Assembly (NCBI GenBank): GCA_017857395.1 | Contig: JAFMDF010000005.1 | Span: forward strand, 1 to 64,000 | DNA from: Bacteroidota bacterium | GTDB taxonomy: Bacteria > Bacteroidota > Bacteroidia > Chitinophagales > Saprospiraceae | Length of the DNA: 64,000 nucleotides | Direction: 5' to 3' | Part shown: in pieces, positions 1 to 64,000 of the stretch | Numbering within the stretch: the stretch's first letter is position 1 | Layout of the letters: the number at the start of each line of letters is the position of its first letter | Notes under the pieces: model-generated | Databases searched by the model: none | What the model saw: only the letters and a program-made list of their open reading frames with translations | What the model was told of the DNA's origin: nothing | Made by a program: the position numbers and the translations under genes

Positions 1-100
1 TTATTTCGTGTAATTTATGTATTAATCAAAAATTTGAGCGAACCTAGCGTTACAAGCTACGCTTAATAAGTTAGTATTACGAAAAAAACAAGGTGTGTTA

Positions 101-147
101 AAAAAAATAGCGAAAGTACCATAAAAGTACTTTCGCTATTTTTTTTT
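101..147. terminator. Bidirectional terminator hairpin
   Basis: Arms at 101-119 and 127-147 are inverted copies (core tagcgaaagtac / gtactttcgcta) around a loop of about 7 nt, flanked by an A-run on the left and a T-run on the right. It lies downstream of the minus-strand gene ending at 184, so it should end that transcript. It could also stop plus-strand transcription entering from the left. Confidence 0.8.
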
Positions 148-183
148 AAAATGGAAGTTTCGGGCAAAATGCCCGAACTTCCC

Positions 184-438
184 CTATACAGAATTTGGAG
201 AACTCAATTTGGGAGAAGCTTGCCACCAACCATTCATCACGAATATCAAAATAGCTCCTGTAAGAAAAAGCATGAGTACAGTAGATGCTTCAGTTGTAGA
301 ACCAACTTCCTGAACTTGTTGCCAGTTGATTATAGTGATTTCTTCTTCGACAAGTATTGTTGAACTTGTCCATTCTCGCCAACCGATGATTAGCCCCGTT
401 ATCACTAAAAAAAATAATTGTATTGTTTTAACTTTCAT
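184..438 (-). CDS. Small membrane protein, two predicted transmembrane helices
   Basis: An 84-residue protein with hydrophobic segments at about residues 7-20 and 52-70, separated by an acidic linker (EEEI). No family is recognised. The arrangement of a short N-terminal helix, a polar middle and a second helix ending in a Trp pair is credible for an inner-membrane protein. It begins with ATG at 438. A strong hairpin follows its stop (101-147), supporting transcription on this strand. A 70-codon reading frame on the opposite strand covers the same bases but is Cys-rich and shows no protein-like pattern. Function unknown. The main doubt is whether so short a frame is a gene at all. Confidence 0.5.
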   Translation of the reverse strand: MKVKTIQLFFLVITGLIIGWREWTSSTILVEEEITIINWQQVQEVGSTTEASTVLMLFLTGAILIFVMNGWWQASPKLSSPNSV

Positions 439-575
439 ATTATCGAATTATTTTCTCTACAAATATACCTGTCAAAACTCCTTAAATCCTTAAAAAATTA
501 GTCGTTTGGGCTAATTGGGCGTATTTTTGGGGCGATTTGGATAATCATTTCACCCACTTTTTTAAAATTTAACTG

Positions 576-944
576 ATGAAAAAGATAAACCTAGGAGAAA
601 AATTTACTTTATTTAATGAACAATGGACACCAAAAGTCATTGGTGAACTCAATGGACAACATATTAAATTAGCCAAAGTGCAAGGCGAATTTGTTTGGCA
701 TGACCATCAAGATGAGGATGAATTATTTATCGTTTTTAAAGGAACTTTATACATTGATTTTAGAGATGGTCGAACAGAAATAATCGGACCAGGAGAAATA
801 TTGACAGTCCCAAAAGGAGTCGAACATCGCCCCTGGACAAAAGATGGAGAAGAAGTACAATTGATGTTAATTGAACCACAAACGACTAAACATACAGGAG
901 AGGTAGTACACGAAAAAACACAGACAGAATTGGAATGGATATAA
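576..944 (+). CDS. Cupin domain protein
   Basis: A 122-residue single-domain cupin, a small beta-barrel that binds a divalent metal. Cupin motif 1 runs from G37 to G56 with metal ligands H42, H44 and E49. Motif 2 includes G73, P79, G81 and the fourth ligand H84. The whole protein is one barrel with no added domain, the usual size for stand-alone cupins. Such proteins can be dioxygenases, isomerases or ligand sensors, and the sequence does not decide among these. It is a single gene, followed by a 30-bp inverted repeat and the convergent P450 gene. It starts at the first ATG after an AT-rich leader. Confidence 0.88.
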   Translation: MKKINLGEKFTLFNEQWTPKVIGELNGQHIKLAKVQGEFVWHDHQDEDELFIVFKGTLYIDFRDGRTEIIGPGEILTVPKGVEHRPWTKDGEEVQLMLIEPQTTKHTGEVVHEKTQTELEWI

Positions 945-952
945 AATATTAT

Positions 953-1042
953 GTAGCTTAGACGGCTGGTCTGAGTAGTTTTCGGCACGCATTTTTTGCT
1001 TATTGCTTGTCCAAAACTACTCAGACCAGCCGTCTAAGCTAC
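953..1042. repeat. 30-bp perfect inverted repeat between convergent genes
   Basis: Arms 953-982 and 1013-1042 are exact reverse complements (outer word gtagcttagacggctgg) with a 30-nt loop. It lies between the cupin gene and the convergent P450 gene and could stop transcription both ways. There is no T-run beside the stem, and it is longer and more GC-rich than an ordinary intrinsic terminator here. Confidence 0.9.
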
Positions 1043-1052
1043 TGAGATTTAT

Positions 1053-2381
1053 CTAAATGGCCTCCAAATAAAGCGGTAAATTATCTTTAGGCTGTTTTAA
1101 AGGAACATCCTTGATAGGAGATTCATAGCCTACAGGAACAGTAATCTTATACCTTTTTAATAGCTCGGTCATTCCTATTTTGACCATTAATTCAGCAAAT
1201 TGGTAGCCAATGCAATGGTGTTTGCCTGCACCAAAAGGTGCGTATCCAAAAGGGCATTTGAGTTGTTCACTTCTTTCCTTATTAAAACGTTCGGGGTCAA
1301 ATTTGGCAGGACTTGACCAAATTCGCTCATCGTGATGGGTCATTTGAAAGACCACACTAACAAAAGTATCTTTAGGAATAGTCAATTCGTTGATTTCAAT
1401 ATCCCTTCCCAATTTTCTGGATACCGTAATTAATGGAGGATGAATTCGAAGCGTCTCTTTCATCACAAGCCCCATTTTATCCAAGGTTCTTAAATCATTA
1501 ACTTTTGTTTCACCAGTTACTTCAAAATTCGCACCTTCTGCTCGCAAAGCATTTTGCCAGTCCGTATGTTTCGCTAAAAAATAACTCATTAAAGTGAGTG
1601 TAATAGCCGTTGTATCATGGGCTGCCATCAGTACAAAAATCAAATGATCAATAATCTCTTGGTCTGTAAATTGATTGCCGTCTTCATCTTTGGCAGTACA
1701 AAATCGACTAAATAAATCCTTACCTGGATTTGCTCGACGTTCAGGTAATATTTTCTTAAAATAGTTGATTAAAAACTTACGCCCATTAATCCCTTTTTGA
1801 TAATTTGAAAAAGGCAATTTGATATGAAGTGCAGCCGAGGCATTTACAATATCCGTAACCGCTTTATTAACTGCTGTTAAATCCTGTTTGGGATCCAATC
1901 CAAAAAAAACACTTGCGGCAACTTTGAGGGTCAGATTTTTAAAAAAAGGAAAGGCTAAAATTTTCTTTTTGCCTTTTAATTCCTTAATTCCGTTAGCTAA
2001 AATAGTAGGCATAATATCTAAATAGCCTTGCATCGGAATTTTTTTGAAGGCTTCCTGCATAATACTCCGATGGTATTTATGCTGGTCACCGTCCATTAGC
2101 ATTAAGCCGTTTGGAAATAACTCTCCCAAAGAATTTTCCCATGCTTCTTTGCTAGAAGTAAATTTACCTTCTTCTACTAAGATAAATTTATTAGCTGCTG
2201 GCCCAGACACGACCACCGCCATGCCAAGTGGTGTGCTAATTTTAAAAATATCGCCGTATTTTTTTTTTTGGGTTTCATAAAATTTAGTAGCATTCGCAAC
2301 AAATTCAAAGAAATGTCCAAAAAATGGTAAACCCCAGTCGCCTGGAATGTGTTGAAGATCTTTTTTTGTGATGGTGGCCAT
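1053..2381 (-). CDS. Cytochrome P450
   Basis: A 442-residue P450, expected to use a heme-thiolate iron to insert oxygen into an organic substrate with electrons from ferredoxin or a reductase. The heme-binding loop is FGAGKHHCIG with the cysteine ligand at C390. The I-helix oxygen-activation motif is AAHDTT, and the K-helix ExxR reads KETLR. There is no N-terminal membrane anchor, so it should be soluble, like CYP120 or other bacterial class I enzymes; the sterol- and retinoid-type look is an impression only. No ferredoxin or reductase gene is adjacent. It is divergent from the DMT exporter gene at 2608. The substrate cannot be read from sequence. Confidence 0.93.
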   Translation of the reverse strand: MATITKKDLQHIPGDWGLPFFGHFFEFVANATKFYETQKKKYGDIFKISTPLGMAVVVSGPAANKFILVEEGKFTSSKEAWENSLGELFPNGLMLMDGDQHKYHRSIMQEAFKKIPMQGYLDIMPTILANGIKELKGKKKILAFPFFKNLTLKVAASVFFGLDPKQDLTAVNKAVTDIVNASAALHIKLPFSNYQKGINGRKFLINYFKKILPERRANPGKDLFSRFCTAKDEDGNQFTDQEIIDHLIFVLMAAHDTTAITLTLMSYFLAKHTDWQNALRAEGANFEVTGETKVNDLRTLDKMGLVMKETLRIHPPLITVSRKLGRDIEINELTIPKDTFVSVVFQMTHHDERIWSSPAKFDPERFNKERSEQLKCPFGYAPFGAGKHHCIGYQFAELMVKIGMTELLKRYKITVPVGYESPIKDVPLKQPKDNLPLYLEAI

Positions 2382-2607
2382 ACTATATTATTTGTTAAGC
2401 AGTGATTCTGATTCTAAATTACTTTAGAGAGGAGCGCATTAATTAGAAACGGTATTTATTACTTAAAGTTAAATTTTATCTAGTATCTAAACCCTAAACT
2501 TAATGTAAATCCTATAAAATTGTTGAATAAAACCCCTTCTTTCAAGAAACTATTTACCTTCGTTAAGAGTTGCTACTGTTTTAAAACGCAAACAAGATTA
2601 TTTACTA

Positions 2608-3558
2608 ATGACTACCTTTAAAGATAATTCCCTATTACTCATTATTTTGTCCTTTGCGGCAGTATATATTATATGGGGTTCCACTTATTTATTCATCGCA
2701 TTTACGGTAGAATCTTTACCTCCATTTATTTTATCTACGATTCGTTTTACCTTAGCTTCTCTACTGCTTTTTGGGTTAACAGCAGTATTAAAAAAATACC
2801 AAACCATTACAAAAAAACAATTCATCAATGCAGCTTTTGCAGGCATACTATTTTTGGGTTTTGGAACTAGTGGTGTTGCTTGGGCTTTGCAATTTGTCGA
2901 TTCAGGATTTACTGCGCTGGTTATTTCAGGTCAACCATTGATAGTCGTTTTAATGATGTGGGCAATTAATCAAAAAAGACCTGCTACTCAATCATTTGGC
3001 GGTATTTTTTTAGGAATGTTTGGGATGTATTTACTAGTAAGTCAAAAGGAATTAGTCGCCGCACCTGAACAATGGAAAGGCATTATAGCCATCTTTTTCT
3101 GTATGATAGCCTGGGGCTTCGGTTCTATTTTTGTATCTAAATCAGATATGCCCAAACCTCAAATAGCGAATAATGCTATACAAATGATGTCTGGTGGCAT
3201 TGTTTTATTTTTCTTCTCTTTATTATTCGAAAATTCCTTCTCCTTTGATTTTACCGCTGTACCGTCAATTGCTTGGTTCGCTTTGAGTTATTTAATTGTA
3301 TTTGGCGCAGCTGTTGCTTTTTCTGCTTTTAATTATTTATTAACCCAAGTGTCTCCAGAAAAAGTAGCAACGAGTACTTATGTCAATCCAATTATTGCGC
3401 TGACTTTAGGTTGGTATTTTAGAGATGAATTAGTCACTCCGCAATCAATCCTAGCAGTTTGTGTAATGTTTACTGGCGTCTTTTTTATTAATTCTACACC
3501 AGAGCAGTCGAAAAATTTATTACGAAAATTGAAGCGAGTCGGAAGACGGAGAGTCTAG
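2608..3558 (+). CDS. DMT-superfamily exporter (EamA family)
   Basis: A 316-residue inner-membrane protein with about ten hydrophobic helices in two EamA halves, as in the RhaT/YdcZ/PecM type of drug/metabolite transporter. The first half opens with the usual YIIWGSTYLFI stretch and the second half starts near residue 155. The C-terminus is a basic cytoplasmic tail (KLKRVGRRRV). Members export amino acids, nucleosides or small drugs; the substrate here is unknown. The stop is 59 bp before the alkA-like gene on the same strand, so the two may be cotranscribed. It starts with ATG at 2608. A TACCTTCG element at 2555-2562 resembles the Bacteroidota -7 box with one mismatch. Confidence 0.9.
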   Translation: MTTFKDNSLLLIILSFAAVYIIWGSTYLFIAFTVESLPPFILSTIRFTLASLLLFGLTAVLKKYQTITKKQFINAAFAGILFLGFGTSGVAWALQFVDSGFTALVISGQPLIVVLMMWAINQKRPATQSFGGIFLGMFGMYLLVSQKELVAAPEQWKGIIAIFFCMIAWGFGSIFVSKSDMPKPQIANNAIQMMSGGIVLFFFSLLFENSFSFDFTAVPSIAWFALSYLIVFGAAVAFSAFNYLLTQVSPEKVATSTYVNPIIALTLGWYFRDELVTPQSILAVCVMFTGVFFINSTPEQSKNLLRKLKRVGRRRV

Positions 3559-3617
3559 TTTATAACCATAGCTTGAACATTCTTGTCCGAGCAAAATAAC
3601 GCTTAAAAGTAACTACT

Positions 3618-4505
3618 TTGATAAAAATACCAAAACCACCTCTTTTTTCCTTCCGAGAATGCCTTTGGTTTTTGAATCGGAATTATGATGATTGCCTCTA
3701 TGAAGTTACGGACGATGCTGTCAGAAAATTAATTCCGTTAGAAAAGGAAATCGTTTTATTTGAAGTAAAAGAAACAGCTAATTATTTAATCGTTGAGGTA
3801 TTAAATAACGCAAATCCAGATGAGATACAATTAGCCGACTATGTCAAGGAATGGTTTGATTTAAAATCAGACTTAACGGATTTTTATAGCCTATTACAAA
3901 AAGAAAACGACTTAGTTTACATGGTAAAAGAATACCATGGTTTGCGCCTAATTGGTATTAATGAGCTTTTTGAATCTTTATGTTGGAGTATTATCGGGCA
4001 ACAAATTAACCTTACTTTCGCTTATAAATGCAAACGTGCTTTGGTTGAAAAATATAGTTATAGTGAAAATTATCAAGGCAAAAAACATTACCTTTTTCCC
4101 AAAGCAGCAGTTTTAGCAAAACTAACCGTAGCGGAATTAAGAACCATTCAATTTTCTCGACAAAAAGCAGAATACATTATTGGAATAGCTCAATTATTTG
4201 CAGACAATAAAATTTCTAAAACAGCTATTTTGTCTTTGAAAGAAGAATCGGCAATTGCCAAAGAACTAATCAAAATCAGAGGCGTAGGAGAATGGACCGC
4301 AAATTATGCGATGATGAAGTGTCTAAAATGTCCGAATGCTTTAACTTATGGAGATGTTGGTTTATACAATGCGTTACATGCGATTAAAGGGTTTCCAAAA
4401 CGTCCTTCAAGAGAACAATTAGCTGATTTTTTCGCCCCTTTTGAGGGTTGGAAGGCTTATTTAGTTTTATATCTCTGGCGGTCTTTAGCTATTCCAAAAT
4501 ATTAG
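3618..4505 (+). CDS. alkA: DNA-3-methyladenine glycosylase II, AlkA type
   Basis: A 295-residue protein of the HhH-GPD superfamily, which excises alkylated purines from DNA. The helix-hairpin-helix is clear (LIKIRGVGEWTANYAMM, about residues 217-233). The following segment carries the catalytic aspartate D246 in the context YGDVGLYNAL. The N-terminal part (1-100) matches the AlkA_N position. The start is the TTG at 3618; the next in-frame ATG would remove the N-terminal domain. It faces two convergent repair genes (Ada-type metal-binding protein, AraC-methyltransferase) and dinB, so the region looks like an alkylation-damage island. Specificity is inferred from family. Confidence 0.88.
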   Translation: MIKIPKPPLFSFRECLWFLNRNYDDCLYEVTDDAVRKLIPLEKEIVLFEVKETANYLIVEVLNNANPDEIQLADYVKEWFDLKSDLTDFYSLLQKENDLVYMVKEYHGLRLIGINELFESLCWSIIGQQINLTFAYKCKRALVEKYSYSENYQGKKHYLFPKAAVLAKLTVAELRTIQFSRQKAEYIIGIAQLFADNKISKTAILSLKEESAIAKELIKIRGVGEWTANYAMMKCLKCPNALTYGDVGLYNALHAIKGFPKRPSREQLADFFAPFEGWKAYLVLYLWRSLAIPKY

Positions 4506-4558
4506 GAATAAGCATGGATAATTCTTTCTTTATAACGATAAATTGACAAACTACATTA

Positions 4559-4822
4559 CTAGCAATTATTGGCTTTCCAAAGTTTATATTTTACTCGCAT
4601 ACAATGCCCACAAGGTCGGTAACCCTTTTCAATTGCTGCTACTTCATTCATAAAAAATATTCGATTTTTTGTTTTTAATCGTTTGCCTAATTTACAGTCA
4701 AGCGTGCCATATATTTTTAAGTTGGCATTTCCACCTAATTTAATAGCTCCTTGGTTTATCAATGTTTTTAACTGGCGCAACCTAGAAAATTTGGTTGTGC
4801 CTAATTCCAAATGGGTTATCAT
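4559..4822 (-). CDS. Stand-alone Ada-type metal-binding domain protein
   Basis: An 87-residue protein resembling the N-terminal zinc domain of Ada, which repairs methylphosphotriesters and triggers the adaptive response. Visible features are GTLDC with C43, then KNRIFF and GYRPCGHC with C71 and C74. Classical Ada uses four cysteines; the second (a few residues after the first) is absent here, and the only other cysteine is the terminal C87. A methyl-accepting, zinc-binding role is therefore uncertain. It lies downstream of, and on the same strand as, the AraC-methyltransferase gene, which itself lacks this domain, as if Ada had been split. Confidence 0.75.
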   Translation of the reverse strand: MITHLELGTTKFSRLRQLKTLINQGAIKLGGNANLKIYGTLDCKLGKRLKTKNRIFFMNEVAAIEKGYRPCGHCMRVKYKLWKANNC

Positions 4823-4910
4823 TTTGAATGAAGTTTTTATTTGTTTTGTAGAAAATTATTGTAATATGGCTATTCAGGTTAGAAGCCTAACAGGCTGACT
4901 GAGAATGGGT

Positions 4911-4977
4911 GATTTGCTAAATTTTCAATGGAATCGAGATTTACGAAATCTACTAGATCTACTAGATTTAGCAAATC
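4911..4977. repeat. Inverted repeat with AAATC/GATTT arms
   Basis: Arms gatttgctaaat (4911-4922) and atttagcaaatc (4966-4977) are exact reverse complements. Between them lie a smaller hairpin (agattt/aaatct near 4938-4952) and tandem ctactagat words. The same vocabulary recurs at 48082-48104 and 58786-58816. Confidence 0.75.
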
Positions 4978-4989
4978 GGGAGTTCGCGG

Positions 4990-5853
4990 TCAACCTATCA
5001 AGCTACTTTCTTTACGTGCCATTTCCCAGCCAATAATCGCCTTCTTTCGTCCACTTCCCCATCGATAATGCCCCAACTTACCCTCTTTCCGAATCACTCG
5101 ATGACAAGGAATTAAATAACCAATTGGGTTTTTACCGATAGCTGTGCCAACTGCTCGAACTGCTTTTGGTTTATCAATACTTTCAGCAATATACTGGTAA
5201 GTCGTTACATTTCCCTGAGGAATATTTAATAAGGCTTCCCATACTTTTATTTGAAAAGGGGTACCTTGTACTAAGACATTTAATTTTTTGTTTTTAATAT
5301 CTGTTGGCGTAAAAATTTGGTCGATAAAAGGCTGCGTAAAAGCAGTAGCCTTAACTAGCGTCGCAAAGTTCCATTTTTTAGCAAAAAGTATAAATTCTGC
5401 TGATTGGTTTGTTCCTTGTAAAAAAGTAATCCCACAAATCCCTTTATCCGTAGCCGCTAAAAAACACAACCCAAAAGGCGTATCATGATAGCCATAATAA
5501 ATAGTCAGTCCTGCCCCTTTATTTTTAAAAGTAGCAGGAGTGACGCCTTCGATATTAACAAATAAATCGTACACCCTAGAAGGGCTTGATAACCCTGCCA
5601 TATCAGCTAATTGTGCTACGTTCTGACTATTCTGAATGCGTCCTTTCAAATAATCCACGGTTAAAAACTGCAAGAATTTCTTAGGACTCACACCTGCCCA
5701 TTCCGTAAAAAGTCGCTGGAAATGATGCGGGCTTAGATGTACTTGCGCAGCGACCTCTTTTAATTCAGGTTGATTCTTGAAATTTTCGACTAAGTATTCT
5801 ATTGCTTGTTGGATGCGTTGATAATCTAATTGTTGTTGTGATAATATTTCCAT
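4990..5853 (-). CDS. ada: AraC-type regulator fused to O6-methylguanine-DNA methyltransferase (Ada-like)
   Basis: A 287-residue fusion. Residues 10-110 form an AraC/XylS helix-turn-helix pair (VAAQVHLSPHHFQRLF, then LADMAGLSSPSRVYDLF). Residues 118-280 are a methylated-DNA-protein-cysteine methyltransferase with the active site IPCHRVI (C250), preceded by the GTPFQIKVWEAL and TTYQYIAE segments typical of Ogt/AdaB. The enzyme moves the O6-methyl group from guanine to its own cysteine. The Ada N-terminal zinc domain is missing; a protein with that fold is encoded 168 bp downstream. It may activate alkylation-response genes, but without the N-domain the methylation switch would need the separate protein or another input. 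It is followed by the gene for that protein and preceded by dinB on the same strand. Confidence 0.92.
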   Translation of the reverse strand: MEILSQQQLDYQRIQQAIEYLVENFKNQPELKEVAAQVHLSPHHFQRLFTEWAGVSPKKFLQFLTVDYLKGRIQNSQNVAQLADMAGLSSPSRVYDLFVNIEGVTPATFKNKGAGLTIYYGYHDTPFGLCFLAATDKGICGITFLQGTNQSAEFILFAKKWNFATLVKATAFTQPFIDQIFTPTDIKNKKLNVLVQGTPFQIKVWEALLNIPQGNVTTYQYIAESIDKPKAVRAVGTAIGKNPIGYLIPCHRVIRKEGKLGHYRWGSGRKKAIIGWEMARKESSLIG

Positions 5854-5916
5854 AACTGTTTTTTAGGAACAAAGATAGAAGAACAATTAACCGTAAAAAA
5901 CCCGATTCTTGCGAAA

Positions 5917-7041
5917 TTATTCCACAGGAAAATCAAACTCCAGCTGTATCCCACCTTCTCCAAAATTTTCTCGCATTAAGTTAGAAGCCGCAATGCCTAG
6001 CAATCGAATTTTACCAGCCGCTTCATAATTTTCTTCTAGTAACTCTAAAGCAGTTTGGCGAAAAGTCGCTAAATCTTTGATTTCACTATTAAAGGTTTTA
6101 CTACGCGTAAAAATTTGAAAATCGGCATTCTTTATTTTTAGATTAATGGTTCGGCCAAAATTATCTTTTTCTTTGAGCGACTCAAAAACGGAGTTAATAA
6201 TTGGGTCTAGTTTCGCTTTTAAATCTTCCCATTTATCTAAGTCTTCTTGAAAGGTTCGTTCTGTTCCCAATGATTTTCGGATGCGATTAGGATTGACCGC
6301 TCGATTATCAATGCCCCGAACAATCTTATGATAGTGCCGCCCTGCTTTGCCAAATCGCTGGAATAATTCGATTTCGGTTCGTTTCTTTAAATCCCCTCCC
6401 GTATGAATACCTAATTGATGCATCCGTTTGGTCGTCACTTTACCAATACCATGAAATTTTTCAATTTTTAAAGTTTCCAAAAAAGAAATGGCCTCATTAG
6501 GGGTAATGACTTTGATACCATTGGGTTTATTAATATCCGAAGCAATTTTAGCTAAAAATTTACAATAAGAAACACCAGCAGAAGCAGTTAGATTAGTCGT
6601 TTCAAAAATACGTTTCCGAATTTCTTCTGCAATTAAAGTCCCTGAATTAAGTGATTTTTTATTCTCGGTAATATCTAAATAAGCTTCATCTAAAGACAAA
6701 GGTTCTACCAAATCTGTATACTCCAAAAAGATAGCTCGAATTTGTTGAGATACTTCCCGATAAACTTCAAAACGATGTTTAACAAAAATTAAATCAGGGC
6801 ATAATCGTTTAGCTGTTACACTCGGCATTGCAGACCGCACGCCATATTTTCTCGCTTCATAACTTGCCGCTGCGACCACTCCTCGGAGACTACCGCCACC
6901 AACGGCAATAGGTTTGCCCCTTAACACAGGATTGTCCCTTTGTTCAACAGATGCGTAGAAGGCATCCATGTCTATATGGATTATTTTTTTTGACAGGGCG
7001 ACTGGATTTTTCAGGATGTACGAGATGAATACGTAAAACAA
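5917..7041 (-). CDS. dinB: DNA polymerase IV (Y family)
   Basis: An error-prone translesion polymerase. The palm begins with KKIIHIDMDAFYASVEQ, with metal-binding aspartate in DMD, and continues to PLSLDEAYLDIT carrying the catalytic Asp-Glu pair. A helix-hairpin-helix thumb (KFHGIGKVTTKRMHQLGI) and a little-finger domain follow. The end (GIQLEFDFPVE) resembles a beta-clamp-binding motif (QLEFDF). The start is uncertain: the frame opens with TTG at 7041, and the only other standard start is the ATG in IDMD, which would cut the first strand. A CTG at 6996 gives a conventional N-terminus. The gene is just downstream of the hairpin at 7041-7076 and lies 63 bp upstream of ada. Confidence 0.92.
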   Translation of the reverse strand: MFYVFISYILKNPVALSKKIIHIDMDAFYASVEQRDNPVLRGKPIAVGGGSLRGVVAAASYEARKYGVRSAMPSVTAKRLCPDLIFVKHRFEVYREVSQQIRAIFLEYTDLVEPLSLDEAYLDITENKKSLNSGTLIAEEIRKRIFETTNLTASAGVSYCKFLAKIASDINKPNGIKVITPNEAISFLETLKIEKFHGIGKVTTKRMHQLGIHTGGDLKKRTEIELFQRFGKAGRHYHKIVRGIDNRAVNPNRIRKSLGTERTFQEDLDKWEDLKAKLDPIINSVFESLKEKDNFGRTINLKIKNADFQIFTRSKTFNSEIKDLATFRQTALELLEENYEAAGKIRLLGIAASNLMRENFGEGGIQLEFDFPVE

Positions 7042-7076
7042 AAATAGGGCTTTCTTTTACAAGAAAACCCTATTTT
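7041..7076 (-). terminator. Hairpin between lpdA and dinB
   Basis: Arms aaaatagggctttctt (7041-7056) and aagaaaaccctatttt (7061-7076) pair with one mismatch around a 4-nt loop. Read on the minus strand it is followed by a T-rich run and should end the lpdA transcript. It touches the TTG that opens the dinB frame. Confidence 0.75.
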
Positions 7077-7150
7077 AAAACTATATTTTTAACAATAAAA
7101 TCGTTTACGGTGAACGGTTGAGACCGTTTAAATAGCTGCGTATTAGTATC

Positions 7151-7219
7151 AGGGAAGAAATTAGGACATACTGCCTACTGCAACTGCTGACTGCCTACTG
7201 TCAAACTGCCTACTTCCCT
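7151..7219. repeat. Reiterated actgcctact words inside a weak stem
   Basis: The decamer actgcctact occurs at 7170-7179, 7190-7199 and 7205-7214, interspersed with caactgctg. The cluster is flanked by the inverted heptamer agggaag (7151-7157) and cttccct (7213-7219). It lies immediately after the lpdA stop. Confidence 0.7.
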
Positions 7220-8621
7220 ACATGTGTATCGCCCGATTCCCCGTAGCTGCCAAAGCTGCCTCCCGAGTCGCCTCCGTATAAGTTGGATGCGCATGACTCA
7301 TTCGAGCTACATCTTCCGCAGATCCTCTAAATTCCATCACAGCCACTGCTTCTGCAATCATATCTGCTACTCTTGGCCCGACCATGTGGACACCTAAAAT
7401 TTCATCGGTATCTTTATGCGCTAACATTTTCACCATACCATCCGTATCCATACTTGCTCTTGCTCGACCTAAAGCTCGCATTGGGAATTTACCCACTTTA
7501 TAAGGCACGCCCGCTTCTTTCAATTGCTCCTCTGTTTTGCCAACAGCCGCAACTTCTGGCCAAGTATAAACCACGCCAGGAATCAAATTATAATCAATAT
7601 GTGGTTGTTGTCCTGCAATGACTTCGGCGACTAAAGTGCCTTCCTCTTCTGCTTTATGCGCCAACATTGCCCCTTTAATCACATCACCAACGGCATAAAT
7701 ACCAGGAACAGAAGTTTCTAAATGTTTGCCTACTTCAATTCTTCCTTTTTTATCTGTATTGATGCCTACATTTTCCAAACCCAACTTGTCTGTATAAGCA
7801 TATCTACCAATAGCAATCAAACAATAATCTGCTTTTAAGATAATTTCTTTATCGTTCTTCTTGCTTTTCGCCTTGACGGTTACGCTCCGACTTGTTCCTT
7901 TTACTTCTGTTACTGCATGTCCTAAATGGAATTTAATCCCCAATTTTTTCAAAGACCGAGTCAATTCTTTGCTACAATCTTTATCCATTCCTGCAATGGC
8001 TCTATCCATAAATTCGACCACTTCTACTTCTGTTCCCAATCGAGCATAAACAGACCCTAATTCCAAACCGATGACGCCTGCTCCAATAACGACCATACGC
8101 TTAGGCACTTTGTCAATATTTAATGCTTCAGTAGAAGTAATGACTCGTTTTTTATCGTAATTAAAAGCGGCTGGTGCAATAGGTTTTGACCCTGTAGCAA
8201 TGATGGTTTTATCTGTTTCTACCGTTTCCGTTGTTCCATCGGCTTTAGCAATGCTAATTGTATTTTTATTGACAAAAGAACCGTGTCCGTGAAAGACCGT
8301 TATTTTATTCTTTTTCATTAAAAAATCAATCCCGCCAGAAGTTTGGGAAACAACTTCATTTTTCCGCTTTATCATCTGCTTCATATTCACTTTCACCTCC
8401 TTCACATCAATACCATGCTTTTCAAAAGTATGCGTTGCATTATGATAATGTTCCGAAGAATCCAAAAGTGCTTTGGAAGGAATACACCCTACATTTAGGC
8501 AAGTACCGCCTAAAGTGGCATATTTTTCTATAATCGCTGTTTTGAGTCCTAATTGTGCACATCGAATAGCGGCAACGTATCCACCTGGGCCAGAACCTAT
8601 AACTGTTACATCGAATTTCAT
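7218..8621 (-). CDS. lpdA: Dihydrolipoyl dehydrogenase (E3)
   Basis: A 467-residue flavoprotein that reoxidises dihydrolipoamide on the E2 subunits of 2-oxoacid dehydrogenases and the glycine cleavage system, making NADH. The FAD motif is VIGSGPGGYVAAIRCAQ at the N-terminus. The redox disulfide is GGTCLNVGCIPSK at about residues 38-50. The NAD motif is VIGAGVIGLELGSV near residue 180. The C-terminal interface domain has the catalytic His-Glu in HAHPTYTEA. Length and motifs are canonical. An odhB-type E2 gene is in the same window at 60680 but far away. It is divergent from the DoxX-like gene at 8808. Confidence 0.97.
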   Translation of the reverse strand: MKFDVTVIGSGPGGYVAAIRCAQLGLKTAIIEKYATLGGTCLNVGCIPSKALLDSSEHYHNATHTFEKHGIDVKEVKVNMKQMIKRKNEVVSQTSGGIDFLMKKNKITVFHGHGSFVNKNTISIAKADGTTETVETDKTIIATGSKPIAPAAFNYDKKRVITSTEALNIDKVPKRMVVIGAGVIGLELGSVYARLGTEVEVVEFMDRAIAGMDKDCSKELTRSLKKLGIKFHLGHAVTEVKGTSRSVTVKAKSKKNDKEIILKADYCLIAIGRYAYTDKLGLENVGINTDKKGRIEVGKHLETSVPGIYAVGDVIKGAMLAHKAEEEGTLVAEVIAGQQPHIDYNLIPGVVYTWPEVAAVGKTEEQLKEAGVPYKVGKFPMRALGRARASMDTDGMVKMLAHKDTDEILGVHMVGPRVADMIAEAVAVMEFRGSAEDVARMSHAHPTYTEATREAALAATGNRAIHM

Positions 8622-8739
8622 ATCAATTATTTAATGTTTTTATTTGACAAAAAAACGCTTTGGTTTTAATAAAGTTGCGATATTAAGGCTTTTGAAGAAA
8701 ATGGAGTAGGATAAATAGTATGGTTTTTAAAATTAAGTC

Positions 8740-8777
8740 CTAAATTTCTAAGACTACGAGATTTTTCTTAGATTTAG
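8740..8777. repeat. Imperfect inverted repeat upstream of the DoxX-like gene
   Basis: Arms ctaaatttctaaga (8740-8753) and tcttagatttag (8766-8777) pair over 12 bp with a 2-nt bulge. They lie 30 bp before the ATG at 8808, in the divergent lpdA/DoxX intergenic region. They could be an operator or a leader hairpin. Confidence 0.55.
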
Positions 8778-8807
8778 CGGTCTTTAAAAATTTAAAACTA
8801 GTATTTC

Positions 8808-10049
8808 ATGCAATGGCCTACCTATAGAAAAATAATTTTTCGCCTTGTTAGTATCTATATCTTCCTTTTCATCATGTCCAATCAATTTATTTTGAGTGGG
8901 CTATTTAATTTACTTTGGCAGGAATTGATTCCTTGGTTTGGCGAAAATGTGTTGCAATTACCAGAAATGGATTTGAAACCTACGGGTAGTGGCGATAAAA
9001 TGTATAATTGGGTCAGCATTTTAGTCTATGCTATTGTCTCTTTTTTAGGCACTATAATTTGGAGTATTTTAGACAAGAAACGACCAAATTATGAACAGTT
9101 ATCAACTTGGTTAGTCGTCTTAGTTCGCTATTATCTGATTTGGCAAATGTGTTTGTATGGAATGGCGAAACTATTTTATATGCAATTTCAGCCACCAAGT
9201 TTGAGTCGTTTAATTGAACCTTTTGGCGACTTTTCGCCGATGGCAGTTTTATGGTCTTTTATGGGCTATTCCAAAGGCTATACTTTTTTTGCTGGATTAG
9301 GTGAACTAATTGGTGGTTTACTTTTATTGAGTAGAAAAACCCAAACTTTAGGCGCGATGATTGTCTTAGGCGTCATGTCCAATGTCATGGCAATGAATTT
9401 CTTTTATGATGTGCCTGTGAAAATTTTATCTACGCATCTGGTTTTATTCGCTCTATTTCTAGTTGCCATAGATTTCCGACGTATTTATCAAGTTTTTGTC
9501 CTGAATGAAGCGACGACTCCGATGAAATGGACGCCTTATACTAATGACAAGGAATTCATTCAAATGAAAAATTACTTCAAATGGGGTGCAGTCGTGCTTG
9601 GTTTAGGTGGATTTACCTTCTTTTCTTTGAGTAACCTTGATAAATTTGGCCCCAATGCACCAAAGCCCCCGCTTTATGGCTTGTATGAAGTCCATACTTT
9701 TACCCTAAACGGTATCGTTCAACCTCCTTTATTAACAGATACCACCAGATGGCGAAGACTGCTGATAGAAAGACAAAAACGTGCAAGGGTTTATCAAATG
9801 GATAATAGTAAAAAAAATTATCGGGTTGAAACAGATACCGTGAATCATTGGCTTAAAATACGAATGCCAAAAAATACTGTTTTTGTAGATTCTTTTAAAT
9901 ACAGCATCCCTTCCATGCATCAATTACAACTCAATGGTGTTTTTCAAGGAGATACGCTAGATATTTTATTAAAAAAACAGCCTAGAGATTCTTTCCCTTT
10001 AATCAAAAGAGGGTTTCATTGGGTCAATGAATATCCTTTGAATCGGTAG
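8808..10049 (+). CDS. DoxX-like integral membrane protein with C-terminal soluble domain
   Basis: A 413-residue protein. Residues 10-260 hold about seven hydrophobic helices, including the DoxX-like stretch FFAGLGELIGGLLLLSRKTQTLGAM divided across two helices. Residues 270-413 form a polar domain with beta-strand character and no cysteine, probably on the periplasmic side. DoxX relatives occur as quinone-linked oxidoreductase subunits or have unknown roles, so the function is open. The start is the ATG at 8808; the hydrophobic segment begins soon after. It is divergent from lpdA. It ends 205 bp before the 2TM gene on the same strand, with no strong terminator between. Confidence 0.7.
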   Translation: MQWPTYRKIIFRLVSIYIFLFIMSNQFILSGLFNLLWQELIPWFGENVLQLPEMDLKPTGSGDKMYNWVSILVYAIVSFLGTIIWSILDKKRPNYEQLSTWLVVLVRYYLIWQMCLYGMAKLFYMQFQPPSLSRLIEPFGDFSPMAVLWSFMGYSKGYTFFAGLGELIGGLLLLSRKTQTLGAMIVLGVMSNVMAMNFFYDVPVKILSTHLVLFALFLVAIDFRRIYQVFVLNEATTPMKWTPYTNDKEFIQMKNYFKWGAVVLGLGGFTFFSLSNLDKFGPNAPKPPLYGLYEVHTFTLNGIVQPPLLTDTTRWRRLLIERQKRARVYQMDNSKKNYRVETDTVNHWLKIRMPKNTVFVDSFKYSIPSMHQLQLNGVFQGDTLDILLKKQPRDSFPLIKRGFHWVNEYPLNR

Positions 10050-10254
10050 TTTTTTTTACGCTTCAAACAAATCCTTTAAAATCCGAGATTCATCCACAAA
10101 CCCAATACAGTCCAGTTTCTAAGAGAATAAAAAGTGTTCTAATCCAATTTTCGTCTATCTTATTCAGCTATCCGTCTAATCATCTTGTCTTTTATTGGGC
10201 GGCTGCATAGCTTTAATTTCCATCTAATTACTCACCAATTTGTCTTATTTAATC

Positions 10255-10644
10255 ATGTATAAAGAACTCCGTAAAAAGGCTAAGAAAAAAGTGGAAGCTA
10301 AAGTCGCTTTTTACACTTGCATTATCGTTTTTTCCTTTACGACTATCATATTACTAATGCTGAGTTTTTATTTACCTGCAATTAGTTTTTGGTTGAGGTT
10401 GCCAATACCAATTTTTATCATGGTACTGGGAATTCTTTACCTTGCTGCCTTTGGTTATAATGCTAAGGGCGCACTTTCCGAGAACTGGCAAGAGGAGGAA
10501 ATTGAAAAGGAAATGATCAAACTCTATCAACAACAAAAAGCCCAATTGCCTCCACTAAAAGAATTATCAGAAACAGAAATTTTAGAATTGAAAGAGTTGG
10601 AACGCCTTAAAAAGAAATGGGGTTCGGAAGAGGAGTACGTATAA
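10255..10644 (+). CDS. 2TM-domain small membrane protein
   Basis: About 129 residues from the ATG at 10255; an upstream TTG at 10240 would add five residues and is less likely. The pattern of a basic N-terminus (KELRKKAKKKVEAKV), two hydrophobic helices (about residues 19-40 and 47-70) and a charged C-terminal helical tail matches the 2TM domain seen in Bacteroidota, sometimes attached to LytTR or histidine-kinase proteins. Here it stands alone. The tail is rich in Glu and Lys and probably coiled. No catalytic residues are visible and the function is unknown. It is convergent with the EF-G-like gene. Confidence 0.65.
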   Translation: MYKELRKKAKKKVEAKVAFYTCIIVFSFTTIILLMLSFYLPAISFWLRLPIPIFIMVLGILYLAAFGYNAKGALSENWQEEEIEKEMIKLYQQQKAQLPPLKELSETEILELKELERLKKKWGSEEEYV

Positions 10645-10705
10645 ACTCAAAAAGCGCCACCTCAAAAAGAAGCAACGCTTTCACTCGCAAGTTTAATAAT
10701 CAAAA

Positions 10706-12832
10706 TTAAACCTCCTGCAATTCATTTTTATATTCATTCACCAAGACCTTTTGAATATCAGGCGTGACTGCCTGAAACTCACTAAAAGACCGAATAAATT
10801 TAGCCTTACCTTGTGATAAAGACCGTAACGAAGAAGAATATTTATACATTTCGGCAATCGGTACTTTTGCTTTAATTTTTTGATAATGCCCTTCTGAATC
10901 CATGCCTATAATTATGGCTCGACGGGTCTGTAAATCACCCATCACATCGCCCATTACATCGCTGGAACAAAGGACTTCTAAATCGTATATAGGTTCTAAT
11001 AATTGGGGAGCTGCTTTTTGGAAAGCATTTTTGAAAACTTGTGCGGAAGCAATCATAAATGCCATATCATTGGAGTCAACAGGGTGCATTTTACCATCAT
11101 ATACACAGACACGAATATCTTGGCAGCGAGAACCCGTTAGTGGGCCTTCTTCCATTTTTTGCATAATGCCTTTCTTTATGGCATTGATATATTTGGCATC
11201 AATTGAGCCTCCAACTATACACCAAAGGAATTTTAGTTGACCACCCCAAGGTAAAGTGTTCTCCTCTTCTTTTCGGACAGTTAAATCACTCGGTGGTGGC
11301 ATGCCCTCGTAATAAGGCTCAATGCGCATGTGGATTTCAGCAAATTGCCCAGAACCACCCGATTGTTTTTTGTGGCGATAAGAATCATCCGCTTTTCGAG
11401 TAATCGTTTCTCTATAAGATATTTTAGGTCGAATAAAATCCATCGATACATTATTTACCTTTTCGATACGGTATTTAATAATGTCTAAATGCAATTGACC
11501 TTGTCCATATAGTAGTGTTTGTTTCAGGTGAGGGGCTAATTCTACTTTTAAAGTTGGGTCTTCTGATTCGATGACATGCAAGGCTTTCATCAATTTCTCC
11601 ATATCATTTTTACTTGGTGGACTAAAAGCCGTTCTAATTCGATGTGGTGGAAATTGTATTTTTTCTATTGCTCTGCTAATTCCTTTCTTATTTAATGTTT
11701 GATTTGTATGGGAATTTTTCAGCTTAGTCGTGACGCCTATATCACCCGCTTTTAATTCATTGGTAGCGGTTCGAATTTTGCCTTCGGAGACAAATATTTG
11801 ATTAAATCTTTCAGTGGTTCTAGTATCGATGTTTTCCAATTCTTCTCCTGATTTTAAAGCACCCGAGTAAACTTTAAAATAGGAGACATTACCTACTTGT
11901 GGTTCAGAAATTGTTTTATAAATAAAAATAGACGTATCTCCATTGGTATCACAAATCAAACTTTCGCCATCGGCTAAAGGAACGGCTGGTCGGTCAGCAG
12001 GAGAAGGGGCAATGTCATTAATAAAACCCATAATTCGGCCACTTCCCATATTTCTAGTTGCAGAACAACAGAATACTGGAAAAATTTCTTGATTAGTCAA
12101 AGCAATTTTTAAGCCTTTAGCCAATTCTGTTTCGGTTAAAGACCCATTTTCGAAGAATAACTCCATTAAATCTTCATCATTCTCAGCGGCGGCTTCTACC
12201 AAGTTATTATGCATTTCTTGTGCTCTTTCCATTGCATCCTCTGGTATAGTCTCTTTGATAGGTTTTCCTCCACCATCTGGAAAATGGTACATAATCATCC
12301 GAAGCGCATCCACTATTTTATTAAATCCGATTCCTGTATTGTAAGGAAACTGAAAAGGCAGCACATTTCCGCCGAATCGTCCTTGAGCTTGTTCTAAAGT
12401 CGCTTCAAAGTCTGCTTTATCGTGATCTAATTGATTGATGACAAACAGTGTTGGTGTATTATACTTTTCGGTGTATTCCCATATTAATTCAGTCCCCACT
12501 TCTACCCCACTTTTAGCGTTTAAAAGCATCACCCCTAAATCTGCCACCTTTAAAGAGGAGACGACTTCCCCAATAAAATCATCAAAACCAGGCGTATCTA
12601 TTATGTTAATCTTAGAGTCCTTCCATTTCGCATGCATCAAGGTACTAAAGATAGAGTTGCCTCTTTCTTTTTCGATATACGTGTAATCAGAAATCGTTGA
12701 TTCGTCCTCAACGGTTCCCCTTCTTTTGATAGCTCCTGATTCGAAGAGCATCGTTTCGGCAAAAGTGGTTTTTCCTGAGCCCGAATGCCCCAGAAGAACT
12801 ACATTCCGCAGGTCTTTAGTGTTGTAGGTCAT
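10706..12832 (-). CDS. fusA2: EF-G paralogue with altered GTPase motifs (EF-G2 type)
   Basis: A 708-residue protein with the full EF-G domain order: G domain (1-280), domain II, III, IV (SGGSGQFAEIHMRIEPY) and V. The P-loop is GHSGSGKT (15-22) instead of GHIDAGKT. Switch II reads DTPGF (79-83), so the catalytic histidine of DTPGH is replaced by phenylalanine. The G4 motif is NQLD (133-136) rather than NKxD. The N-terminal pattern resembles, from memory, the EF-G2 of Bacteroides, which is reported to work in translation without GTPase activity. I infer a ribosome-binding translocase-like factor used under special conditions rather than the housekeeping EF-G. It is a monocistronic gene, convergent with the 2TM gene. 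Confidence 0.88.
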   Translation of the reverse strand: MTYNTKDLRNVVLLGHSGSGKTTFAETMLFESGAIKRRGTVEDESTISDYTYIEKERGNSIFSTLMHAKWKDSKINIIDTPGFDDFIGEVVSSLKVADLGVMLLNAKSGVEVGTELIWEYTEKYNTPTLFVINQLDHDKADFEATLEQAQGRFGGNVLPFQFPYNTGIGFNKIVDALRMIMYHFPDGGGKPIKETIPEDAMERAQEMHNNLVEAAAENDEDLMELFFENGSLTETELAKGLKIALTNQEIFPVFCCSATRNMGSGRIMGFINDIAPSPADRPAVPLADGESLICDTNGDTSIFIYKTISEPQVGNVSYFKVYSGALKSGEELENIDTRTTERFNQIFVSEGKIRTATNELKAGDIGVTTKLKNSHTNQTLNKKGISRAIEKIQFPPHRIRTAFSPPSKNDMEKLMKALHVIESEDPTLKVELAPHLKQTLLYGQGQLHLDIIKYRIEKVNNVSMDFIRPKISYRETITRKADDSYRHKKQSGGSGQFAEIHMRIEPYYEGMPPPSDLTVRKEEENTLPWGGQLKFLWCIVGGSIDAKYINAIKKGIMQKMEEGPLTGSRCQDIRVCVYDGKMHPVDSNDMAFMIASAQVFKNAFQKAAPQLLEPIYDLEVLCSSDVMGDVMGDLQTRRAIIIGMDSEGHYQKIKAKVPIAEMYKYSSSLRSLSQGKAKFIRSFSEFQAVTPDIQKVLVNEYKNELQEV

Positions 12833-13230
12833 GTCGATACAATTTTAAAGGTGAGTAAATTATATTTCCGTTAGCAGAAAATACATATATAGATAATTCT
12901 TTTCAGAATTTAATTTTGCATCTAATTGAAATATGGAATGAAAATAGAAAATAATTATTTAAAAACAAAAATAAATTACTATTTTAAGATAAAATACAGA
13001 ATTTAATTTAAAATTTCATAGATAATCCATGCTACATTTAAAATATTATTTCCCTGTTTTTTAAAGGATAGAAATATACTTATATAGCGCGGTGCAACTC
13101 ACAGAGTTGTGCCGCTTCTTGTTCAAAAGACGGGGAGAATAAATTATATATTTCTGTAATTGTAAATCTCGTAGAGGAAGGATGTAGAGAGGTAGTTTGA
13201 ATACCTTTTGAAAATTAACGGGCTAAAACA
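12833..13230. other. Intergenic region with one small hairpin
   Basis: No credible gene. The right half up to 13080 is very AT-rich and is the 5' flank of the minus-strand EF-G paralogue. A hairpin lies at 13089-13115. No good TAnnTTTG box for the EF-G paralogue was found. Confidence 0.6.
13089..13115. repeat. 12-bp hairpin with 3-nt loop
   Basis: Arms gcggtgcaactc (13089-13100) and gagttgtgccgc (13104-13115) pair fully if two G.U wobbles are allowed. No T-run follows. It stands alone in AT-rich DNA. Confidence 0.7.
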
Positions 13231-13266
13231 AACAACCCCAATGTCAGTTAAGTCATCGGGGTTGTT
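13231..13266 (-). terminator. Terminator of the cold-shock gene
   Basis: Arms aacaacccc (13231-13239) and ggggttgtt (13258-13266) form a GC-rich stem flanked by A- and T-rich bases. It lies 28 bp past the stop of the minus-strand csp gene. Confidence 0.8.
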
Positions 13267-13293
13267 AAAAAATAATTGTCTTATGTATGCTTA

Positions 13294-13491
13294 CTAAGCA
13301 AGCTTAACATTTGCAGCTACAGGGCCTTTTTTGCCATCTTCAATATCGAAGGTAACGCTGTCACCTTGCTTGATTTCGTCAATCACTCCAGATACATGCA
13401 CAAAAAGGTCTTTACCATTAGGATTATTATCAGGTTCGATAAATCCAAATCCTTTGGTTTCATTGAAAAACTTTACAGTTCCAGTTTCCAT
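13294..13491 (-). CDS. cspA: Cold-shock protein
   Basis: A 65-residue single CSD (OB-fold) protein that binds single-stranded RNA or DNA and melts secondary structure. RNP1 is KGFGFI and RNP2 is LFVHVS, both intact, with the N-terminal GTVKFFNETKGFGF in the normal place. Length is normal. The start is ATG at 13491. The gene has its own terminator at 13231-13266 and is divergent from tsaE, with 185 bp between start codons. CATCTTTG on the minus strand at about 13570-13577 is one mismatch from the TAnnTTTG promoter box and would leave a leader of roughly 70-80 nt, short for a classical cold-shock leader. Whether it is cold-induced cannot be told from sequence. Confidence 0.96.
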   Translation of the reverse strand: METGTVKFFNETKGFGFIEPDNNPNGKDLFVHVSGVIDEIKQGDSVTFDIEDGKKGPVAANVKLA

Positions 13492-13676
13492 AATAGAAAA
13501 TATTATTAAGGTATTATGAAGAAATTAATACATCAAAATTGGTTGATAATCAATAACTTCGGAAATTAATGCAAAGATGCTGCAATAAATTAGATTTTCC
13601 TAGTTTACCCTTTCTTTTTACCCTATTTGTGACGATTTTTGCCATTTAATTCATTTATTCTTCGTCTTAAACAATC

Positions 13677-14105
13677 ATGGAACTAATAATCAACCAATTA
13701 AAAGAATTAGAAAAGGCTGCCAAAATATTGCTTTCCTTAGCAGGAAAAAGAAAGAAGTGGTGCTTTTATGGCGATTTAGGAGCAGGTAAAACGACCTTTA
13801 TTAAGGCAATCTGTAAATACCTGAATGTAGTAGAAGGCGTCACTAGCCCTACCTATTCTTTGGTAAATGAGTATAGTTATATAGATGATAAAACAGCCAC
13901 GACTAATTATTTATATCATTTAGATTTATATCGACTCAAACAAATAGAAGAGGCATTAGACATTGGTATTGAAGAATATTTATACGATAGTAATTATTGT
14001 TTTATTGAGTGGGCACAAATTATTGAGCCGATTTTACCAGCAGAAGTAGTAACGATTCATATCGAAATGCTGGAAGATGGTCGTAGAAAAATAACCTGTA
14101 TATAA
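13677..14105 (+). CDS. tsaE: tRNA threonylcarbamoyladenosine biosynthesis ATPase TsaE
   Basis: A 142-residue P-loop ATPase that works with TsaB and TsaD to place threonylcarbamoyl on A37 of ANN-decoding tRNAs. Walker A is GDLGAGKTT at 32-40. SPTYSLVNEY, HLDLYRL and FIEWAQ are the other family blocks and all are present. Length is typical. The start is the ATG at 13677. It precedes the alanine dehydrogenase gene on the same strand by 273 bp, an order I recall from other Bacteroidota, though the gap suggests separate promoters here. Confidence 0.95.
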   Translation: MELIINQLKELEKAAKILLSLAGKRKKWCFYGDLGAGKTTFIKAICKYLNVVEGVTSPTYSLVNEYSYIDDKTATTNYLYHLDLYRLKQIEEALDIGIEEYLYDSNYCFIEWAQIIEPILPAEVVTIHIEMLEDGRRKITCI

Positions 14106-14378
14106 TTGGTTATATCCTATTCAAACGCATATTACTTTAGGAAGAACTTATCGTTTTTAGTGGAAAAACAAATAATTTGACCTATCTTGTCTAACTTTAG
14201 TTATTTTTGAAGTAGATTTTAGAACAAAATAGATGTCAACGTAAATAAAGTGTTCAGCATCAGGTCATAAAAAGAGGATCAATTGAGGTTTAAAAGAAAT
14301 ATAGATAAAATTCTATAAAAAATCTTATCTCCTCTACTTTTCCTCTTTAGAAACAATAACAGGACTAACCATTAATGA

Positions 14379-15608
14379 ATGAGTGACAAAAAGAAGAAAA
14401 TTCCTATTCCAGAGAGTCTGATTAATCAACAGTATCAGACGCAAACAGAAATGTTGGAAGTGGTCAAAAAACGAAATAAGTTGACCATTGGGATACCAAC
14501 TGAAACTCGCTTGCAAGAAAATAGAGTAGCTTTAGTGCCTGCTTCTATTGCTGGTCTAGTAGCAGCTGGACATCATGTATTAGTAGAAGCTGGAGCGGGG
14601 TTAAAGACAAATTATATCGACCATCGTTTTTCGGAGGCAGGTGCAGAAATTGCCTATAGCAAAGAACGAGTCTTCAAATGCGATATTTTAATTAAAGTGG
14701 CCCCTCCTACCATAGAAGAAATAGATTTAATGCACGCCGGTCAGGTGTTAATTTCCCCTTTGCAAATTCCTATTCTTAATTCGGAATATATAGAAAAACT
14801 CTTAAAAAAACGCGTCATTGCGTTGGCAATGGAATATATCAAAGATGAATTTGGTAGTTTTCCTATTGTCCGAACTATGAGCGAAATTGCAGGAATCAAT
14901 GCCATGATGACCGCAGCAGAGTTAATGACCACGACAAGCGGAGGCAAAGGCGCATTATTAGGATCTGTATCAGGCGTCCCTCCAGCAAAAGTAGTGATTC
15001 TTGGCGCAGGCGTTGTAGCGGAAGTAGCTACAAGAGTCGCTTTAGGATTAGGTGCAGAAGTACGCATTTTCGATAATAATATTTCTAAATTAATGCGAAT
15101 TCAAGGAGTAATAGGGAGACCATTGAATACTTCGTCTTTGAATCACTACCAATTAACCAAAGAATTATTAGCCGCAGATGTAGCCATTGGTGCGATGCAT
15201 TCTACCGCAGGACGTTCCCCCGTGATTGTCAGTGAAGATATTGTAGCAGAAATGAAACAGGGTTCCGTGATTATTGATGTGAGTATTGACCAAGGTGGAT
15301 GTTTTGCCACTTCTAGAGTGACGACTCATGATAAACCGACTTTCCTTAAACATGGAGTGATTCATTATTGTGTACCTAATATTGCTTCCAAAGTAGCTAG
15401 AACGGCTTCTATCGCTGTTAGTAATATCATGACGCCTTTATTATTAAAAGCAGGAGACACTGGTAGCATCGAGGATTTATTATTCAATAATCTTGGTTTA
15501 AGACATGGTGTCTATACCTTTAAAGGTTCGTTAACCAACGAATATTTAAGTAAACGCTTTGGGCTGAAATTTACCGATTTAAATTTATTAATGACTTCTA
15601 ATTTGTAA
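14379..15608 (+). CDS. ald: Alanine dehydrogenase
   Basis: A 409-residue protein of the alanine dehydrogenase / transhydrogenase PntA N-terminal family. It would interconvert L-alanine and pyruvate plus ammonia with NAD. After a 33-residue lead comes TIGIPTETRLQENRVALVP, the usual start of the family. The Rossmann motif is VVILGAGVVAEVATRVALGLGAEV near residue 207, shown here as two adjoining halves. MHSTAGRSPVIV and DVSIDQGGCFATSR are the downstream blocks that contact NAD and substrate. The N-terminal lead is longer than in Bacillus Ald, as in other Bacteroidota. It starts with ATG at 14379. Confidence 0.92.
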   Translation: MSDKKKKIPIPESLINQQYQTQTEMLEVVKKRNKLTIGIPTETRLQENRVALVPASIAGLVAAGHHVLVEAGAGLKTNYIDHRFSEAGAEIAYSKERVFKCDILIKVAPPTIEEIDLMHAGQVLISPLQIPILNSEYIEKLLKKRVIALAMEYIKDEFGSFPIVRTMSEIAGINAMMTAAELMTTTSGGKGALLGSVSGVPPAKVVILGAGVVAEVATRVALGLGAEVRIFDNNISKLMRIQGVIGRPLNTSSLNHYQLTKELLAADVAIGAMHSTAGRSPVIVSEDIVAEMKQGSVIIDVSIDQGGCFATSRVTTHDKPTFLKHGVIHYCVPNIASKVARTASIAVSNIMTPLLLKAGDTGSIEDLLFNNLGLRHGVYTFKGSLTNEYLSKRFGLKFTDLNLLMTSNL

Positions 15609-15618
15609 TTCCAGTTGT

Positions 15619-15671
15619 CAGTTATCTGTCGTCAGTTGATGAATAAACGGGTAACTGACAACAGATAACTG
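15619..15671. repeat. 19-bp hairpin ending 4 nt before the DUF819 start codon
   Basis: Arms cagttatctgtcgtcagtt (15619-15637) and 15653-15671 pair with one C/T difference that becomes an A.C mismatch or is tolerated. The loop is 15 nt. The word cagtt is reiterated upstream of the first arm as well. The second arm ends at 15671 and the ATG is at 15676. Confidence 0.85.
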
Positions 15672-15675
15672 TCCT

Positions 15676-16842
15676 ATGATAGCACCAGACAATGCCTTTG
15701 CCCTCTTTACCATATTAGTCGCCGCTTCTGCTTTTGGAATGGTCGGTGAAAGAAAAAATTGGTTTTTAGGTTTATCTGGCGTCATCATTACAATTACGAT
15801 TACCGCATTATTAGTCACATTTCGCTTAATTCCCTCTGCTTCTGATGCGGAATTAGCTGTTCCGATTTACGATTTTATTTTTACTTACTTGATTCCTATT
15901 TCTATTCCACTTTTACTGTTTAATGTTCAAATCAAACGAATTATTAAAGATTCGGGCCGCTTATTAGGTATTTTCCTAATAGGTGCATTAGGAATAGCAA
16001 TTGGTGCAATTGTCGCTGCACAAGTCATTGACTTAGGCGAAGAGACTTATAAAATTGCAGGTGCTTTTGTGGGAACTTATACAGGTGGAAGTGTCAACTT
16101 CATGGCAGTTTCTACAACTTTTGATTTTGTAGAAAGTCCTTTGTTTCCAGCAACTATTGCCGTAGATGTAGGTTTTACAAATGTTTATTTATTAATACTC
16201 TTTATGCTACCATCCCTACAGTTTGTGAGTAGTTTTTTTACGCCTTACCAAGAACAAGTAACTCCCATTATACAAGAATCAATAAAAAAAATCATTCCTT
16301 CAAAGGTTGTTTTAATGGAACAGCTAGCTTTATGTTTTACCATTTCTGGAATCTTATGTACGATAGGTATGTGGCTAGGGCCAATCATTGCGAATTGGAT
16401 AGGCACAGATATTAATTTAGATGTATTAATTATCACAATTTTAATCACCCTTTTGGCAAATATATTACCTCAATTATTATTGCCTTTGGCTGATGTCGCT
16501 TTTGAAATCGGTCTGTTTTTAATGTATGTTTTCCTAGCAGTTATTGGCGCTGCTTCAGATATTTATGCCATCATTAATGCAGCACCGGGCATTTTATTAT
16601 TTGCCATTATCATGCTGACCGTTCATTTAATCATTAGCTTAATTGGAGGAAAATTATTAGGTATAAGTATCAAAGAAATAATGATCGCCTCTTCAGCAAA
16701 TGTTGGAGGCGTCTCCATTGCTGCACCAATGGCAGCTACTTTTGGTTTTAAAAAATTAGTGACGCCTGCTATCCTAATTGGGATTTTAGGCTATGTGGTT
16801 GGTACTTTCTTAGGTATTGGGACAGGCTTATTTTTGAGGTGA
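15676..16842 (+). CDS. DUF819 family membrane protein
   Basis: A 388-residue protein with about ten hydrophobic helices and the DUF819 (YjcL) blocks: an opening LFTILVAASAFGMVGERKNW, then GTYTGGSVNFMAV and, near the C-terminus, SSANVGGVSIAAPMAATFG. The family is predicted to be a secondary transporter; the two GG-containing helix breaks resemble the crossing re-entrant loops of such carriers, but the substrate is not known. The start is ATG at 15676, with a second Met at residue 22. The upstream hairpin ends 4 nt before the first ATG, which leaves no room for a free Shine-Dalgarno. It is convergent with the RlpA gene. Confidence 0.85.
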   Translation: MIAPDNAFALFTILVAASAFGMVGERKNWFLGLSGVIITITITALLVTFRLIPSASDAELAVPIYDFIFTYLIPISIPLLLFNVQIKRIIKDSGRLLGIFLIGALGIAIGAIVAAQVIDLGEETYKIAGAFVGTYTGGSVNFMAVSTTFDFVESPLFPATIAVDVGFTNVYLLILFMLPSLQFVSSFFTPYQEQVTPIIQESIKKIIPSKVVLMEQLALCFTISGILCTIGMWLGPIIANWIGTDINLDVLIITILITLLANILPQLLLPLADVAFEIGLFLMYVFLAVIGAASDIYAIINAAPGILLFAIIMLTVHLIISLIGGKLLGISIKEIMIASSANVGGVSIAAPMAATFGFKKLVTPAILIGILGYVVGTFLGIGTGLFLR

Positions 16843-16855
16843 TTCTAGTTGTGGA

Positions 16856-16910
16856 TTGCCAGTTACCAGTTTAATTTAAGTAAGGAATGCTCAAAACTGG
16901 TAACTGGCAA
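16856..16910. terminator. 17-bp perfect hairpin between convergent genes
   Basis: Arms ttgccagttaccagttt (16856-16872) and aaactggtaactggcaa (16894-16910) are exact inverses with a 21-nt loop. It lies between the DUF819 and RlpA stop codons and probably works both ways. It is built from the reiterated word ccagtt/aactgg. Confidence 0.8.
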
Positions 16911-16916
16911 CTGGTT

Positions 16917-17858
16917 CTATTTCTTAGCCGCTTTAATTTCCGCTAAATTCACTACAAATCCAGCTAATTTTTTATTCTTCTTAGCATGTTTCTTATAGCT
17001 AGTAGCCGTTTTCATATCAGGAAATGGGCCTAAAATTAATTTATATTTTTTTGAACCATCCTTTCCTTTTTCAATACTCATTAAAATATTTTTGAACCAT
17101 TGTCCTTGTAATTCAGCAACTCTTTTCATGGTGTTATCATAATCTGAAAAGACACCAACTTGTACGCCATAACCTTCTTTAGCAGGACGAGTTAATTGAA
17201 TTTTATACAAATCATATTGATTATAATCTTTACCTGTCACCAATTTAAATGATGATGCTTCTTCTGGTGCGTCGTTTTTAACTACCTGGGGTTTCGCCGT
17301 TGCTTTTGTTTTACTTTTTCCCTTTGGTGTAGTGACGATAGGTTCAGAAGTAGTCGCAGCAGGTGTTGGTCTTTTTTTAGGGGACACCGCAGTTTTAGCA
17401 GGTGCAGTTTTAGCAACTTCTGGTTTTTTTACAGGAATAGTAGATTTAGGAATAACGGGTTTGGAAACAGTGGTCGGTTTAGGTTTAGTCTTCCCATCTT
17501 TACTCAAAATTTCTAATTTCACTTCCGTTTTAATATTTCCTAACATATCTAAGGCAGCAGCAGCTTTACCAGACAAATCAATAATTCGACCTTTAATGTA
17601 AGGGCCACGGTCATTAATTCTAACCACGACCGACTTTTTATTATCTAGGCGAGTCACTCGAACTTTAGTACCCATGGGTAAAGTTTTGTGTGCCGCCGTT
17701 AATTTATTTTTATCATAAGCTTGACCACTTGCAGTCGCACTACCATCGAATTCATCACCATATTGGGAAGCTAAGCCATATTCTTCGGCTTGGGCTTGCA
17801 AAACAATGAAACAAAAAGAAAAGAAGAATAACAAAGAAAAATGTTGCAATTTTCTCAT
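16917..17858 (-). CDS. rlpA: RlpA-like septal protein with SPOR domain
   Basis: A 313-residue exported protein. Residues 1-24 are a signal peptide ending LQAQA. Residues 27-117 are a double-psi beta-barrel of the RlpA type (YGDEFDGSATASGQAYD, then RINDRGPYIKGRIIDLS). A Pro/Lys/Thr-rich linker covers about 120-205, and residues 220-310 are a SPOR domain (YGVQVGVFSDYDNT), which binds peptidoglycan stripped of stem peptides at division sites. There is no lipobox, so it should be periplasmic rather than lipid-anchored. Some RlpA proteins are lytic transglycosylases. The start ATG is followed directly by the signal sequence. A 16-bp AT palindrome (17870-17885) lies just upstream. Confidence 0.9.
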   Translation of the reverse strand: MRKLQHFSLLFFFSFCFIVLQAQAEEYGLASQYGDEFDGSATASGQAYDKNKLTAAHKTLPMGTKVRVTRLDNKKSVVVRINDRGPYIKGRIIDLSGKAAAALDMLGNIKTEVKLEILSKDGKTKPKPTTVSKPVIPKSTIPVKKPEVAKTAPAKTAVSPKKRPTPAATTSEPIVTTPKGKSKTKATAKPQVVKNDAPEEASSFKLVTGKDYNQYDLYKIQLTRPAKEGYGVQVGVFSDYDNTMKRVAELQGQWFKNILMSIEKGKDGSKKYKLILGPFPDMKTATSYKKHAKKNKKLAGFVVNLAEIKAAKK

Positions 17859-18196
17859 AACAGTATGATTTATAATTAATTATAATTTTGAAATAGTTAT
17901 ATTACTAACGAAGGAGTCGTGTAGGCTAGTACGTAACCGTATCTCTTTGTGAATCTTTCCTAATCCAAATTTACCAAATACTAGGGTAAATTGCCACCTT
18001 TAGCTTTTGTCAGATTAGTTAAAGATTTGTTTTTGTACGTAAGTAAGATGCGAAGGCTTCCTCTATATTGAACTTTTGACCCGCTTTTTTTGTAATTTTG
18101 CAAGAAAATAGAAAGTGTTTCATTGGTAGAGGTATAATAACTGAATCTTATTTTAAATCCTTACTACCTTTAAACCGCTAAACCTTTATATATAAA
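17859..18196. other. Divergent promoter region between rlpA and mnmA
   Basis: No gene seen in 338 bp. It contains an AT-only perfect palindrome (ttataattaattataa, 17870-17885) near the rlpA start and a promoter-like pair for mnmA at 18068-18100. Confidence 0.6.
18068..18100 (+). promoter_or_regulatory. Probable promoter of mnmA
   Basis: TTG at 18068-18070, a 22-nt spacer, then TAATTTTG at 18093-18100, matching the Bacteroidota TTG-N17-23-TAnnTTTG layout. This predicts a leader of about 90 nt before the ATG at 18197. Confidence 0.55.
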
Positions 18197-19303
18197 ATGA
18201 GCAAATTAGGAAAAGTTTTAGTAGCCATGAGTGGTGGTATAGATAGCACCGTTACGGCAATGATGATGCATGATCAAGGCTATGAAGTGATTGGGATTAC
18301 CATGAAAACTTGGGATTATGCGAATTCTGGAGGTAACAAAAAAGAAACGGGCTGCTGTAGTTTGGATTCTATAAATGATGCTAGACAAGTAGCGGTCAAT
18401 ATGGGTTTCCATCATTTCATCGTAGACATTAGAGAAGATTTTGGCGATTTTGTGATTGATAATTTTGTCGATGAATACATGGCTGGTCGCACACCGAATC
18501 CTTGCGTATTATGCAATACGCATATTAAATGGAACTCTTTATTAAAAAGAGCCGATGCCTTGGATTGTGAATTTATTGCCACAGGTCATTATGCAATTAT
18601 CAATGAACAAGCAGGACGTAAATTCGTCACCAAAGCAGTAGATGATAAAAAGGATCAGTCCTATGTTTTATGGGGTTTAGATCAAGCTTGCTTGCATCGA
18701 AGTAAATTTCCTTTAGGTGGTTATACAAAACCTGAAATTAGACAGATGGCTTATGATTGGGGTTACGAAGAATTGTCCAAAAAAGCAGAAAGTTTTGAAA
18801 TCTGCTTTGTACCAGATAATGATTATCGAGGTTTTCTAAAACGGCGAGTAGATGGCTTAGCAGAAAAAGTAAATGGCGGGAACTTCTTAAATATGAAGGG
18901 AGAAATATTAGGCCAACATGAAGGCTATCCTTTTTATACGATTGGACAGCGAAAAGGCTTAAAAATTGCTTTAGGCAAACCCATGTACGTGACCAAAATT
19001 GAGCCTAAAACAAATACCGTCGTTTTAGGAGAAATGGAGGATTTAATTAAAAATGGGATGACCGTCGGTGGTGTAAATTCTATGAAATACGAAACAATTC
19101 CTGACGGTTTAGAGGCAGTAACTAGAATTCGATATAAAGATCCAGGTACGTTAAGTGCCTTGAGAAATAATAATATTCCAGGGCAAGTAAAAGTAGAGTT
19201 TTTTGCAAATGTCAAAGGTGTTGCCCCTGGGCAATCTGCTGTATTTTACGAAGGCGATGATGTCGTTGGAGGAGGTATTATTCATAGTGGTCGTATGAAC
19301 TAG
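18197..19303 (+). CDS. mnmA: tRNA-specific 2-thiouridylase MnmA
   Basis: A 368-residue enzyme that activates U34 of Lys, Glu and Gln tRNAs with ATP and inserts sulfur. The PP-loop is VAMSGGIDSTV at residues 9-19. The catalytic cysteines are in TPNPCVLCN (about 100-108) and in FEICFVPDNDYRGF (about 200). The C-terminal block GVAPGQSAVFYEGDDVVGGG closes the protein. Length is typical. It is a monocistronic gene with its own promoter-like element and a bidirectional hairpin downstream. Confidence 0.97.
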   Translation: MSKLGKVLVAMSGGIDSTVTAMMMHDQGYEVIGITMKTWDYANSGGNKKETGCCSLDSINDARQVAVNMGFHHFIVDIREDFGDFVIDNFVDEYMAGRTPNPCVLCNTHIKWNSLLKRADALDCEFIATGHYAIINEQAGRKFVTKAVDDKKDQSYVLWGLDQACLHRSKFPLGGYTKPEIRQMAYDWGYEELSKKAESFEICFVPDNDYRGFLKRRVDGLAEKVNGGNFLNMKGEILGQHEGYPFYTIGQRKGLKIALGKPMYVTKIEPKTNTVVLGEMEDLIKNGMTVGGVNSMKYETIPDGLEAVTRIRYKDPGTLSALRNNNIPGQVKVEFFANVKGVAPGQSAVFYEGDDVVGGGIIHSGRMN

Positions 19304-19432
19304 GATAAGTTTACACCCAACCAATTTTTTAGCAACCGCATCTTAGTTAAAATATATTTATTTAACGGCTAAAGTATTGATAATCAAAAAATAAACGAAA
19401 ATTGAATTCGCCCCCTTGTGGGGCTACAAACT

Positions 19433-19473
19433 AAAAGTAGTAAGTTGTTGTGATAAAACAACTTACTACTTTT
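19433..19473. terminator. Bidirectional terminator between mnmA and the giant surface protein gene
   Basis: Arms aaaagtagtaagttgtt (19433-19449) and aacaacttactactttt (19457-19473) are perfect inverses with a 7-nt loop. An A-run and a T-run flank them. A smaller gcccc/ggggc stem sits at 19410-19424. Confidence 0.88.
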
Positions 19474-19577
19474 TAATTTTTAATTCGCTTTATTTGATTT
19501 CGCCTTTTGCTATACTAAATTTACTAATTGAAGGCTATAGCGTAACTAAAAACCAGTAACTTTAACACAATCTGTCA

Positions 19578-22500
19578 TTAATAAAACCTAGTTACTAACA
19601 ACTTCTTAGCAACTAATTGACGACCATCCGTTTGCACTTGAATGATATACAAACCATTGTCAAAATCCCTTAAATCAATTCGATGACGACGAGTAGATAG
19701 ATTGAGTACTTGCTCGCTATACATCGTTCTGCCAGGTTGGTCTTTGATGGAAATAGTAATATCCTTTCCATTATATAGCGTCAAGTCAATAAATACTTCT
19801 TCTTTGGTAACAGGATTAGGAAAAACACCAAAGTCAGGTAATTTATTAAAAGTAACTTTTTTTATTGGGGTGTACTCAAAGTCACCATCTGTATAAATTA
19901 ATTTTAACCGATAATAATTATCGCCTTCCAATGGATCCGTATCCAATTCTTTGAATTTGCGAACTTCATCCGTTGCGCCTGCTGCATTATGGATAGCAAT
20001 CGACTCAAAATTAATACCATCACTAGAACGTTCCAATACAAATTCGTCATTTTTATAACCTGTATTATTTAACCATTCCATTTCTACCGTTTGTTGGATA
20101 GGATAAGCAGCAAAGGCTAATACTTTGCTGGCTCGGTTAAGGGCAGTTGGGGCAACTGTAGGGGCAGTTACAACTACATCTTCTTGTCGATAACAATAAC
20201 TATTATCATCTCCAAACATTTGTAATTTGACGGTATAAGTACCAGGGCTAAGATTAGTAATAATGTGAGGGTTCGTACAAGGGTCTGTTGCTGCACAAAT
20301 TAAAATAGGAATCCAATTCGTTTCTGAACCAATGATAGCTATTTCTTCTGCTTGTGCAGTTAGATTGGTTAAAGTAATAATGCCTTCGCCACCAATAAAT
20401 TGCACGTTATCACAATTAGCTGGACCACCTTCATTGCCTAAACAAGTACAGCCATCCATTTGAATGACATCGCCTTGAGTATTCGCATTGCCATCATCAC
20501 AAGCAGTACCAGGTAAGGCTGGTAAATTAGGGTTATTAATCGCACAATCAACATCATCACAAATACCATCATTATCACTATCTAATGTGCAAGGAATGAT
20601 GCCTGCACAAGTACAGCCGTCTGCTTGAATCACATCTCCTGTGGTATTCGCATCTCCATCATCGCAAGTCGTACCTGCTGTTGTGGGAATATTTGGATTA
20701 TTGTCATCACAATCCAACTCAAAACAAACGCCGTCATTATCGCCATCTGTACAAGGGCCATCTGTTACTAATACATCTTCTTGTCGGTAACAATAACTAT
20801 TGTCATCCCCAAACATTTGCAGTTTGACAGTATATAATCCTGGTGTTAAATTTGTGATTGTATAAGGATTGGAGCAAGCATCTGTTGCTGCACAAACCAG
20901 GATAGGAATCCAATTGGTTTCAGAACCAATAATAGATATTTCTTCTTCTGCTGCGGTAAGATTATTTAAGGTTATCATGCCATTTCCGCCAATAAATTGT
21001 ACGTTATCACAATTGGCAGGGCCGCCACCTATTCCTGCACAGGTACAACCATCTGCTTGATAAACATCTCCTGTGGTGTTCGCATCGCCATCATCACAAG
21101 CTGTTCCTGCAATGGTAGGTAAATTGGGGTTATTATCATCACAGTCTTCGGCTGCACAAAAGCCATCGTTATCATTATCAGGACAAGGAGTTCCTGAACA
21201 GGTACATTCGTCTGCCTGAATGACATCATTTAAGGTATTCGGATTTCCATCATTACAAGGCGTTCCTGAAGGGGCAGGTACATTTGGATTATTATCATCA
21301 CAATCATCAGGTTGACAAACGCCATCTAAATCGACGTCAACTGGGCAATTGAAGATACCTGCACAAGTACAACCATCGGCTTGAATCACATCATTAATGG
21401 TATTTATATCGCCGTCATTGCAGGAAGTACCTGGTGTTGCTGGTACATTTGGGTCATTATCATCACAATCATCGGCAGCACAAACGCCATCATTATCATT
21501 ATCTACAGGGCAGACAAAAGTACCTGCACAAGTACAGCCATCTGCTAAAATTACATCATTGATCGTATTTATATCTCCATCATCACAACTTGTACCTGCT
21601 GTGGCAGGGATAGTAGGATCATTATCATCACAATCATCAGGTAAACAGAATCCGTCATTATCGTTATCTGTACAACCTGCTGTCACAATTACATCATCTT
21701 GGACATAACAATAAGTGTTATCATCTCCAAACATATTTACTTTGACAGTATAATTACCTGGTGCTAGATTTGGAATTATTTGAGTATTTGTACAATTGTC
21801 ATTACAAATGGGAACGATTTGCCAATTGGTAGGTGCACCAATTATTTCGACTATTTCACCCGAAGCGGTTAAATTTTCTATCGTTATTTGACCAACACCA
21901 CCCGAAAAAAGTACGGCATTACAATTGGCTGTTCCACCACCATTACTTCCAGCACAAGTACAACCATCAGCTTGAATGACATCGTTTACGGTATTAACAT
22001 CTCCATCATCGCAAAGCGTACCAGGGGCAGTCGGTAAATTAGGGTCATTATCATCGCAATCTACATCAAAACAAAAACCGTCATTATCCGCATCAATTAG
22101 ACAAGGAACTGTTCCTTGACAAGTACAACCATCTGCTAAATAAACATCTCCAGTAGTCATTGCATTTCCATCGTCGCAAGCAGTTCCAGGAGTAGCGGGT
22201 AGATTAGGATTATTATCGTCGCAATCTACATTGGCACAAACCCCATCTTCATCTATATCCGTACAAGGGCCAGCTAGTACGGTAACTGTTTCTTCTCGAT
22301 AGCAATAACTATTGTCGCTACCAAACATATTAAGTTTGACATTATAATCGCCAGGCAAAAGATTTGGAATTATTTGCGTATTATCGCAATCACCATCACA
22401 AATAAGGACAACATTATAGTTAGTTCCCGCACCGATAATTTCTATTATCTCACTAGTCGCTAATAAATTGTCTACAATAATTTCGCCATTCCCACCAATA

Positions 22501-25500
22501 AAAAGAACGCCATTACAATCAGCTATCGCTCCTGTTCCTGAACCTAGACAAGTACAACCATCTGCTAAATACACATCATTTTCTGTATTTGGGTTGCCAT
22601 CATTACAAAGTGTCCCAGGTGTAGTCGGAATATTTGGGTCATTATCATTACAATCTTCTGTAACACAAAAACCATCATTATCTGCATCTTCACATATTCC
22701 TTCATTCAAGATAATACTAGTTTGTGGGGCATTATTACCAGAATGAGTCAATATTAAGACGCCATTTTCGTCGCCAGGCGTATTACTTGTAGTTGTAATA
22801 TCAATGACTAAACTATCCCCCGGCCCAATGACGAGCGGCAATGTTGCGCCATTTGTAATAGCAAAACTAAAAGTAGGAGAAGACTCCATCATTAAACCAA
22901 TACTATCTAAGATAATTGCTTGATTACCAACGGTATTTCGGAGAATAATAGTTTCGTCGTTACCTGTAAATTGTAAAGCATTAAGGGTGTTTAGATTGTC
23001 TCCTTCTACTGTTAAAAGACTTTGAGTTATCGGCGTAAAAACAGGTACATTCTTTTGGGTAAAATAGAATACTTCTTGCGAGTTGGAACTTCCTCCTCCT
23101 ATGATAGGAGAACCTGTCGCTATATAAATAACTCCATTATTTACGATTGCTTGTGTGCCATGTCTTCCTTGATTTAAATTGGGTAAAATTCGCCATGTAT
23201 TATCTTCTAAATTTAAGGCTTCTGTTTTGTTGAGACCATTACCTAATACATTTTCTCCACCAATGGTTAAAATTTCATTTCCTAAAAGTGCTAGAGAACT
23301 GCCGCCTCTTGGTGTCGGAATTGGATTCGGTAAACTAGACCAAGTTTCTGTATCAAAATCAAAGACATCCACCGTAGCTACCGTTGCATTTTGATTACCT
23401 CCCAAATTTGTCTGTTTTCCAGCCACCATATACAATTTATCATCAAAAACTATAGCTTGTGCATGATCTCTATCATTTTGCGCATCTGGCAAAACTCTCC
23501 AGGTATTAGTAGTAGGGTCGTATTCATCTAACCACGCAACTCGACCTCCTGTATGTCCATTTTGAATACCGCCAGAAAGATAAATTTTTCCTTTGTGAAC
23601 TGCTGCTGCTGCTGCGCCTCTTCTTCTAGCAACAGGAATTTCGGGGCCCATTGCCCAACTATCTGTTACGGGGTCATAGAGATAAATATTAGGAACAGGT
23701 GTATCATTTGGAAAGACACCTGTAAAAGCACCAATCACACAGATAAGTCCTTGATATTCGATAGCTTGAAAATGATGTAAATTTAATGGAGCAGTTGCGC
23801 CCGTTGTCCAAATATCGGTTATAGGATCATAAATATTAACCTCATTGGTTTCCCTACTACCGACTAAATAAAATTTATCCCCTGCTTCTACATATCCCGT
23901 TTCGTGTCGATTAGTAGGACAACTGCCAGGATTTCCAAAAGGGGCACAATTAAGCCCATCATTGATTGTTTCCCATTGACCAACAATAGAATTAGGATCA
24001 TTAAATAATAAATTAATATCATCCCAAATTGCGGTAAAAGGAATAGTTGAACCTGCCGAACTAGCAGTGATTCCTACTGCTAGCGCTATATTTGTATTTT
24101 GAATAGCATTTAACAAACTACCCGATGTACTAAGAGGACCACTACCCAAAGGGAAAGAATTGCTGCCATTAACCGAGAGCATAGGTTGTACATTTCCATT
24201 GGCAGGATTGACAGATAAAGCTAATTTTAATTCTGCTGCTGCAAAGAGGGTACTAAAGCCATAAGTATTGGTAATAGCTACGCCATTATTTTCTTGGATT
24301 ATTTGAATACCGCCATTACCATTTAACGCATTTAGGACAATTTTGATATAATTATCTTGGTCGCCTGTTCCAATATAAATACCATGCTGTTGATTACTAG
24401 TAGGCGGTGTGCTTAAGAAGGGAGGTACAATTTTTCCTGATACAGTAAAAGGTGGAGTCGCCGCATCTATTTTTACTCCAAATTGGAAAGCATTGACTTC
24501 ATTATTACTATTGCCTAAAGCAATACTATCTGTAACGCCTGGAATGACTAATAATTCAGGTGCACCACCAGCAATAATATCATTTTCATTATAGATTAAA
24601 TCTAAATAGTCTGTGATACCATTAGTCATTAAGCCTGTGAAACCTAAATCTAATAAACCACTTGTTCCATTGGCTAATCTATTGGTCAATGGAAGGGTGG
24701 TATTTAGGCCATTAAAGGCATCTTGTGCAAAAGGGTCTACATTATCTAATAAGCCATCATCATCGTCATCGGAATCATTTAGATTAGATACCTTAAAACC
24801 ACCTATTAAGGTTTTGTCAAAATCTGATGGGGTAATGGCAGGATTACAAGGGTCACTACCATTTTGGATTTCATCGCTATTGGTATATCCATCGCCATCT
24901 TCATCAATCGTATTATCATCTGTTCCAAGGCATGTATTATTATTCGAAGGTTCTAAAACAGCTATTGAATTACCACTAAATTCAGCTACCCAAATAGTCC
25001 CTGCAAAAAAGGAATTATTGGGTAAACTTGTTACATCCAAAGGAATGCTTAATTGGTTCGCAATACTCATTACACCATCTGTTCCCAAATCACCATTGGC
25101 ATCTAAGTCTACTCTTAATAAATCACCAGAAAAAGAAACCGCTAATAAATCTCCTTTCATCGCTCCACCAAAGGTGTTTGCGGTATATTCAGCCATACCA
25201 TTGGTAGAGGCCTCTCTAGTAAATATACTGCCATCACTTACTCCGGGGTTTTGAAAGTCTGCTTCCCGTAAATCTTTTAAACTTTCTGGATAAGGAGGCC
25301 AATCTACGGGTAAAGTAGTCGCTGGATTTCCTGTAATGGTCGTTCTAAAAGTACCCGTTTGACTAGGGCCATCTTCGTGGGTAAATAATCCAGCACCCAA
25401 TGGATTAGCTCTAACCGGTGTAGGATGTCCGCCATAATAACCCTGTGTGACTTTATGCAAGCCATCCTTATTATTGACTTTTGCATCATTAGGTCCAGGA

Positions 25501-26588
25501 CCGTTAGAACCAGGTTCTCCAAATACCCAATTATTCGTTACATTCGGTGTTCCTTCATTTTCTGGATGTCCACCAATCCCTCCATTTGGGCCATTATCCC
25601 AAGTATATATATAACCTAATTCCGTTAAGACGACATCATATTGATTTCGAAAACCTGATGAAAAAATCGAAATTGGACCACCAGGAATATATTTAGCTTG
25701 ATTTAATCCATCGTTACCACCAAAAGGGTCATTGATATCTTTGCCATTACTATCATTGGGCCGAGTAGGATCATCCAAAGTAGGAATGTCGTAAATATAA
25801 GGTTGGTTAGAGGTTGCATCTAATAAGATTGGCATGCCGTCCAACATAGTTAAGTCAATTTCCAAAATAGTTGCGGATAAAGCATATTCACTAAGGTGAT
25901 CAAAATTAGCAGAAGGTGCACCTGCATTGGTGTTACCACCTTGGGCAACAATTAAAACATTTTTAACGGCATCATATTGAATGCCGTTGGTTGCATGGTT
26001 TTCTTCAGAACGGGGCAAGCCTCTGATTAAATCTACTTTCGACCAAGAAGTACCGTCATAAGTTAATCGAGAAACAACGCCTGAATTGGTATCCAGGCCA
26101 GTATCGCTTCCGCCGCCACCACCAATACGTACATCACTTGAAGAAGCATAAATAATAGGATTAGTTGGTGTACCGACAATTATAATACCAGTAACTTGAC
26201 GTTCATCTTCAAAGAAGTTTAATGCACCATCTACATCATTATGATTGGGAATATTTTTCACTAAATCAATTACTTCTGTAGCTAATACTTGGTAATTATT
26301 GCCAACTTTATCAACGGTGTAAGCATAGATGCTTCCTGTTCTTTCTGAGACATATAACCTGCCATCAGGACCAAAGTCTAAGGAAGTTGGTTCACTGAGA
26401 TTCGTGCCACTTAAGGTTGTTTTGGAAAAAGAAATACCTTGTGCTTGCACTTGAATAAGGGAGAGGAAAATCAAGGCAATTAAGAATAAATTAGAACAGA
26501 AAGTTGGTAAATTTAGGAAAAATTGTTTTTCACCAAACCAATTTAAGGTGCAAGTACACTTGCAGCGTATGTTGTGTTTGTTGTCCAT
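19578..26588 (-). CDS. Giant T9SS-secreted multidomain protein (sugar-dehydrogenase-like propeller, Kelch, MopE-like Cys-rich repeats)
   Basis: 2336 residues. An extended signal peptide ends QVQAQ near residue 49. Residues ~55-545 resemble a PQQ-dependent sugar dehydrogenase beta-propeller. A Ca-binding-like DEDGDGY segment follows (~560), then a beta-sandwich-like region (~660-860), a Kelch propeller (~870-1175, repeated PITDIW, PVTDSW, PTTNTW) and an Ig-like stretch. Residues ~1300-2145 hold nine Cys/Asp-rich modules: a MopE-type half (DNDGFC, DCDDNDPN) joined to a half ending DGCTCAG. Four ~85-residue domains ending MFGDDNSYCY are interspersed. The order is 1-a-2-3-b-4-5-6-7-c-8-9-d. The last ~85 residues are a type A T9SS sorting domain (FPNPV, GLYIIQVQ). 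I infer a cell-surface or released protein binding metal through its repeats. The catalytic status of the propeller is unknown. One module has DECTC for DGCTC. Confidence 0.88.
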   Translation of the reverse strand: MDNKHNIRCKCTCTLNWFGEKQFFLNLPTFCSNLFLIALIFLSLIQVQAQGISFSKTTLSGTNLSEPTSLDFGPDGRLYVSERTGSIYAYTVDKVGNNYQVLATEVIDLVKNIPNHNDVDGALNFFEDERQVTGIIIVGTPTNPIIYASSSDVRIGGGGGSDTGLDTNSGVVSRLTYDGTSWSKVDLIRGLPRSEENHATNGIQYDAVKNVLIVAQGGNTNAGAPSANFDHLSEYALSATILEIDLTMLDGMPILLDATSNQPYIYDIPTLDDPTRPNDSNGKDINDPFGGNDGLNQAKYIPGGPISIFSSGFRNQYDVVLTELGYIYTWDNGPNGGIGGHPENEGTPNVTNNWVFGEPGSNGPGPNDAKVNNKDGLHKVTQGYYGGHPTPVRANPLGAGLFTHEDGPSQTGTFRTTITGNPATTLPVDWPPYPESLKDLREADFQNPGVSDGSIFTREASTNGMAEYTANTFGGAMKGDLLAVSFSGDLLRVDLDANGDLGTDGVMSIANQLSIPLDVTSLPNNSFFAGTIWVAEFSGNSIAVLEPSNNNTCLGTDDNTIDEDGDGYTNSDEIQNGSDPCNPAITPSDFDKTLIGGFKVSNLNDSDDDDDGLLDNVDPFAQDAFNGLNTTLPLTNRLANGTSGLLDLGFTGLMTNGITDYLDLIYNENDIIAGGAPELLVIPGVTDSIALGNSNNEVNAFQFGVKIDAATPPFTVSGKIVPPFLSTPPTSNQQHGIYIGTGDQDNYIKIVLNALNGNGGIQIIQENNGVAITNTYGFSTLFAAAELKLALSVNPANGNVQPMLSVNGSNSFPLGSGPLSTSGSLLNAIQNTNIALAVGITASSAGSTIPFTAIWDDINLLFNDPNSIVGQWETINDGLNCAPFGNPGSCPTNRHETGYVEAGDKFYLVGSRETNEVNIYDPITDIWTTGATAPLNLHHFQAIEYQGLICVIGAFTGVFPNDTPVPNIYLYDPVTDSWAMGPEIPVARRRGAAAAAVHKGKIYLSGGIQNGHTGGRVAWLDEYDPTTNTWRVLPDAQNDRDHAQAIVFDDKLYMVAGKQTNLGGNQNATVATVDVFDFDTETWSSLPNPIPTPRGGSSLALLGNEILTIGGENVLGNGLNKTEALNLEDNTWRILPNLNQGRHGTQAIVNNGVIYIATGSPIIGGGSSNSQEVFYFTQKNVPVFTPITQSLLTVEGDNLNTLNALQFTGNDETIILRNTVGNQAIILDSIGLMMESSPTFSFAITNGATLPLVIGPGDSLVIDITTTSNTPGDENGVLILTHSGNNAPQTSIILNEGICEDADNDGFCVTEDCNDNDPNIPTTPGTLCNDGNPNTENDVYLADGCTCLGSGTGAIADCNGVLFIGGNGEIIVDNLLATSEIIEIIGAGTNYNVVLICDGDCDNTQIIPNLLPGDYNVKLNMFGSDNSYCYREETVTVLAGPCTDIDEDGVCANVDCDDNNPNLPATPGTACDDGNAMTTGDVYLADGCTCQGTVPCLIDADNDGFCFDVDCDDNDPNLPTAPGTLCDDGDVNTVNDVIQADGCTCAGSNGGGTANCNAVLFSGGVGQITIENLTASGEIVEIIGAPTNWQIVPICNDNCTNTQIIPNLAPGNYTVKVNMFGDDNTYCYVQDDVIVTAGCTDNDNDGFCLPDDCDDNDPTIPATAGTSCDDGDINTINDVILADGCTCAGTFVCPVDNDNDGVCAADDCDDNDPNVPATPGTSCNDGDINTINDVIQADGCTCAGIFNCPVDVDLDGVCQPDDCDDNNPNVPAPSGTPCNDGNPNTLNDVIQADECTCSGTPCPDNDNDGFCAAEDCDDNNPNLPTIAGTACDDGDANTTGDVYQADGCTCAGIGGGPANCDNVQFIGGNGMITLNNLTAAEEEISIIGSETNWIPILVCAATDACSNPYTITNLTPGLYTVKLQMFGDDNSYCYRQEDVLVTDGPCTDGDNDGVCFELDCDDNNPNIPTTAGTTCDDGDANTTGDVIQADGCTCAGIIPCTLDSDNDGICDDVDCAINNPNLPALPGTACDDGNANTQGDVIQMDGCTCLGNEGGPANCDNVQFIGGEGIITLTNLTAQAEEIAIIGSETNWIPILICAATDPCTNPHIITNLSPGTYTVKLQMFGDDNSYCYRQEDVVVTAPTVAPTALNRASKVLAFAAYPIQQTVEMEWLNNTGYKNDEFVLERSSDGINFESIAIHNAAGATDEVRKFKELDTDPLEGDNYYRLKLIYTDGDFEYTPIKKVTFNKLPDFGVFPNPVTKEEVFIDLTLYNGKDITISIKDQPGRTMYSEQVLNLSTRRHRIDLRDFDNGLYIIQVQTDGRQLVAKKLLVTRFY

Positions 26589-27113
26589 TTCTTGTTTTTA
26601 AATTGTAAAGATTACAAGGGGTAAAAGCTATAAAATTTTGATTATGATCAATTTAATAGATATTTAATGAAGTCGACTTCATTAAAATGGTGGGGGGAGA
26701 TATTAAAAATAGCATTAATTAAAAAGATAAGCCAATTGACTGATAATCAATTAATTAATTTTTAAAATTTGAGAGTCGTTTATTTTTAATTTAGGTATAG
26801 CTAGAGCATTTACACTAAATCAAATGTTTATTGATTTAATATAGTAGCTATTTTTTGTAGGTAGAAATTGTAGATGGGTAAACGTAATTACTAAGAATCG
26901 AATATAAAAGTACAGATTTTTATAGTTAGAAGAAAGTAACTATGCATTTATTTTATAATATCCTGTTTTCTGGATAGTTTTAATCAAGAATCGCTGATAG
27001 TCAACAATGTTTGATTTGACTTTAAAACGTATCGTCGAATTCATTCGCCTCAGTGATTACAAAGGTGAATAAATTTGCCAATAAAAATTGAGTATTCCTA
27101 ATATATTGTATTA
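26589..27113. other. Long upstream region of the giant gene
   Basis: 525 bp with no credible gene. It is AT-rich, and both flanking genes are on the minus strand. Its one striking element is the 24-bp perfect palindrome at 26663-26686. No clear TAnnTTTG box was found. Confidence 0.6.
26663..26686. promoter_or_regulatory. 24-bp perfect palindrome, operator-like
   Basis: The sequence tttaatgaagtc and its reverse complement meet with no loop, centred at 26674/26675. A spacer-free dyad is unlike a terminator and is the shape bound by a dimeric regulator. It lies 75 bp upstream of the giant gene's start codon. Confidence 0.6.
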
Positions 27114-27794
27114 TTACCCTGTTGTTACTTTTCCAAGTGTCTCCACAAATAATTCTCGAAATTCTTCCATACGCTTGCGTCGATATTGCATGACCCAACG
27201 TGGATGTGGTAAGGGAATGATTTCATCAAAAAAGTGATGCTTTTGATTGAGTTGATGAAAATACTTATAATTTTTTCCTTTTCCCATACATAAAGCAACT
27301 TTCGGATTACAACCGAATTTTAAATGGGTTTTGATATTATGGATGATGTGTTTTTCTACTGCTTTTTCTAAAGGTTTAGCATCATAATAATTATAATTTT
27401 TACCGGCTTTAATAAATCCGAGCGGACAAAGCGAAGTAATATAAAAATAGTTATAAAAATGGTCTGGCCCACCAAAACCATTAATGTATTCATAGACAAA
27501 ATCAGCAGACAACTCAAATCTTTTTTTGAAATTATTGGGAATACCACAAATCTCTTCTAATTTTTTAGGGTCTGTAAAAGGCGTACCTGTAATACCGGCA
27601 CCGAAACGACCAGGATTAATACCAAAAATTAAGGTTCGTTGTTTTTCATCATCAAAATACTTTTTGAAAAAAGCAGTCATCACTGCCCAAGTTTCGGTAT
27701 TATCAAATGGAAACAGCACCTCAACACCTTTTGGGAGTTTTGTATAAGGTTTTAAATCTTTATGGAAAGTTAATAGCTTATCTGCAAAAGTCAT
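27114..27794 (-). CDS. SMUG2-type uracil-DNA glycosylase family protein
   Basis: About 226 residues, counted from the ATG at 27794 (MTFADKLLTFHKDL). A longer frame to 27875 would run through an 18-bp hairpin and add a non-conserved 27-residue lead, so the inner start is preferred. The motifs are GINPGRFGAGITGTPFTDP (the uracil-pocket loop) and PHPRWVMQYR near the C-terminus. They fit the SMUG2 branch of the uracil-DNA glycosylase superfamily, which removes uracil or related deaminated bases. It is not adjacent to the alkylation-repair island. The substrate is inferred from family. Confidence 0.85.
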   Translation of the reverse strand: MTFADKLLTFHKDLKPYTKLPKGVEVLFPFDNTETWAVMTAFFKKYFDDEKQRTLIFGINPGRFGAGITGTPFTDPKKLEEICGIPNNFKKRFELSADFVYEYINGFGGPDHFYNYFYITSLCPLGFIKAGKNYNYYDAKPLEKAVEKHIIHNIKTHLKFGCNPKVALCMGKGKNYKYFHQLNQKHHFFDEIIPLPHPRWVMQYRRKRMEEFRELFVETLGKVTTG

Positions 27795-27816
27795 GCAGGC
27801 AAGATAGTAAATAAAA

Positions 27817-27868
27817 TTATTAGAAGTTATTATTGAAGGAAGGAAAAGGAAATAATAACTTCTAATAA
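27817..27868. terminator. 18-bp perfect hairpin with all-purine loop
   Basis: Arms ttattagaagttattatt (27817-27834) and 27851-27868 are exact inverses; the 16-nt loop contains only A and G. It lies between two minus-strand genes (139-aa membrane protein upstream, SMUG2 downstream). It probably ends the first transcript. Confidence 0.75.
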
Positions 27869-27887
27869 GAAGCAATAATTTTCAAGT

Positions 27888-28307
27888 TTATTTTTTTCTC
27901 CCAATAAACCAACCTATCAGACCAGCCATTAACCCGCTACAAATAACATTTGCAACTAACTCCATGGGAATTGAGTGTATAGTCCAGATTCGAAATTGGG
28001 AAGCTAGACCTAATAAAGAAGAAAGGGTAATTAATGCACCTAGTAATGCGCCATATTTTAATCCACCTACAAAAGTGGAAATATTTGCCCACCGTATGAA
28101 AATAAAGCTAAATAAAGCAGCCCATACTAAACAACTTGCAAACATTAAACTGATTTTGAATTGATCTTCTGGATATGCTGCTGTTCCTTTAAATTCGACA
28201 GGAATAGCTAAAACATCTTTCAAAAGAACACCATAAACACCCCAACCCAATAAAAAATAAGCAATGCCGCCAATTAAAGTAGCTAAAGTAAATTTAGTCC
28301 AATTCAT
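27888..28307 (-). CDS. Four-helix small membrane protein
   Basis: A 139-residue protein with about four hydrophobic helices: residues 7-29, 50-72, 82-102 and 116-135. A short, possibly extracytoplasmic, loop carries TAAYPEDQFK between the first two. The C-terminus is GRKK. The layout resembles the DUF1761 group, and a recognisable DUF1761 protein is encoded just upstream, so the two may be distant paralogues. No catalytic residues are seen and the function is unknown. Start ATG at 28307. Confidence 0.7.
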   Translation of the reverse strand: MNWTKFTLATLIGGIAYFLLGWGVYGVLLKDVLAIPVEFKGTAAYPEDQFKISLMFASCLVWAALFSFIFIRWANISTFVGGLKYGALLGALITLSSLLGLASQFRIWTIHSIPMELVANVICSGLMAGLIGWFIGRKK

Positions 28308-28364
28308 TGTTTTTACGTTTTGATGATGAAAATAAAAAAAGTGATAGGAGTTGATGAGTTAATA

Positions 28365-28410
28365 AGGGAATGAGTTAACGAGGTCTGATATACTCGTCAT
28401 CTCATTCCCT
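28365..28410. terminator. Hairpin between two membrane-protein genes
   Basis: Arms agggaatgag (28365-28374) and ctcattccct (28401-28410) are perfect inverses, extended by an inner cgag/ctcg pair and an outer gtta/taac pair. It lies directly downstream of the minus-strand DUF1761 gene. Confidence 0.65.
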
Positions 28411-28433
28411 CATAACCTTTTATTAGCTCAGTT

Positions 28434-28946
28434 TTAACTCAAAGGCGCATATTCCAAAGTAGAACATAATACTCCTCCCATTAAGCCTAAAGTAATAAAC
28501 CAATAGCCTGTATGAATCCAAATATATTTCCAGCCCCTTCTTTCAAACATGGCATTAACGGCGATAATAGGTAAGATAAGAAAGACTGTAAGAAAACCAC
28601 CATGCAAAAAGCCGTGACCAAAGCTTCTGTGGTTCGCGCCATATTGGGTCATCAATTCATTGAACTGTTGTTGTGTAGCACTTCCAGCCTCTGCTACAGC
28701 AGGTGACATCATTTGAACGACTCCTGCTTGGTGAATAACTAATGTACTTAGAATAAAAGCAGCTAAGATGCTTAAAATATAAGACAAGCCGAAAGTAAAT
28801 GCCATATTAGCGCCTTCCATATCCGCATCAGTAAATCCATTGACGCGCATCCAAGGTCCGCCAAGTACTTTAGGATTATAGTAAACAGCACCAACAATTA
28901 GAGGAATTAGTGCAGCGATAAAGAACATGTAATAATTAGTAGGCAT
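28434..28946 (-). CDS. DUF1761 family membrane protein
   Basis: A 170-residue protein with four hydrophobic helices. The opening FFIAALIPLIVGAVYYNPKVLG and the following GPWMRVNG block match the DUF1761 pattern. A polar loop with Gln and Asn (SATQQQFNELMTQYG) lies between helices 2 and 3 and contains HRSFGHGFLHGG, a cluster of His residues beside the third helix. Function is unknown for the family. Start ATG at 28946. It is divergent from the 1161-residue T9SS protein gene and precedes the 139-residue membrane protein gene, with a hairpin between. Confidence 0.8.
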   Translation of the reverse strand: MPTNYYMFFIAALIPLIVGAVYYNPKVLGGPWMRVNGFTDADMEGANMAFTFGLSYILSILAAFILSTLVIHQAGVVQMMSPAVAEAGSATQQQFNELMTQYGANHRSFGHGFLHGGFLTVFLILPIIAVNAMFERRGWKYIWIHTGYWFITLGLMGGVLCSTLEYAPLS

Positions 28947-29274
28947 GATGAATTTTTTTATTAGAAAATTTAAGTTGTGGACAACTGGTAGAAAATAGGT
29001 TTGTCATAAACGAGTCACAATTTACAATATTTGTTTTTAATAAAAAAAAATAACACAAAAAATTTATTTAAAAAAAGAAACATTTTTTTTATGACTAACT
29101 GTTCTCTATTGAGCATATAAGCTTCCTTTTAGCTAAAAAAGAAACAAAATGCTATTGTTTACGCTTAAATGGATTGGCTTAAACGTCAGTATTTTTAACA
29201 AAAACCGAGGGTAAGAAAAGGGAGATTCATTGAATTTACTTTCAATTACCCAATCATTTATTTAAATAGTCAGC
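28947..29274. other. Divergent intergenic region
   Basis: 328 bp with no gene. There is an A-rich stretch at about 29030-29095. It must contain the promoters for the DUF1761 gene (-) and the T9SS protein gene (+), but I could not assign a clear TTG / TAnnTTTG pair. Confidence 0.5.
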
Positions 29275-32200
29275 ATGAAAAAACTTCAACCAATTTACGC
29301 TGTATTACTTACCTTATGCTTATTATATGCTTTTTCGAGTAACCCACCAAACGCCAATACTGGAGCACCAGGCGAAGGGAATTGTACCAGTTGCCATACT
29401 GGAAGTAATGCTAGTTTTGATGGCTCAGTAGCCATTCAAGGATTGCCAGAGATCATCATTCCAAATACAACTTACTCTTTAAGTGTCGTAACCAAAGTAT
29501 CAGCAGGGAGTCCTGCTAGAGCAGGTTTTCAGATGGTGGTATTAGACAATCTTAATAATAATGCAGGAAATTTAAATAATGCAGGGAATGGCGCTGCTGT
29601 CATGAATCAAGGTGGGAAAAATTATTTTGAACACAGCACCGCCTTACCCTTTAATAGTATAGATTCTGTCGAATGGACCGTAGAATGGACGGCACCTGCT
29701 ACTATAGCAAGTGATTCGATTAAAGTTTATATAAATAGTATTTTAGGAAATGGTGGAGGAAGTGGAAATGATTTGATGGTTAAGGAACAAACTGCTTATG
29801 GTTTTCAAACTGCTGTTGCCTTGCCTATAGAAATTACCATTATAGAAGCTAATGATTTATCTTGCTTCGAAGCAAATGATGGTTCTGCAACCGTCAGCGC
29901 AAGTGGAGGAACAGGCGCTTTTACTTATAAATGGTCTATTGATTCTACAACTGCTTCGATTTCTAATCTATCAATTGGGCGCTATATTGTAACCGCTACA
30001 GATTCAGAGGGTAGTACGGGAACAGCGACCGTTACAATTGACCAACCAGATGAAATACTTATCTCGGTAGATAATGTAGTTAATATCTCTTGTAATGAAC
30101 CAATCGGCGGCGCAACAATTACTGCGAGTGGTGGCGTAGCGCCTTATACCTATTTATGGAGTACGGATAGTACGACGACAACGGTGAATTTACCTGCGGG
30201 AACGCATAGCGTAACTGTAACAGACGCTAATCAATGCACGAGTACAACCAGCGTGACCATCAATGAAGATATTCGCGAACCTATTGCCTTTGCTGGATTA
30301 GATGTATTAATCACTTGCGAAGATACTAATACAGCAACAGCACAGTTAGATGCTTTTAATACGACTACAGGAACAGGTGTCACATATCTTTGGACAACAA
30401 CTAATGGAAATATTGTATCAGGAGCAACGACTTTAATGCCAATTGTCGATGCGACAGGGAATTATATTTTAACAGTGATAAATGGTTCAAATGGTTGTGT
30501 AGCAGTTGATACAGTTATAGCGACTTTTAATACACTGCTACCCATTGCAAATGCTGGAGCAGACCAAGTAATTGACTGCGATAATACGAGTGCTACTTTA
30601 GATGGAAGCAGTAGTAGCCAAAATGATGATTTAACCTACAGTTGGACAAGTTTAGCTGGAAATTTTGGGAGTGGCGAAAATACTTTAATGCCAGTTGTAA
30701 CAAGCGCAGGTACTTATATTTTGACAGTTGAACGTGTAGGAAGCTGCATTGCAATAGACTCCGTTTTGGTTACTCAAGATGCGAATATGCCAGAAGTAAT
30801 GCTAAGTGGAAATTTACAAATTGGTTGTGCAGATAGCGATACCATTCAGATTGCAGGAAATGCAACAATGGGCGATAATATTATTTATAGTTGGACAACA
30901 AATGGAGGCGTCATTATTGGAGATAGGACTACTTTACAAACGGTCATTATTGGAGCGGGAAGCTATACTTTAACCGCAACAGATACGCTTAATAATTGTA
31001 GTAGTAATGCTTCTTTTGAGGTGACAACTGTGATGCCACCAATTGCAGTTGCAGGAATGGATAGGATATTGGACTGTGCGAATGAAAATTTAGTTTTAGA
31101 TGGAAGCGAAAGCACGGGCAATCATTTAATTTTTGAATGGTCAACCATGGATGGAAATTTTATAGGCGCGAGTAATATAGCTATGCCTACGGTGGATGAA
31201 GAAGGCATTTATATTTTAACGGTGACGGATACTTTAACAGGCTGTTCAACAACGGATGAGGTAGAGATTACCGAAGATACGGCAAGTGATTTATTTGCGG
31301 CTTCTGGCGATGCCGAGCAATTGACTTGTGCCAAAACAAGTATGATGCTAAATGCAACTGCTACAGTAGGCGATAATATTATTTATAAATGGACAACAGA
31401 AGAAGGAAATATTGTAATTGGGGGCAATTCCCTAACACCTACTATTGACCAACCAGGGAAATATATTTTAACCGTCCTCGATACACTTAATGGCTGTACT
31501 GCGGTGTCTACTATCAAAATTGCACAAGACATTACTTTGCCAACGGTAAATGCTGGAGACAGTCAAACCTTAGATTGTAACACAACTTCTTTGACTTTAG
31601 TTGGTCGTTCAGATACCGAATTTAATTTAACTTATAATTGGACAACAATAGATGGAAATATTATTAATGGAGCAAATACGCTTACGCCAGAAGTGAATGC
31701 AGCAGGAACATATATTTTAACAGTAGTAGATACTTTTACGAGTTGTGCTGCTTCGGCAAGTGTGGAAATTATAACAGATGCTGCTTTACCCGTGGTCAAC
31801 GCTGGAACGATGCAACAGCTAGATTGTAATAACGATACCCTAACTTTAGCAGGAACAGGCAGCATAGGCGATAGCATTACTATTTTATGGACAACGGAAG
31901 ATGGTAATATATTAGACAATTCTATGTCTTTCACGCCAATGGTCGATGCAGCGGGTACTTACACTTTAACGGTTACCGATACAACTTCTGGTTGTAGTAA
32001 TATGGCAAGTGTCATTATTATCGAAGATATTATTAAACCGATGGTAGAAGCAGGTGCAGCTAACCAATCTTTTTGTGATAGTAGCACTTTAACGATTAAT
32101 GCTACTGCTAGCGAAGGTGATAATTTTACCTATTTCTGGTGTACAGAAGATGGTAGTATTATTAGCGGTGGAGATGCGTTGACGGTAGAAATTGACGATG

Positions 32201-32760
32201 CAGGTTTATTTGAGTTGATTGTGACGAATGCGGCTAATGGTTGTAAAAATGTAGATTCTGTTTTGGTTACTTCCTTAGAAAGCCCAGTACTTTCTTTAGA
32301 TACAATGAATGATACAACGAACTTAGTAGTCATTAACGGTACGCTTCCTTATATGTATGAATGGATAGGAACTGCGGTTTCTTTGGATAGTTCCTTAGCT
32401 AATTTAGCTCCTGGTGATTATACGGTAACAGTTACAGATGCCAACGGTTGTACAGACGATATTATGTTTACGATTGATGAAAGTACCAGTCTAGAAGCAA
32501 TAGAATCGAGTATTGAAAGCTTACAAGTTTTTCCGAATCCAACGAGTGATTTTGTGGATATTAATTTGACTTTTAATGAAGTGCAAGCAGGACAAATACT
32601 GATTTTAAATAAAGTTGGTCAACAAATTTGGCAGCAAAATTTTGAGGATAGAACTATTAACCTTTCTGTTGCTGTCAATGAGTGGTCTGCTGGGATTTAT
32701 TATATGATGATACAGACGGAGAAAGGAGTTAAAACGGAGGAAATTGTGGTGATTCGATAA
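29275..32760 (+). CDS. T9SS surface protein: choice-of-anchor V domain, SprB-like and PKD-like repeats
   Basis: 1161 residues. A signal peptide (1-21) is followed by TGAPGEGNCTSCHTG with C37, C40 and H41, the conserved CxxCH block of choice-of-anchor V domains, which run to about residue 190. Two SprB-like repeats follow (~192-332), opening SCFEANDGSA and SCNEPIGGA. About eight ~83-residue PKD/Ig-like repeats (~333-1000) share an LxC near the start, a YxWTT core, and AGTYILTVTDT before GC. A third SprB-like unit (~1010-1070) and a type A sorting domain (FPNPTSDFVDI, GIYYMMIQTEKG) end the protein. It should be exported by the type IX system; adhesion or gliding is only an analogy from SprB. 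A strong terminator follows. Confidence 0.9.
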   Translation: MKKLQPIYAVLLTLCLLYAFSSNPPNANTGAPGEGNCTSCHTGSNASFDGSVAIQGLPEIIIPNTTYSLSVVTKVSAGSPARAGFQMVVLDNLNNNAGNLNNAGNGAAVMNQGGKNYFEHSTALPFNSIDSVEWTVEWTAPATIASDSIKVYINSILGNGGGSGNDLMVKEQTAYGFQTAVALPIEITIIEANDLSCFEANDGSATVSASGGTGAFTYKWSIDSTTASISNLSIGRYIVTATDSEGSTGTATVTIDQPDEILISVDNVVNISCNEPIGGATITASGGVAPYTYLWSTDSTTTTVNLPAGTHSVTVTDANQCTSTTSVTINEDIREPIAFAGLDVLITCEDTNTATAQLDAFNTTTGTGVTYLWTTTNGNIVSGATTLMPIVDATGNYILTVINGSNGCVAVDTVIATFNTLLPIANAGADQVIDCDNTSATLDGSSSSQNDDLTYSWTSLAGNFGSGENTLMPVVTSAGTYILTVERVGSCIAIDSVLVTQDANMPEVMLSGNLQIGCADSDTIQIAGNATMGDNIIYSWTTNGGVIIGDRTTLQTVIIGAGSYTLTATDTLNNCSSNASFEVTTVMPPIAVAGMDRILDCANENLVLDGSESTGNHLIFEWSTMDGNFIGASNIAMPTVDEEGIYILTVTDTLTGCSTTDEVEITEDTASDLFAASGDAEQLTCAKTSMMLNATATVGDNIIYKWTTEEGNIVIGGNSLTPTIDQPGKYILTVLDTLNGCTAVSTIKIAQDITLPTVNAGDSQTLDCNTTSLTLVGRSDTEFNLTYNWTTIDGNIINGANTLTPEVNAAGTYILTVVDTFTSCAASASVEIITDAALPVVNAGTMQQLDCNNDTLTLAGTGSIGDSITILWTTEDGNILDNSMSFTPMVDAAGTYTLTVTDTTSGCSNMASVIIIEDIIKPMVEAGAANQSFCDSSTLTINATASEGDNFTYFWCTEDGSIISGGDALTVEIDDAGLFELIVTNAANGCKNVDSVLVTSLESPVLSLDTMNDTTNLVVINGTLPYMYEWIGTAVSLDSSLANLAPGDYTVTVTDANGCTDDIMFTIDESTSLEAIESSIESLQVFPNPTSDFVDINLTFNEVQAGQILILNKVGQQIWQQNFEDRTINLSVAVNEWSAGIYYMMIQTEKGVKTEEIVVIR

Positions 32761-32782
32761 AATTAATTGTAGAAAATATATC

Positions 32783-32818
32783 AAAAGCGGTAGCCTGTAA
32801 AAATGGACTACCGCTTTT
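32783..32818 (+). terminator. Terminator of the 1161-residue T9SS gene
   Basis: Arms aaaagcggtag (32783-32793) and ctaccgctttt (32808-32818) with a 14-nt loop, followed by a T-rich run. It lies 22 bp after the stop. Confidence 0.88.
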
Positions 32819-32865
32819 TGTTTTTGTGTGGTAAATTCATCTACTTAAATTCTGATAAATAATCT

Positions 32866-32897
32866 TTTGAATTTTTAATTATAGAGCCCTACATTTG
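32866..32897 (+). promoter_or_regulatory. Bacteroidota promoter abutting the symporter start codon
   Basis: TTTG at 32866-32869, a 20-nt spacer, then TACATTTG at 32890-32897. This is an exact match to the consensus layout. Transcription would begin about 5-7 nt later, at the ATG (32902), so the mRNA would be leaderless or nearly so. Confidence 0.7.
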
Positions 32898-32901
32898 CGC
32901 C

Positions 32902-34365
32902 ATGTTCACACAATTCAACGACCGCCAAACCCTATCTGCAATACTTCTACTAGCCTATTTTATTTTCATTCTATGGCTAGTTTTTAGAAGCCAAAAAGAT
33001 GAAAATAGTGAAGATTACTTTCTAGCTGGTAGAAAAATGCCATTCTGGGCATTATCTATCACCTTCATTGCTTCTTGGTGGGGTGGCGGTTCTGCAGTCG
33101 ATTTGATTGACCAAGCTTTTACTAATGGTATTAGTTCTTTTTGGATTTACGGTATGCCTGTTTTGTTTTCCACTTTCTTGATGTTTTTGTTTGCCAGAGG
33201 AATTCGTAAAATTGGGACGATTAGCCAGCCACAATTAATGGAGGCTCGATATAATAAAGCTTCTGCTCAATTACTATCTGTTTTGATACTGATTTTTATG
33301 GTGATAGGAAGTGCGGTGCAAGTAATTGTCATTGGTCGATTTTTCAGTACCTTTTTTGCTATTAGTTACGAAATGGCAGCTATCATTGGTACGTTGATTG
33401 TAGTGGCTTATTCTGTTTTTGGTGGATTTAAAGGTGTGGTTATCACAGATATTTTGCAGTTCATTTTTTTATTAATTGCTGCGATTACTTTATTTGTTTA
33501 TGCTTATAATGGAGCGGGAGGATTTAGTGGTTTAGCTGAAATAGTTGAACAAAAAGAGCTACCGAATTTCTTTGATTTTACCCATAATTTATCGAATAAT
33601 ATGGCGTATATCATCACCTTTGGTGCAGCGTGGATGATACAAGCGAATATATGGCAACGCATTTCTGCGACTCGGACGCCTATAGATGCTAAAAAAATGA
33701 TGGTGATGAGTTTTTTAGCTTTCTTGCCTCTCTATCTTTTAGTAACATTGACAGGCATGTTAAGTCGAGGCTTATATGAAACTGTACCAGAAGGAGGGAT
33801 TGCAGCAGCTATGATTTTTGAACAGATGCCAACGGTACTTTCGGCGGTTATTTTTGTAGGCATCTGTTCCGCGATTATGTCTACAATGGATTCCTTAATT
33901 AATACAGGTGCTTTAGTTTTAACAATTGACCTTTATCGACCAAAAAATAAAATAGTTTCTGATAAACATTTAGTAAAAATAGGTAGATATGCGACACTCT
34001 TTGTCGCCTTATTAAGCCTCTTTATTGGAATCAATATCAATTCTATCCTTACCGTTGCTTGGATTGGTTCTGACTTTTTAGCAACAGGCGCTTTTGTGCC
34101 TTTAGTAATGGGTTTTATCTGGAAAAAAGGAACTTCGGCTGGTGCAATGGCTTCTATGGTTTTTGGTATTTTATTTTCTTCTTTTAATTTATTAGCAGCT
34201 TTTGATATTGGTATTAGTGTTCCTTGGGAAATTGCTTCTACAACCCAAGCCATGACGGGTATGTTGGCTTCTTTTATACTTTATATTATCGTTAGTTTAT
34301 TAACTACACCATCTGCTAAAGGGGCTGATTTTATAGAAAAAGCTGGGATGTTGGAGAAACAGTAA
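32902..34365 (+). CDS. Sodium:solute symporter family protein
   Basis: A 487-residue membrane protein with about 13 helices of the SSS (SGLT/PutP-like) type. The block DYFLAGRKMPFWALSITFI precedes ASWWGGGSAVD, which corresponds to the Na+ and substrate region of TM1. SVFGGFKGVVITDILQFI is the usual loop after TM5. The substrate (sugar, amino acid, urea or other) cannot be assigned. The start ATG at 32902 keeps the first helix; the next Met would remove it. The promoter box ends 5 nt before this ATG. It is convergent with the FG-GAP gene. Confidence 0.9.
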   Translation: MFTQFNDRQTLSAILLLAYFIFILWLVFRSQKDENSEDYFLAGRKMPFWALSITFIASWWGGGSAVDLIDQAFTNGISSFWIYGMPVLFSTFLMFLFARGIRKIGTISQPQLMEARYNKASAQLLSVLILIFMVIGSAVQVIVIGRFFSTFFAISYEMAAIIGTLIVVAYSVFGGFKGVVITDILQFIFLLIAAITLFVYAYNGAGGFSGLAEIVEQKELPNFFDFTHNLSNNMAYIITFGAAWMIQANIWQRISATRTPIDAKKMMVMSFLAFLPLYLLVTLTGMLSRGLYETVPEGGIAAAMIFEQMPTVLSAVIFVGICSAIMSTMDSLINTGALVLTIDLYRPKNKIVSDKHLVKIGRYATLFVALLSLFIGININSILTVAWIGSDFLATGAFVPLVMGFIWKKGTSAGAMASMVFGILFSSFNLLAAFDIGISVPWEIASTTQAMTGMLASFILYIIVSLLTTPSAKGADFIEKAGMLEKQ

Positions 34366-34484
34366 TAATCAACCCAACCATTTTAAAAAGAATTCCGTCT
34401 ATCTTTTTAATGAGTTATATCCCAGAAACTGCATTGACCCATTACTTGTGAACATATCCTACAATTAAATAGTAATGGACTGGA

Positions 34485-34513
34485 TGGTAGGCATTAATTT
34501 GTCTACCGTTTTT
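34485..34513 (+). terminator. Terminator of the symporter gene
   Basis: Stem 34485-34492 with 34501-34508 (core ggtag/ctacc, two G.U pairs) and an 8-nt loop, followed by a run of T. Confidence 0.75.
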
Positions 34514-36610
34514 TTATTTATGTAATACCTCTTGCCCTCCCCGAATTAACGTATATGCTTTATTTAACCGAACATTATAGAATGTTTCTAACTGATTCTT
34601 CTGCCAATAAACTTCTACTCTATCAATAGTCGTAGCTGATCCCAAGCCAAAATGCAAAACAGCAGGTTTTTGCATCTTTTGCCCCCTGCCTGCATTTACT
34701 TCTTGGGTATATACCTGATTATTGGCGTAGACCTTTACGATTGCGCCGAGTCCAAAACGATTGCCAGCTATATTTTTTAATTGTAATTTTATCCAAGTAT
34801 TTTTGGTCGGTTTTATATTTTTGAATAGCCGAAACTTGCCAGCTACGCCCATTGCCAAATCTAATAAACCATCATTATTAAAATCCACAAAACAGGCATC
34901 GTTACCAGTGGATATTTTGGATAGGCCAGATTTATAGGTGCTTAACTCAAAATTATGATTGGGTTGTTGTAAATACAAATCAATGTAGCGACAACCATAA
35001 TATACCGTCGTGATAATATCTGCCAGTCCATCATTATTAACATCTCCGAAGGTTGCACCAGCATGTGTTTCTTCATATTCAATGCCATGACTGTCTCGCA
35101 AATCAGTGAATTTTTTCCTATCATTTCTATAAATAGTCGTCCCTCTGTGGTCATATTTCTTCATGTAACCAGGATGTGCTAATTGAGGCATTAATAAATC
35201 AAAGTCTCCATCATTATCAAAGTCATACCAATCTACGCCAGTTCCATGATTACTAACGGTACTGCTTTGATTAACTGCTTTGGGAACAACAATAGGAGAA
35301 AAATGACCTTGCCCGTCATTTAAGTATAACTCATCTGTTTCTAAGAAATAATTCGCAATATATAAATCTGCATCTCCGTCCATATCAATGTCTGTAAATT
35401 GACAGCCTCTACTTCGTTTATTTTTATTGAAATTTGCGTAATAGGTGCTATCCTCATTCGGAACGCAATCAAAACCTAATCGATAGTTTTCTTGCCCTTT
35501 ATGTAATGGATATAATCTTTGAGTGATGTCTTCAAAATTATTTTGGTGATTATTTAAAAAAAGGTAATTGGGATGTGGTACAGGATAAGGTTCCCATAAT
35601 TGAACCAATACTAAATCTGGAAAATGGTCATTATTAATATCCGCAATGCTAAAGCCATGAAGCGAAGGTAAAGGTGGTAAGTCGATTGCTGTTTCTTCAA
35701 AAATACCTGATGCTTGCTGAATGTACAAGACACTATGTTTATACCCAAAAAGTAAAATGTCTTGCTGCCCATTATTATCCATATCTAGAAAGGCGGCACC
35801 AGTTACCCCAAAAGAAATTGTTCCAATTACTGCTTCTGTAATGTCTTCAAAATGCCCTTTATTATTTTTATAAACTCGACCGCCTACGATTAAATCAAGC
35901 CAATTGTCTCCATCTAAGTCCCCCCAAGCAATATGTTCATTATATAAATCAGTAGAAATACCGACTGCTTGACTTATATCTTCAAAAATAGGAGGAATGG
36001 CAGGCATTAATTCCATTTCTATGTCCATAGTTAAGGCGCAATTTTCTCCCTGTAATTTCCTTTCGTTCGTTTCCAATATAGTAGGATAGAAATTGCCTCC
36101 ATCTTCTGCATAGCAGAAATCTTGATAAAAGGTGGCGTCTTGTTTTAGCCCAAAATCGCCTGTGAAATTATCGAGTACTATATAAAATTGGTCATTATTA
36201 ACAAAGACAGGACTACTTAATTCTATTTCAATAGCTTGGTAGCCTTTTTTTCTTTTTTTCTTCTGGATAGGCGGTGTCAAGTCTTTGGTAAAAAATGGAT
36301 AATTCAAACCACCTTCATGCCCATATATATGTGTGGTGAATTTCCCTTTTCCACGGCCGTCTAAATGTAAAATAATTTTACGGATAAAGCCTGGACGGTC
36401 TATCTGGAAACGAGCCATTTGCTTTGGGTATTCCTTTGCGGAAATATTGACACAGTTCTCCAGCGTATTATAATTGGAATAAGTATGAATAGGAGATTCT
36501 CGAATTTCAGCAGCAGAGATAGTAGAAAAATTTTGAGCAATTGAATGTTGATTAAAAAATAAACAGCATAAAAAAAAGAAGTAGCTAAAAGTATATTGCT
36601 TTAAGGGCAT
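34514..36610 (-). CDS. Exported FG-GAP/VCBS repeat protein with ASPIC/UnbV domain
   Basis: 698 residues. A signal peptide of about 25 residues ends HSIAQ. The N-terminal beta-rich part (30-195) contains a jelly-roll-like segment. From about 215 to 600 there are repeated FG-GAP units with calcium-binding loops such as WGDLDGDNWLDLIVGG, FLDMDNNGQQDILLFG, DIDMDGDADLYIANY, YDFDNDGDFDLLMPQ and DVNNDGLADIITT. The C-terminal ~80 residues (GNRFGLGAIVKVYANN, NAGRGQKMQKPAVLHFGLG) are an ASPIC/UnbV domain as in CRTAC1. I see no clear T9SS sorting domain, so its export route past the periplasm is unresolved. It has seven FG-GAP-like blocks, enough for a full propeller. Start ATG at 36610. Confidence 0.9.
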   Translation of the reverse strand: MPLKQYTFSYFFFLCCLFFNQHSIAQNFSTISAAEIRESPIHTYSNYNTLENCVNISAKEYPKQMARFQIDRPGFIRKIILHLDGRGKGKFTTHIYGHEGGLNYPFFTKDLTPPIQKKKRKKGYQAIEIELSSPVFVNNDQFYIVLDNFTGDFGLKQDATFYQDFCYAEDGGNFYPTILETNERKLQGENCALTMDIEMELMPAIPPIFEDISQAVGISTDLYNEHIAWGDLDGDNWLDLIVGGRVYKNNKGHFEDITEAVIGTISFGVTGAAFLDMDNNGQQDILLFGYKHSVLYIQQASGIFEETAIDLPPLPSLHGFSIADINNDHFPDLVLVQLWEPYPVPHPNYLFLNNHQNNFEDITQRLYPLHKGQENYRLGFDCVPNEDSTYYANFNKNKRSRGCQFTDIDMDGDADLYIANYFLETDELYLNDGQGHFSPIVVPKAVNQSSTVSNHGTGVDWYDFDNDGDFDLLMPQLAHPGYMKKYDHRGTTIYRNDRKKFTDLRDSHGIEYEETHAGATFGDVNNDGLADIITTVYYGCRYIDLYLQQPNHNFELSTYKSGLSKISTGNDACFVDFNNDGLLDLAMGVAGKFRLFKNIKPTKNTWIKLQLKNIAGNRFGLGAIVKVYANNQVYTQEVNAGRGQKMQKPAVLHFGLGSATTIDRVEVYWQKNQLETFYNVRLNKAYTLIRGGQEVLHK

Positions 36611-36721
36611 GTATTTGAAATATCTTTAGATGAAATGAGTAGTCATTATATCACTAGTCATTAAGTCGTTAGTGGGGCGGTAGGTATTTAAAACGTAGGA
36701 TATTTAAAACAGGTACAATTT

Positions 36722-37888
36722 TTATGCTTTTTGAATTAATTCAATTGCTTTCTTCAACTCCTCTGGCCGATTCACATTCATCAATTTCTGCCCATCCGGC
36801 GCATCCACTAGTTGCACATCCGAATTAATTAACACTTTTCTTGGACAAGAAAAACCTTGGGCTAAAAACTGTAATAAAACAGGATAACTCTTCGGTTCCC
36901 AAATACTAATTAAGGGTTCTGGAAATTGATTGACGGGACTATTAAAAGCAGTTGCAATAGCTGATGGATTTCTGTTTTTAACTAAAAAATCTAACGTCTC
37001 TAAATCCAATAAAGGCAAATCACAAGCAACGACTAACCAAGCGGCATTTGGTCGATGCCTAAAAGCAGAAGCAATCGCCCCAAAAGGCCCTAAATCATAA
37101 AAAGTATCTTCTAAAAATGGGTAATCAGTCGCAGATTCATTCTTACTAGACCGAACAGATAAGAACGTTTCATCACAAATTTCATTCAAGACATCTGCCA
37201 TATACAATCGCTGTGGCTTGCCGTGATACTCAATTTGCCCTTTGTCTTTTCCCATTCGCTGGCTTTTTCCGCCTGCCAAAACTAAACCATAAATCGGAGG
37301 ATTTTCTCTTACTAATTGTTTTTCTAAAAAAGCAGCAATTCTACTTATTCGTGAAAAAGGGTAAGTTGGAATATCTGCAATATTGGGTAAATGTTCTTTT
37401 AAGAAAGCAGGGATTTCTTTTGCGTCGGCAGTCATCAAAATTAATCCAACATCTGTTAATCGGTCTAATTTTTTAGCTAATGACTTTTCCTTTTTAGGGT
37501 CAATAACGACTATTTGCTTTTTAGCGGTAAAATGATTGCCATTAATTAACACTAAATCTTCCTCATTAAAATATTGTCGAAACTGATACCTATCTAAACC
37601 TGTCTTGGTGTCAAACCGATGAAAATTGATTTTATCGGTGTACTCCAGATGTGCACCAAAATTAATAGCATTTTCTTTGGTCGAATTTGCCACTGTATCG
37701 TCTGCACTTTTATGATCCGCATCTACATAACTTACCTTGTATTTTTCGGCTAATCGTTCCGTTATTTTATACGCTAATTGCTGGATATTACCACAAAGAG
37801 TGCCTATAATTGCCCATTCATTTCTACCGAAAAATCCGTAATTGGGTTTACTGAGTTTGGTATGCTTCTGATGTTTTTTTTCTGCCAT
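36722..37888 (-). CDS. MobA-like nucleotidyltransferase with N-terminal MobB-like domain
   Basis: About 388 residues from the ATG at 37888 (MAEKKHQKHTKLSKP); the longer frame adds a basic lead unlike the family. Residues ~1-195 resemble a MobB-type fold (YGFFGRNEWAIIGTLCGNIQQLAYKI, YVDADHKSADD) but show no GxxGxGKT P-loop. Residues ~200-388 are a GT-A nucleotidyltransferase of the MobA type: GLVLAGGKSQRMGKDKG, VVACDLPLL, and a C-terminal VNRPEELKK. MobA adds GMP to molybdopterin. The domain fusion suggests molybdenum cofactor maturation, but no other moa/mob gene is here and the N-domain role is uncertain. It is divergent from pheT. Confidence 0.85.
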   Translation of the reverse strand: MAEKKHQKHTKLSKPNYGFFGRNEWAIIGTLCGNIQQLAYKITERLAEKYKVSYVDADHKSADDTVANSTKENAINFGAHLEYTDKINFHRFDTKTGLDRYQFRQYFNEEDLVLINGNHFTAKKQIVVIDPKKEKSLAKKLDRLTDVGLILMTADAKEIPAFLKEHLPNIADIPTYPFSRISRIAAFLEKQLVRENPPIYGLVLAGGKSQRMGKDKGQIEYHGKPQRLYMADVLNEICDETFLSVRSSKNESATDYPFLEDTFYDLGPFGAIASAFRHRPNAAWLVVACDLPLLDLETLDFLVKNRNPSAIATAFNSPVNQFPEPLISIWEPKSYPVLLQFLAQGFSCPRKVLINSDVQLVDAPDGQKLMNVNRPEELKKAIELIQKA

Positions 37889-38034
37889 CTGTTTAATTAA
37901 TTTTATGCTATAGAAACGCTTTCTACTTTTTAAAGTTTTATTTGATTCTTTGATTTTCCAAAAATACAAAAATAGTAAGCATTCATTGAGAAACAAAACC
38001 TCAAACGGGAAGAAATCTCATTCCAAAAATCCCT

Positions 38035-38042
38035 ATCTTTGC
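38035..38042 (+). promoter_or_regulatory. -7 box candidate upstream of pheT
   Basis: TATCTTTG matches TAnnTTTG exactly and lies 88 bp before the pheT ATG. No TTG at the expected upstream spacing is visible, so the assignment is moderate. Confidence 0.4.
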
Positions 38043-38130
38043 ACCTTTGTTTAAAAAAAATGGAACTGATTTTATAGTGTAAGAGTTTTCATTTTGAATT
38101 TTTATTTTTATTTTAATTTTTATTGACGAC

Positions 38131-40575
38131 ATGAAACTAGCCCTTAATTGGTTAAAAGAATATACAGATATTAATTTACCACCGCAAAAAGTGGGAGAAA
38201 TTCTTACGGATATTGGCCTAGAAGTAGAAGGCGAGGAAGAAATTGAAAGTATTCCTGGAGGTTTGAAAGGCCTAGTCGTCGGTCATGTGAAAGAATGTGG
38301 CAAACATCCGAATGCAGATAAATTATCTTTAACAAAAGTAGATGTTGGAGGGGATGAATTATTGCAAATTGTTTGTGGTGCGCCTAATGTAGCCGCAGGC
38401 CAAAAAGTAGTTGTAGCTACAGTTGGCACAATGCTGTATCCTTTGGATGGCGCCCCGTTTAAAATCAAAAAAGGAAAAATTAGAGGAGAAGTTTCGATGG
38501 GAATGATTTGTGCAGAAGATGAAATTGGTTTGGGAACAGACCATAATGGCATTATTGTTTTGCCAGAAGTTTTAGCAGTAGGGACTTTGGTGCGAGATCA
38601 TTATGAATTGGAAAACGATTACATCTACGAAATTGGTTTAACACCTAACCGTTCGGACGGAACAAATCAAACGGGTTCTGCTAAAGATTTAGCAGCAGCT
38701 TTGAAAATTAATTATGGCCATTCTGGTGAAGTTAGAATGCCGTCTGTAGCAGATTTTAAAGTAGACAATCACGACTTACCTATTCAGGTGACGGTAGAAA
38801 ATACGGAAGCTTGTCCAAGATATTCTGGTGTGTCCATTTCAGGAGTGACGATTAAAGAATCTCCAGATTGGCTAAAGGCTCGATTGATGTCAATTGGCGT
38901 TCGACCAATTAGCAATGTGGTCGATATTACGAACTTCGTTTTACACGAATTGGGACAACCACTACACGCATTTGATGCGGATAGGATTACGGGTAAAACC
39001 ATTCTCGTTAAAAATTTACCTAAAGGAACAACATTCCAATCTTTAGATGAAGTAGAACGCAAGTTAATTGCGACGGATTTGATGATTTGTGATGGCGATT
39101 CTAATGGAATGTGTATTGCAGGTGTTTTTGGCGGCTTGAAATCTGGGGTAACGGATGATACAACGAATATTTTCTTAGAGGCAGCACATTTTAATGCAAA
39201 GACCACTAGAAGAACGAGTTTCCATCATGATTTAAGAACAGATGCAGCTAAAGTATTTGAAAAAGGAAGTGATCCTAATATTACGGTTTATGCTTTGAAA
39301 AGAGCAGCGCAATTAATCAAAGAATTAGCGGGTGGTAAAATTGCTTCTGAAATAGTAGATATTTATCCAACAGAGATTAAGCGAGCAGAAATAAAAGTAG
39401 CTTATAGAAATGTAGAGCGATTGATTGGGGTGCATATTCCAAAGGCAGAAATCAGAGCGATTTTGGAAGCGATGGAAATGGAGATTTTGGAAGATGGCGA
39501 AGCATCATTTGTAGTAGCTGTTCCAACCAATAAAGCAGACGTAACCAGAGAGGCGGATTTGATTGAGGAGATTTTACGAATTTATGGCTTTAATAAAGTG
39601 CCGATTCCTACACAGGTGAAAAATTCTGTAGTAGCGACTAAAAGACCTAGCCCACAAGAATTACGAAATGTCTTAGGGGATTATTTAGCGGCTAATGGTT
39701 TCAATGAAATGATGGCGGTGTCGTTGACAAAATCTAGTTATGCTAGAGAAATTTTGCCTATTCCAGAAGAAGACTTAGTTTTTGTCAATAATACCTCTAA
39801 TATCACGTTAGATGTGATGCGACCAACGATGTTGTTCAGCGGTTTAGAAGCCATTGCACATAATCAAAATCGTCGAAGCATTGATTTAAAATTATTTGAA
39901 TCAGGGAAGACCTATAAAACGACGGAAGAAGGAGGACATAAGGAAACGCAGCATTTAAGCTTATTTTTAACAGGTCAAAAAGCTAGTGAGAACTGGCAGA
40001 AGATGGGACAAGTACCTGTTGATTTTTATACTTTAAAGGCTTATGTCAATAATGTTTTAGCTCGTTTAGGCGTAAAAGGGTTTCAAGAAGACAATTTGAA
40101 AGACGATATATTCTCAATGGGATATAAATATTTCAGAGGGCAACAAATCGTAGCGACATTTGGAAAAGTACAAAAGAAGATTGTCAAAGCAATGGGCATC
40201 AAAAGCGATGTGTATTATGCAGACATTAATTTTGATGCTTTAATCAAGGCGACTAAGAAACATAAGATTGGTTACGAAGAGTTGAATAAATTCCCGACGG
40301 TTCGTCGAGATTTAAATCTAATTATTGATAATTCGGTTAGTTTCAACGATATTGTAAAAAATGCACGTAAAACAAATAAGAAAAGTTTAAAAGATATTAA
40401 CCTTTTTGACGTTTATGTAAATGAAGAACAATTAGGGGCTGATAAAAAAGCGTATGCTGTTAGCTTTGTCTTCGAAGACAAGACCAAAACTTTGGTTGAT
40501 AAGTTTGTAGATAAAGAAATGAATAAATTGATACAAGTTTTTGAACGAAATTTAAATGCACAGATAAAGAGATAG
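38131..40575 (+). CDS. pheT: Phenylalanine-tRNA ligase beta subunit
   Basis: 814 residues, the beta chain of the alpha2-beta2 enzyme that charges tRNA-Phe. The N-terminal EMAP/tRNA-binding domain spans ~40-150 (HPNADKLSLTKVDVGG). The B3/4 editing domain, B5 domain (YRNVERLIGVHIPKAEIRAIL) and catalytic-core-like domain follow. The FDX-ACB anticodon-binding domain ends the protein (KFPTVRRDLNLIIDNSV). Length is typical. The alpha-subunit gene is not adjacent. Three further genes on the same strand (coiled-coil, zapA, rny) follow, an order I recall as common in Bacteroidota. A 16-bp palindrome lies between this gene and the next. Confidence 0.96.
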   Translation: MKLALNWLKEYTDINLPPQKVGEILTDIGLEVEGEEEIESIPGGLKGLVVGHVKECGKHPNADKLSLTKVDVGGDELLQIVCGAPNVAAGQKVVVATVGTMLYPLDGAPFKIKKGKIRGEVSMGMICAEDEIGLGTDHNGIIVLPEVLAVGTLVRDHYELENDYIYEIGLTPNRSDGTNQTGSAKDLAAALKINYGHSGEVRMPSVADFKVDNHDLPIQVTVENTEACPRYSGVSISGVTIKESPDWLKARLMSIGVRPISNVVDITNFVLHELGQPLHAFDADRITGKTILVKNLPKGTTFQSLDEVERKLIATDLMICDGDSNGMCIAGVFGGLKSGVTDDTTNIFLEAAHFNAKTTRRTSFHHDLRTDAAKVFEKGSDPNITVYALKRAAQLIKELAGGKIASEIVDIYPTEIKRAEIKVAYRNVERLIGVHIPKAEIRAILEAMEMEILEDGEASFVVAVPTNKADVTREADLIEEILRIYGFNKVPIPTQVKNSVVATKRPSPQELRNVLGDYLAANGFNEMMAVSLTKSSYAREILPIPEEDLVFVNNTSNITLDVMRPTMLFSGLEAIAHNQNRRSIDLKLFESGKTYKTTEEGGHKETQHLSLFLTGQKASENWQKMGQVPVDFYTLKAYVNNVLARLGVKGFQEDNLKDDIFSMGYKYFRGQQIVATFGKVQKKIVKAMGIKSDVYYADINFDALIKATKKHKIGYEELNKFPTVRRDLNLIIDNSVSFNDIVKNARKTNKKSLKDINLFDVYVNEEQLGADKKAYAVSFVFEDKTKTLVDKFVDKEMNKLIQVFERNLNAQIKR

Positions 40576-40589
40576 AAGATAGAAGTGCT

Positions 40590-40622
40590 AAATCATGGTG
40601 ATTTTCAAAATCACCATGATTT
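40590..40622. repeat. 16-bp hairpin with 1-nt loop after pheT
   Basis: Arms aaatcatggtgatttt (40590-40605) and 40607-40622 are exact inverses around a single C. It has no T-run and lies 35 bp before the ATG of the coiled-coil gene. It may act as an mRNA processing or stability element rather than a terminator. Its presence supports the start at 40657 over a GTG at 40585. Confidence 0.8.
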
Positions 40623-40656
40623 AAACAAGAAACACTATAACAAACACTCGAAAAAA

Positions 40657-40887
40657 ATGGAGCTATCAAAAAAAATAGCGGGCATTAAAGAAAAAATAAC
40701 ACAATTAGCATCAAAAATGGAGAACCTCCGTTTAGAAAACCGCCTGTTAGTTGAGGAAAATAGTAAATTAAGAACTAAATTGCAGCGTGATGCAGAAGAA
40801 ACTAGTTATCTAAAGCATCAATTAGCTGTATTAAAAGAGCAGTTATTGGCCAAATCACCAAAGACGGTGATTGAAGAAGAGGAATGA
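40657..40887 (+). CDS. Small coiled-coil protein next to zapA (ZapB-like)
   Basis: 76 residues from the ATG at 40657. The protein is one continuous helix-forming segment with heptad spacing of Leu, Ile and Met (KIAGIKEKITQLASKMENL, then RLENRLLVEENSKLRTKLQ), ending in an acidic tail (EEEE). It has no transmembrane helix. This resembles ZapB or the septum-associated coiled coils, and its place just before zapA supports a division role, though that is inference from context. An upstream GTG at 40585 lies within a palindrome and is not a likely start. Confidence 0.75.
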   Translation: MELSKKIAGIKEKITQLASKMENLRLENRLLVEENSKLRTKLQRDAEETSYLKHQLAVLKEQLLAKSPKTVIEEEE

Positions 40888-41178
40888 GTGGCGTGTAGGA
40901 TTTGAAAGAAATTTAAAATTTAAAATTACAACTCTAAAATTAAAAAATGCTAATAAATAGCAAAATCTAATTTTAGTAAAGTAAATTTATTTTTCCTTAT
41001 TTCTAAAAAGTTACTTTATTAAAAAGTGCTTTGAACAACAGTTAGTATAAGATTTTGAGACTTTGTAAAATAATAGCTTAACAACCTTAAATTTAATAGT
41101 AGGAAGGAGATATTTTTTATTTCCTAATTTTTAAATTGACGATTTTAAACTTTTACAATTCTCCCATCGGTTTTGAAT

Positions 41179-41490
41179 ATGGATAACCAAGACAATAAAA
41201 TTAGAATAACGGTCGTCATTGCTGGCCGTCCATATTCCTTAAAGGTAAAAGCTGAAGATGAGCCTGTTATCTTACGTTTAACGAAAGAAATAAACGATAA
41301 AATAAGGCAATTCCAAACGACTTATACCAATAAAGATAAGCAGGATTTACTGGCAATGACTCTATTGAGTTACTCCGTAGATTTACATAAAGCTAGAACC
41401 AAGACCACTACTAACCAACCTATAACGAATCCACTCGCTGATTCCCTTCACGAAATTGACAATTTATTGGATGACTTGTTAGTCGATTAG
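41179..41490 (+). CDS. zapA: Cell division protein ZapA
   Basis: About 103 residues from the ATG at 41179. A TTG two codons upstream is a poorer start. The N-terminal globular part (RITVVIAGRPYSLKVKAEDEP) is the ZapA fold that bundles FtsZ. The rest is a helix (VILRLTKEINDKIRQFQ), then a second helix (DLLAMTLLSYSVDLHKAR). Its C-terminal tail (LADSLHEIDNLLDDLL) is acidic. Position next to a coiled-coil gene and rny agrees with other Bacteroidota. ZapA stabilises the Z-ring by cross-linking FtsZ filaments. Confidence 0.88.
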   Translation: MDNQDNKIRITVVIAGRPYSLKVKAEDEPVILRLTKEINDKIRQFQTTYTNKDKQDLLAMTLLSYSVDLHKARTKTTTNQPITNPLADSLHEIDNLLDDLLVD

Positions 41491-41504
41491 ACTTAAATTA
41501 TTTA

Positions 41505-41596
41505 GATACTTGATGCTAGATGTTGGATGTTAGAAATTGAATTATAAATACCTATTACACGGTATATCGAGTTTCGAGTATCAAAAATCAAGTATC
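41505..41596. repeat. Inverted repeat and reiterated words between zapA and rny
   Basis: Arms gatacttgat (41505-41514) and atcaagtatc (41587-41596). The loop carries reiterated words (gatgctagatgttggatgttag; cgagtttcgag). It belongs to the same style as the elements at 47249 and 50654. Confidence 0.65.
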
Positions 41597-41641
41597 AAAG
41601 AAGGTCATCCTATTTCAATCATATATAAATAAAGTGGACTT

Positions 41642-43324
41642 ATGGAAATACTTATGGGATTACTCGGAGGAGGAGTAGTTGGCGCGATTATCGCTTTTTT
41701 GATGGTCAAATCATTTATAACTAAAGCCAATCAAAGCAAAACCGATGAAATTAATCGTAAAGCAGATTTAGTATTAGAAGAAGCAAGAATAGCGGCTAAG
41801 CGAACGGAAGAAGAAGCTAAGCTAAAGGGAGATAAAATTATTAGTAGAGCGGAAACCAAAAATGAGCAAATTAAGCAAAAGAAGATTCAGGAAGCAAAAA
41901 GCAAATTTAGTAGCCTGAAATCTAAGTTTGAAAGTGAAAAAGCCCAGCATAAAATCGACATGAAAGATTTGGAGTTTGAGGCAAAATCTTTGAAGGCGGA
42001 GGTGAAAGAACAGGAAGAAGCACTAGAAGCAAAGCAGGAAGAGTTTGATATGCGCAAACAAGAAGTAGAGAATAAAGAAGCGGAAATCAAGGCAGTAAGA
42101 GAGAATTTAGACAAGCAAATGAAAATTGTTGCGAAGAAAAAAGAGGAATTAGAAGCAGCAAATGAAGAGCGGATTAAAGCTTTAGAAAATATTTCTCGAT
42201 TAAGCGAAGCAGAGGCAAAAGAGCAATTGTTAGAAGCTGTAAAAGCAAAGGCGGAAACAGATGCGATGTCTATCATCAAAGATACGATTACTCGTGCGAA
42301 GGCAGATGCTAATAAAGAAGCAAAGAAAATTGTGATTCAAACCATTCAAAGAATGTGTGCAGAATATACGATTGAAAATACAGTTTCTGTATTCAATTTG
42401 GAATCGGATGACTTGAAAGGACAAATCATTGGTCGAGAAGGTCGAAATATTAGAGCATTAGAAGCAGCAACGGGCGCAGAAATTGTAGTAGATGATACAC
42501 CAGAGGCAATTGTGATTTCTAGTTTTGATCCGATTCGTAGAGAGGTTTGTCGATTGTCGTTAAAGCGATTGGTTGCAGATGGTAGAATTCACCCTGCAAG
42601 AATTGAGGAAGTAGTAGAAAAGACGAAGAAGCAATTAACAGAACAGATTATTGAGATTGGAGAGCGAACGGTGATTGATTTAGACATTCATGGTTTACAA
42701 CCTTACTTAGTCAAGATGGTTGGTAGAATGCGTTTCCGTTCTTCTTATGGACAGAACCTTTTAAAGCACTCTATCGAGACAGCGAATATTTGTGCGATGA
42801 TGGCGGCAGAATTAGGCTTGAATCCTAAGCAAGTGAAGATGGCGAAGCGAGCGGGACTCTTACATGATATTGGGAAAGTAGCAGAAGAAGAATCTGAAAT
42901 GTCGCATGCTATTTTAGGCATGAAGATATGTGAGAAGCACGGAGAACATGCGGTTATTTGTAACGCAGTTGGTGCCCACCACGATGAAGTAGAAATGAAT
43001 AATATTATTTCTCCTTTAGTTCAGGCATGTGATGCGATCTCTGGTGCAAGACCAGGCGCAAGAAGAGAAATCTTAGAAAGTTACTTAAAGCGAATTGGCG
43101 AATTGGAAGATTTGGCAATGGCGCATGATGGGGTACAAAAGGCATTTGCCATGCAAGCGGGCCGAGAATTAAGAGTTATTGTAGAAAGTGAAAAGGTATC
43201 AGACGAAGTTGCAGATACTTTATCTTTCCAAATTTCTCAAAAGATTCAAGACGAAATGCAGTTTCCTGGGCAGATTAAAGTGACGGTTATTCGGGAACGA
43301 CGGTCTGTTACTTTTGCTAGATAG
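41642..43324 (+). CDS. rny: Ribonuclease Y
   Basis: 560 residues. An N-terminal membrane helix ([17 protein letters not shown], about 6-24) anchors it to the inner membrane. A long Lys/Glu-rich coiled coil (~30-240) is followed by a KH RNA-binding domain ([20 protein letters not shown]) and an HD nuclease domain ([13 protein letters not shown]). It initiates mRNA decay by endonucleolytic cleavage. Length is slightly greater than the usual ~520 residues, mostly in the coiled coil. Start ATG at 41642. It ends an operon-like run (pheT, coiled coil, zapA) and has its own terminator at 43401-43435. Confidence 0.95.
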
Positions 43325-43400
43325 GTTAAATAAGCAAGAATTGACTTGATATTGTTTTAATTCACCAAATAATATTAGTCAATTAAACAAATAAAACATC

Positions 43401-43435
43401 AAAAAGGGTAGTATGCATTGCATGCTGCCCTTTTT
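43401..43435 (+). terminator. Terminator of rny
   Basis: Arms aaaaagggtagtatgca (43401-43417) and 43419-43435 pair with two G.U wobbles around a one-nt loop and run into a T-tract. Confidence 0.85.
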
Positions 43436-43500
43436 TGTTAGGCAACTATTTATTCAACTAATTATTAGTCAACTATTTAACTATTTTAGGGTTAAGTACT

Positions 43501-43508
43501 TATCTTTG
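43501..43508 (+). promoter_or_regulatory. -7 box candidate for carB
   Basis: TATCTTTG, an exact TAnnTTTG match, 57 bp before the carB ATG. TTTA at 43476-43479 with a 21-nt spacer stands where TTTG is expected. Confidence 0.5.
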
Positions 43509-43565
43509 TGCCAATTTTGCACTAACCAACCACCATTTTCCTTAAAAATCTAAAATTTACTATCC

Positions 43566-46385
43566 ATGCCTAAGGATAATTCGATAAAATCGATACTCAT
43601 TATTGGAAGCGGCCCGATAATTATTGGACAGGCCTGCGAATTTGATTATTCAGGAACTCAAGCTTCTAAGTCGCTTCGCGAAGAAGGAATTGAAGTAACG
43701 TTGATTAATTCCAATCCAGCAACAATTATGACTGACCCCGTAACGGCGGATCATATTTATTTGCTTCCCCTAACGGTGGAAAGTTTGGATAAAATTTTAA
43801 CTGAGCGGCAAATTGATGCGGTATTGCCAACAATGGGTGGACAAACAGCTTTGAATTTAGCTATTGAAGCAGGAAAACAAGGTTTGTGGGAAAAACATAA
43901 TTGCCGATTGATTGGGGTAGATTTAGAAGCTATTGAGTTGGCAGAAAATAGAGAAGCCTTTCGTCAGTTAATGATTGAAATAGGTTTAAATGTTGCCCCT
44001 TCCTATATTGCCAATTCCTTTTTAGAAGGAAAAGAAGCAGCACAGAAGATTGGCTTTCCATTAGTGATTCGCCCTTCTTACACACTTGGTGGCTTTGGTG
44101 GCGGCTTTGTGCATAAAAAAGAGGATTTTGATGAATTTTTAAGAAGAGGTTTGGATGCTTCTCCAACTAGAGAAGTATTGGTAGAAAAAGCAGTATTGGG
44201 TTGGAAGGAATACGAATTAGAGCTATTGAGAGATCAGAATGATAATGTTGTTATTATCTGTGTAGTGGAAAATTTTGATCCAATGGGGATTCATACAGGA
44301 GATAGTATTACTGTTGCTCCTGCGATGACTTTATCAGATACAACTTATCAGAGAATGCGAAATGAAGCGATTCATGCAATGCGTTCTTTAGGCAATTTTG
44401 CAGGCGGTTGTAACATTCAATTTTCTGTGGATCCTGTAACGGAAGATATGATTGTTATTGAGATTAACCCACGGGTATCTCGATCTTCTGCATTAGCGAG
44501 TAAAGCAACGGGTTATCCAATTGCAAAAATTGCAGCAAAATTAGCACTAGGCTATACTTTAGATGAATTAAAGAATCAGATTACAGGGACTACTTCGGCT
44601 TATTTTGAGCCGACTTTAGATTATGTAATTGTGAAGATGCCTCGATGGAATTTTGAAAAATTCCAAGGAGCAGATGATAAGTTAGGTTTACAGATGAAGT
44701 CTGTCGGAGAGGTAATGGCAATTGGTCGAAATTTCTTAGAAGCCTTACAAAAAGCTTGTCAATCCCAAGAAAATAACCGTGCTGGTTTAGGAGCTGATAA
44801 AAAAGAATGGATTAGAACAGAAGATATTTTAAAACGTTTAGAGCATGCAAGTGATGACCGATTATTTAGAGTAAAAGATGCCCTGAGATTAGGTGTGCCA
44901 GAAAGAACGGTGCATAAGTTAACTAAAATTGATCCTTGGTTTTTAAAGCAAATCAAGCGATTAGTAAAATACGAAGAAAAAATTGTTCGCTATAATGTAC
45001 CAGAAGATATTCCAGAAGCTTTCTTTAGAGAAATCAAGGAAGTAGGATACTCTGATGCACAAATTGCTTGGTTGTTGAGAATAGATGATGAAGATATTGT
45101 AACCAAACAAAGAAAGAAATTGGGCATTCGTCGAACGTATAAAATGGTAGATACTTGTGCAGCAGAATTTGAAGCACAAACGCCTTACTTCTACTCTACT
45201 TTTGATAAAGAAAATGAAAGTATTCCTTCAGATAGAAGGAAAATTATCGTTTTAGGCTCTGGCCCAAATAGAATTGGACAAGGGATTGAATTTGATTACT
45301 GTTGTGTCCATGGTTTATTAGCGATTAAAGAGGCTGGATATGAAGCGATTATGATTAATTGTAATCCAGAGACAGTTTCTACTGATTTTGATGTAGCTGA
45401 TAAATTATACTTTGAACCAGTTTACTGGGAACACATTGAGGAAATTATTGAATTAGAACAACCAGAAGGTATCATTGTACAATTAGGTGGACAAACTGCC
45501 TTAAAATTAGCAGAAAAATTCCACGAAAAAGGGATAAAGATTATCGGTTCTAGTTTTGAAGCGATGGACTTAGCAGAAGATAGAGGCGCTTTCTCTGATA
45601 TGCTAAAAAAGTTAAATATTCCTTATCCAGAATATGGGGTAGCAGACGATACAGACCAAGCTTTAGACATTGCGAATAGAGTGACTTATCCAGTTTTAGT
45701 GCGACCGTCTTATGTATTAGGCGGACAACGTATGAGAATTGTGATAAATGATGATGAACTAGAAAGACAAGTGTTGAGCATTTTCAAGCACATGCCTGAT
45801 AATAAAGTCTTAGTTGACCAATTTTTAGAAAGAGCTAAAGAAGCAGAAATTGATGCAATTTGTGATGGGGAGGAGGTGTATATCATGGGTATTATGGAAC
45901 ACATTGAGCCAGCAGGAATTCACTCGGGTGATAGTTCTGCCGTATTACCTCCATACAGTCTTTCAGAGAACGTGATTGATCAAATGAAGGAATATACTAA
46001 ACGATTGGCTTTTGCCTTAGAAATTAGAGGATTAATCAATATTCAATTTGCTATCAAAGACGAAAAAGTCTATGTGATTGAAGCCAATCCAAGAGGATCA
46101 AGAACTACCCCATTTATTGCGAAAGCTTATCAGTATCCATTCTTAAAAATGGCGACGCAAGTGATGTTAGGCACGCATAAAATAAAGGATTTTGATGTGG
46201 TGAAGAAATTAGATGGCTATGCGATAAAAGTACCTATTTTCTCTTTCAATAAATTTCCAAATGTTGATAAGACATTAGGACCAGAGATGAAATCTACTGG
46301 TGAGGCGATTCATTTTATTAAAGATTTGACGGATCCGTTTTTTAGAGAATTAGATAAGAATCGGTCTCGCTATTTATCTCGATAA
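43566..46385 (+). CDS. carB: Carbamoyl-phosphate synthase large subunit, lacking the regulatory domain
   Basis: 939 residues. It makes carbamoyl phosphate for pyrimidines and arginine from bicarbonate, ammonia (delivered by CarA) and two ATP. Both ATP-grasp halves are present: first half [20 protein letters not shown] and [15 protein letters not shown], second half [17 protein letters not shown] and [17 protein letters not shown]. coli CarB is about 1073 residues with a C-terminal MGS-like domain that binds IMP, UMP and ornithine. Here the protein ends right after [11 protein letters not shown] and a short helix, so that domain is absent. The truncation looks clean and I believe it is shared by many Bacteroidota. 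CarA is not adjacent. Start ATG at 43566. Confidence 0.95.
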
Positions 46386-46399
46386 AAAATAGTTAGTTT

Positions 46400-46438
46400 A
46401 AAAAAGTTTCCAAGACTTCTTGTTTTGGAAACTTTTTT
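46400..46438 (+). terminator. Terminator of carB
   Basis: Arms aaaaaagtttccaa (46400-46413) and ttggaaactttttt (46425-46438) with an 11-nt loop and T-tract, 15 bp after the stop. Confidence 0.9.
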
Positions 46439-46600
46439 TATGCGTTCTACTGTATTATTACGGAATGCTAATAATTCCAACAAAATCAAAGAAATTCAAA
46501 AAAGTCGGAACTTTAAAAGAAAAATACAGGTTAATGGCAATGATACACCAATCAAAACCTTATTTAACGTCGTGAAAAGGAAAGCATAAACCTTAATTTT

Positions 46601-46630
46601 TTTGACAATTAATTTAGGCATATAGTTTTT
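46601..46630 (+). promoter_or_regulatory. Possible promoter of the ECF sigma factor gene
   Basis: TTTG at 46601-46604, an 18-nt spacer, then TAGTTTTT at 46623-46630, one mismatch from the consensus, 26 bp before the first ATG. Confidence 0.4.
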
Positions 46631-46655
46631 ACTTCACAAAAAAGTTTCTATTATT

Positions 46656-47249
46656 ATGGTACTTATGGCCGACAATACCGAAAAAATAGCAAAAGACAAG
46701 GTATTTGAAGAAGAGTTCCTTCCTCAAATAGATGCTTTGTATAATTTTGCTTACCACCTTACTTATAGTGAGGAGGACGCCAACGACTTGGTACAGGAGG
46801 CCTATATGAAAGCCTACCGTTTCATTAATAATTATGAAGTGGGTACCAATGCAAAAGCTTGGTTGTTCCGCATTTTGAAGAATGCATTTATTAACGATTA
46901 TCGCAAGAAAAATAAGCAGCCAACTAAGGTTGATTATGAAGAAATCGTAAATTTCCATAATGAAGAAGATACTAATTTCTCTTCTTATGATGATTTGCGA
47001 ACAGAGATGTTTGATAAGATGATGGGCGATGAAGTCACTACAGCGATTAATTCGCTGCCTGTAGACTTTAGAACGGTTATTTTATTATGTGATATTGAAG
47101 GATTTACTTACGAGGAAATCTCTAAAATTATCAATGTCCCAATCGGAACCGTTCGTTCTCGATTGCACCGTTCTAGAAATATGCTAAAAGAAAAGCTAAG
47201 AGAGTATGCAGCGGAATACGGCTACTCTGATAAGCGTTCTAAAGAATAG
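46656..47249 (+). CDS. ECF-type sigma-70 family RNA polymerase sigma factor
   Basis: 197 residues; a second ATG at 46665 (three codons in) is an equally good start. Region 2 spans ~25-95 (DALYNFAYHLTYSEEDANDLVQEAYMKAYRFI in two adjoining blocks, with the AKAWLFRILKNAFINDYRKK core contact). Region 4 spans ~125-190 (LPVDFRTVILLCDIEGFTYEEISKIINVPIGTVRSRLHRSR), with a clear helix-turn-helix for the -35 element. This is the group IV layout. A small gene 450 bp downstream is a candidate anti-sigma factor. The regulon is unknown. Confidence 0.92.
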   Translation: MVLMADNTEKIAKDKVFEEEFLPQIDALYNFAYHLTYSEEDANDLVQEAYMKAYRFINNYEVGTNAKAWLFRILKNAFINDYRKKNKQPTKVDYEEIVNFHNEEDTNFSSYDDLRTEMFDKMMGDEVTTAINSLPVDFRTVILLCDIEGFTYEEISKIINVPIGTVRSRLHRSRNMLKEKLREYAAEYGYSDKRSKE

Positions 47250-47330
47250 GTTTCAGGTACTAGGTATCGGGTATCAGATTAAGCGTTTAGTACCGCAGAA
47301 TTTGATACCTGAAACCATCAACCCGATACC
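47249..47330. repeat. Interleaved inverted repeats (pseudoknot geometry) after the sigma factor gene
   Basis: ggtttcaggta (47249-47259) pairs with tacctgaaacc (47306-47316), and ggtatcgggt (47262-47271) pairs with acccgatacc (47321-47330). The order A-B-A'-B' cannot form nested stems and suggests a pseudoknot or alternative structures. It begins at the last base of the sigma gene. Confidence 0.7.
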
Positions 47331-47698
47331 CCATAAATAATATTATTCATCACTCTGCTAGTGCATGAGTTATCAAAGCCCCAAGCTGGGGAATTGTTTA
47401 ATGTAACTTTTAATAAATGATAAGGTATTTGCAACAGGAAAAAATGTATCGGTAAAAGCCGATTATGTCTGCAATATTTTTAGATTTTAAATTTAGAATT
47501 TTACATTTTGACTTTTCTTTCTATGCTTGGGGCTTTTTCTGTCACGATATGAGGTTATTTAATACATCAACATTTCGTTTTAGTGTCCCAATTTGTCCCG
47601 ATTCATCGGGAATCGGGATGATGCCCTTTGTGGCAGCAAGTTGGCGTATGTTTATCCCCATCGTGTTTCAGAGTTGTTATGCCGAGCAGGTATTTTAA
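47331..47698. other. Repeat-rich gap between sigma and anti-sigma genes
   Basis: About 370 bp (449 with the element before it) with no credible gene. It contains ccccaagctgggg (47379-47391) and tcccgatt/aatcggga (47596-47603 and 47611-47618) with a nested cccgat/atcggg alternative. A 77-codon frame here (47465-47698) is composed largely of these repeats and is not believed. Confidence 0.6.
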
Positions 47699-47959
47699 AT
47701 GTTTTCAATCATGAAGAATTCAAAGGATTATAAAGACCTAGTAGCTAAAGTCACGATGTACTTAGATAATGCCTTAAGCAAAGAAGCGGAAAGAGAATTG
47801 TTGAGAGAGATTAAGTCGAATCCGAATTACATGGAATTATTACACAAAGAAAAATCCTTTAGAGCTTTTGTTAAAAGCCGAGTTCAGCGCCGCACCGTTT
47901 CTCCTGCCTTAGTTCAATCTATAAAAGAACGAATAAAAATTATACCCGCAAATATTTAG
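47699..47959 (+). CDS. Probable anti-sigma factor without zinc ligands
   Basis: 86 residues; Met5 at 47711 may be the true start. The protein is all-helical and charged. The stretch VTMYLDNALSKEAERELLREI and the later FRAFVKSRVQRRTVSPALVQSIKERI recall the small ZAS-type anti-sigma factors found beside RpoE-like genes in Bacteroidota. Those carry an H-x3-C-x2-C zinc site in the middle; here the corresponding segment reads SNPNYMELLHKE with no cysteine anywhere in the protein. It would therefore bind sigma without zinc, if the assignment is right. The gap from the sigma gene is unusually long. Assignment rests on position and pattern, not on a search. Confidence 0.6.
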   Translation: MFSIMKNSKDYKDLVAKVTMYLDNALSKEAERELLREIKSNPNYMELLHKEKSFRAFVKSRVQRRTVSPALVQSIKERIKIIPANI

Positions 47960-48081
47960 TTCTTAATCTACCTATAACCTTTTTTATATTCAACTTTCAG
48001 TAACAATTTTCAATCTTCAAATTGTGCTTTGGCTTTGCTATGTCGCTTTTTGAAAATTGGAAATTTGCTGAAGCAACTTAC

Positions 48082-48104
48082 GATTTGCTAAATCTAGCAG
48101 ATTT
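48082..48104. repeat. Dispersed palindrome, AAATCTAGCAGATTT core
   Basis: gatttgctaaatctagcagattt, with arms aaatct/agattt. A partial third arm (gtttagtaaatc) follows at about 48126. It is related to 4911-4977 and 58786-58816, and lies just downstream of scpB (minus). Confidence 0.65.
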
Positions 48105-48141
48105 GCCCACACGGAATATAGGAGAGTTTAGTAAATCTTGC

Positions 48142-48825
48142 CTACTCTTCTGAATCATCAATATTTATTGCTAAATCTTCAGAATCGGTGACATCTTCAT
48201 TAGCGGTTGGTTGGGCGTCATCGGTGGGTAATTCTGCTATTGGTGCAGCCGTAGCCGCCTCATCAATTGGCGCTTGTTCGCCAATTTCATTGTCAGGGTC
48301 TTTAAAGTCTTTTGGTTTAGGCATATCCTCCAAACTTTTTAAACCAAAATAATCCATGAATTTTTCACTCGTCCCATAAAGTAATGGTCGCCCTGGCGCA
48401 TCACTTCTACCGATAATAGCAACCAATTCTTTTTCTAATAATTTTTGTACAGAATAATCACAACTTACGCCCCGAATTTTCTCCATTTCACTTTTAGGGA
48501 CAGGTTGTTTGTAGGCAATAATAGATAAGGTTTCTAAAGCCGCTCTGGACAATCTTCGTTTATTATTTTGCCTTAATAAGGTGCCAACAGAATTATGAAA
48601 GGCGGGCTTTGTCAAAAATTGGAAACCGCCTGCAATTTCTAAAAATTCAAAAGAAAACTGTGCTGCTTGATATTTATCCTTTAATCCTTCAATTGCTTTT
48701 TCTAAAGCAGGTTTTTTAAACTTGGTTTCAAAAGTCTCTTCCAAACAACTTTTGATTTCTTTTAAAGAAATAGGCGATTCTGAGACAAAAACAATACTTT
48801 CTATATGTTGTGCTAATTGATCCAT
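48142..48825 (-). CDS. scpB: Segregation and condensation protein ScpB
   Basis: 227 residues. ScpB dimers bind ScpA and the SMC ATPase heads in the condensin that organises the chromosome. Two winged-helix domains are visible: the first at ~1-80 (HIESIVFVSESPISLKEIKSCLEE, FEFLEIAGGFQFLTKP) and the second at ~85-165 (RRLSRAALETLSIIAYKQPVPKSEMEKIRGV, GRPLLYGTSEKFMDYFGL). The C-terminal 60 residues are an acidic, Ala-rich tail, probably disordered. scpA is not in the window. Start ATG at 48825. Confidence 0.94.
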   Translation of the reverse strand: MDQLAQHIESIVFVSESPISLKEIKSCLEETFETKFKKPALEKAIEGLKDKYQAAQFSFEFLEIAGGFQFLTKPAFHNSVGTLLRQNNKRRLSRAALETLSIIAYKQPVPKSEMEKIRGVSCDYSVQKLLEKELVAIIGRSDAPGRPLLYGTSEKFMDYFGLKSLEDMPKPKDFKDPDNEIGEQAPIDEAATAAPIAELPTDDAQPTANEDVTDSEDLAINIDDSEE

Positions 48826-49043
48826 TGTTGTGTGTAGTGCTGTATGAATAGAGTAAAGATTAGAGATTATCTCAATAACTATCGAGATGGTGACAATAAA
48901 TATTTCTCTAGCCTTTGAGTGTTCTTCTCAAAAAATGAATGACAAAAATAAGTAGTTTCTTTGCTATAAAATAGCTTCCTGTAAATTTTAGTAGTAAAAA
49001 ACTATAATAGTAGTAAATGGTTTTACTTTTGTAGTTGTACTTC

Positions 49044-49105
49044 TGTAGTGCCAAGCTCTGCTTGGTAGAAAGATAGCATGATACCAAGCAGAGCTTGGTG
49101 CTACA
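49044..49105. repeat. 24-bp hairpin upstream of the DUF5691 gene
   Basis: Arm 49044-49067 (tgtagtgccaagctctgc then ttggta) and arm 49082-49105 pair over 24 positions, with two positions as G.U wobbles in RNA. The loop is 14 nt. A short A-run follows. It ends 17 bp before the ATG at 49123. Confidence 0.85.
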
Positions 49106-49122
49106 AAAAAAAACATTAGCCA

Positions 49123-50649
49123 ATGCAGTGGGATGAATTAGTAAAATTAGCCTTATTGGGTACAGATAGAAGCAGTCTATCGCCTGCAATGAAAGTCGAA
49201 TTGCAAGGCTACGGTATTGATACAGATAAGGAAATTACAGAAGTGGTGCTAGAAAGTGCAGCCTTATACGCGCCTTTACAAAAAGCAGGATATGAGCCTA
49301 AAATTTGGGAGCAACCCTTATTAGCAAAAAGCAGGGAAGAAATATTAGCTAATTGTAATAAACAATCCGCAATTCATTTAAGCCTTATTTTAACGGGGCG
49401 TTATCCTTATGCTTTAACAGAATTTGTGCAAGGAATGGCAGACTATCAAAAATGTTTGCCTTTTGAATTTTTACCAACCTTATTAGACAAATGCGTTAAG
49501 GATGAATTTTTATGGGAACAAATAGAACCGATTATTGGACATCGAGGGAATTGGTTGATTGAGTTGAATCCTGCTTGGCAAAAATTAAAAATAGAAGTTT
49601 CCCAAGAAAAATGGGAAATAGGTACAAAAGCAGAACGAGTCGCTATTTTAAAAAAACTACGTCAAAAAGACTCTGCCGAAGGTTTATTAATGCTTTTATC
49701 TACTTGGGCGGAAGATGGTTTGTCAGAAAAAACAGCCTTTTTAAAATGCTTGACCATTGGTTTGTCAGACATGGATGAAGTGTTCTTAGAAGCATGCTTA
49801 GATTTTCCTAGAAAAGAGATTCGGGAAAATGCAGCCATTCTATTAAGCGAATTACCGAATAGTCAATTACAAAAAAGAATTAAAGCCTATTTAAAAGAAG
49901 CAATTACGATTGGAAAAGAAACAGGAATCGCAAAACCTTTCATTATACTACCATCCGCTAAGGACAAAACATTAATTAGAGATGGCATTAGCCCTAAACG
50001 GAAATGGAGAAGAGGTGGAGAAACAACGGGTATGTTGTATCAGATGATTGCCATTGTTTCACCACATCATTGGGAAAAACAATTTCAGAAAAATCCATCA
50101 GAAATACTATACTTTTTTACCCTAAGTGAATGGGCGATGATGCTGGTAGAAGGAGTCGCTACTGCGGCTGCTTTGCATGGTTCCGTTGATTGGATGGAAG
50201 CTATTTTGCGTTTTTGGTTATCCAATCATAATAATCGACGCTGGGCAGAATTAAATATAAAACGAGTTTTAGAGGAATTGCCCAATGAGGTATTTAATGA
50301 AGCGCTTTTTGAGAAATTAAAAGCGCTAAAATTTTTACCAGAAGAACATTCGCCTTTAATTCAGTTATTACAGAAAGAAGATTGTCCTTGGGACGACCGC
50401 TTGACCAATGTATTAATGCCGCAATTAAAAGAATGGATTGCCAATAATGTGAGCTATTCTTGGACAGGTATTCAATATCGAAAAATGCTAAAACAAGCAG
50501 CTTATAATATTTCTCCAAAAAAGGAAAAGCAGCTAAGTAAATTTTGGCTGGGCGCTTCCCAAAATTGGGCTGGTTGGGAGAAAGATATTCAGCAGTTTTT
50601 GACTGTTTTACGCTTTAGACGAGAGATGTTGGAGGAATTAGAAAAATAA
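49123..50649 (+). CDS. DUF5691 domain protein
   Basis: 508 residues. The opening MQWDELVKLALLGTDRS and the helical-repeat body with alternating short Leu-rich helices fit the DUF5691 family. No transmembrane segment and no catalytic motif are seen. In other bacteria this family is encoded beside a MoxR-like AAA ATPase, a DUF5682 protein, a SWIM zinc-finger protein and a VWA protein; here only the ATPase gene follows, 104 bp downstream. A helical scaffold or chaperone-adaptor role is inference. Start ATG at 49123, 17 bp after a long hairpin. Confidence 0.78.
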   Translation: MQWDELVKLALLGTDRSSLSPAMKVELQGYGIDTDKEITEVVLESAALYAPLQKAGYEPKIWEQPLLAKSREEILANCNKQSAIHLSLILTGRYPYALTEFVQGMADYQKCLPFEFLPTLLDKCVKDEFLWEQIEPIIGHRGNWLIELNPAWQKLKIEVSQEKWEIGTKAERVAILKKLRQKDSAEGLLMLLSTWAEDGLSEKTAFLKCLTIGLSDMDEVFLEACLDFPRKEIRENAAILLSELPNSQLQKRIKAYLKEAITIGKETGIAKPFIILPSAKDKTLIRDGISPKRKWRRGGETTGMLYQMIAIVSPHHWEKQFQKNPSEILYFFTLSEWAMMLVEGVATAAALHGSVDWMEAILRFWLSNHNNRRWAELNIKRVLEELPNEVFNEALFEKLKALKFLPEEHSPLIQLLQKEDCPWDDRLTNVLMPQLKEWIANNVSYSWTGIQYRKMLKQAAYNISPKKEKQLSKFWLGASQNWAGWEKDIQQFLTVLRFRREMLEELEK

Positions 50650-50653
50650 ATAA

Positions 50654-50740
50654 AGGTAGCGGGTGACAGGTTTCAGGTATCAGGTTAGATGCGTGTGCAT
50701 TGCGTCTAACCTGATACCTGAAACCTGTCACCCGCTACCT
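50654..50740. repeat. 36-bp perfect hairpin between the DUF5691 and MoxR genes
   Basis: Arms 50654-50689 and 50705-50740 are exact reverse complements over 36 bp with a 15-nt loop. The arms consist of reiterated words: aggtagcgggtgacaggt, then ttcaggtatcaggttaga. The second arm ends 13 nt before the MoxR ATG at 50754. There is no T-run. Confidence 0.95.
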
Positions 50741-50753
50741 CATAACCTAAATT

Positions 50754-51836
50754 ATGAGTAATATACTAAGACAACACGCCGAAAGGCAATATGCTAAAGA
50801 ACTAAAAGCCTTAAAAAAAGCAGATGACCGACAAGTGCCCACTAATTGGGTGATGTCTCCTTGGGCAGTCGTTACCTATATTATGGGAGGAACTTTAGAA
50901 GACGGTATGGAAATAGAACCGAAATATTTTGGCAATCGACGCTTAATAGAAGTGGCAGTAGCGACTTTGGTGACCGATAGAGCTTTGATGTTGATGGGGA
51001 TTCCTGGAACAGGTAAAACTTGGGTATCGGAACATTTAGCCGCCGCAATTTCAGGAGATTCTACGTTATTGGTGCAAGGAACAGCAGGGATGAGTGAAGA
51101 AACTTTGCGATATGGATGGAATTATGCCAAATTAATTGCGGAAGGCCCAACAAATGGAGCCTTAGTTGCAAGTCCAATGATGACGGCCATGCAAAAAGGA
51201 AAAATTGCAAGAGTAGAAGAATTGACTAGAATTCCATCGGATGTACAAGACACGTTGATTACTTTATTATCAGAAAAGATTTTGCCGATTCCAGAACTAA
51301 ATACAGAAGTGCAAGCGAATAAAGGCTTCAATGTAATTGCCACAGCCAATGATAGAGATAAGGGAGTCAACGAATTATCGAGTGCCTTACGGAGAAGATT
51401 TAATACTGTTGTTTTGCCTTTACCAGCTGAATTGGAGGAGGAAGTAGCGATAGTGAAAAATCGAGTAGAGAAACTAGGAAAGGCTTTAGATGTACCAAGC
51501 CCACCTGCACCAATGAAAGAAATACAACGCTTAGTAACCATTTTTAGAGAATTGCGTACTGGAAAGACCGAGGATAACCGAACAAAACTCAAATCACCTA
51601 GTAGTACTTTAAGTACAGCCGAAGCAATTTCCGTAATTAATAGTGGACAAGCGTTGGCGACTCATTTTGGTGATGGAGAATTAAAAGCAGCAGATTTAGC
51701 AGCAGGTATTACGGGGGCGATTATTAAAGATCCTGTACAAGATAAAACAGTCTGGATGGAGTATTTAGAAACAGTGGTAAAAGACCGAAAAGATTGGAAA
51801 GATTTATACCGAGCTTGCCGAGAATTAGTAGATTAA
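50754..51836 (+). CDS. MoxR-like AAA+ ATPase
   Basis: 360 residues. AAA+ core with Walker A GIPGTGKTW (82-90). Where a Walker B Asp-Glu would stand the sequence reads ARVEELTRIPSDVQD, with Glu-Glu in place of the usual aliphatic-D-E. Sensor 1 is VIATANDRD, and the arginine-finger-like region is LSSALRRRFN. This sub-branch is the ATPase that accompanies DUF5691, DUF5682 and VWA proteins. MoxR proteins remodel or mature partner proteins, often with VWA metal-binding partners. No VWA gene is near. The ATPase must be cotranscribed across the long hairpin or have a promoter within it. Start ATG at 50754. Confidence 0.9.
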   Translation: MSNILRQHAERQYAKELKALKKADDRQVPTNWVMSPWAVVTYIMGGTLEDGMEIEPKYFGNRRLIEVAVATLVTDRALMLMGIPGTGKTWVSEHLAAAISGDSTLLVQGTAGMSEETLRYGWNYAKLIAEGPTNGALVASPMMTAMQKGKIARVEELTRIPSDVQDTLITLLSEKILPIPELNTEVQANKGFNVIATANDRDKGVNELSSALRRRFNTVVLPLPAELEEEVAIVKNRVEKLGKALDVPSPPAPMKEIQRLVTIFRELRTGKTEDNRTKLKSPSSTLSTAEAISVINSGQALATHFGDGELKAADLAAGITGAIIKDPVQDKTVWMEYLETVVKDRKDWKDLYRACRELVD

Positions 51837-52262
51837 CATCTTAATAGGTAAGAAATCAGACAGAAAAAATAAATTTTTCTATCAGAAATCAGATTTTAAG
51901 CATAAAATATCAAAATGTGAGTCGTCAGGAGACGGCTAGATACTAATTTCTAGCCTCCAGACTAGAAATATCGGTTTGAATGGAAAGTCGATTCGTTGAT
52001 TTTAGGGATTTATGGGTACTACTTATCACTTATCACTTATCACTTATCACTACAAGATTGATTTTACGGGTTATTGTGCTTATTTTTGCAAAGCTTTTTA
52101 AAAAATAGTATTTTAAAATAAAGAATTAGAAAGTAAAATAGCTATATTTAATTGGTTATCAATACTTTTTAAATTTGAATTTCATTATAAAAAGAGAAGC
52201 TAAAATAACAAAAGTTTCGAGTAGAAACAGATTTAATTACAAAAAAAAATTGATTTAGACAG
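51837..52262. other. Intergenic region with hairpins and a tandem heptamer
   Basis: 426 bp with no gene. It holds ggctaga/tctagcc (51934-51940 and 51949-51955) and four tandem copies of ttatcac at 52023-52050. The right half is AT-rich and serves as the upstream region of the foldase gene. Confidence 0.6.
52023..52050. repeat. Four tandem ttatcac heptamers
   Basis: Exact copies at 52023, 52030, 52037 and 52044, with partial units on both sides. Confidence 0.9.
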
Positions 52263-54368
52263 ATGGCACTTATAGGAACGATTCGGAAAAATAGCTGGCT
52301 ATTAATTCTTGTCATTGGTTTGGCACTAGCAGCGTTCATTATTATGGACATGACTTCTGCTGGAAACAGAGGTGGTGCAGTTACTTCTTTGGCAATGGGG
52401 AAGGTTGAAGGTAAGACAGTTGATTGGAATGAATTCCAAGGCGTTGAGAATATGTTGTACTCAGGTAGTTCAGCAGATGTGTTTGCAAGAAGAAGCCAAT
52501 TGTGGAACTACTTTGTAGAAGAGGCAATTGTAGCAAAGCAAGCAGAGGCTTTAGGATTAAATGTAAGTAGAGATGAGTTAATTGATTTACAATTTGGTGC
52601 AAATAAAAGCCCTGTAATTGTAAACCGATTCAGAAACCCGCAAACTGGTGCGGTTGATGTAGCAACTTTAAATCAGTTTCGTCAACAAATTCAAGATGGT
52701 TCTATTCTGCCTGAGCAAAAGCGATTTTGGGCACATCAAGAAAAAGAAATCATTAAAGATAGATTGCAATCAAAGTTGAATACGATGGTATCTAAAGGTT
52801 TGTATACCCCAACTTGGATGGTAGAGCAAACTTATGGCGACCAAACACAGCGGATTGCTTTTGATTTTGTGAAAGTTCCTTTTACGGAAATAGATGATAG
52901 TGAAATCAGCTTAACAGATGCAGACTTTGCTAACTACTTAGCAGCAAACAAAGGTACTTATATGACAACAGAAGAGACTCGAAGAGTTAGCTATGTTACT
53001 TTTGATGTATTGCCAACTGCTGCAGATTCTGCAATTTATAGAGACCAATTATCAGCTTTGATTGCTGGATTTGAATCGACTGCTAATGATACCATTTTTG
53101 TAGAAAATAATTACGGTACCGTTAATCCAACTTGGCTAGCAGCAGCAGATTTACCAGTAACGCTTCAAGACGCTGTGTCAGCTACACCTGTTGGTAAAGT
53201 ATATGGTCCTTATTTAGAAGGCAACTCTTATCAAATTGTGAAGGTAATGGAACGACAAGCATTAGCTGATTCCTCTGACACTCGACATATTTTGATTAAC
53301 GCTTCTGACCCAGCAAGTTTTGCAGTGGCTGATGCTAAAATTGACAGTATCAAAGCGGTAATCGAAGCAGGTGGTGATTTTGAAGAATTAGCGAAGACGT
53401 TAAGCCAAGATCAAGGAAGTGCTGCTAAAGGTGGAGTATATGAAAAAACGCCTGTTAACCAGTTTGTTCCTGAATATCAAGAGGTCATGTTGAATGGTCA
53501 ATTTGGTAAATTATATAAGGTTAGAACAACTTATGGTGTTCACTTGATTGAGCCACTAAAGCGGTCAAGAGAAACTACGGAAAGAGTGAAGATTGCTTTG
53601 ATAGGTCAATCTATTACCCCTAGTGAAGATACGCAAAATGCAGTTTTTGAAGAAGCAAATACATTCTTATCTAAAAATAGAACGTTAGCGGAACTACAAG
53701 CAGCGGTTGCACAAAGTGGAACTTTAACGGTAGAAAATTCTGGTGCTTTAAAAGCAAATGATTTTGCAGTAGGTAATTTAGGTAGCGGTTCTGATGCTAG
53801 AGATATTGTGAAATTTGCTTATGATCCTAACTCTGAAGTTGGTGGTGTTTCGGTAAGTGCTTATTCTTTCCAAGATCCAGTAGAATTATATACTAATAAA
53901 TATGTAGTAGCAGCATTGGCAAGTGTTCAAGATGCAGGTATGCCTGCTGTAGCAGATATAAAAGATGAAATTGAAGGATTTGTAAGAAACCAAAAGAAAG
54001 GAGAAGCTTTACAAGCTAAAGTTTCTGGGAGTGATTTAAATTCAATTGCAACTCAATTTGATGGGGAAGTAGAAAGTGCGAAGGACGTTACTTTTGATGC
54101 AACTTTTGTACAAGGATTAGGAAACGAACCAGAAGTGATTGCTTCTGCTTTTAATATGGCAGTGAATGGCGTATCTAAGCCAATCGTTGGAAATAGTGGC
54201 GTATATGTAATAAAGCTAACGGATAAACCAGCAGTTGGTACGGCATTTAATATTCCTCAATTAAGAAAAAATAGCTCTTCTACTGCGCAAACACAAGTAA
54301 CTGCTCGCTTAATGCAAGCAATGAAAAAGAATGCAGAAGTAGAAGATTTACGTTCTAAATTCTATTAA
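52263..54368 (+). CDS. PpiD/SurA-like periplasmic peptidyl-prolyl isomerase
   Basis: 701 residues. A single N-terminal membrane helix (LLILVIGLALAAFIIMDM, about 13-30) leaves the rest in the periplasm. A SurA_N-like helical domain (~40-210) precedes a parvulin-type PPIase domain (~335-440: DTRHILINASDP, DFEELAKTLSQDQGSAAKGGVY, YGVHLIEPL). A further C-terminal helical region completes a PpiD arrangement, with a second degenerate parvulin-like stretch possible near 460-600. It would help outer-membrane and exported proteins fold. Length is close to PpiD. Start ATG at 52263. A terminator follows at 54417-54443. Confidence 0.88.
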   Translation: MALIGTIRKNSWLLILVIGLALAAFIIMDMTSAGNRGGAVTSLAMGKVEGKTVDWNEFQGVENMLYSGSSADVFARRSQLWNYFVEEAIVAKQAEALGLNVSRDELIDLQFGANKSPVIVNRFRNPQTGAVDVATLNQFRQQIQDGSILPEQKRFWAHQEKEIIKDRLQSKLNTMVSKGLYTPTWMVEQTYGDQTQRIAFDFVKVPFTEIDDSEISLTDADFANYLAANKGTYMTTEETRRVSYVTFDVLPTAADSAIYRDQLSALIAGFESTANDTIFVENNYGTVNPTWLAAADLPVTLQDAVSATPVGKVYGPYLEGNSYQIVKVMERQALADSSDTRHILINASDPASFAVADAKIDSIKAVIEAGGDFEELAKTLSQDQGSAAKGGVYEKTPVNQFVPEYQEVMLNGQFGKLYKVRTTYGVHLIEPLKRSRETTERVKIALIGQSITPSEDTQNAVFEEANTFLSKNRTLAELQAAVAQSGTLTVENSGALKANDFAVGNLGSGSDARDIVKFAYDPNSEVGGVSVSAYSFQDPVELYTNKYVVAALASVQDAGMPAVADIKDEIEGFVRNQKKGEALQAKVSGSDLNSIATQFDGEVESAKDVTFDATFVQGLGNEPEVIASAFNMAVNGVSKPIVGNSGVYVIKLTDKPAVGTAFNIPQLRKNSSSTAQTQVTARLMQAMKKNAEVEDLRSKFY

Positions 54369-54758
54369 CTAGATAGTTGAGCTTTTTATTAAAGCTTCTG
54401 GAACGATATATAAAAAAGAGCGGTTGATATTTTCAATCGCTCTTTTTTGTATTTAGAAGGATTTTTAGTACGGATTTTTTCTTATGTACTAAACGTTCGC
54501 TTATTTGGAATTAATTTATTTTAAATTGCTTAAAGAACTAAGCTATACCTGTCAGAAAACTATGTGTTACTATATGAACGATGTAACTATGTGGTGAAAA
54601 AAACTTGCTTTAGCAATTAGATTTTTATAATCTTGTTTATACCTTCCTTTCCATTTAACAACCAAACTATTGCTTCCTAATAAGAAGCTATTCAAATTAA
54701 TTTATTCATTAGGATCAATGGTTATCGTAAACCGTAAATTGTCCACCGACTAAGAAAA
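54369..54758. other. Intergenic region upstream of proA
   Basis: 390 bp; after the terminator at 54417-54443 it contains nothing I recognise. AT-rich, with no gene-like frame. Confidence 0.6.
54417..54443 (+). terminator. Terminator of the foldase gene
   Basis: agagcggttga (54417-54427) pairs with tcaatcgctct (54433-54443), one G.U, 5-nt loop, then a T-run. Confidence 0.9.
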
Positions 54759-56021
54759 ATGGTAAATTTAGACGTCAACATCACCGAAGATTTAAAACAA
54801 TTAAGCAAGGCTAGTAGAAAATTAATTCGCTTAACGGATGAAAAGATTCATAAAATTCTCAACGAATTAGCGGATTTAACTTTAACAAATACGGCTTATA
54901 TTTTAGCAGAAAACCAGAAGGATTTAGACCGTATGAATCCCAAAGACCCTAAATACGACCGTTTATTATTAAATGAAGCAAGATTGGCAGGCATTGCACA
55001 AGACATTAGAAATGTAGCAAATTTACCGACACCACTTAATAAAACACTAGATAGTAGAACCGCGCCGAATGGTTTAGTCCTGACGAAAACAACTGTGCCT
55101 TTAGGCGTCATTGGAATTGTCTTTGAATCTCGACCGAATGTTACGTTTGATGTTTTTACACTTTGTTTTAAGTCGGGAAATGCGTCTGCGTTAAAAGGAA
55201 GTCGAGATGCCCATTTTTCTAATATTGCCATTGTCGAAATCATACACCAAGTTTTGGCAAAATACGGTTTAGAAGAAGTGGTTTATTTAGCACCAAGCGA
55301 AAGAGCTGCTTTAAAATATATTTTGGAAGCGGTCGATTATGTCGATACGATTATCCCAAGAGGAAGCCAAGGCTTGATTAATTTTGTACGAGCCAATTCC
55401 AAAGTACCTGTGATTGAAACGGGCGCAGGCATCGTACATACTTATTTTGATAAAAGTGGTGATATAGACAAAGGAAAGGCGATTATAGAAAATGCAAAAT
55501 CTAGAAGGGTAAGTGTTTGTAATGCCCTAGATTGTTTAGTCATTCATAAAGATCGCCTAGCGGAATTGCCTATCCTTATGAGTAATATGGATAAGGTGCA
55601 TGCATGCGTCGTTTATGCAGATGAGGCTTCCTTACCTTATTTACAAAATGCCTACCAATCGGATTTATTACACCCTGTTACCAAAGACAGTTTTGGCACA
55701 GAATTTTTATCCATGAAGATGTCTATTAAAACAGTCAATGACGTAGAAGAAGCACTAGACCATATTGCTGAATTTAGTTCTAAGCATAGTGAGGCAGTTA
55801 TAGCAGAAGATACTGAAATCGTCGATTATTTCTTGAAAAATGTAGATGCTGCGGTCGTTTATGCCAATACGTCAACTGCTTTTACGGATGGAGCGCAATT
55901 TGGTATGGGCGCAGAAATAGGCATTAGTACGCAGAAATTACATGCTCGTGGACCGATGGCTTTGCAGGAATTGACTAGTTATAAGTGGATTGTGCGAGGG
56001 GATGGGCAGGTTCGAGAATGA
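54759..56021 (+). CDS. proA: Glutamate-5-semialdehyde dehydrogenase (gamma-glutamyl phosphate reductase)
   Basis: 420 residues of the aldehyde dehydrogenase superfamily, the second enzyme of proline synthesis: gamma-glutamyl phosphate plus NADPH to glutamate semialdehyde. The blocks [19 protein letters not shown], the ALKGSRDA nucleotide region and the catalytic cysteine in [16 protein letters not shown] are present. [17 protein letters not shown] ends the protein. It is about the usual length. proB is not adjacent. The start is the ATG at 54759. It is convergent with lepA. Confidence 0.95.
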
Positions 56022-56030
56022 TAATAATTT

Positions 56031-56129
56031 TTATAATCAGCCAAACTTCAATATTTTTTAGCCTTCTGGCTAGTTATAGCTCTATAATCAGCCAGAACTT
56101 CATTTTTTTAGCCTTTTTGGCGGATTATA
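56031..56129. repeat. Two tandem copies of a 47-bp palindromic unit
   Basis: Unit 1 (56031-56077) begins tataatcagcca and ends tggctagttata; unit 2 (56083-56129) begins tataatcagcca and ends ttggcggattata. Each is a hairpin by itself, and the two copies can also pair with each other. It lies just after the proA stop. Confidence 0.8.
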
Positions 56130-56165
56130 GAATTTTTGCATACCAAAAACCTTAATCTTTAGAAT

Positions 56166-56203
56166 AAAAAAGGTGCTTCTGAAAAATTCAAAAGCACCTT
56201 TTT
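56166..56203. terminator. Bidirectional terminator between proA and lepA
   Basis: aaaaaggtgctt (within 56166-56178) pairs with aagcaccttttt (56192-56203) around a short A-rich loop. It is flanked by A- and T-runs. Confidence 0.88.
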
Positions 56204-56274
56204 ATATATCCGCTCCCAAAAAGGAAACGAAACAAAGATTATCTGTGGCAAAATCTAACTTATTTTATCTATTA

Positions 56275-58077
56275 TTAAGTATCCAACTTCAATACCTGTA
56301 AAAACGCTTTCTGAGGCACTTCTACATTCCCAATCTGCCGCATTTTCTTCTTTCCTTTTTTCTGCTTTTCCAATAATTTTCGCTTCCGAGTAATATCCCC
56401 ACCATAACATTTTGCCGTTACATCTTTCCGTAAAGCAGAAATGGTTTCTCTAGCAATAATCTTAGCACCGATAGCTGCTTGAATCGCAATAACGAATTGT
56501 TGTCTAGGCAATAGCTCTCTTAATCGCTTGCAAATTCTACGGCCAAAAGAAACAGCTTTGGTTTTATGTACTAAAGCAGAAAGGGCATCTACCGCATCCC
56601 CATTTAGCATAATGTCCAATTTAACTAAATCAGACGCTCGGTAATCTTTTGGCGAATAATCAAAAGAGGCATATCCTCTAGAAATAGATTTTAAGCGGTC
56701 ATAAAAATCAAAGACAATTTCCGCCAAAGGTAAATCAAATGTCAACTCTACTCGCTCTTGCGTCAAATAGGTTTGTTTGGTCAACATCCCTCTTTTATCC
56801 ATTGCCAAAGTCATGATTGCTCCAATATATTCAGGTTTGGTAATGATTTGTGCCACAATAAAAGGCTCTTCTACTCTATCTAATTTAGTCGGGTCAGGTA
56901 AGTCATTTGGCGTATTGACCGTGTATTCATTGCCTTTTTTGTCATAAGCAAAATAAGATACGTTTGGAATGGTCGTAATCACTTCTTGCTCAAATTCTCT
57001 GGACAAACGCTCTTGAATAATTTCTAAGTGCAACATTCCTAAGAATCCACAACGGAAACCAAAACCTAAAGCTACCGATGTTTCTGGTTCAAAAACCAAA
57101 GAAGCATCATTCAATTGTAATTTTTCTAAACTATCTCTTAAATCTTCAAAATCATCATTATCAATTGGGAATATACCTGCAAAAACCATTGGTTTTACAT
57201 CCTCAAAACCGTGAATTGGTTCTTGGGCAGGATTATCAACCGTTGTAATCGTATCCCCTACTTTAATTTCTTTGGAGATTTTTACACCTGTTACAATATA
57301 CCCTACATCACCAGCCCCTAGTTCCTTTTTCGGCACTTGATCCATCTGTAAAATGCCAATCTCGTCTGCGGTATATTGATTATTCACGTTCATGAAATGG
57401 ACTTTGTCGCCCTTTCTCAATGTACCATTCATAATTCTAAAATAGGCAATTACGCCTCGGTAAGAATTAAACATGGAATCAAAAATCAACGCTTGCAAAG
57501 GTGCTTTTGGGTCTCCTTTTGGTGCGGGAATATTGTCTACAACAGAAGCTAAAATTTCTTCAATACCTATCCCTGTCTTTCCACTTGCGTGAATAATGTC
57601 CTCTAATTCACAGCCAATTAAATCAATGATTTGGTCAGATACTTCATCAATCATCGCCGATTCCATATCTACTTTATTCAGGATAGGAATAATCTCTAAA
57701 TCATGTTCAATGGCTAGATATAAATTGGAAATAGTCTGCGCTTGGATTCCTTGAGAAGCATCGACTAACAAAAGTGCTCCTTCACATGCAGCAATAGACC
57801 GAGACACTTCGTAGGAAAAATCTACGTGCCCTGGTGTATCAATCATGTTGTAGGTATATCTCTGACCATCCGTATGATTATAATACATCTGAATGGCGTG
57901 ACTCTTAATCGTAATTCCTCTCTCTCTCTCCAAATCCATATCATCTAAAGCCTGCGACTTCATATTCCGCTCAGAGATGGTTTGAGTAAATTCCAATAGC
58001 CTGTCAGACAAGGTACTCTTGCCATGATCAATATGGGCTATTACACAAAAATTTCTAATATTCTTCATAAGTTGCAA
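56275..58077 (-). CDS. lepA: Translation elongation factor 4 (LepA)
   Basis: 600 residues, a ribosome-associated GTPase that resembles EF-G without domain IV. The G domain has AHIDHGKST (P-loop), [12 protein letters not shown] with the catalytic histidine intact, and NKVD (G4). The CTD starts at about 490 with the basic stretch [19 protein letters not shown] near the end, diagnostic of LepA. Intact motifs here contrast with the EF-G paralogue at 10706. Start ATG at 58077. Convergent with proA. Confidence 0.97.
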
Positions 58078-58262
58078 AGATACGCTTTTTGTAAATGTAG
58101 CGAAAGAGGTAACGGGAAGAGTTGTGATTTGTTTACAAATATTTAAGGCATTTTTATTGCTTTATTTCTATTGAACGGAATAGATGTTTTGCTAACGGAT
58201 ATTTTTATTACATTTTACTGTAATTTTGTTTAGCACATTATTAATGTTAATTTCCTTATTTT

Positions 58263-58760
58263 ATGTCGAACCCTATTATTAGAAAAGCAGCTGTGGAAGA
58301 TTTACCTAAATTAACCGCTATTTATAATCAAGCTGTGGAAGCTCGGCAAACGGCTGATACCCTTCCACTTTCAATATCGGATAGAATATCTTGGTTTGAA
58401 AGTCATCAACAACTAAATTATCCACTATTCTCAGTAGAGAAAGAAGGAGTTGTTTGCGGTTACTCTACCCTTAGTCAATATCGAGGTGGTCGGCATGCAT
58501 TGCGATACACCGTAGAAATTAGTTATTATTTGGATAATACGTATCAGCGACAAGGATTGGGAAGCCTCTTGCTAAAACATGCTTTGGAAACAGCAAAATA
58601 TTTAGGTTTTAAACATGCTTTTGCCATCTTGTTAGACACCAATTTACCAAGCATAGGGTTATTAGAAAAATTTGACTTTATTAAATGGGGGCATTTACCG
58701 AATATTGCAGAAATAGATGGTAAAGTTTGTGGTCATTTATATTATGGTAGACACCTTTGA
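58263..58760 (+). CDS. GNAT-family N-acetyltransferase
   Basis: 165 residues. The acetyl-CoA site is YQRQGLGSLLLKHAL (motif A, about 109-123). The protein resembles the phosphinothricin acetyltransferase group: IRKAAVEDLPKLTAIYNQAVE at the N-terminus and GHLPNIAEIDGKVCGHLYYGR at the end. In that group the acceptor is an amine such as an amino acid analogue or an aminoglycoside-like molecule. It is a single-gene unit with TAATTTTG at 58221-58228, a plausible -7 box. The substrate is unknown. Confidence 0.88.
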   Translation: MSNPIIRKAAVEDLPKLTAIYNQAVEARQTADTLPLSISDRISWFESHQQLNYPLFSVEKEGVVCGYSTLSQYRGGRHALRYTVEISYYLDNTYQRQGLGSLLLKHALETAKYLGFKHAFAILLDTNLPSIGLLEKFDFIKWGHLPNIAEIDGKVCGHLYYGRHL

Positions 58761-58785
58761 TGATAGTGGGCAATAGTAAACTACC

Positions 58786-58816
58786 GATTTGTTAAATCTA
58801 GCAGATTTAGTAAATC
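58786..58816. repeat. Dispersed palindrome with AAATCTAGCAGATTT core
   Basis: gatttgttaaatct (58786-58799) and agatttagtaaatc (58803-58816) pair with two mismatches around cag-type spacing. It is the same family as 48082-48104, in the gap between the GNAT gene and yjjX. Confidence 0.75.
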
Positions 58817-58888
58817 TTTCATTTTCCTTCAGCCTAAGTAGCCATTTACCCTAATAATAAAATAAGAAAACAGCAGTTAATTTAGTAT

Positions 58889-59434
58889 ATGAAAAAAGTT
58901 ATTGTAGCGTCTAAAAATCCTGTTAAAATAAATGCCACTAAAAAGGCATTTGAAAGCGTTTTTCCAAAAGAAAATTTTGAAGTAGTGGGTATGGAAGTAC
59001 CTTCTTTTGTATCAGATCAACCAATGTCAGATGAGGAAACTTTGGAAGGGGCGATTAATCGAGCAGAAAATGCAAAACTAGCTAAAAAAGATGCAGATTT
59101 TTGGGTGGGCATAGAAGGAGGTATTGAAACTGATGGGGTAGATATGGATGCTTTTGGGTGGATGATTATTTTGTCAGAAAAGCGGTTTGGACAAGCTCGG
59201 TCTTGTACCTTTCCATTGCCGCCTTATGTAGCTAAAGCAGTAAATGCAGGACAAGAGTTAGGGCATGTAAATGATGCTTTTTTTAAAATGCACAATTCTA
59301 AACAAGGAGGCGGGGCAGTTGGTAGTTTGACAAATAATGTGGTCACTCGAATGGATTTATATGTGCAACCTTTAATTTTAGCCTTGATTCCCTTTGTACA
59401 AGAAAATTTATTTGAGGATTTTGGAGAACAATAG
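58889..59434 (+). CDS. yjjX: Inosine/xanthosine triphosphatase (YjjX family)
   Basis: 181 residues. It hydrolyses ITP and XTP so that deaminated purines are not built into RNA or DNA. The N-terminal block VIVASKNPVKINATKKAF and the later FWVGIEGGIE are family signatures; AVGSLTNNVVTRMDLYVQPL ends the fold. Length is right. The start ATG is at 58889. A lipoprotein gene follows by 47 bp, counted to its preferred ATG. Confidence 0.9.
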   Translation: MKKVIVASKNPVKINATKKAFESVFPKENFEVVGMEVPSFVSDQPMSDEETLEGAINRAENAKLAKKDADFWVGIEGGIETDGVDMDAFGWMIILSEKRFGQARSCTFPLPPYVAKAVNAGQELGHVNDAFFKMHNSKQGGGAVGSLTNNVVTRMDLYVQPLILALIPFVQENLFEDFGEQ

Positions 59435-59481
59435 GGAGTGAAGCTAGTTTTTTCGTGAAGTATTTAAAACAGCCAAAAACT

Positions 59482-60420
59482 ATGCAATCAAAACAAATAT
59501 TTATTATTTCCTTATTTTCTCTAATTAGTTTTTTCGCATGTAATAAAGATAGCGTTATAGTAGAAAAACCTATTGAGCAGAAATCCGAATATATTTTTTT
59601 AGGGCATACATATAATAAATCTAATAGAATAGACCCTCGGTTAGAAAAAATTAATTATCAAACCTATAAAGGTGTTTGGCTAGGAGGCGATTTATGCTCA
59701 GAGACAACTAGAGAACGTGCGACTTTAGATTATTTAGACGATATTTTTGACCTGAGTAGTGAAGATACGCATTGGGCAGTAGGCAATCATGATGTGCGTA
59801 ATGGAAATTTAGATTGGATAAGAGCAGCAACTGGTCGAGATTTATTTCATGCACAGACGAAAGATGGAATTACGATTGTTACTTTTGATACGAATGTTGG
59901 ACATGTAAAAGGTAGAGATGCTACTTGCGAAGACAGAGCAAAACAAGCCGATTTTTTATTAAACCTCTTGGATACTTTACAGCATTCTAGTCATTTAGTT
60001 TTATTGACGCATTGGGTCGTTTGGGGAGAAGTAGAACCAAATATTCCTTGTGCTGTTTTGGCAAATAATTGTATTAATGGTTTTCAATTTCTTTGTGGCG
60101 GCGGTGCTTCCAGGTTTCCTCCTTTTTTGTATGATAAATTAGTTGCTTTAGAAGAAAGAGGAATTGAGGTAATGGTGATTAGCGGAGATGGCGGTGTTTA
60201 TACCAAGCAATTTCATCATCAAACCAAAAAAGGTGTTGATTTTTTTATTTCTGGCATTTTCTCCACTTTGGATAGAGATAATCCACCTACTTTTGCGGTT
60301 GGCCCACCCGTAAATTTAAACCCCGATAGTGTTTTAGTTTTTAACCATTCTGTGGAAGAACGACGATTAGATTGGGAATTTGTGAATTTAGAGGAGTTAG
60401 TGGAGCAAGAGAAGTTTTAA
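59482..60420 (+). CDS. Putative lipoprotein with metallophosphoesterase-like fold
   Basis: About 312 residues from the ATG at 59482; a GTG at 59455 would add a hydrophilic lead ahead of the signal. The signal peptide ends at a lipobox-like ISFFAC. The motif layout recalls calcineurin-type phosphoesterases: GGDLC, GNHDVR and LLTHWVVW are clear. The first block (LGHTYN) lacks the expected Asp-x-His, and the last GHxH is replaced by SGDGGVYTK. The metal site may be incomplete. It probably sits on the inner or outer membrane after lipidation. The substrate is unknown. Confidence 0.72.
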   Translation: MQSKQIFIISLFSLISFFACNKDSVIVEKPIEQKSEYIFLGHTYNKSNRIDPRLEKINYQTYKGVWLGGDLCSETTRERATLDYLDDIFDLSSEDTHWAVGNHDVRNGNLDWIRAATGRDLFHAQTKDGITIVTFDTNVGHVKGRDATCEDRAKQADFLLNLLDTLQHSSHLVLLTHWVVWGEVEPNIPCAVLANNCINGFQFLCGGGASRFPPFLYDKLVALEERGIEVMVISGDGGVYTKQFHHQTKKGVDFFISGIFSTLDRDNPPTFAVGPPVNLNPDSVLVFNHSVEERRLDWEFVNLEELVEQEKF

Positions 60421-60601
60421 TTTGGTATTGGTATCTTATCTTTAAAACAAACAAAAATCATCTTTAGCTGTTTTGGGTTAGAATGTAGAATTAAGACGGA
60501 AAATTTAAAAAAGGAGATAAGATGAGTTAAGTAACTAGTAATATGATTTAATTGTCTGATTAAACCGATAATAATTCATCAATTCTCTGAAAAATTCCGC
60601 T

Positions 60602-60609
60602 TATATTTG
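60602..60609 (+). promoter_or_regulatory. -7 box candidate for odhB
   Basis: TATATTTG, an exact TAnnTTTG match, 70 bp before the ATG at 60680. No well-placed upstream TTG was found. Confidence 0.4.
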
Positions 60610-60679
60610 CAGCCTTAATGATGCTTTCTGAGTAAAAATTATCATTATCCTTTCACGAAAAAATTATCATTTCAATAAT

Positions 60680-62224
60680 ATGAGCTTAATAGAATTAAAA
60701 GTACCGACCATTGGCGAATCTATCACCGAAGTAACTTTATCTCAATGGTTAGTTGGTAATGGTGAATATGTTAAACTAGACCAAGCTATCTGTGAATTTG
60801 AATCAGACAAAGCGACTTTAGAACTTCCCGCAGAAGTAGAGGGGAAATTAATCTGGGTAGCCGCCGAAGGGGATGATTTAGAAATTGGTGCAGTTGTCGC
60901 TAAAGTGGATACTAGTGTAACTGCTGGAAATGACGCTCCACCTGCACCTGTTGCTGCACCTGCTCAACCTGTCAGTACTGCACCAGCAGCTACAGGAGCC
61001 GTGAAAGTAATAGAGATGAAAGTACCTACTATTGGTGAGTCTATCACTGAAGTAACTTTATCTCAATGGTTAGTCGAGGACGGAGCAATGGTCAAGTTAG
61101 ATGAATCTATCTGTGAATTTGAATCAGATAAAGCAACTTTAGAATTTCCTGCGGAAGGCACTGGAAAATTAATCCATGTAGCTAAAGAGGGAGACGATTT
61201 AACTATTGGGGCGCTTGTTGCTAAAATAGAAATTGGAGCTAGTGCTACCATTAAATCAGCTGCTGTTGCTCCTGAAGCGGCAGCAACTCCATCTGCCACT
61301 GCTACAGTTGCAGGACATCCTTCGCCAGCCGCTGCTAAAATAATGCGAGAAAATGGTTTGACTGCTAATAATATTAGTGGTACAGGAAGAGACGGTCGAA
61401 TTACTAAAGACGATGCGGTAAAAGCTGTAGCGAATAAAGCGACTGTCCCCGCAGTAGTTGCTGCGCCAGCACCTAAAGTAGCTGCACCAGCTAAACCAGC
61501 ACCTGTTAGCAATACTGGAGGAAGCAGAGGAACATCGCGTAAGAAAATGAGCCGAATGCGTCGAACGATTGCTAAAAATTTATTAGCAGCGAAACATGAA
61601 TCGGCGATGTTAACTACTTTCAACGAGGTGGATTTGACTAATATCATGGCACTAAGAAAGAAGTACCAAGAACAGTTTGTCGCTAAATATGGCGTTAAAT
61701 TAGGTTTCATGTCTTTATTTTCTAAAGCTTGTGCGAAAGTATTGCTGGAAATGCCTGATGTGAATGCAATGATTGATGGAGACCATGTAGTTTACCACGA
61801 TTATGCAGATATTTCCATTGCTATCTCTACACCAACAGGTTTAGTCGTACCTCCTGTTCATAATGTAGAATCTTTGAAATTTCATGAAGTTGAATTAAAA
61901 ATAAAAGAATTAGCGGGCAAAGCTAGAAGTGGTAAATTGACTTTAGATGAAATGAGAGGCGGGACATTTACTATCACCAATGGTGGTGTTTTTGGTTCTA
62001 TGATGAGTACGCCAATTTTGAATAAGCCACAATCTGCAGTTTTGGGCATGCACACCATCCAACAACGACCAATGGCAGTTAATGGAGAAGTGAAGATTCG
62101 TCCAATGATGTACTTGGCTTTATCTTATGACCATAGAGTTATTGATGGTAGTACTTCGGTTACGTTTTTAGTAAAAGTGAAAAACTTATTAGAAGATCCT
62201 ACTACTTTGTTGTTGGATTTATAG
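60680..62224 (+). CDS. odhB: Dihydrolipoyllysine-residue acyltransferase (E2, 2-oxoglutarate type) with two lipoyl domains
   Basis: 514 residues. Two lipoyl domains, residues ~1-77 with K44 and ~108-185 with K151, both in FESDKATLE, are joined by Ala/Pro linkers. A peripheral-subunit-binding domain (~211-250, [15 protein letters not shown]) and a catalytic domain with SYDHRVIDG follow. It transfers the succinyl (or acyl) group from E1 to CoA; lpdA at 7218 would supply E3. Most 2-oxoglutarate E2 proteins have a single lipoyl domain. The two domains here are very alike even at DNA level, a sign of recent duplication or conversion. The E1 gene is not adjacent. Branched-chain or pyruvate specificity cannot be excluded. 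Confidence 0.93.
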
Positions 62225-62720
62225 GATACTATTGTTTATTCTCGATTTAGGTTATTGTCATTTTATCTTAATCTAACGGATTTATATAATAGCATTAACC
62301 ATAAAAGGGTTTTAGAAAGAAGCACGAAGTAGATTTATTGTAAATCTAGTTGTGGTATTTTTCTAAAACCCTTTTTGCATTAACCAGCAGATTTTATTCC
62401 AGAAGGCTTAGTGCTTCCAGAACTTTAAGTTCTATTGATACCCCACAGAATAAATTTGGAAGTGCCGAAGCTACGCTCCTTTGGAAAAAAAAGATTAAAA
62501 GGGTATTTCTACAGACGGTTTCGGAGCGATGCTCCTAAAAAATGTCCAAAGAGCATCGCTCTGCCTCTGTCCGTAGCAAAAAAATGCCAAAATGATACAA
62601 AGGAGCCTAGCTTCGACCCTATTTCGCATTTTTATTCTGAGGGTAATGGGAAAAACTTAAATTTCAGGAAGCACTTCCTATACGATTTATTTTAGAATAA
62701 ACACAAATCATTCGATTTTT
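62225..62720. other. Structured non-coding region
   Basis: 496 bp. After the odhB terminator-like stem it has long-range arms gaagctacgctccttt (62467-62482) and aaaggagcctagcttc (62599-62614), one mismatch. Between them are two small palindromes, ggagcgatgctcc (62523-62535) and agagcatcgctct (62550-62562), that can also pair with each other. Short frames here do not look coding. Confidence 0.6.
62303..62375 (+). terminator. Long hairpin after odhB with nested stem
   Basis: Arms aaaagggttttagaaa (62303-62318) and tttctaaaaccctttt (62360-62375) are exact inverses. The loop holds agattta/taaatct (62331-62337 and 62341-62347). A T-run follows. Confidence 0.82.
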
Positions 62721-63440
62721 ATGAAAAAGAAACTATTATACTTATCCTTAATCACCCTTTTGGTAAATGCTTGTACTGATAACTCAACTGAAAAAACGAT
62801 AACGCCTATGAATCAATCATTAAATACGGCTTGGACAAAACTAATAAGCCAATTTACGGAAGATGCACAATTAATTACAAATACTTGGCAGCAAATCCAA
62901 CAACATTATACCGAAGATAATAGAGCTTATCATAACCTCACACACATTAATAATATGCTACAAGAGGCGGCTAAGTTTGACCAAAAAATTACGGATAAAG
63001 AAGTGGTTTTATTTGCGATTTGGTTTCACGATATTATTTATGATCCATTGAGTAAAACGAATGAAAAAGATAGTGCGGAATTGGCTAAAAAAATACTAAG
63101 TCAAACGAATTTAAGCCCAGAAAGAATTCAAAAATGTTATGACCTAATTTTGCTGACAGTTAAGCATCAACCCGAAGCAACCGCCCATTTAGATGATAAA
63201 CTATTAGTAGATTTTGATTTAGAGATTCTTAGTCGAGATTGGGCGAATTATAAAATCTATAGTGAACAGGTTCGCAAAGAATATTGGATGTATCCTGCGC
63301 CACTTTTTAAAAGCGGTCGTAAAAAAGCAATGGGTAAATTTTTAGAAAGATCTAGTATCTATCAAACCCCTTTTTATCGGGAAACAAAGGAGGCGAAAGC
63401 TAGAGAGAATATTAAAAAAGAAATGGAAGAGCTACTGTAA
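62721..63440 (+). CDS. Lipoprotein with HD-superfamily phosphohydrolase domain (COG4339-like)
   Basis: 239 residues. A basic N-terminus and hydrophobic core end in the lipobox LVNAC, followed by a Thr/Ser spacer. The rest (~35-239) looks like the predicted metal-dependent HD proteins of COG4339: RAYHNLTHINNML, then FAIWFHDIIYDPLS with the HD pair, DLILLTVKHQPE, and LVDFDLEILSRDW. These proteins are normally cytoplasmic and of unknown substrate. An alternative start at Met30 (MNQSLNTAW) would give the cytoplasmic form, so whether the signal peptide is real decides the location. I consider the signal peptide convincing. Confidence 0.8.
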   Translation: MKKKLLYLSLITLLVNACTDNSTEKTITPMNQSLNTAWTKLISQFTEDAQLITNTWQQIQQHYTEDNRAYHNLTHINNMLQEAAKFDQKITDKEVVLFAIWFHDIIYDPLSKTNEKDSAELAKKILSQTNLSPERIQKCYDLILLTVKHQPEATAHLDDKLLVDFDLEILSRDWANYKIYSEQVRKEYWMYPAPLFKSGRKKAMGKFLERSSIYQTPFYRETKEAKARENIKKEMEELL

Positions 63441-63582
63441 AATTGATAGTATACGATTAACGGTAAATAGTATATCAGGAAAATTTACTATAAAAAACAC
63501 CTTCTAACTAAATATTAATCGCCAATTTCCTAACTTACATGCTCTTAATTGACCATTATTGATAGTTTAAAAATAATTAACA

Positions 63583-64000
63583 ATGAATAAAAAGGAACAA
63601 ACGATTAATTCTAGAAGACAGTTTTTAAAAACCAGCGCCTTAGTTAGCGGTAGTTTTTTTATTTTGCCAAGATGTGCAATTGGCGGAAAAGGATATATCG
63701 CTCCTAGCGATAAATTAAATATTGCAGCTATTGGTGCGGGAGGAAAAGGAGCAAGTGATATTAGGAATGCCTGGAATAATGGGGCAAATAATGTAGTTGC
63801 TTTATGCGATATAGATGTGAATTTGGCAAAAAAATCTAGAGAATTATTCCCTAAGGCTAAATTTTACAAAGATTTTCGGGTAATGCTCGAAGAAATGAAA
63901 GATGAAATAGATGCAGTAACGATTTCTGGACCGGATCATATGCATGGAGTGGCTGCCATGACCGCTATGCAATTAGGCATGCATGTTTATGTGCAAAAAC
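63583..64000 (+). CDS. Gfo/Idh/MocA family oxidoreductase, Tat-exported (truncated by window end)
   Basis: The frame starts with ATG at 63583 and is open at the window edge (139 residues seen). NSRRQFLKTSALVSGSFF is a twin-arginine signal, so the protein is exported folded. A Rossmann fold follows: LNIAAIGAGGKGASDI, then ALCDIDVNLAKK and DAVTISGPDHMHGVAAMTAM, characteristic of Gfo/Idh/MocA dehydrogenases that act on sugars or inositols with NAD(P). Exported members are common in Bacteroidota and Planctomycetota. The catalytic half lies outside the window. Confidence 0.9.
   Translation, partial: MNKKEQTINSRRQFLKTSALVSGSFFILPRCAIGGKGYIAPSDKLNIAAIGAGGKGASDIRNAWNNGANNVVALCDIDVNLAKKSRELFPKAKFYKDFRVMLEEMKDEIDAVTISGPDHMHGVAAMTAMQLGMHVYVQK

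Follow-up and report, generated by a model that had tools for sequence, protein, structure and literature searches.

Gene and domain architecture

The window, by which we mean the whole 64,000-nucleotide stretch that was analyzed, comes from an uncultured Saprospiraceae bacterium and carries on its minus strand an open reading frame (ORF; positions 19578 to 26588) that starts with ATG, has no internal stops, and encodes a protein of 2336 residues. An earlier reading of the letters alone, here the original prediction, had proposed nine modules and four interleaved domains in an ORF of this length; translation and repeat analysis bear this out, and the proposed order, 1-a-2-3-b-4-5-6-7-c-8-9-d, is exact. 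As a whole, the prediction survives in part: its module and domain anatomy stands, and the membership of the modules in PF11617 and the claim of an unusual head do not. From the N terminus to the C terminus, the features are as follows.

26439..26588, minus strand: N-terminal signal peptide region, aa 1-50, a hydrophobic stretch ending VQAQ, judged by eye
24939..26438, minus strand: GSDH-like propeller region, aa ~51-550; includes H198 and R314-N315 (PF07995 below cut-off; motif likeness)
24714..24938, minus strand: linker rich in Asp, with DxDxDG, aa ~551-625 (sub-threshold match to PF18884, TSP3_bac, at aa 562-583)
23997..24509, minus strand: beta-rich domain, aa ~694-864 (mostly at AF2 block pLDDT 69-89)
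23049..23936, minus strand: Kelch propeller, aa ~885-1180 (PF01344, 3.1e-28; Foldseek best E in the PDB 2.7e-19, to Kelch-type propellers)
22704..23021, minus strand: region preceding the array, aa ~1190-1295 (from sequence; no Pfam family among the best stretches listed)
22539..22694, minus strand: module 1 (repeat alignment)
22266..22538, minus strand: 4-Cys beta-sandwich a (repeat alignment)
22110..22265, minus strand: module 2 (repeat alignment)
21945..22103, minus strand: module 3 (repeat alignment)
21675..21944, minus strand: 4-Cys beta-sandwich b (alignment; AF2 pLDDT; best stretch for fn3_3 at aa 1605-1641)
21519..21674, minus strand: module 4 (alignment; C-terminal half at block pLDDT 76-80)
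21354..21512, minus strand: module 5 (repeat alignment)
21189..21347, minus strand: module 6, with DECTC (repeat alignment)
21030..21185, minus strand: module 7 (repeat alignment)
20754..21029, minus strand: 4-Cys beta-sandwich c (repeat alignment)
20598..20753, minus strand: module 8 (repeat alignment)
20433..20591, minus strand: module 9 (repeat alignment)
20160..20432, minus strand: 4-Cys beta-sandwich d (repeat alignment)
19833..20150, minus strand: stretch linking the array to the tail, aa ~2147-2252 (sequence only; served as a control profile)
19593..19826, minus strand: T9SS sorting domain, Por_Secre_tail (PF18962, 8.6e-12; TIGR04183, 6.6e-09)

Two further elements of the original prediction are corroborated here, the T9SS tail by both families that recognize it and the Kelch propeller by a Pfam match over the cut-off together with Foldseek. 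The two marks of T9SS cargo are both present, a C-terminal Por_Secre_tail in the protein and SprA in the genome (2210.6 bits), and we lean slightly toward a surface protein that would be exported by this route. Searches of an open-access library listed no paper whose title or abstract describes this architecture.

The propeller head

The first propeller had been called sugar dehydrogenase-like, and the match to GSDH is sub-threshold: PF07995, with a 25-bit cut-off, gave 16.2 bits for the whole protein and 22.7 bits for the sliced head. The same family was found at E ≤ 0.1 in nine of 11 aligned heads, including that of the window. H198 and R314 are invariant in these 11 heads and N315 is at least 90% conserved; in GSDH terms, H198 may correspond to the catalytic His and R314-N315 to the PQQ-binding Arg-Asn motif. 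A similar His motif was seen in five of nine GSDH ORFs recovered from the same genome, and since these ORFs had been chosen for G.RN, their Arg-Asn likeness is not independent. Profile comparison of the head with GSDH by hhalign gave a probability of 1.3, against a GSDH set that was in effect one full protein (L130) and a 35-aa fragment.

For the head, AF2 (aa 45-1200; 12-row alignment) gave a model with a mean pLDDT of 55 in which much of the first propeller region lay below 50; we drew on this model only for the Kelch propeller and a single beta-rich domain. Kelch-type propellers appear in the best 50 PDB matches listed by Foldseek, a search that barely probed the first propeller, and sequence searches of the PDB gave no relative of the head at E ≤ 1. 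The pairing of the two propellers had been considered unusual. It is not special to the window, because similar heads, 40-48% identical by tblastn, are found in Dyadobacter, Flaviaesturariibacter, Telluribacter, and Sporocytophaga. The same genome also encodes, on contig 613 (L121, 973-6633), a paralogue of 1887 aa in which a GSDH-like/Kelch head at 51% identity is accompanied by a malectin domain; just one module was detected in it.

The interleaved beta-sandwich domain

Domains a to d (aa 1351-1441, 1549-1638, 1854-1945, and 2053-2143) are each of ~90 aa and 56-82% identical, and all keep four cysteines. In an AF2 model of modules 3-b-4, made with a 12-row alignment (mean pLDDT, 68), domain b, taken in blocks of ten, lies at 82-88 except for one block of 69, and the Ig-like fold first proposed for the inserted domain is predicted by this model and by structure comparison to be an Ig/FN3-like beta-sandwich. 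The model also supports the C-terminal half of module 4. It contains no metal, and in it the acidic module halves take no confident fold (block pLDDT, 41-49), a result that speaks neither for nor against a fold that depends on metal.

Structure comparison of the domain b model (VIA-align) gave Z scores from 9.7 to 8.2 in the best 50 matches listed, most of them FN3. The best FN3 match (Z 9.7) had an rmsd of about 3. T9SS sorting domains matched with lower rmsd over fewer residues than FN3 domains, namely, the CTDs of RgpB (Z 8.4; 65 residues at an rmsd of 1.9) and RemA (Z 8.3; 73 residues at an rmsd of 2.3). A relationship to the sorting domain is no more than a lead, given that, despite the structural match, its profile probability against the beta-sandwich set was 28.6, below SprB (93.9) and SdrD_B (46.9); the other three of the six profiles compared by hhalign gave probabilities below 4. 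Pfam itself has no match for the SprB repeat (PF13573) in the window protein. For the predicted fold of the inserted domain, nothing is secure beyond a generic beta-sandwich of the FN3/Ig-like type.

The module and its relatives

The nine modules begin at aa 1299, 1442, 1496, 1639, 1693, 1748, 1802, 1946, and 2000 (nt 22694-20433). Each has 52-53 aa and six cysteines spaced C-x8/9-C-x4-C-x14-C-x16-C-x-C. Pairwise identity is 58-81% with 24 invariant columns, a likeness that, judged from the alignment, is beyond chance. The cysteines and Asp-rich loops are indeed kept in every module, as had been claimed, with the Asp columns near-invariant; the DGCTC ending attributed to all nine is present in eight, and module 6 ends DECTC. 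Among the 472 residues of the nine modules, 106 are acidic (99 D and 7 E), and there is no K, R, H, or W.

Iterative searching of 78 retrieved loci with the module profile gathered 138 stretches. Some of these are truncated copies or half modules, so the C-terminal half (CDDG...C.C.G) can also stand by itself. A stricter set of 89 rows of at least 45 aa, less six truncated duplicates, left 83 distinct modules from 24 fetched loci; of these modules, 74 lie outside the window's gene, in other genes or other genomes, and orthologues supply 25 of the 74. The profile that gathered the set was built from the modules of the window, which biases conservation upwards. Within the set, Asp reaches 97% or more at columns 3, 5, 7, 14, 32, and 40 and nowhere else; five Cys, three Gly, and one Thr column reach the same level. 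The Asp residues at columns 3, 5, 7, and 14 are present in 83 of 83 modules and G8 in 81, and these columns correspond to positions 1, 3, 5, and 12, with Gly at 6, of a Dx[DN]xDG loop. A calcium loop of this kind, with an acid at position 12, is described in PMC3123361, and the modules have its acids at all four positions and its glycine.

No family over its cut-off in Pfam or NCBIfam names the modules, whether sliced from the protein or in a panel of 24 diverse ones. The acidic half had been described as MopE-like. A search with PF11617 (27-bit cut-off) gave no match in the window protein, in four sliced modules, or in the 24 diverse modules, and the 23 matches to this family in the same genome all lie off the window's contig. 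What stands of the claim is a distant profile relation: aligned by hhalign with eight MopE (PF11617) segments from the same genome, the module profile scored 27.6 (probability, 80) in a match of 34 columns, and 100 column shuffles reached at most 18.0. Against 12 TSP3 segments from the same genome it scored 24.8 (probability, 70), with a match that covers exactly the 12-residue loop DxDxDGxCxxxD. Both are one-against-one comparisons with modest probabilities and small sets; seven unrelated profiles gave probabilities below 1. Membership in the TSP3 families themselves (PF02412 and PF18884) was rejected, with no Pfam match to sliced modules or the 24 diverse ones, as was membership in CTDC, which stayed below the cut-off (Dicty_CTDC, E 0.12, in one of the 24). 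In the PDB, the diverse module profile (A7) listed MopE (2vov) as its sole entry, at a nonsignificant E of 2.6; query set A1 gave no sequence relative, and set A2 gave filamin at E 0.79. Elsewhere, genuine PF11617 stretches adjoin half repeats of the module type in the ORF L120 (21-3563, on the same contig as L016), possibly an intermediate between the MopE motif and the module.

According to PMC3423442, the copper ligands of MopE are His132, His203, and a kynurenine derived from Trp130, and calcium stabilized MopE, protecting it against proteolytic degradation. A copper site of the MopE type cannot form within the modules, because they have neither His nor Trp. Calcium seems the better guess for the metal that the modules may bind, since the invariant acids fit the Dx[DN]xDG loop and the copper ligands are absent. 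This would correct a likely misreading of the modules as copper-binding MopE.

Orthologues and gene context

The orthologues (L061 to L064) come from MAGs of uncultured Saprospiraceae. The three that are full length, all congeneric, keep the order of the array, each with eight modules (1-a-2-3-b-4-5-6-c-7-8-d) where the window protein has nine. In each case, the closest counterpart of the orthologue's module 5 is module 5 or 6 of the window protein, which suggests a single tandem gain or loss of a module near this position. Four of 13 neighboring proteins have matches beside the fragmentary orthologue, L062, and none beside L061, L063, and L064, each covered with flanks of at most about 7 kb; gene context gives no function. 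One neighbor (29275-32760), a T9SS protein of 1161 aa, combines a Por_Secre_tail with repeats of the SprB and PKD families; part of this protein adjoins L062 as well.

Recurrence on other secreted proteins

The beta-sandwich domain profile has 77 matches in the window's genome and the module profile 31, copy numbers that may be inflated. The assembly measures 10.15 Mb in 631 contigs with 4.82% contamination, and its eight congeners measure 3.7-7.1 Mb. Both profiles match all nine genomes of the genus, own included, the domain with 9-77 copies and the module with 13-44. In the sample of 119 genomes from the order, the domain was found in three (own included, the other two marginal) and the module in 12; the module was found in three of 395 genomes from the phylum, its counts likewise including the window's own. 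A more diverse module profile found six of the 395, own included, several of these being half modules.

Another 37 ORFs of the same genome, some of them cut by contig ends, carry the domain (32), the module (13), or both (8). Por_Secre_tail is present in 25 of the 33 that were scanned with Pfam (one just under the cut-off), and six of the eight lacking it run off a contig end. The other domains on these ORFs include haem peroxidase (L116), C-type lectin with HYR (L103, L122, and L124), matrixin (L097), Kazal (L108), LRR, SdrD_B, and SprB repeats. Relatives in congeners carry lysyl oxidase (L030, 2.3e-36) or AXE1 esterase (L034, 1.1e-16), and one in another family of the same order carries an M43 peptidase (L043, 4.8e-13). 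Because they recur on dozens of other secreted proteins, the modules and domains look like reusable spacer building blocks for diverse T9SS cargo, as far as their sequences tell.

L116 (2898-5684) joins an animal-type haem peroxidase (PF03098, 2.5e-134) to three 4-Cys beta-sandwiches and a T9SS tail, and L108 (2092-5727) is a bacterial T9SS protein of 1212 aa with Kazal-type protease-inhibitor repeats in 11 matched stretches. The lysyl-oxidase protein L030 (G001, contig 176) has nine modules, 83-96% identical to one another, with interleaved beta-sandwiches; the modules look as if homogenized.

A possible stalk and its alternatives

The sequence anatomy, the conservation, the recurrence on other T9SS cargo, and the predicted beta-sandwich fold are the basis on which we read the array as a shuffled spacer or stalk, presumably stabilized by calcium and disulfides, under a two-propeller head. 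We consider this reading marginally better than an even bet. We imagine that T9SS would export the chain to the outside of the cell, where extracellular Ca2+ would fill the DxDxDGxCxxxD loop of each module, compensate for its large negative charge, and bring order to the acidic half. Pairing of the cysteines would lock each module and domain, and the result would be a rigid, protease-resistant spacer whose length could change by whole modules. A stalk of ~850 residues, made of 52-aa six-Cys modules and ~90-aa four-Cys beta-sandwiches, would thereby carry the propellers.

One can also envision that the array binds a ligand or carbohydrate, the repeated 4-Cys beta-sandwiches being binding units with avidity and the modules their spacers. 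The 77 copies of the domain, found beside C-type lectin, LRR, Kazal, haem peroxidase, or SdrD_B, would suit such a role. So would two carbohydrate-related hints, both with their best stretch in domain b of the whole protein: fn3_3 (PF14686, polysaccharide lyase 4 domain II) just over its cut-off (25.2 versus 24.4 bits, E 1.4e-5) and AMPK1_CBM below its own (E 0.0011). When domains b and d were sliced out, however, no Pfam family passed its cut-off; fn3_3 fell to 12.9 bits on domain b alone, the two families were at E 0.04-0.19 or absent, and the PDB fold matches listed are mostly generic FN3 and T9SS sorting domains. We regard ligand binding by the array as unlikely, if worth keeping in view.

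At the other extreme, the repeats might be the product of passive drift, a role-less Asp/Asn-rich tail kept by recombination among paralogues. Copy number does vary, nine versus eight, and the close similarity of the modules in L030 is what such recombination could leave, but the 15 columns conserved at 97% or more across 83 modules, and an order and number kept in all three full-length orthologues apart from one module, make drift improbable. That the modules are MopE-like copper-binding units we regard as very improbable: the 34-column match to PF11617 segments and the nonsignificant PDB entry for MopE speak for it, whereas the modules lack the His and Trp from which MopE makes its copper site, give no match to PF11617, and have an acidic-loop pattern that fits calcium, the ion reported to stabilize MopE itself in PMC3423442.

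The surface proteins of Bacteroidota hold many unannotated repeats. Two of these can now be defined and counted, with a chemistry, calcium plus disulfides, that can be tested; both are found on heads of widely differing kinds, catalytic as well as binding. If true, the stalk reading would explain how a single genus could hold many T9SS cargoes at a distance from its cells. The modules, small and expressible, allow it to be tested directly.

Comparison with known systems

The propeller head is 40-48% identical, over all or part of its length, to GSDH-like plus Kelch proteins of other Bacteroidota. Two module patterns were tested on the ORFs of these proteins, and neither matched. The module shares with Cu-binding_MopE (PF11617) a D.D.DG...DCDD.DP.I core, within the 34-column profile match. 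It differs in having no CDGxDNxCDGxIDE, ending instead in CDDG-x3-T-x2-D-x4-DGCTC-x-G, and in having extra cysteines and none of the His/Trp copper ligands. With TSP3 repeats (PF02412 and PF18884) it has in common their 12-residue DxDxDGxCxxxD loop, but there is one loop per 52 aa, joined to a Cys-rich half.

The inserted domain resembles FN3/Ig-like domains and the T9SS CTD in its predicted beta-sandwich, a likeness of fold only, and is set apart from both by four conserved cysteines and by its rarity outside one genus in the samples searched. The SprB repeat (PF13573) was the best of the six profiles against the beta-sandwich set (probability, 93.9), but the inserted domain is longer and has two pairs of conserved cysteines.

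Calcium-loop and beta-sandwich stalks are already known in kind, and the most interesting part is the two domain families that the libraries searched leave unnamed. It is possible, at somewhat less than an even chance, that the 52-aa Ca-loop/Cys module and the genus-centered 4-Cys beta-sandwich form a shuffled extracellular toolkit that one genus of Saprospiraceae mounts on T9SS enzymes and adhesins by the dozen. This would be a stalk system hardened by calcium and comparable to the EGF/TSP3/FN3 stalks of animals, with its length set by module duplication.
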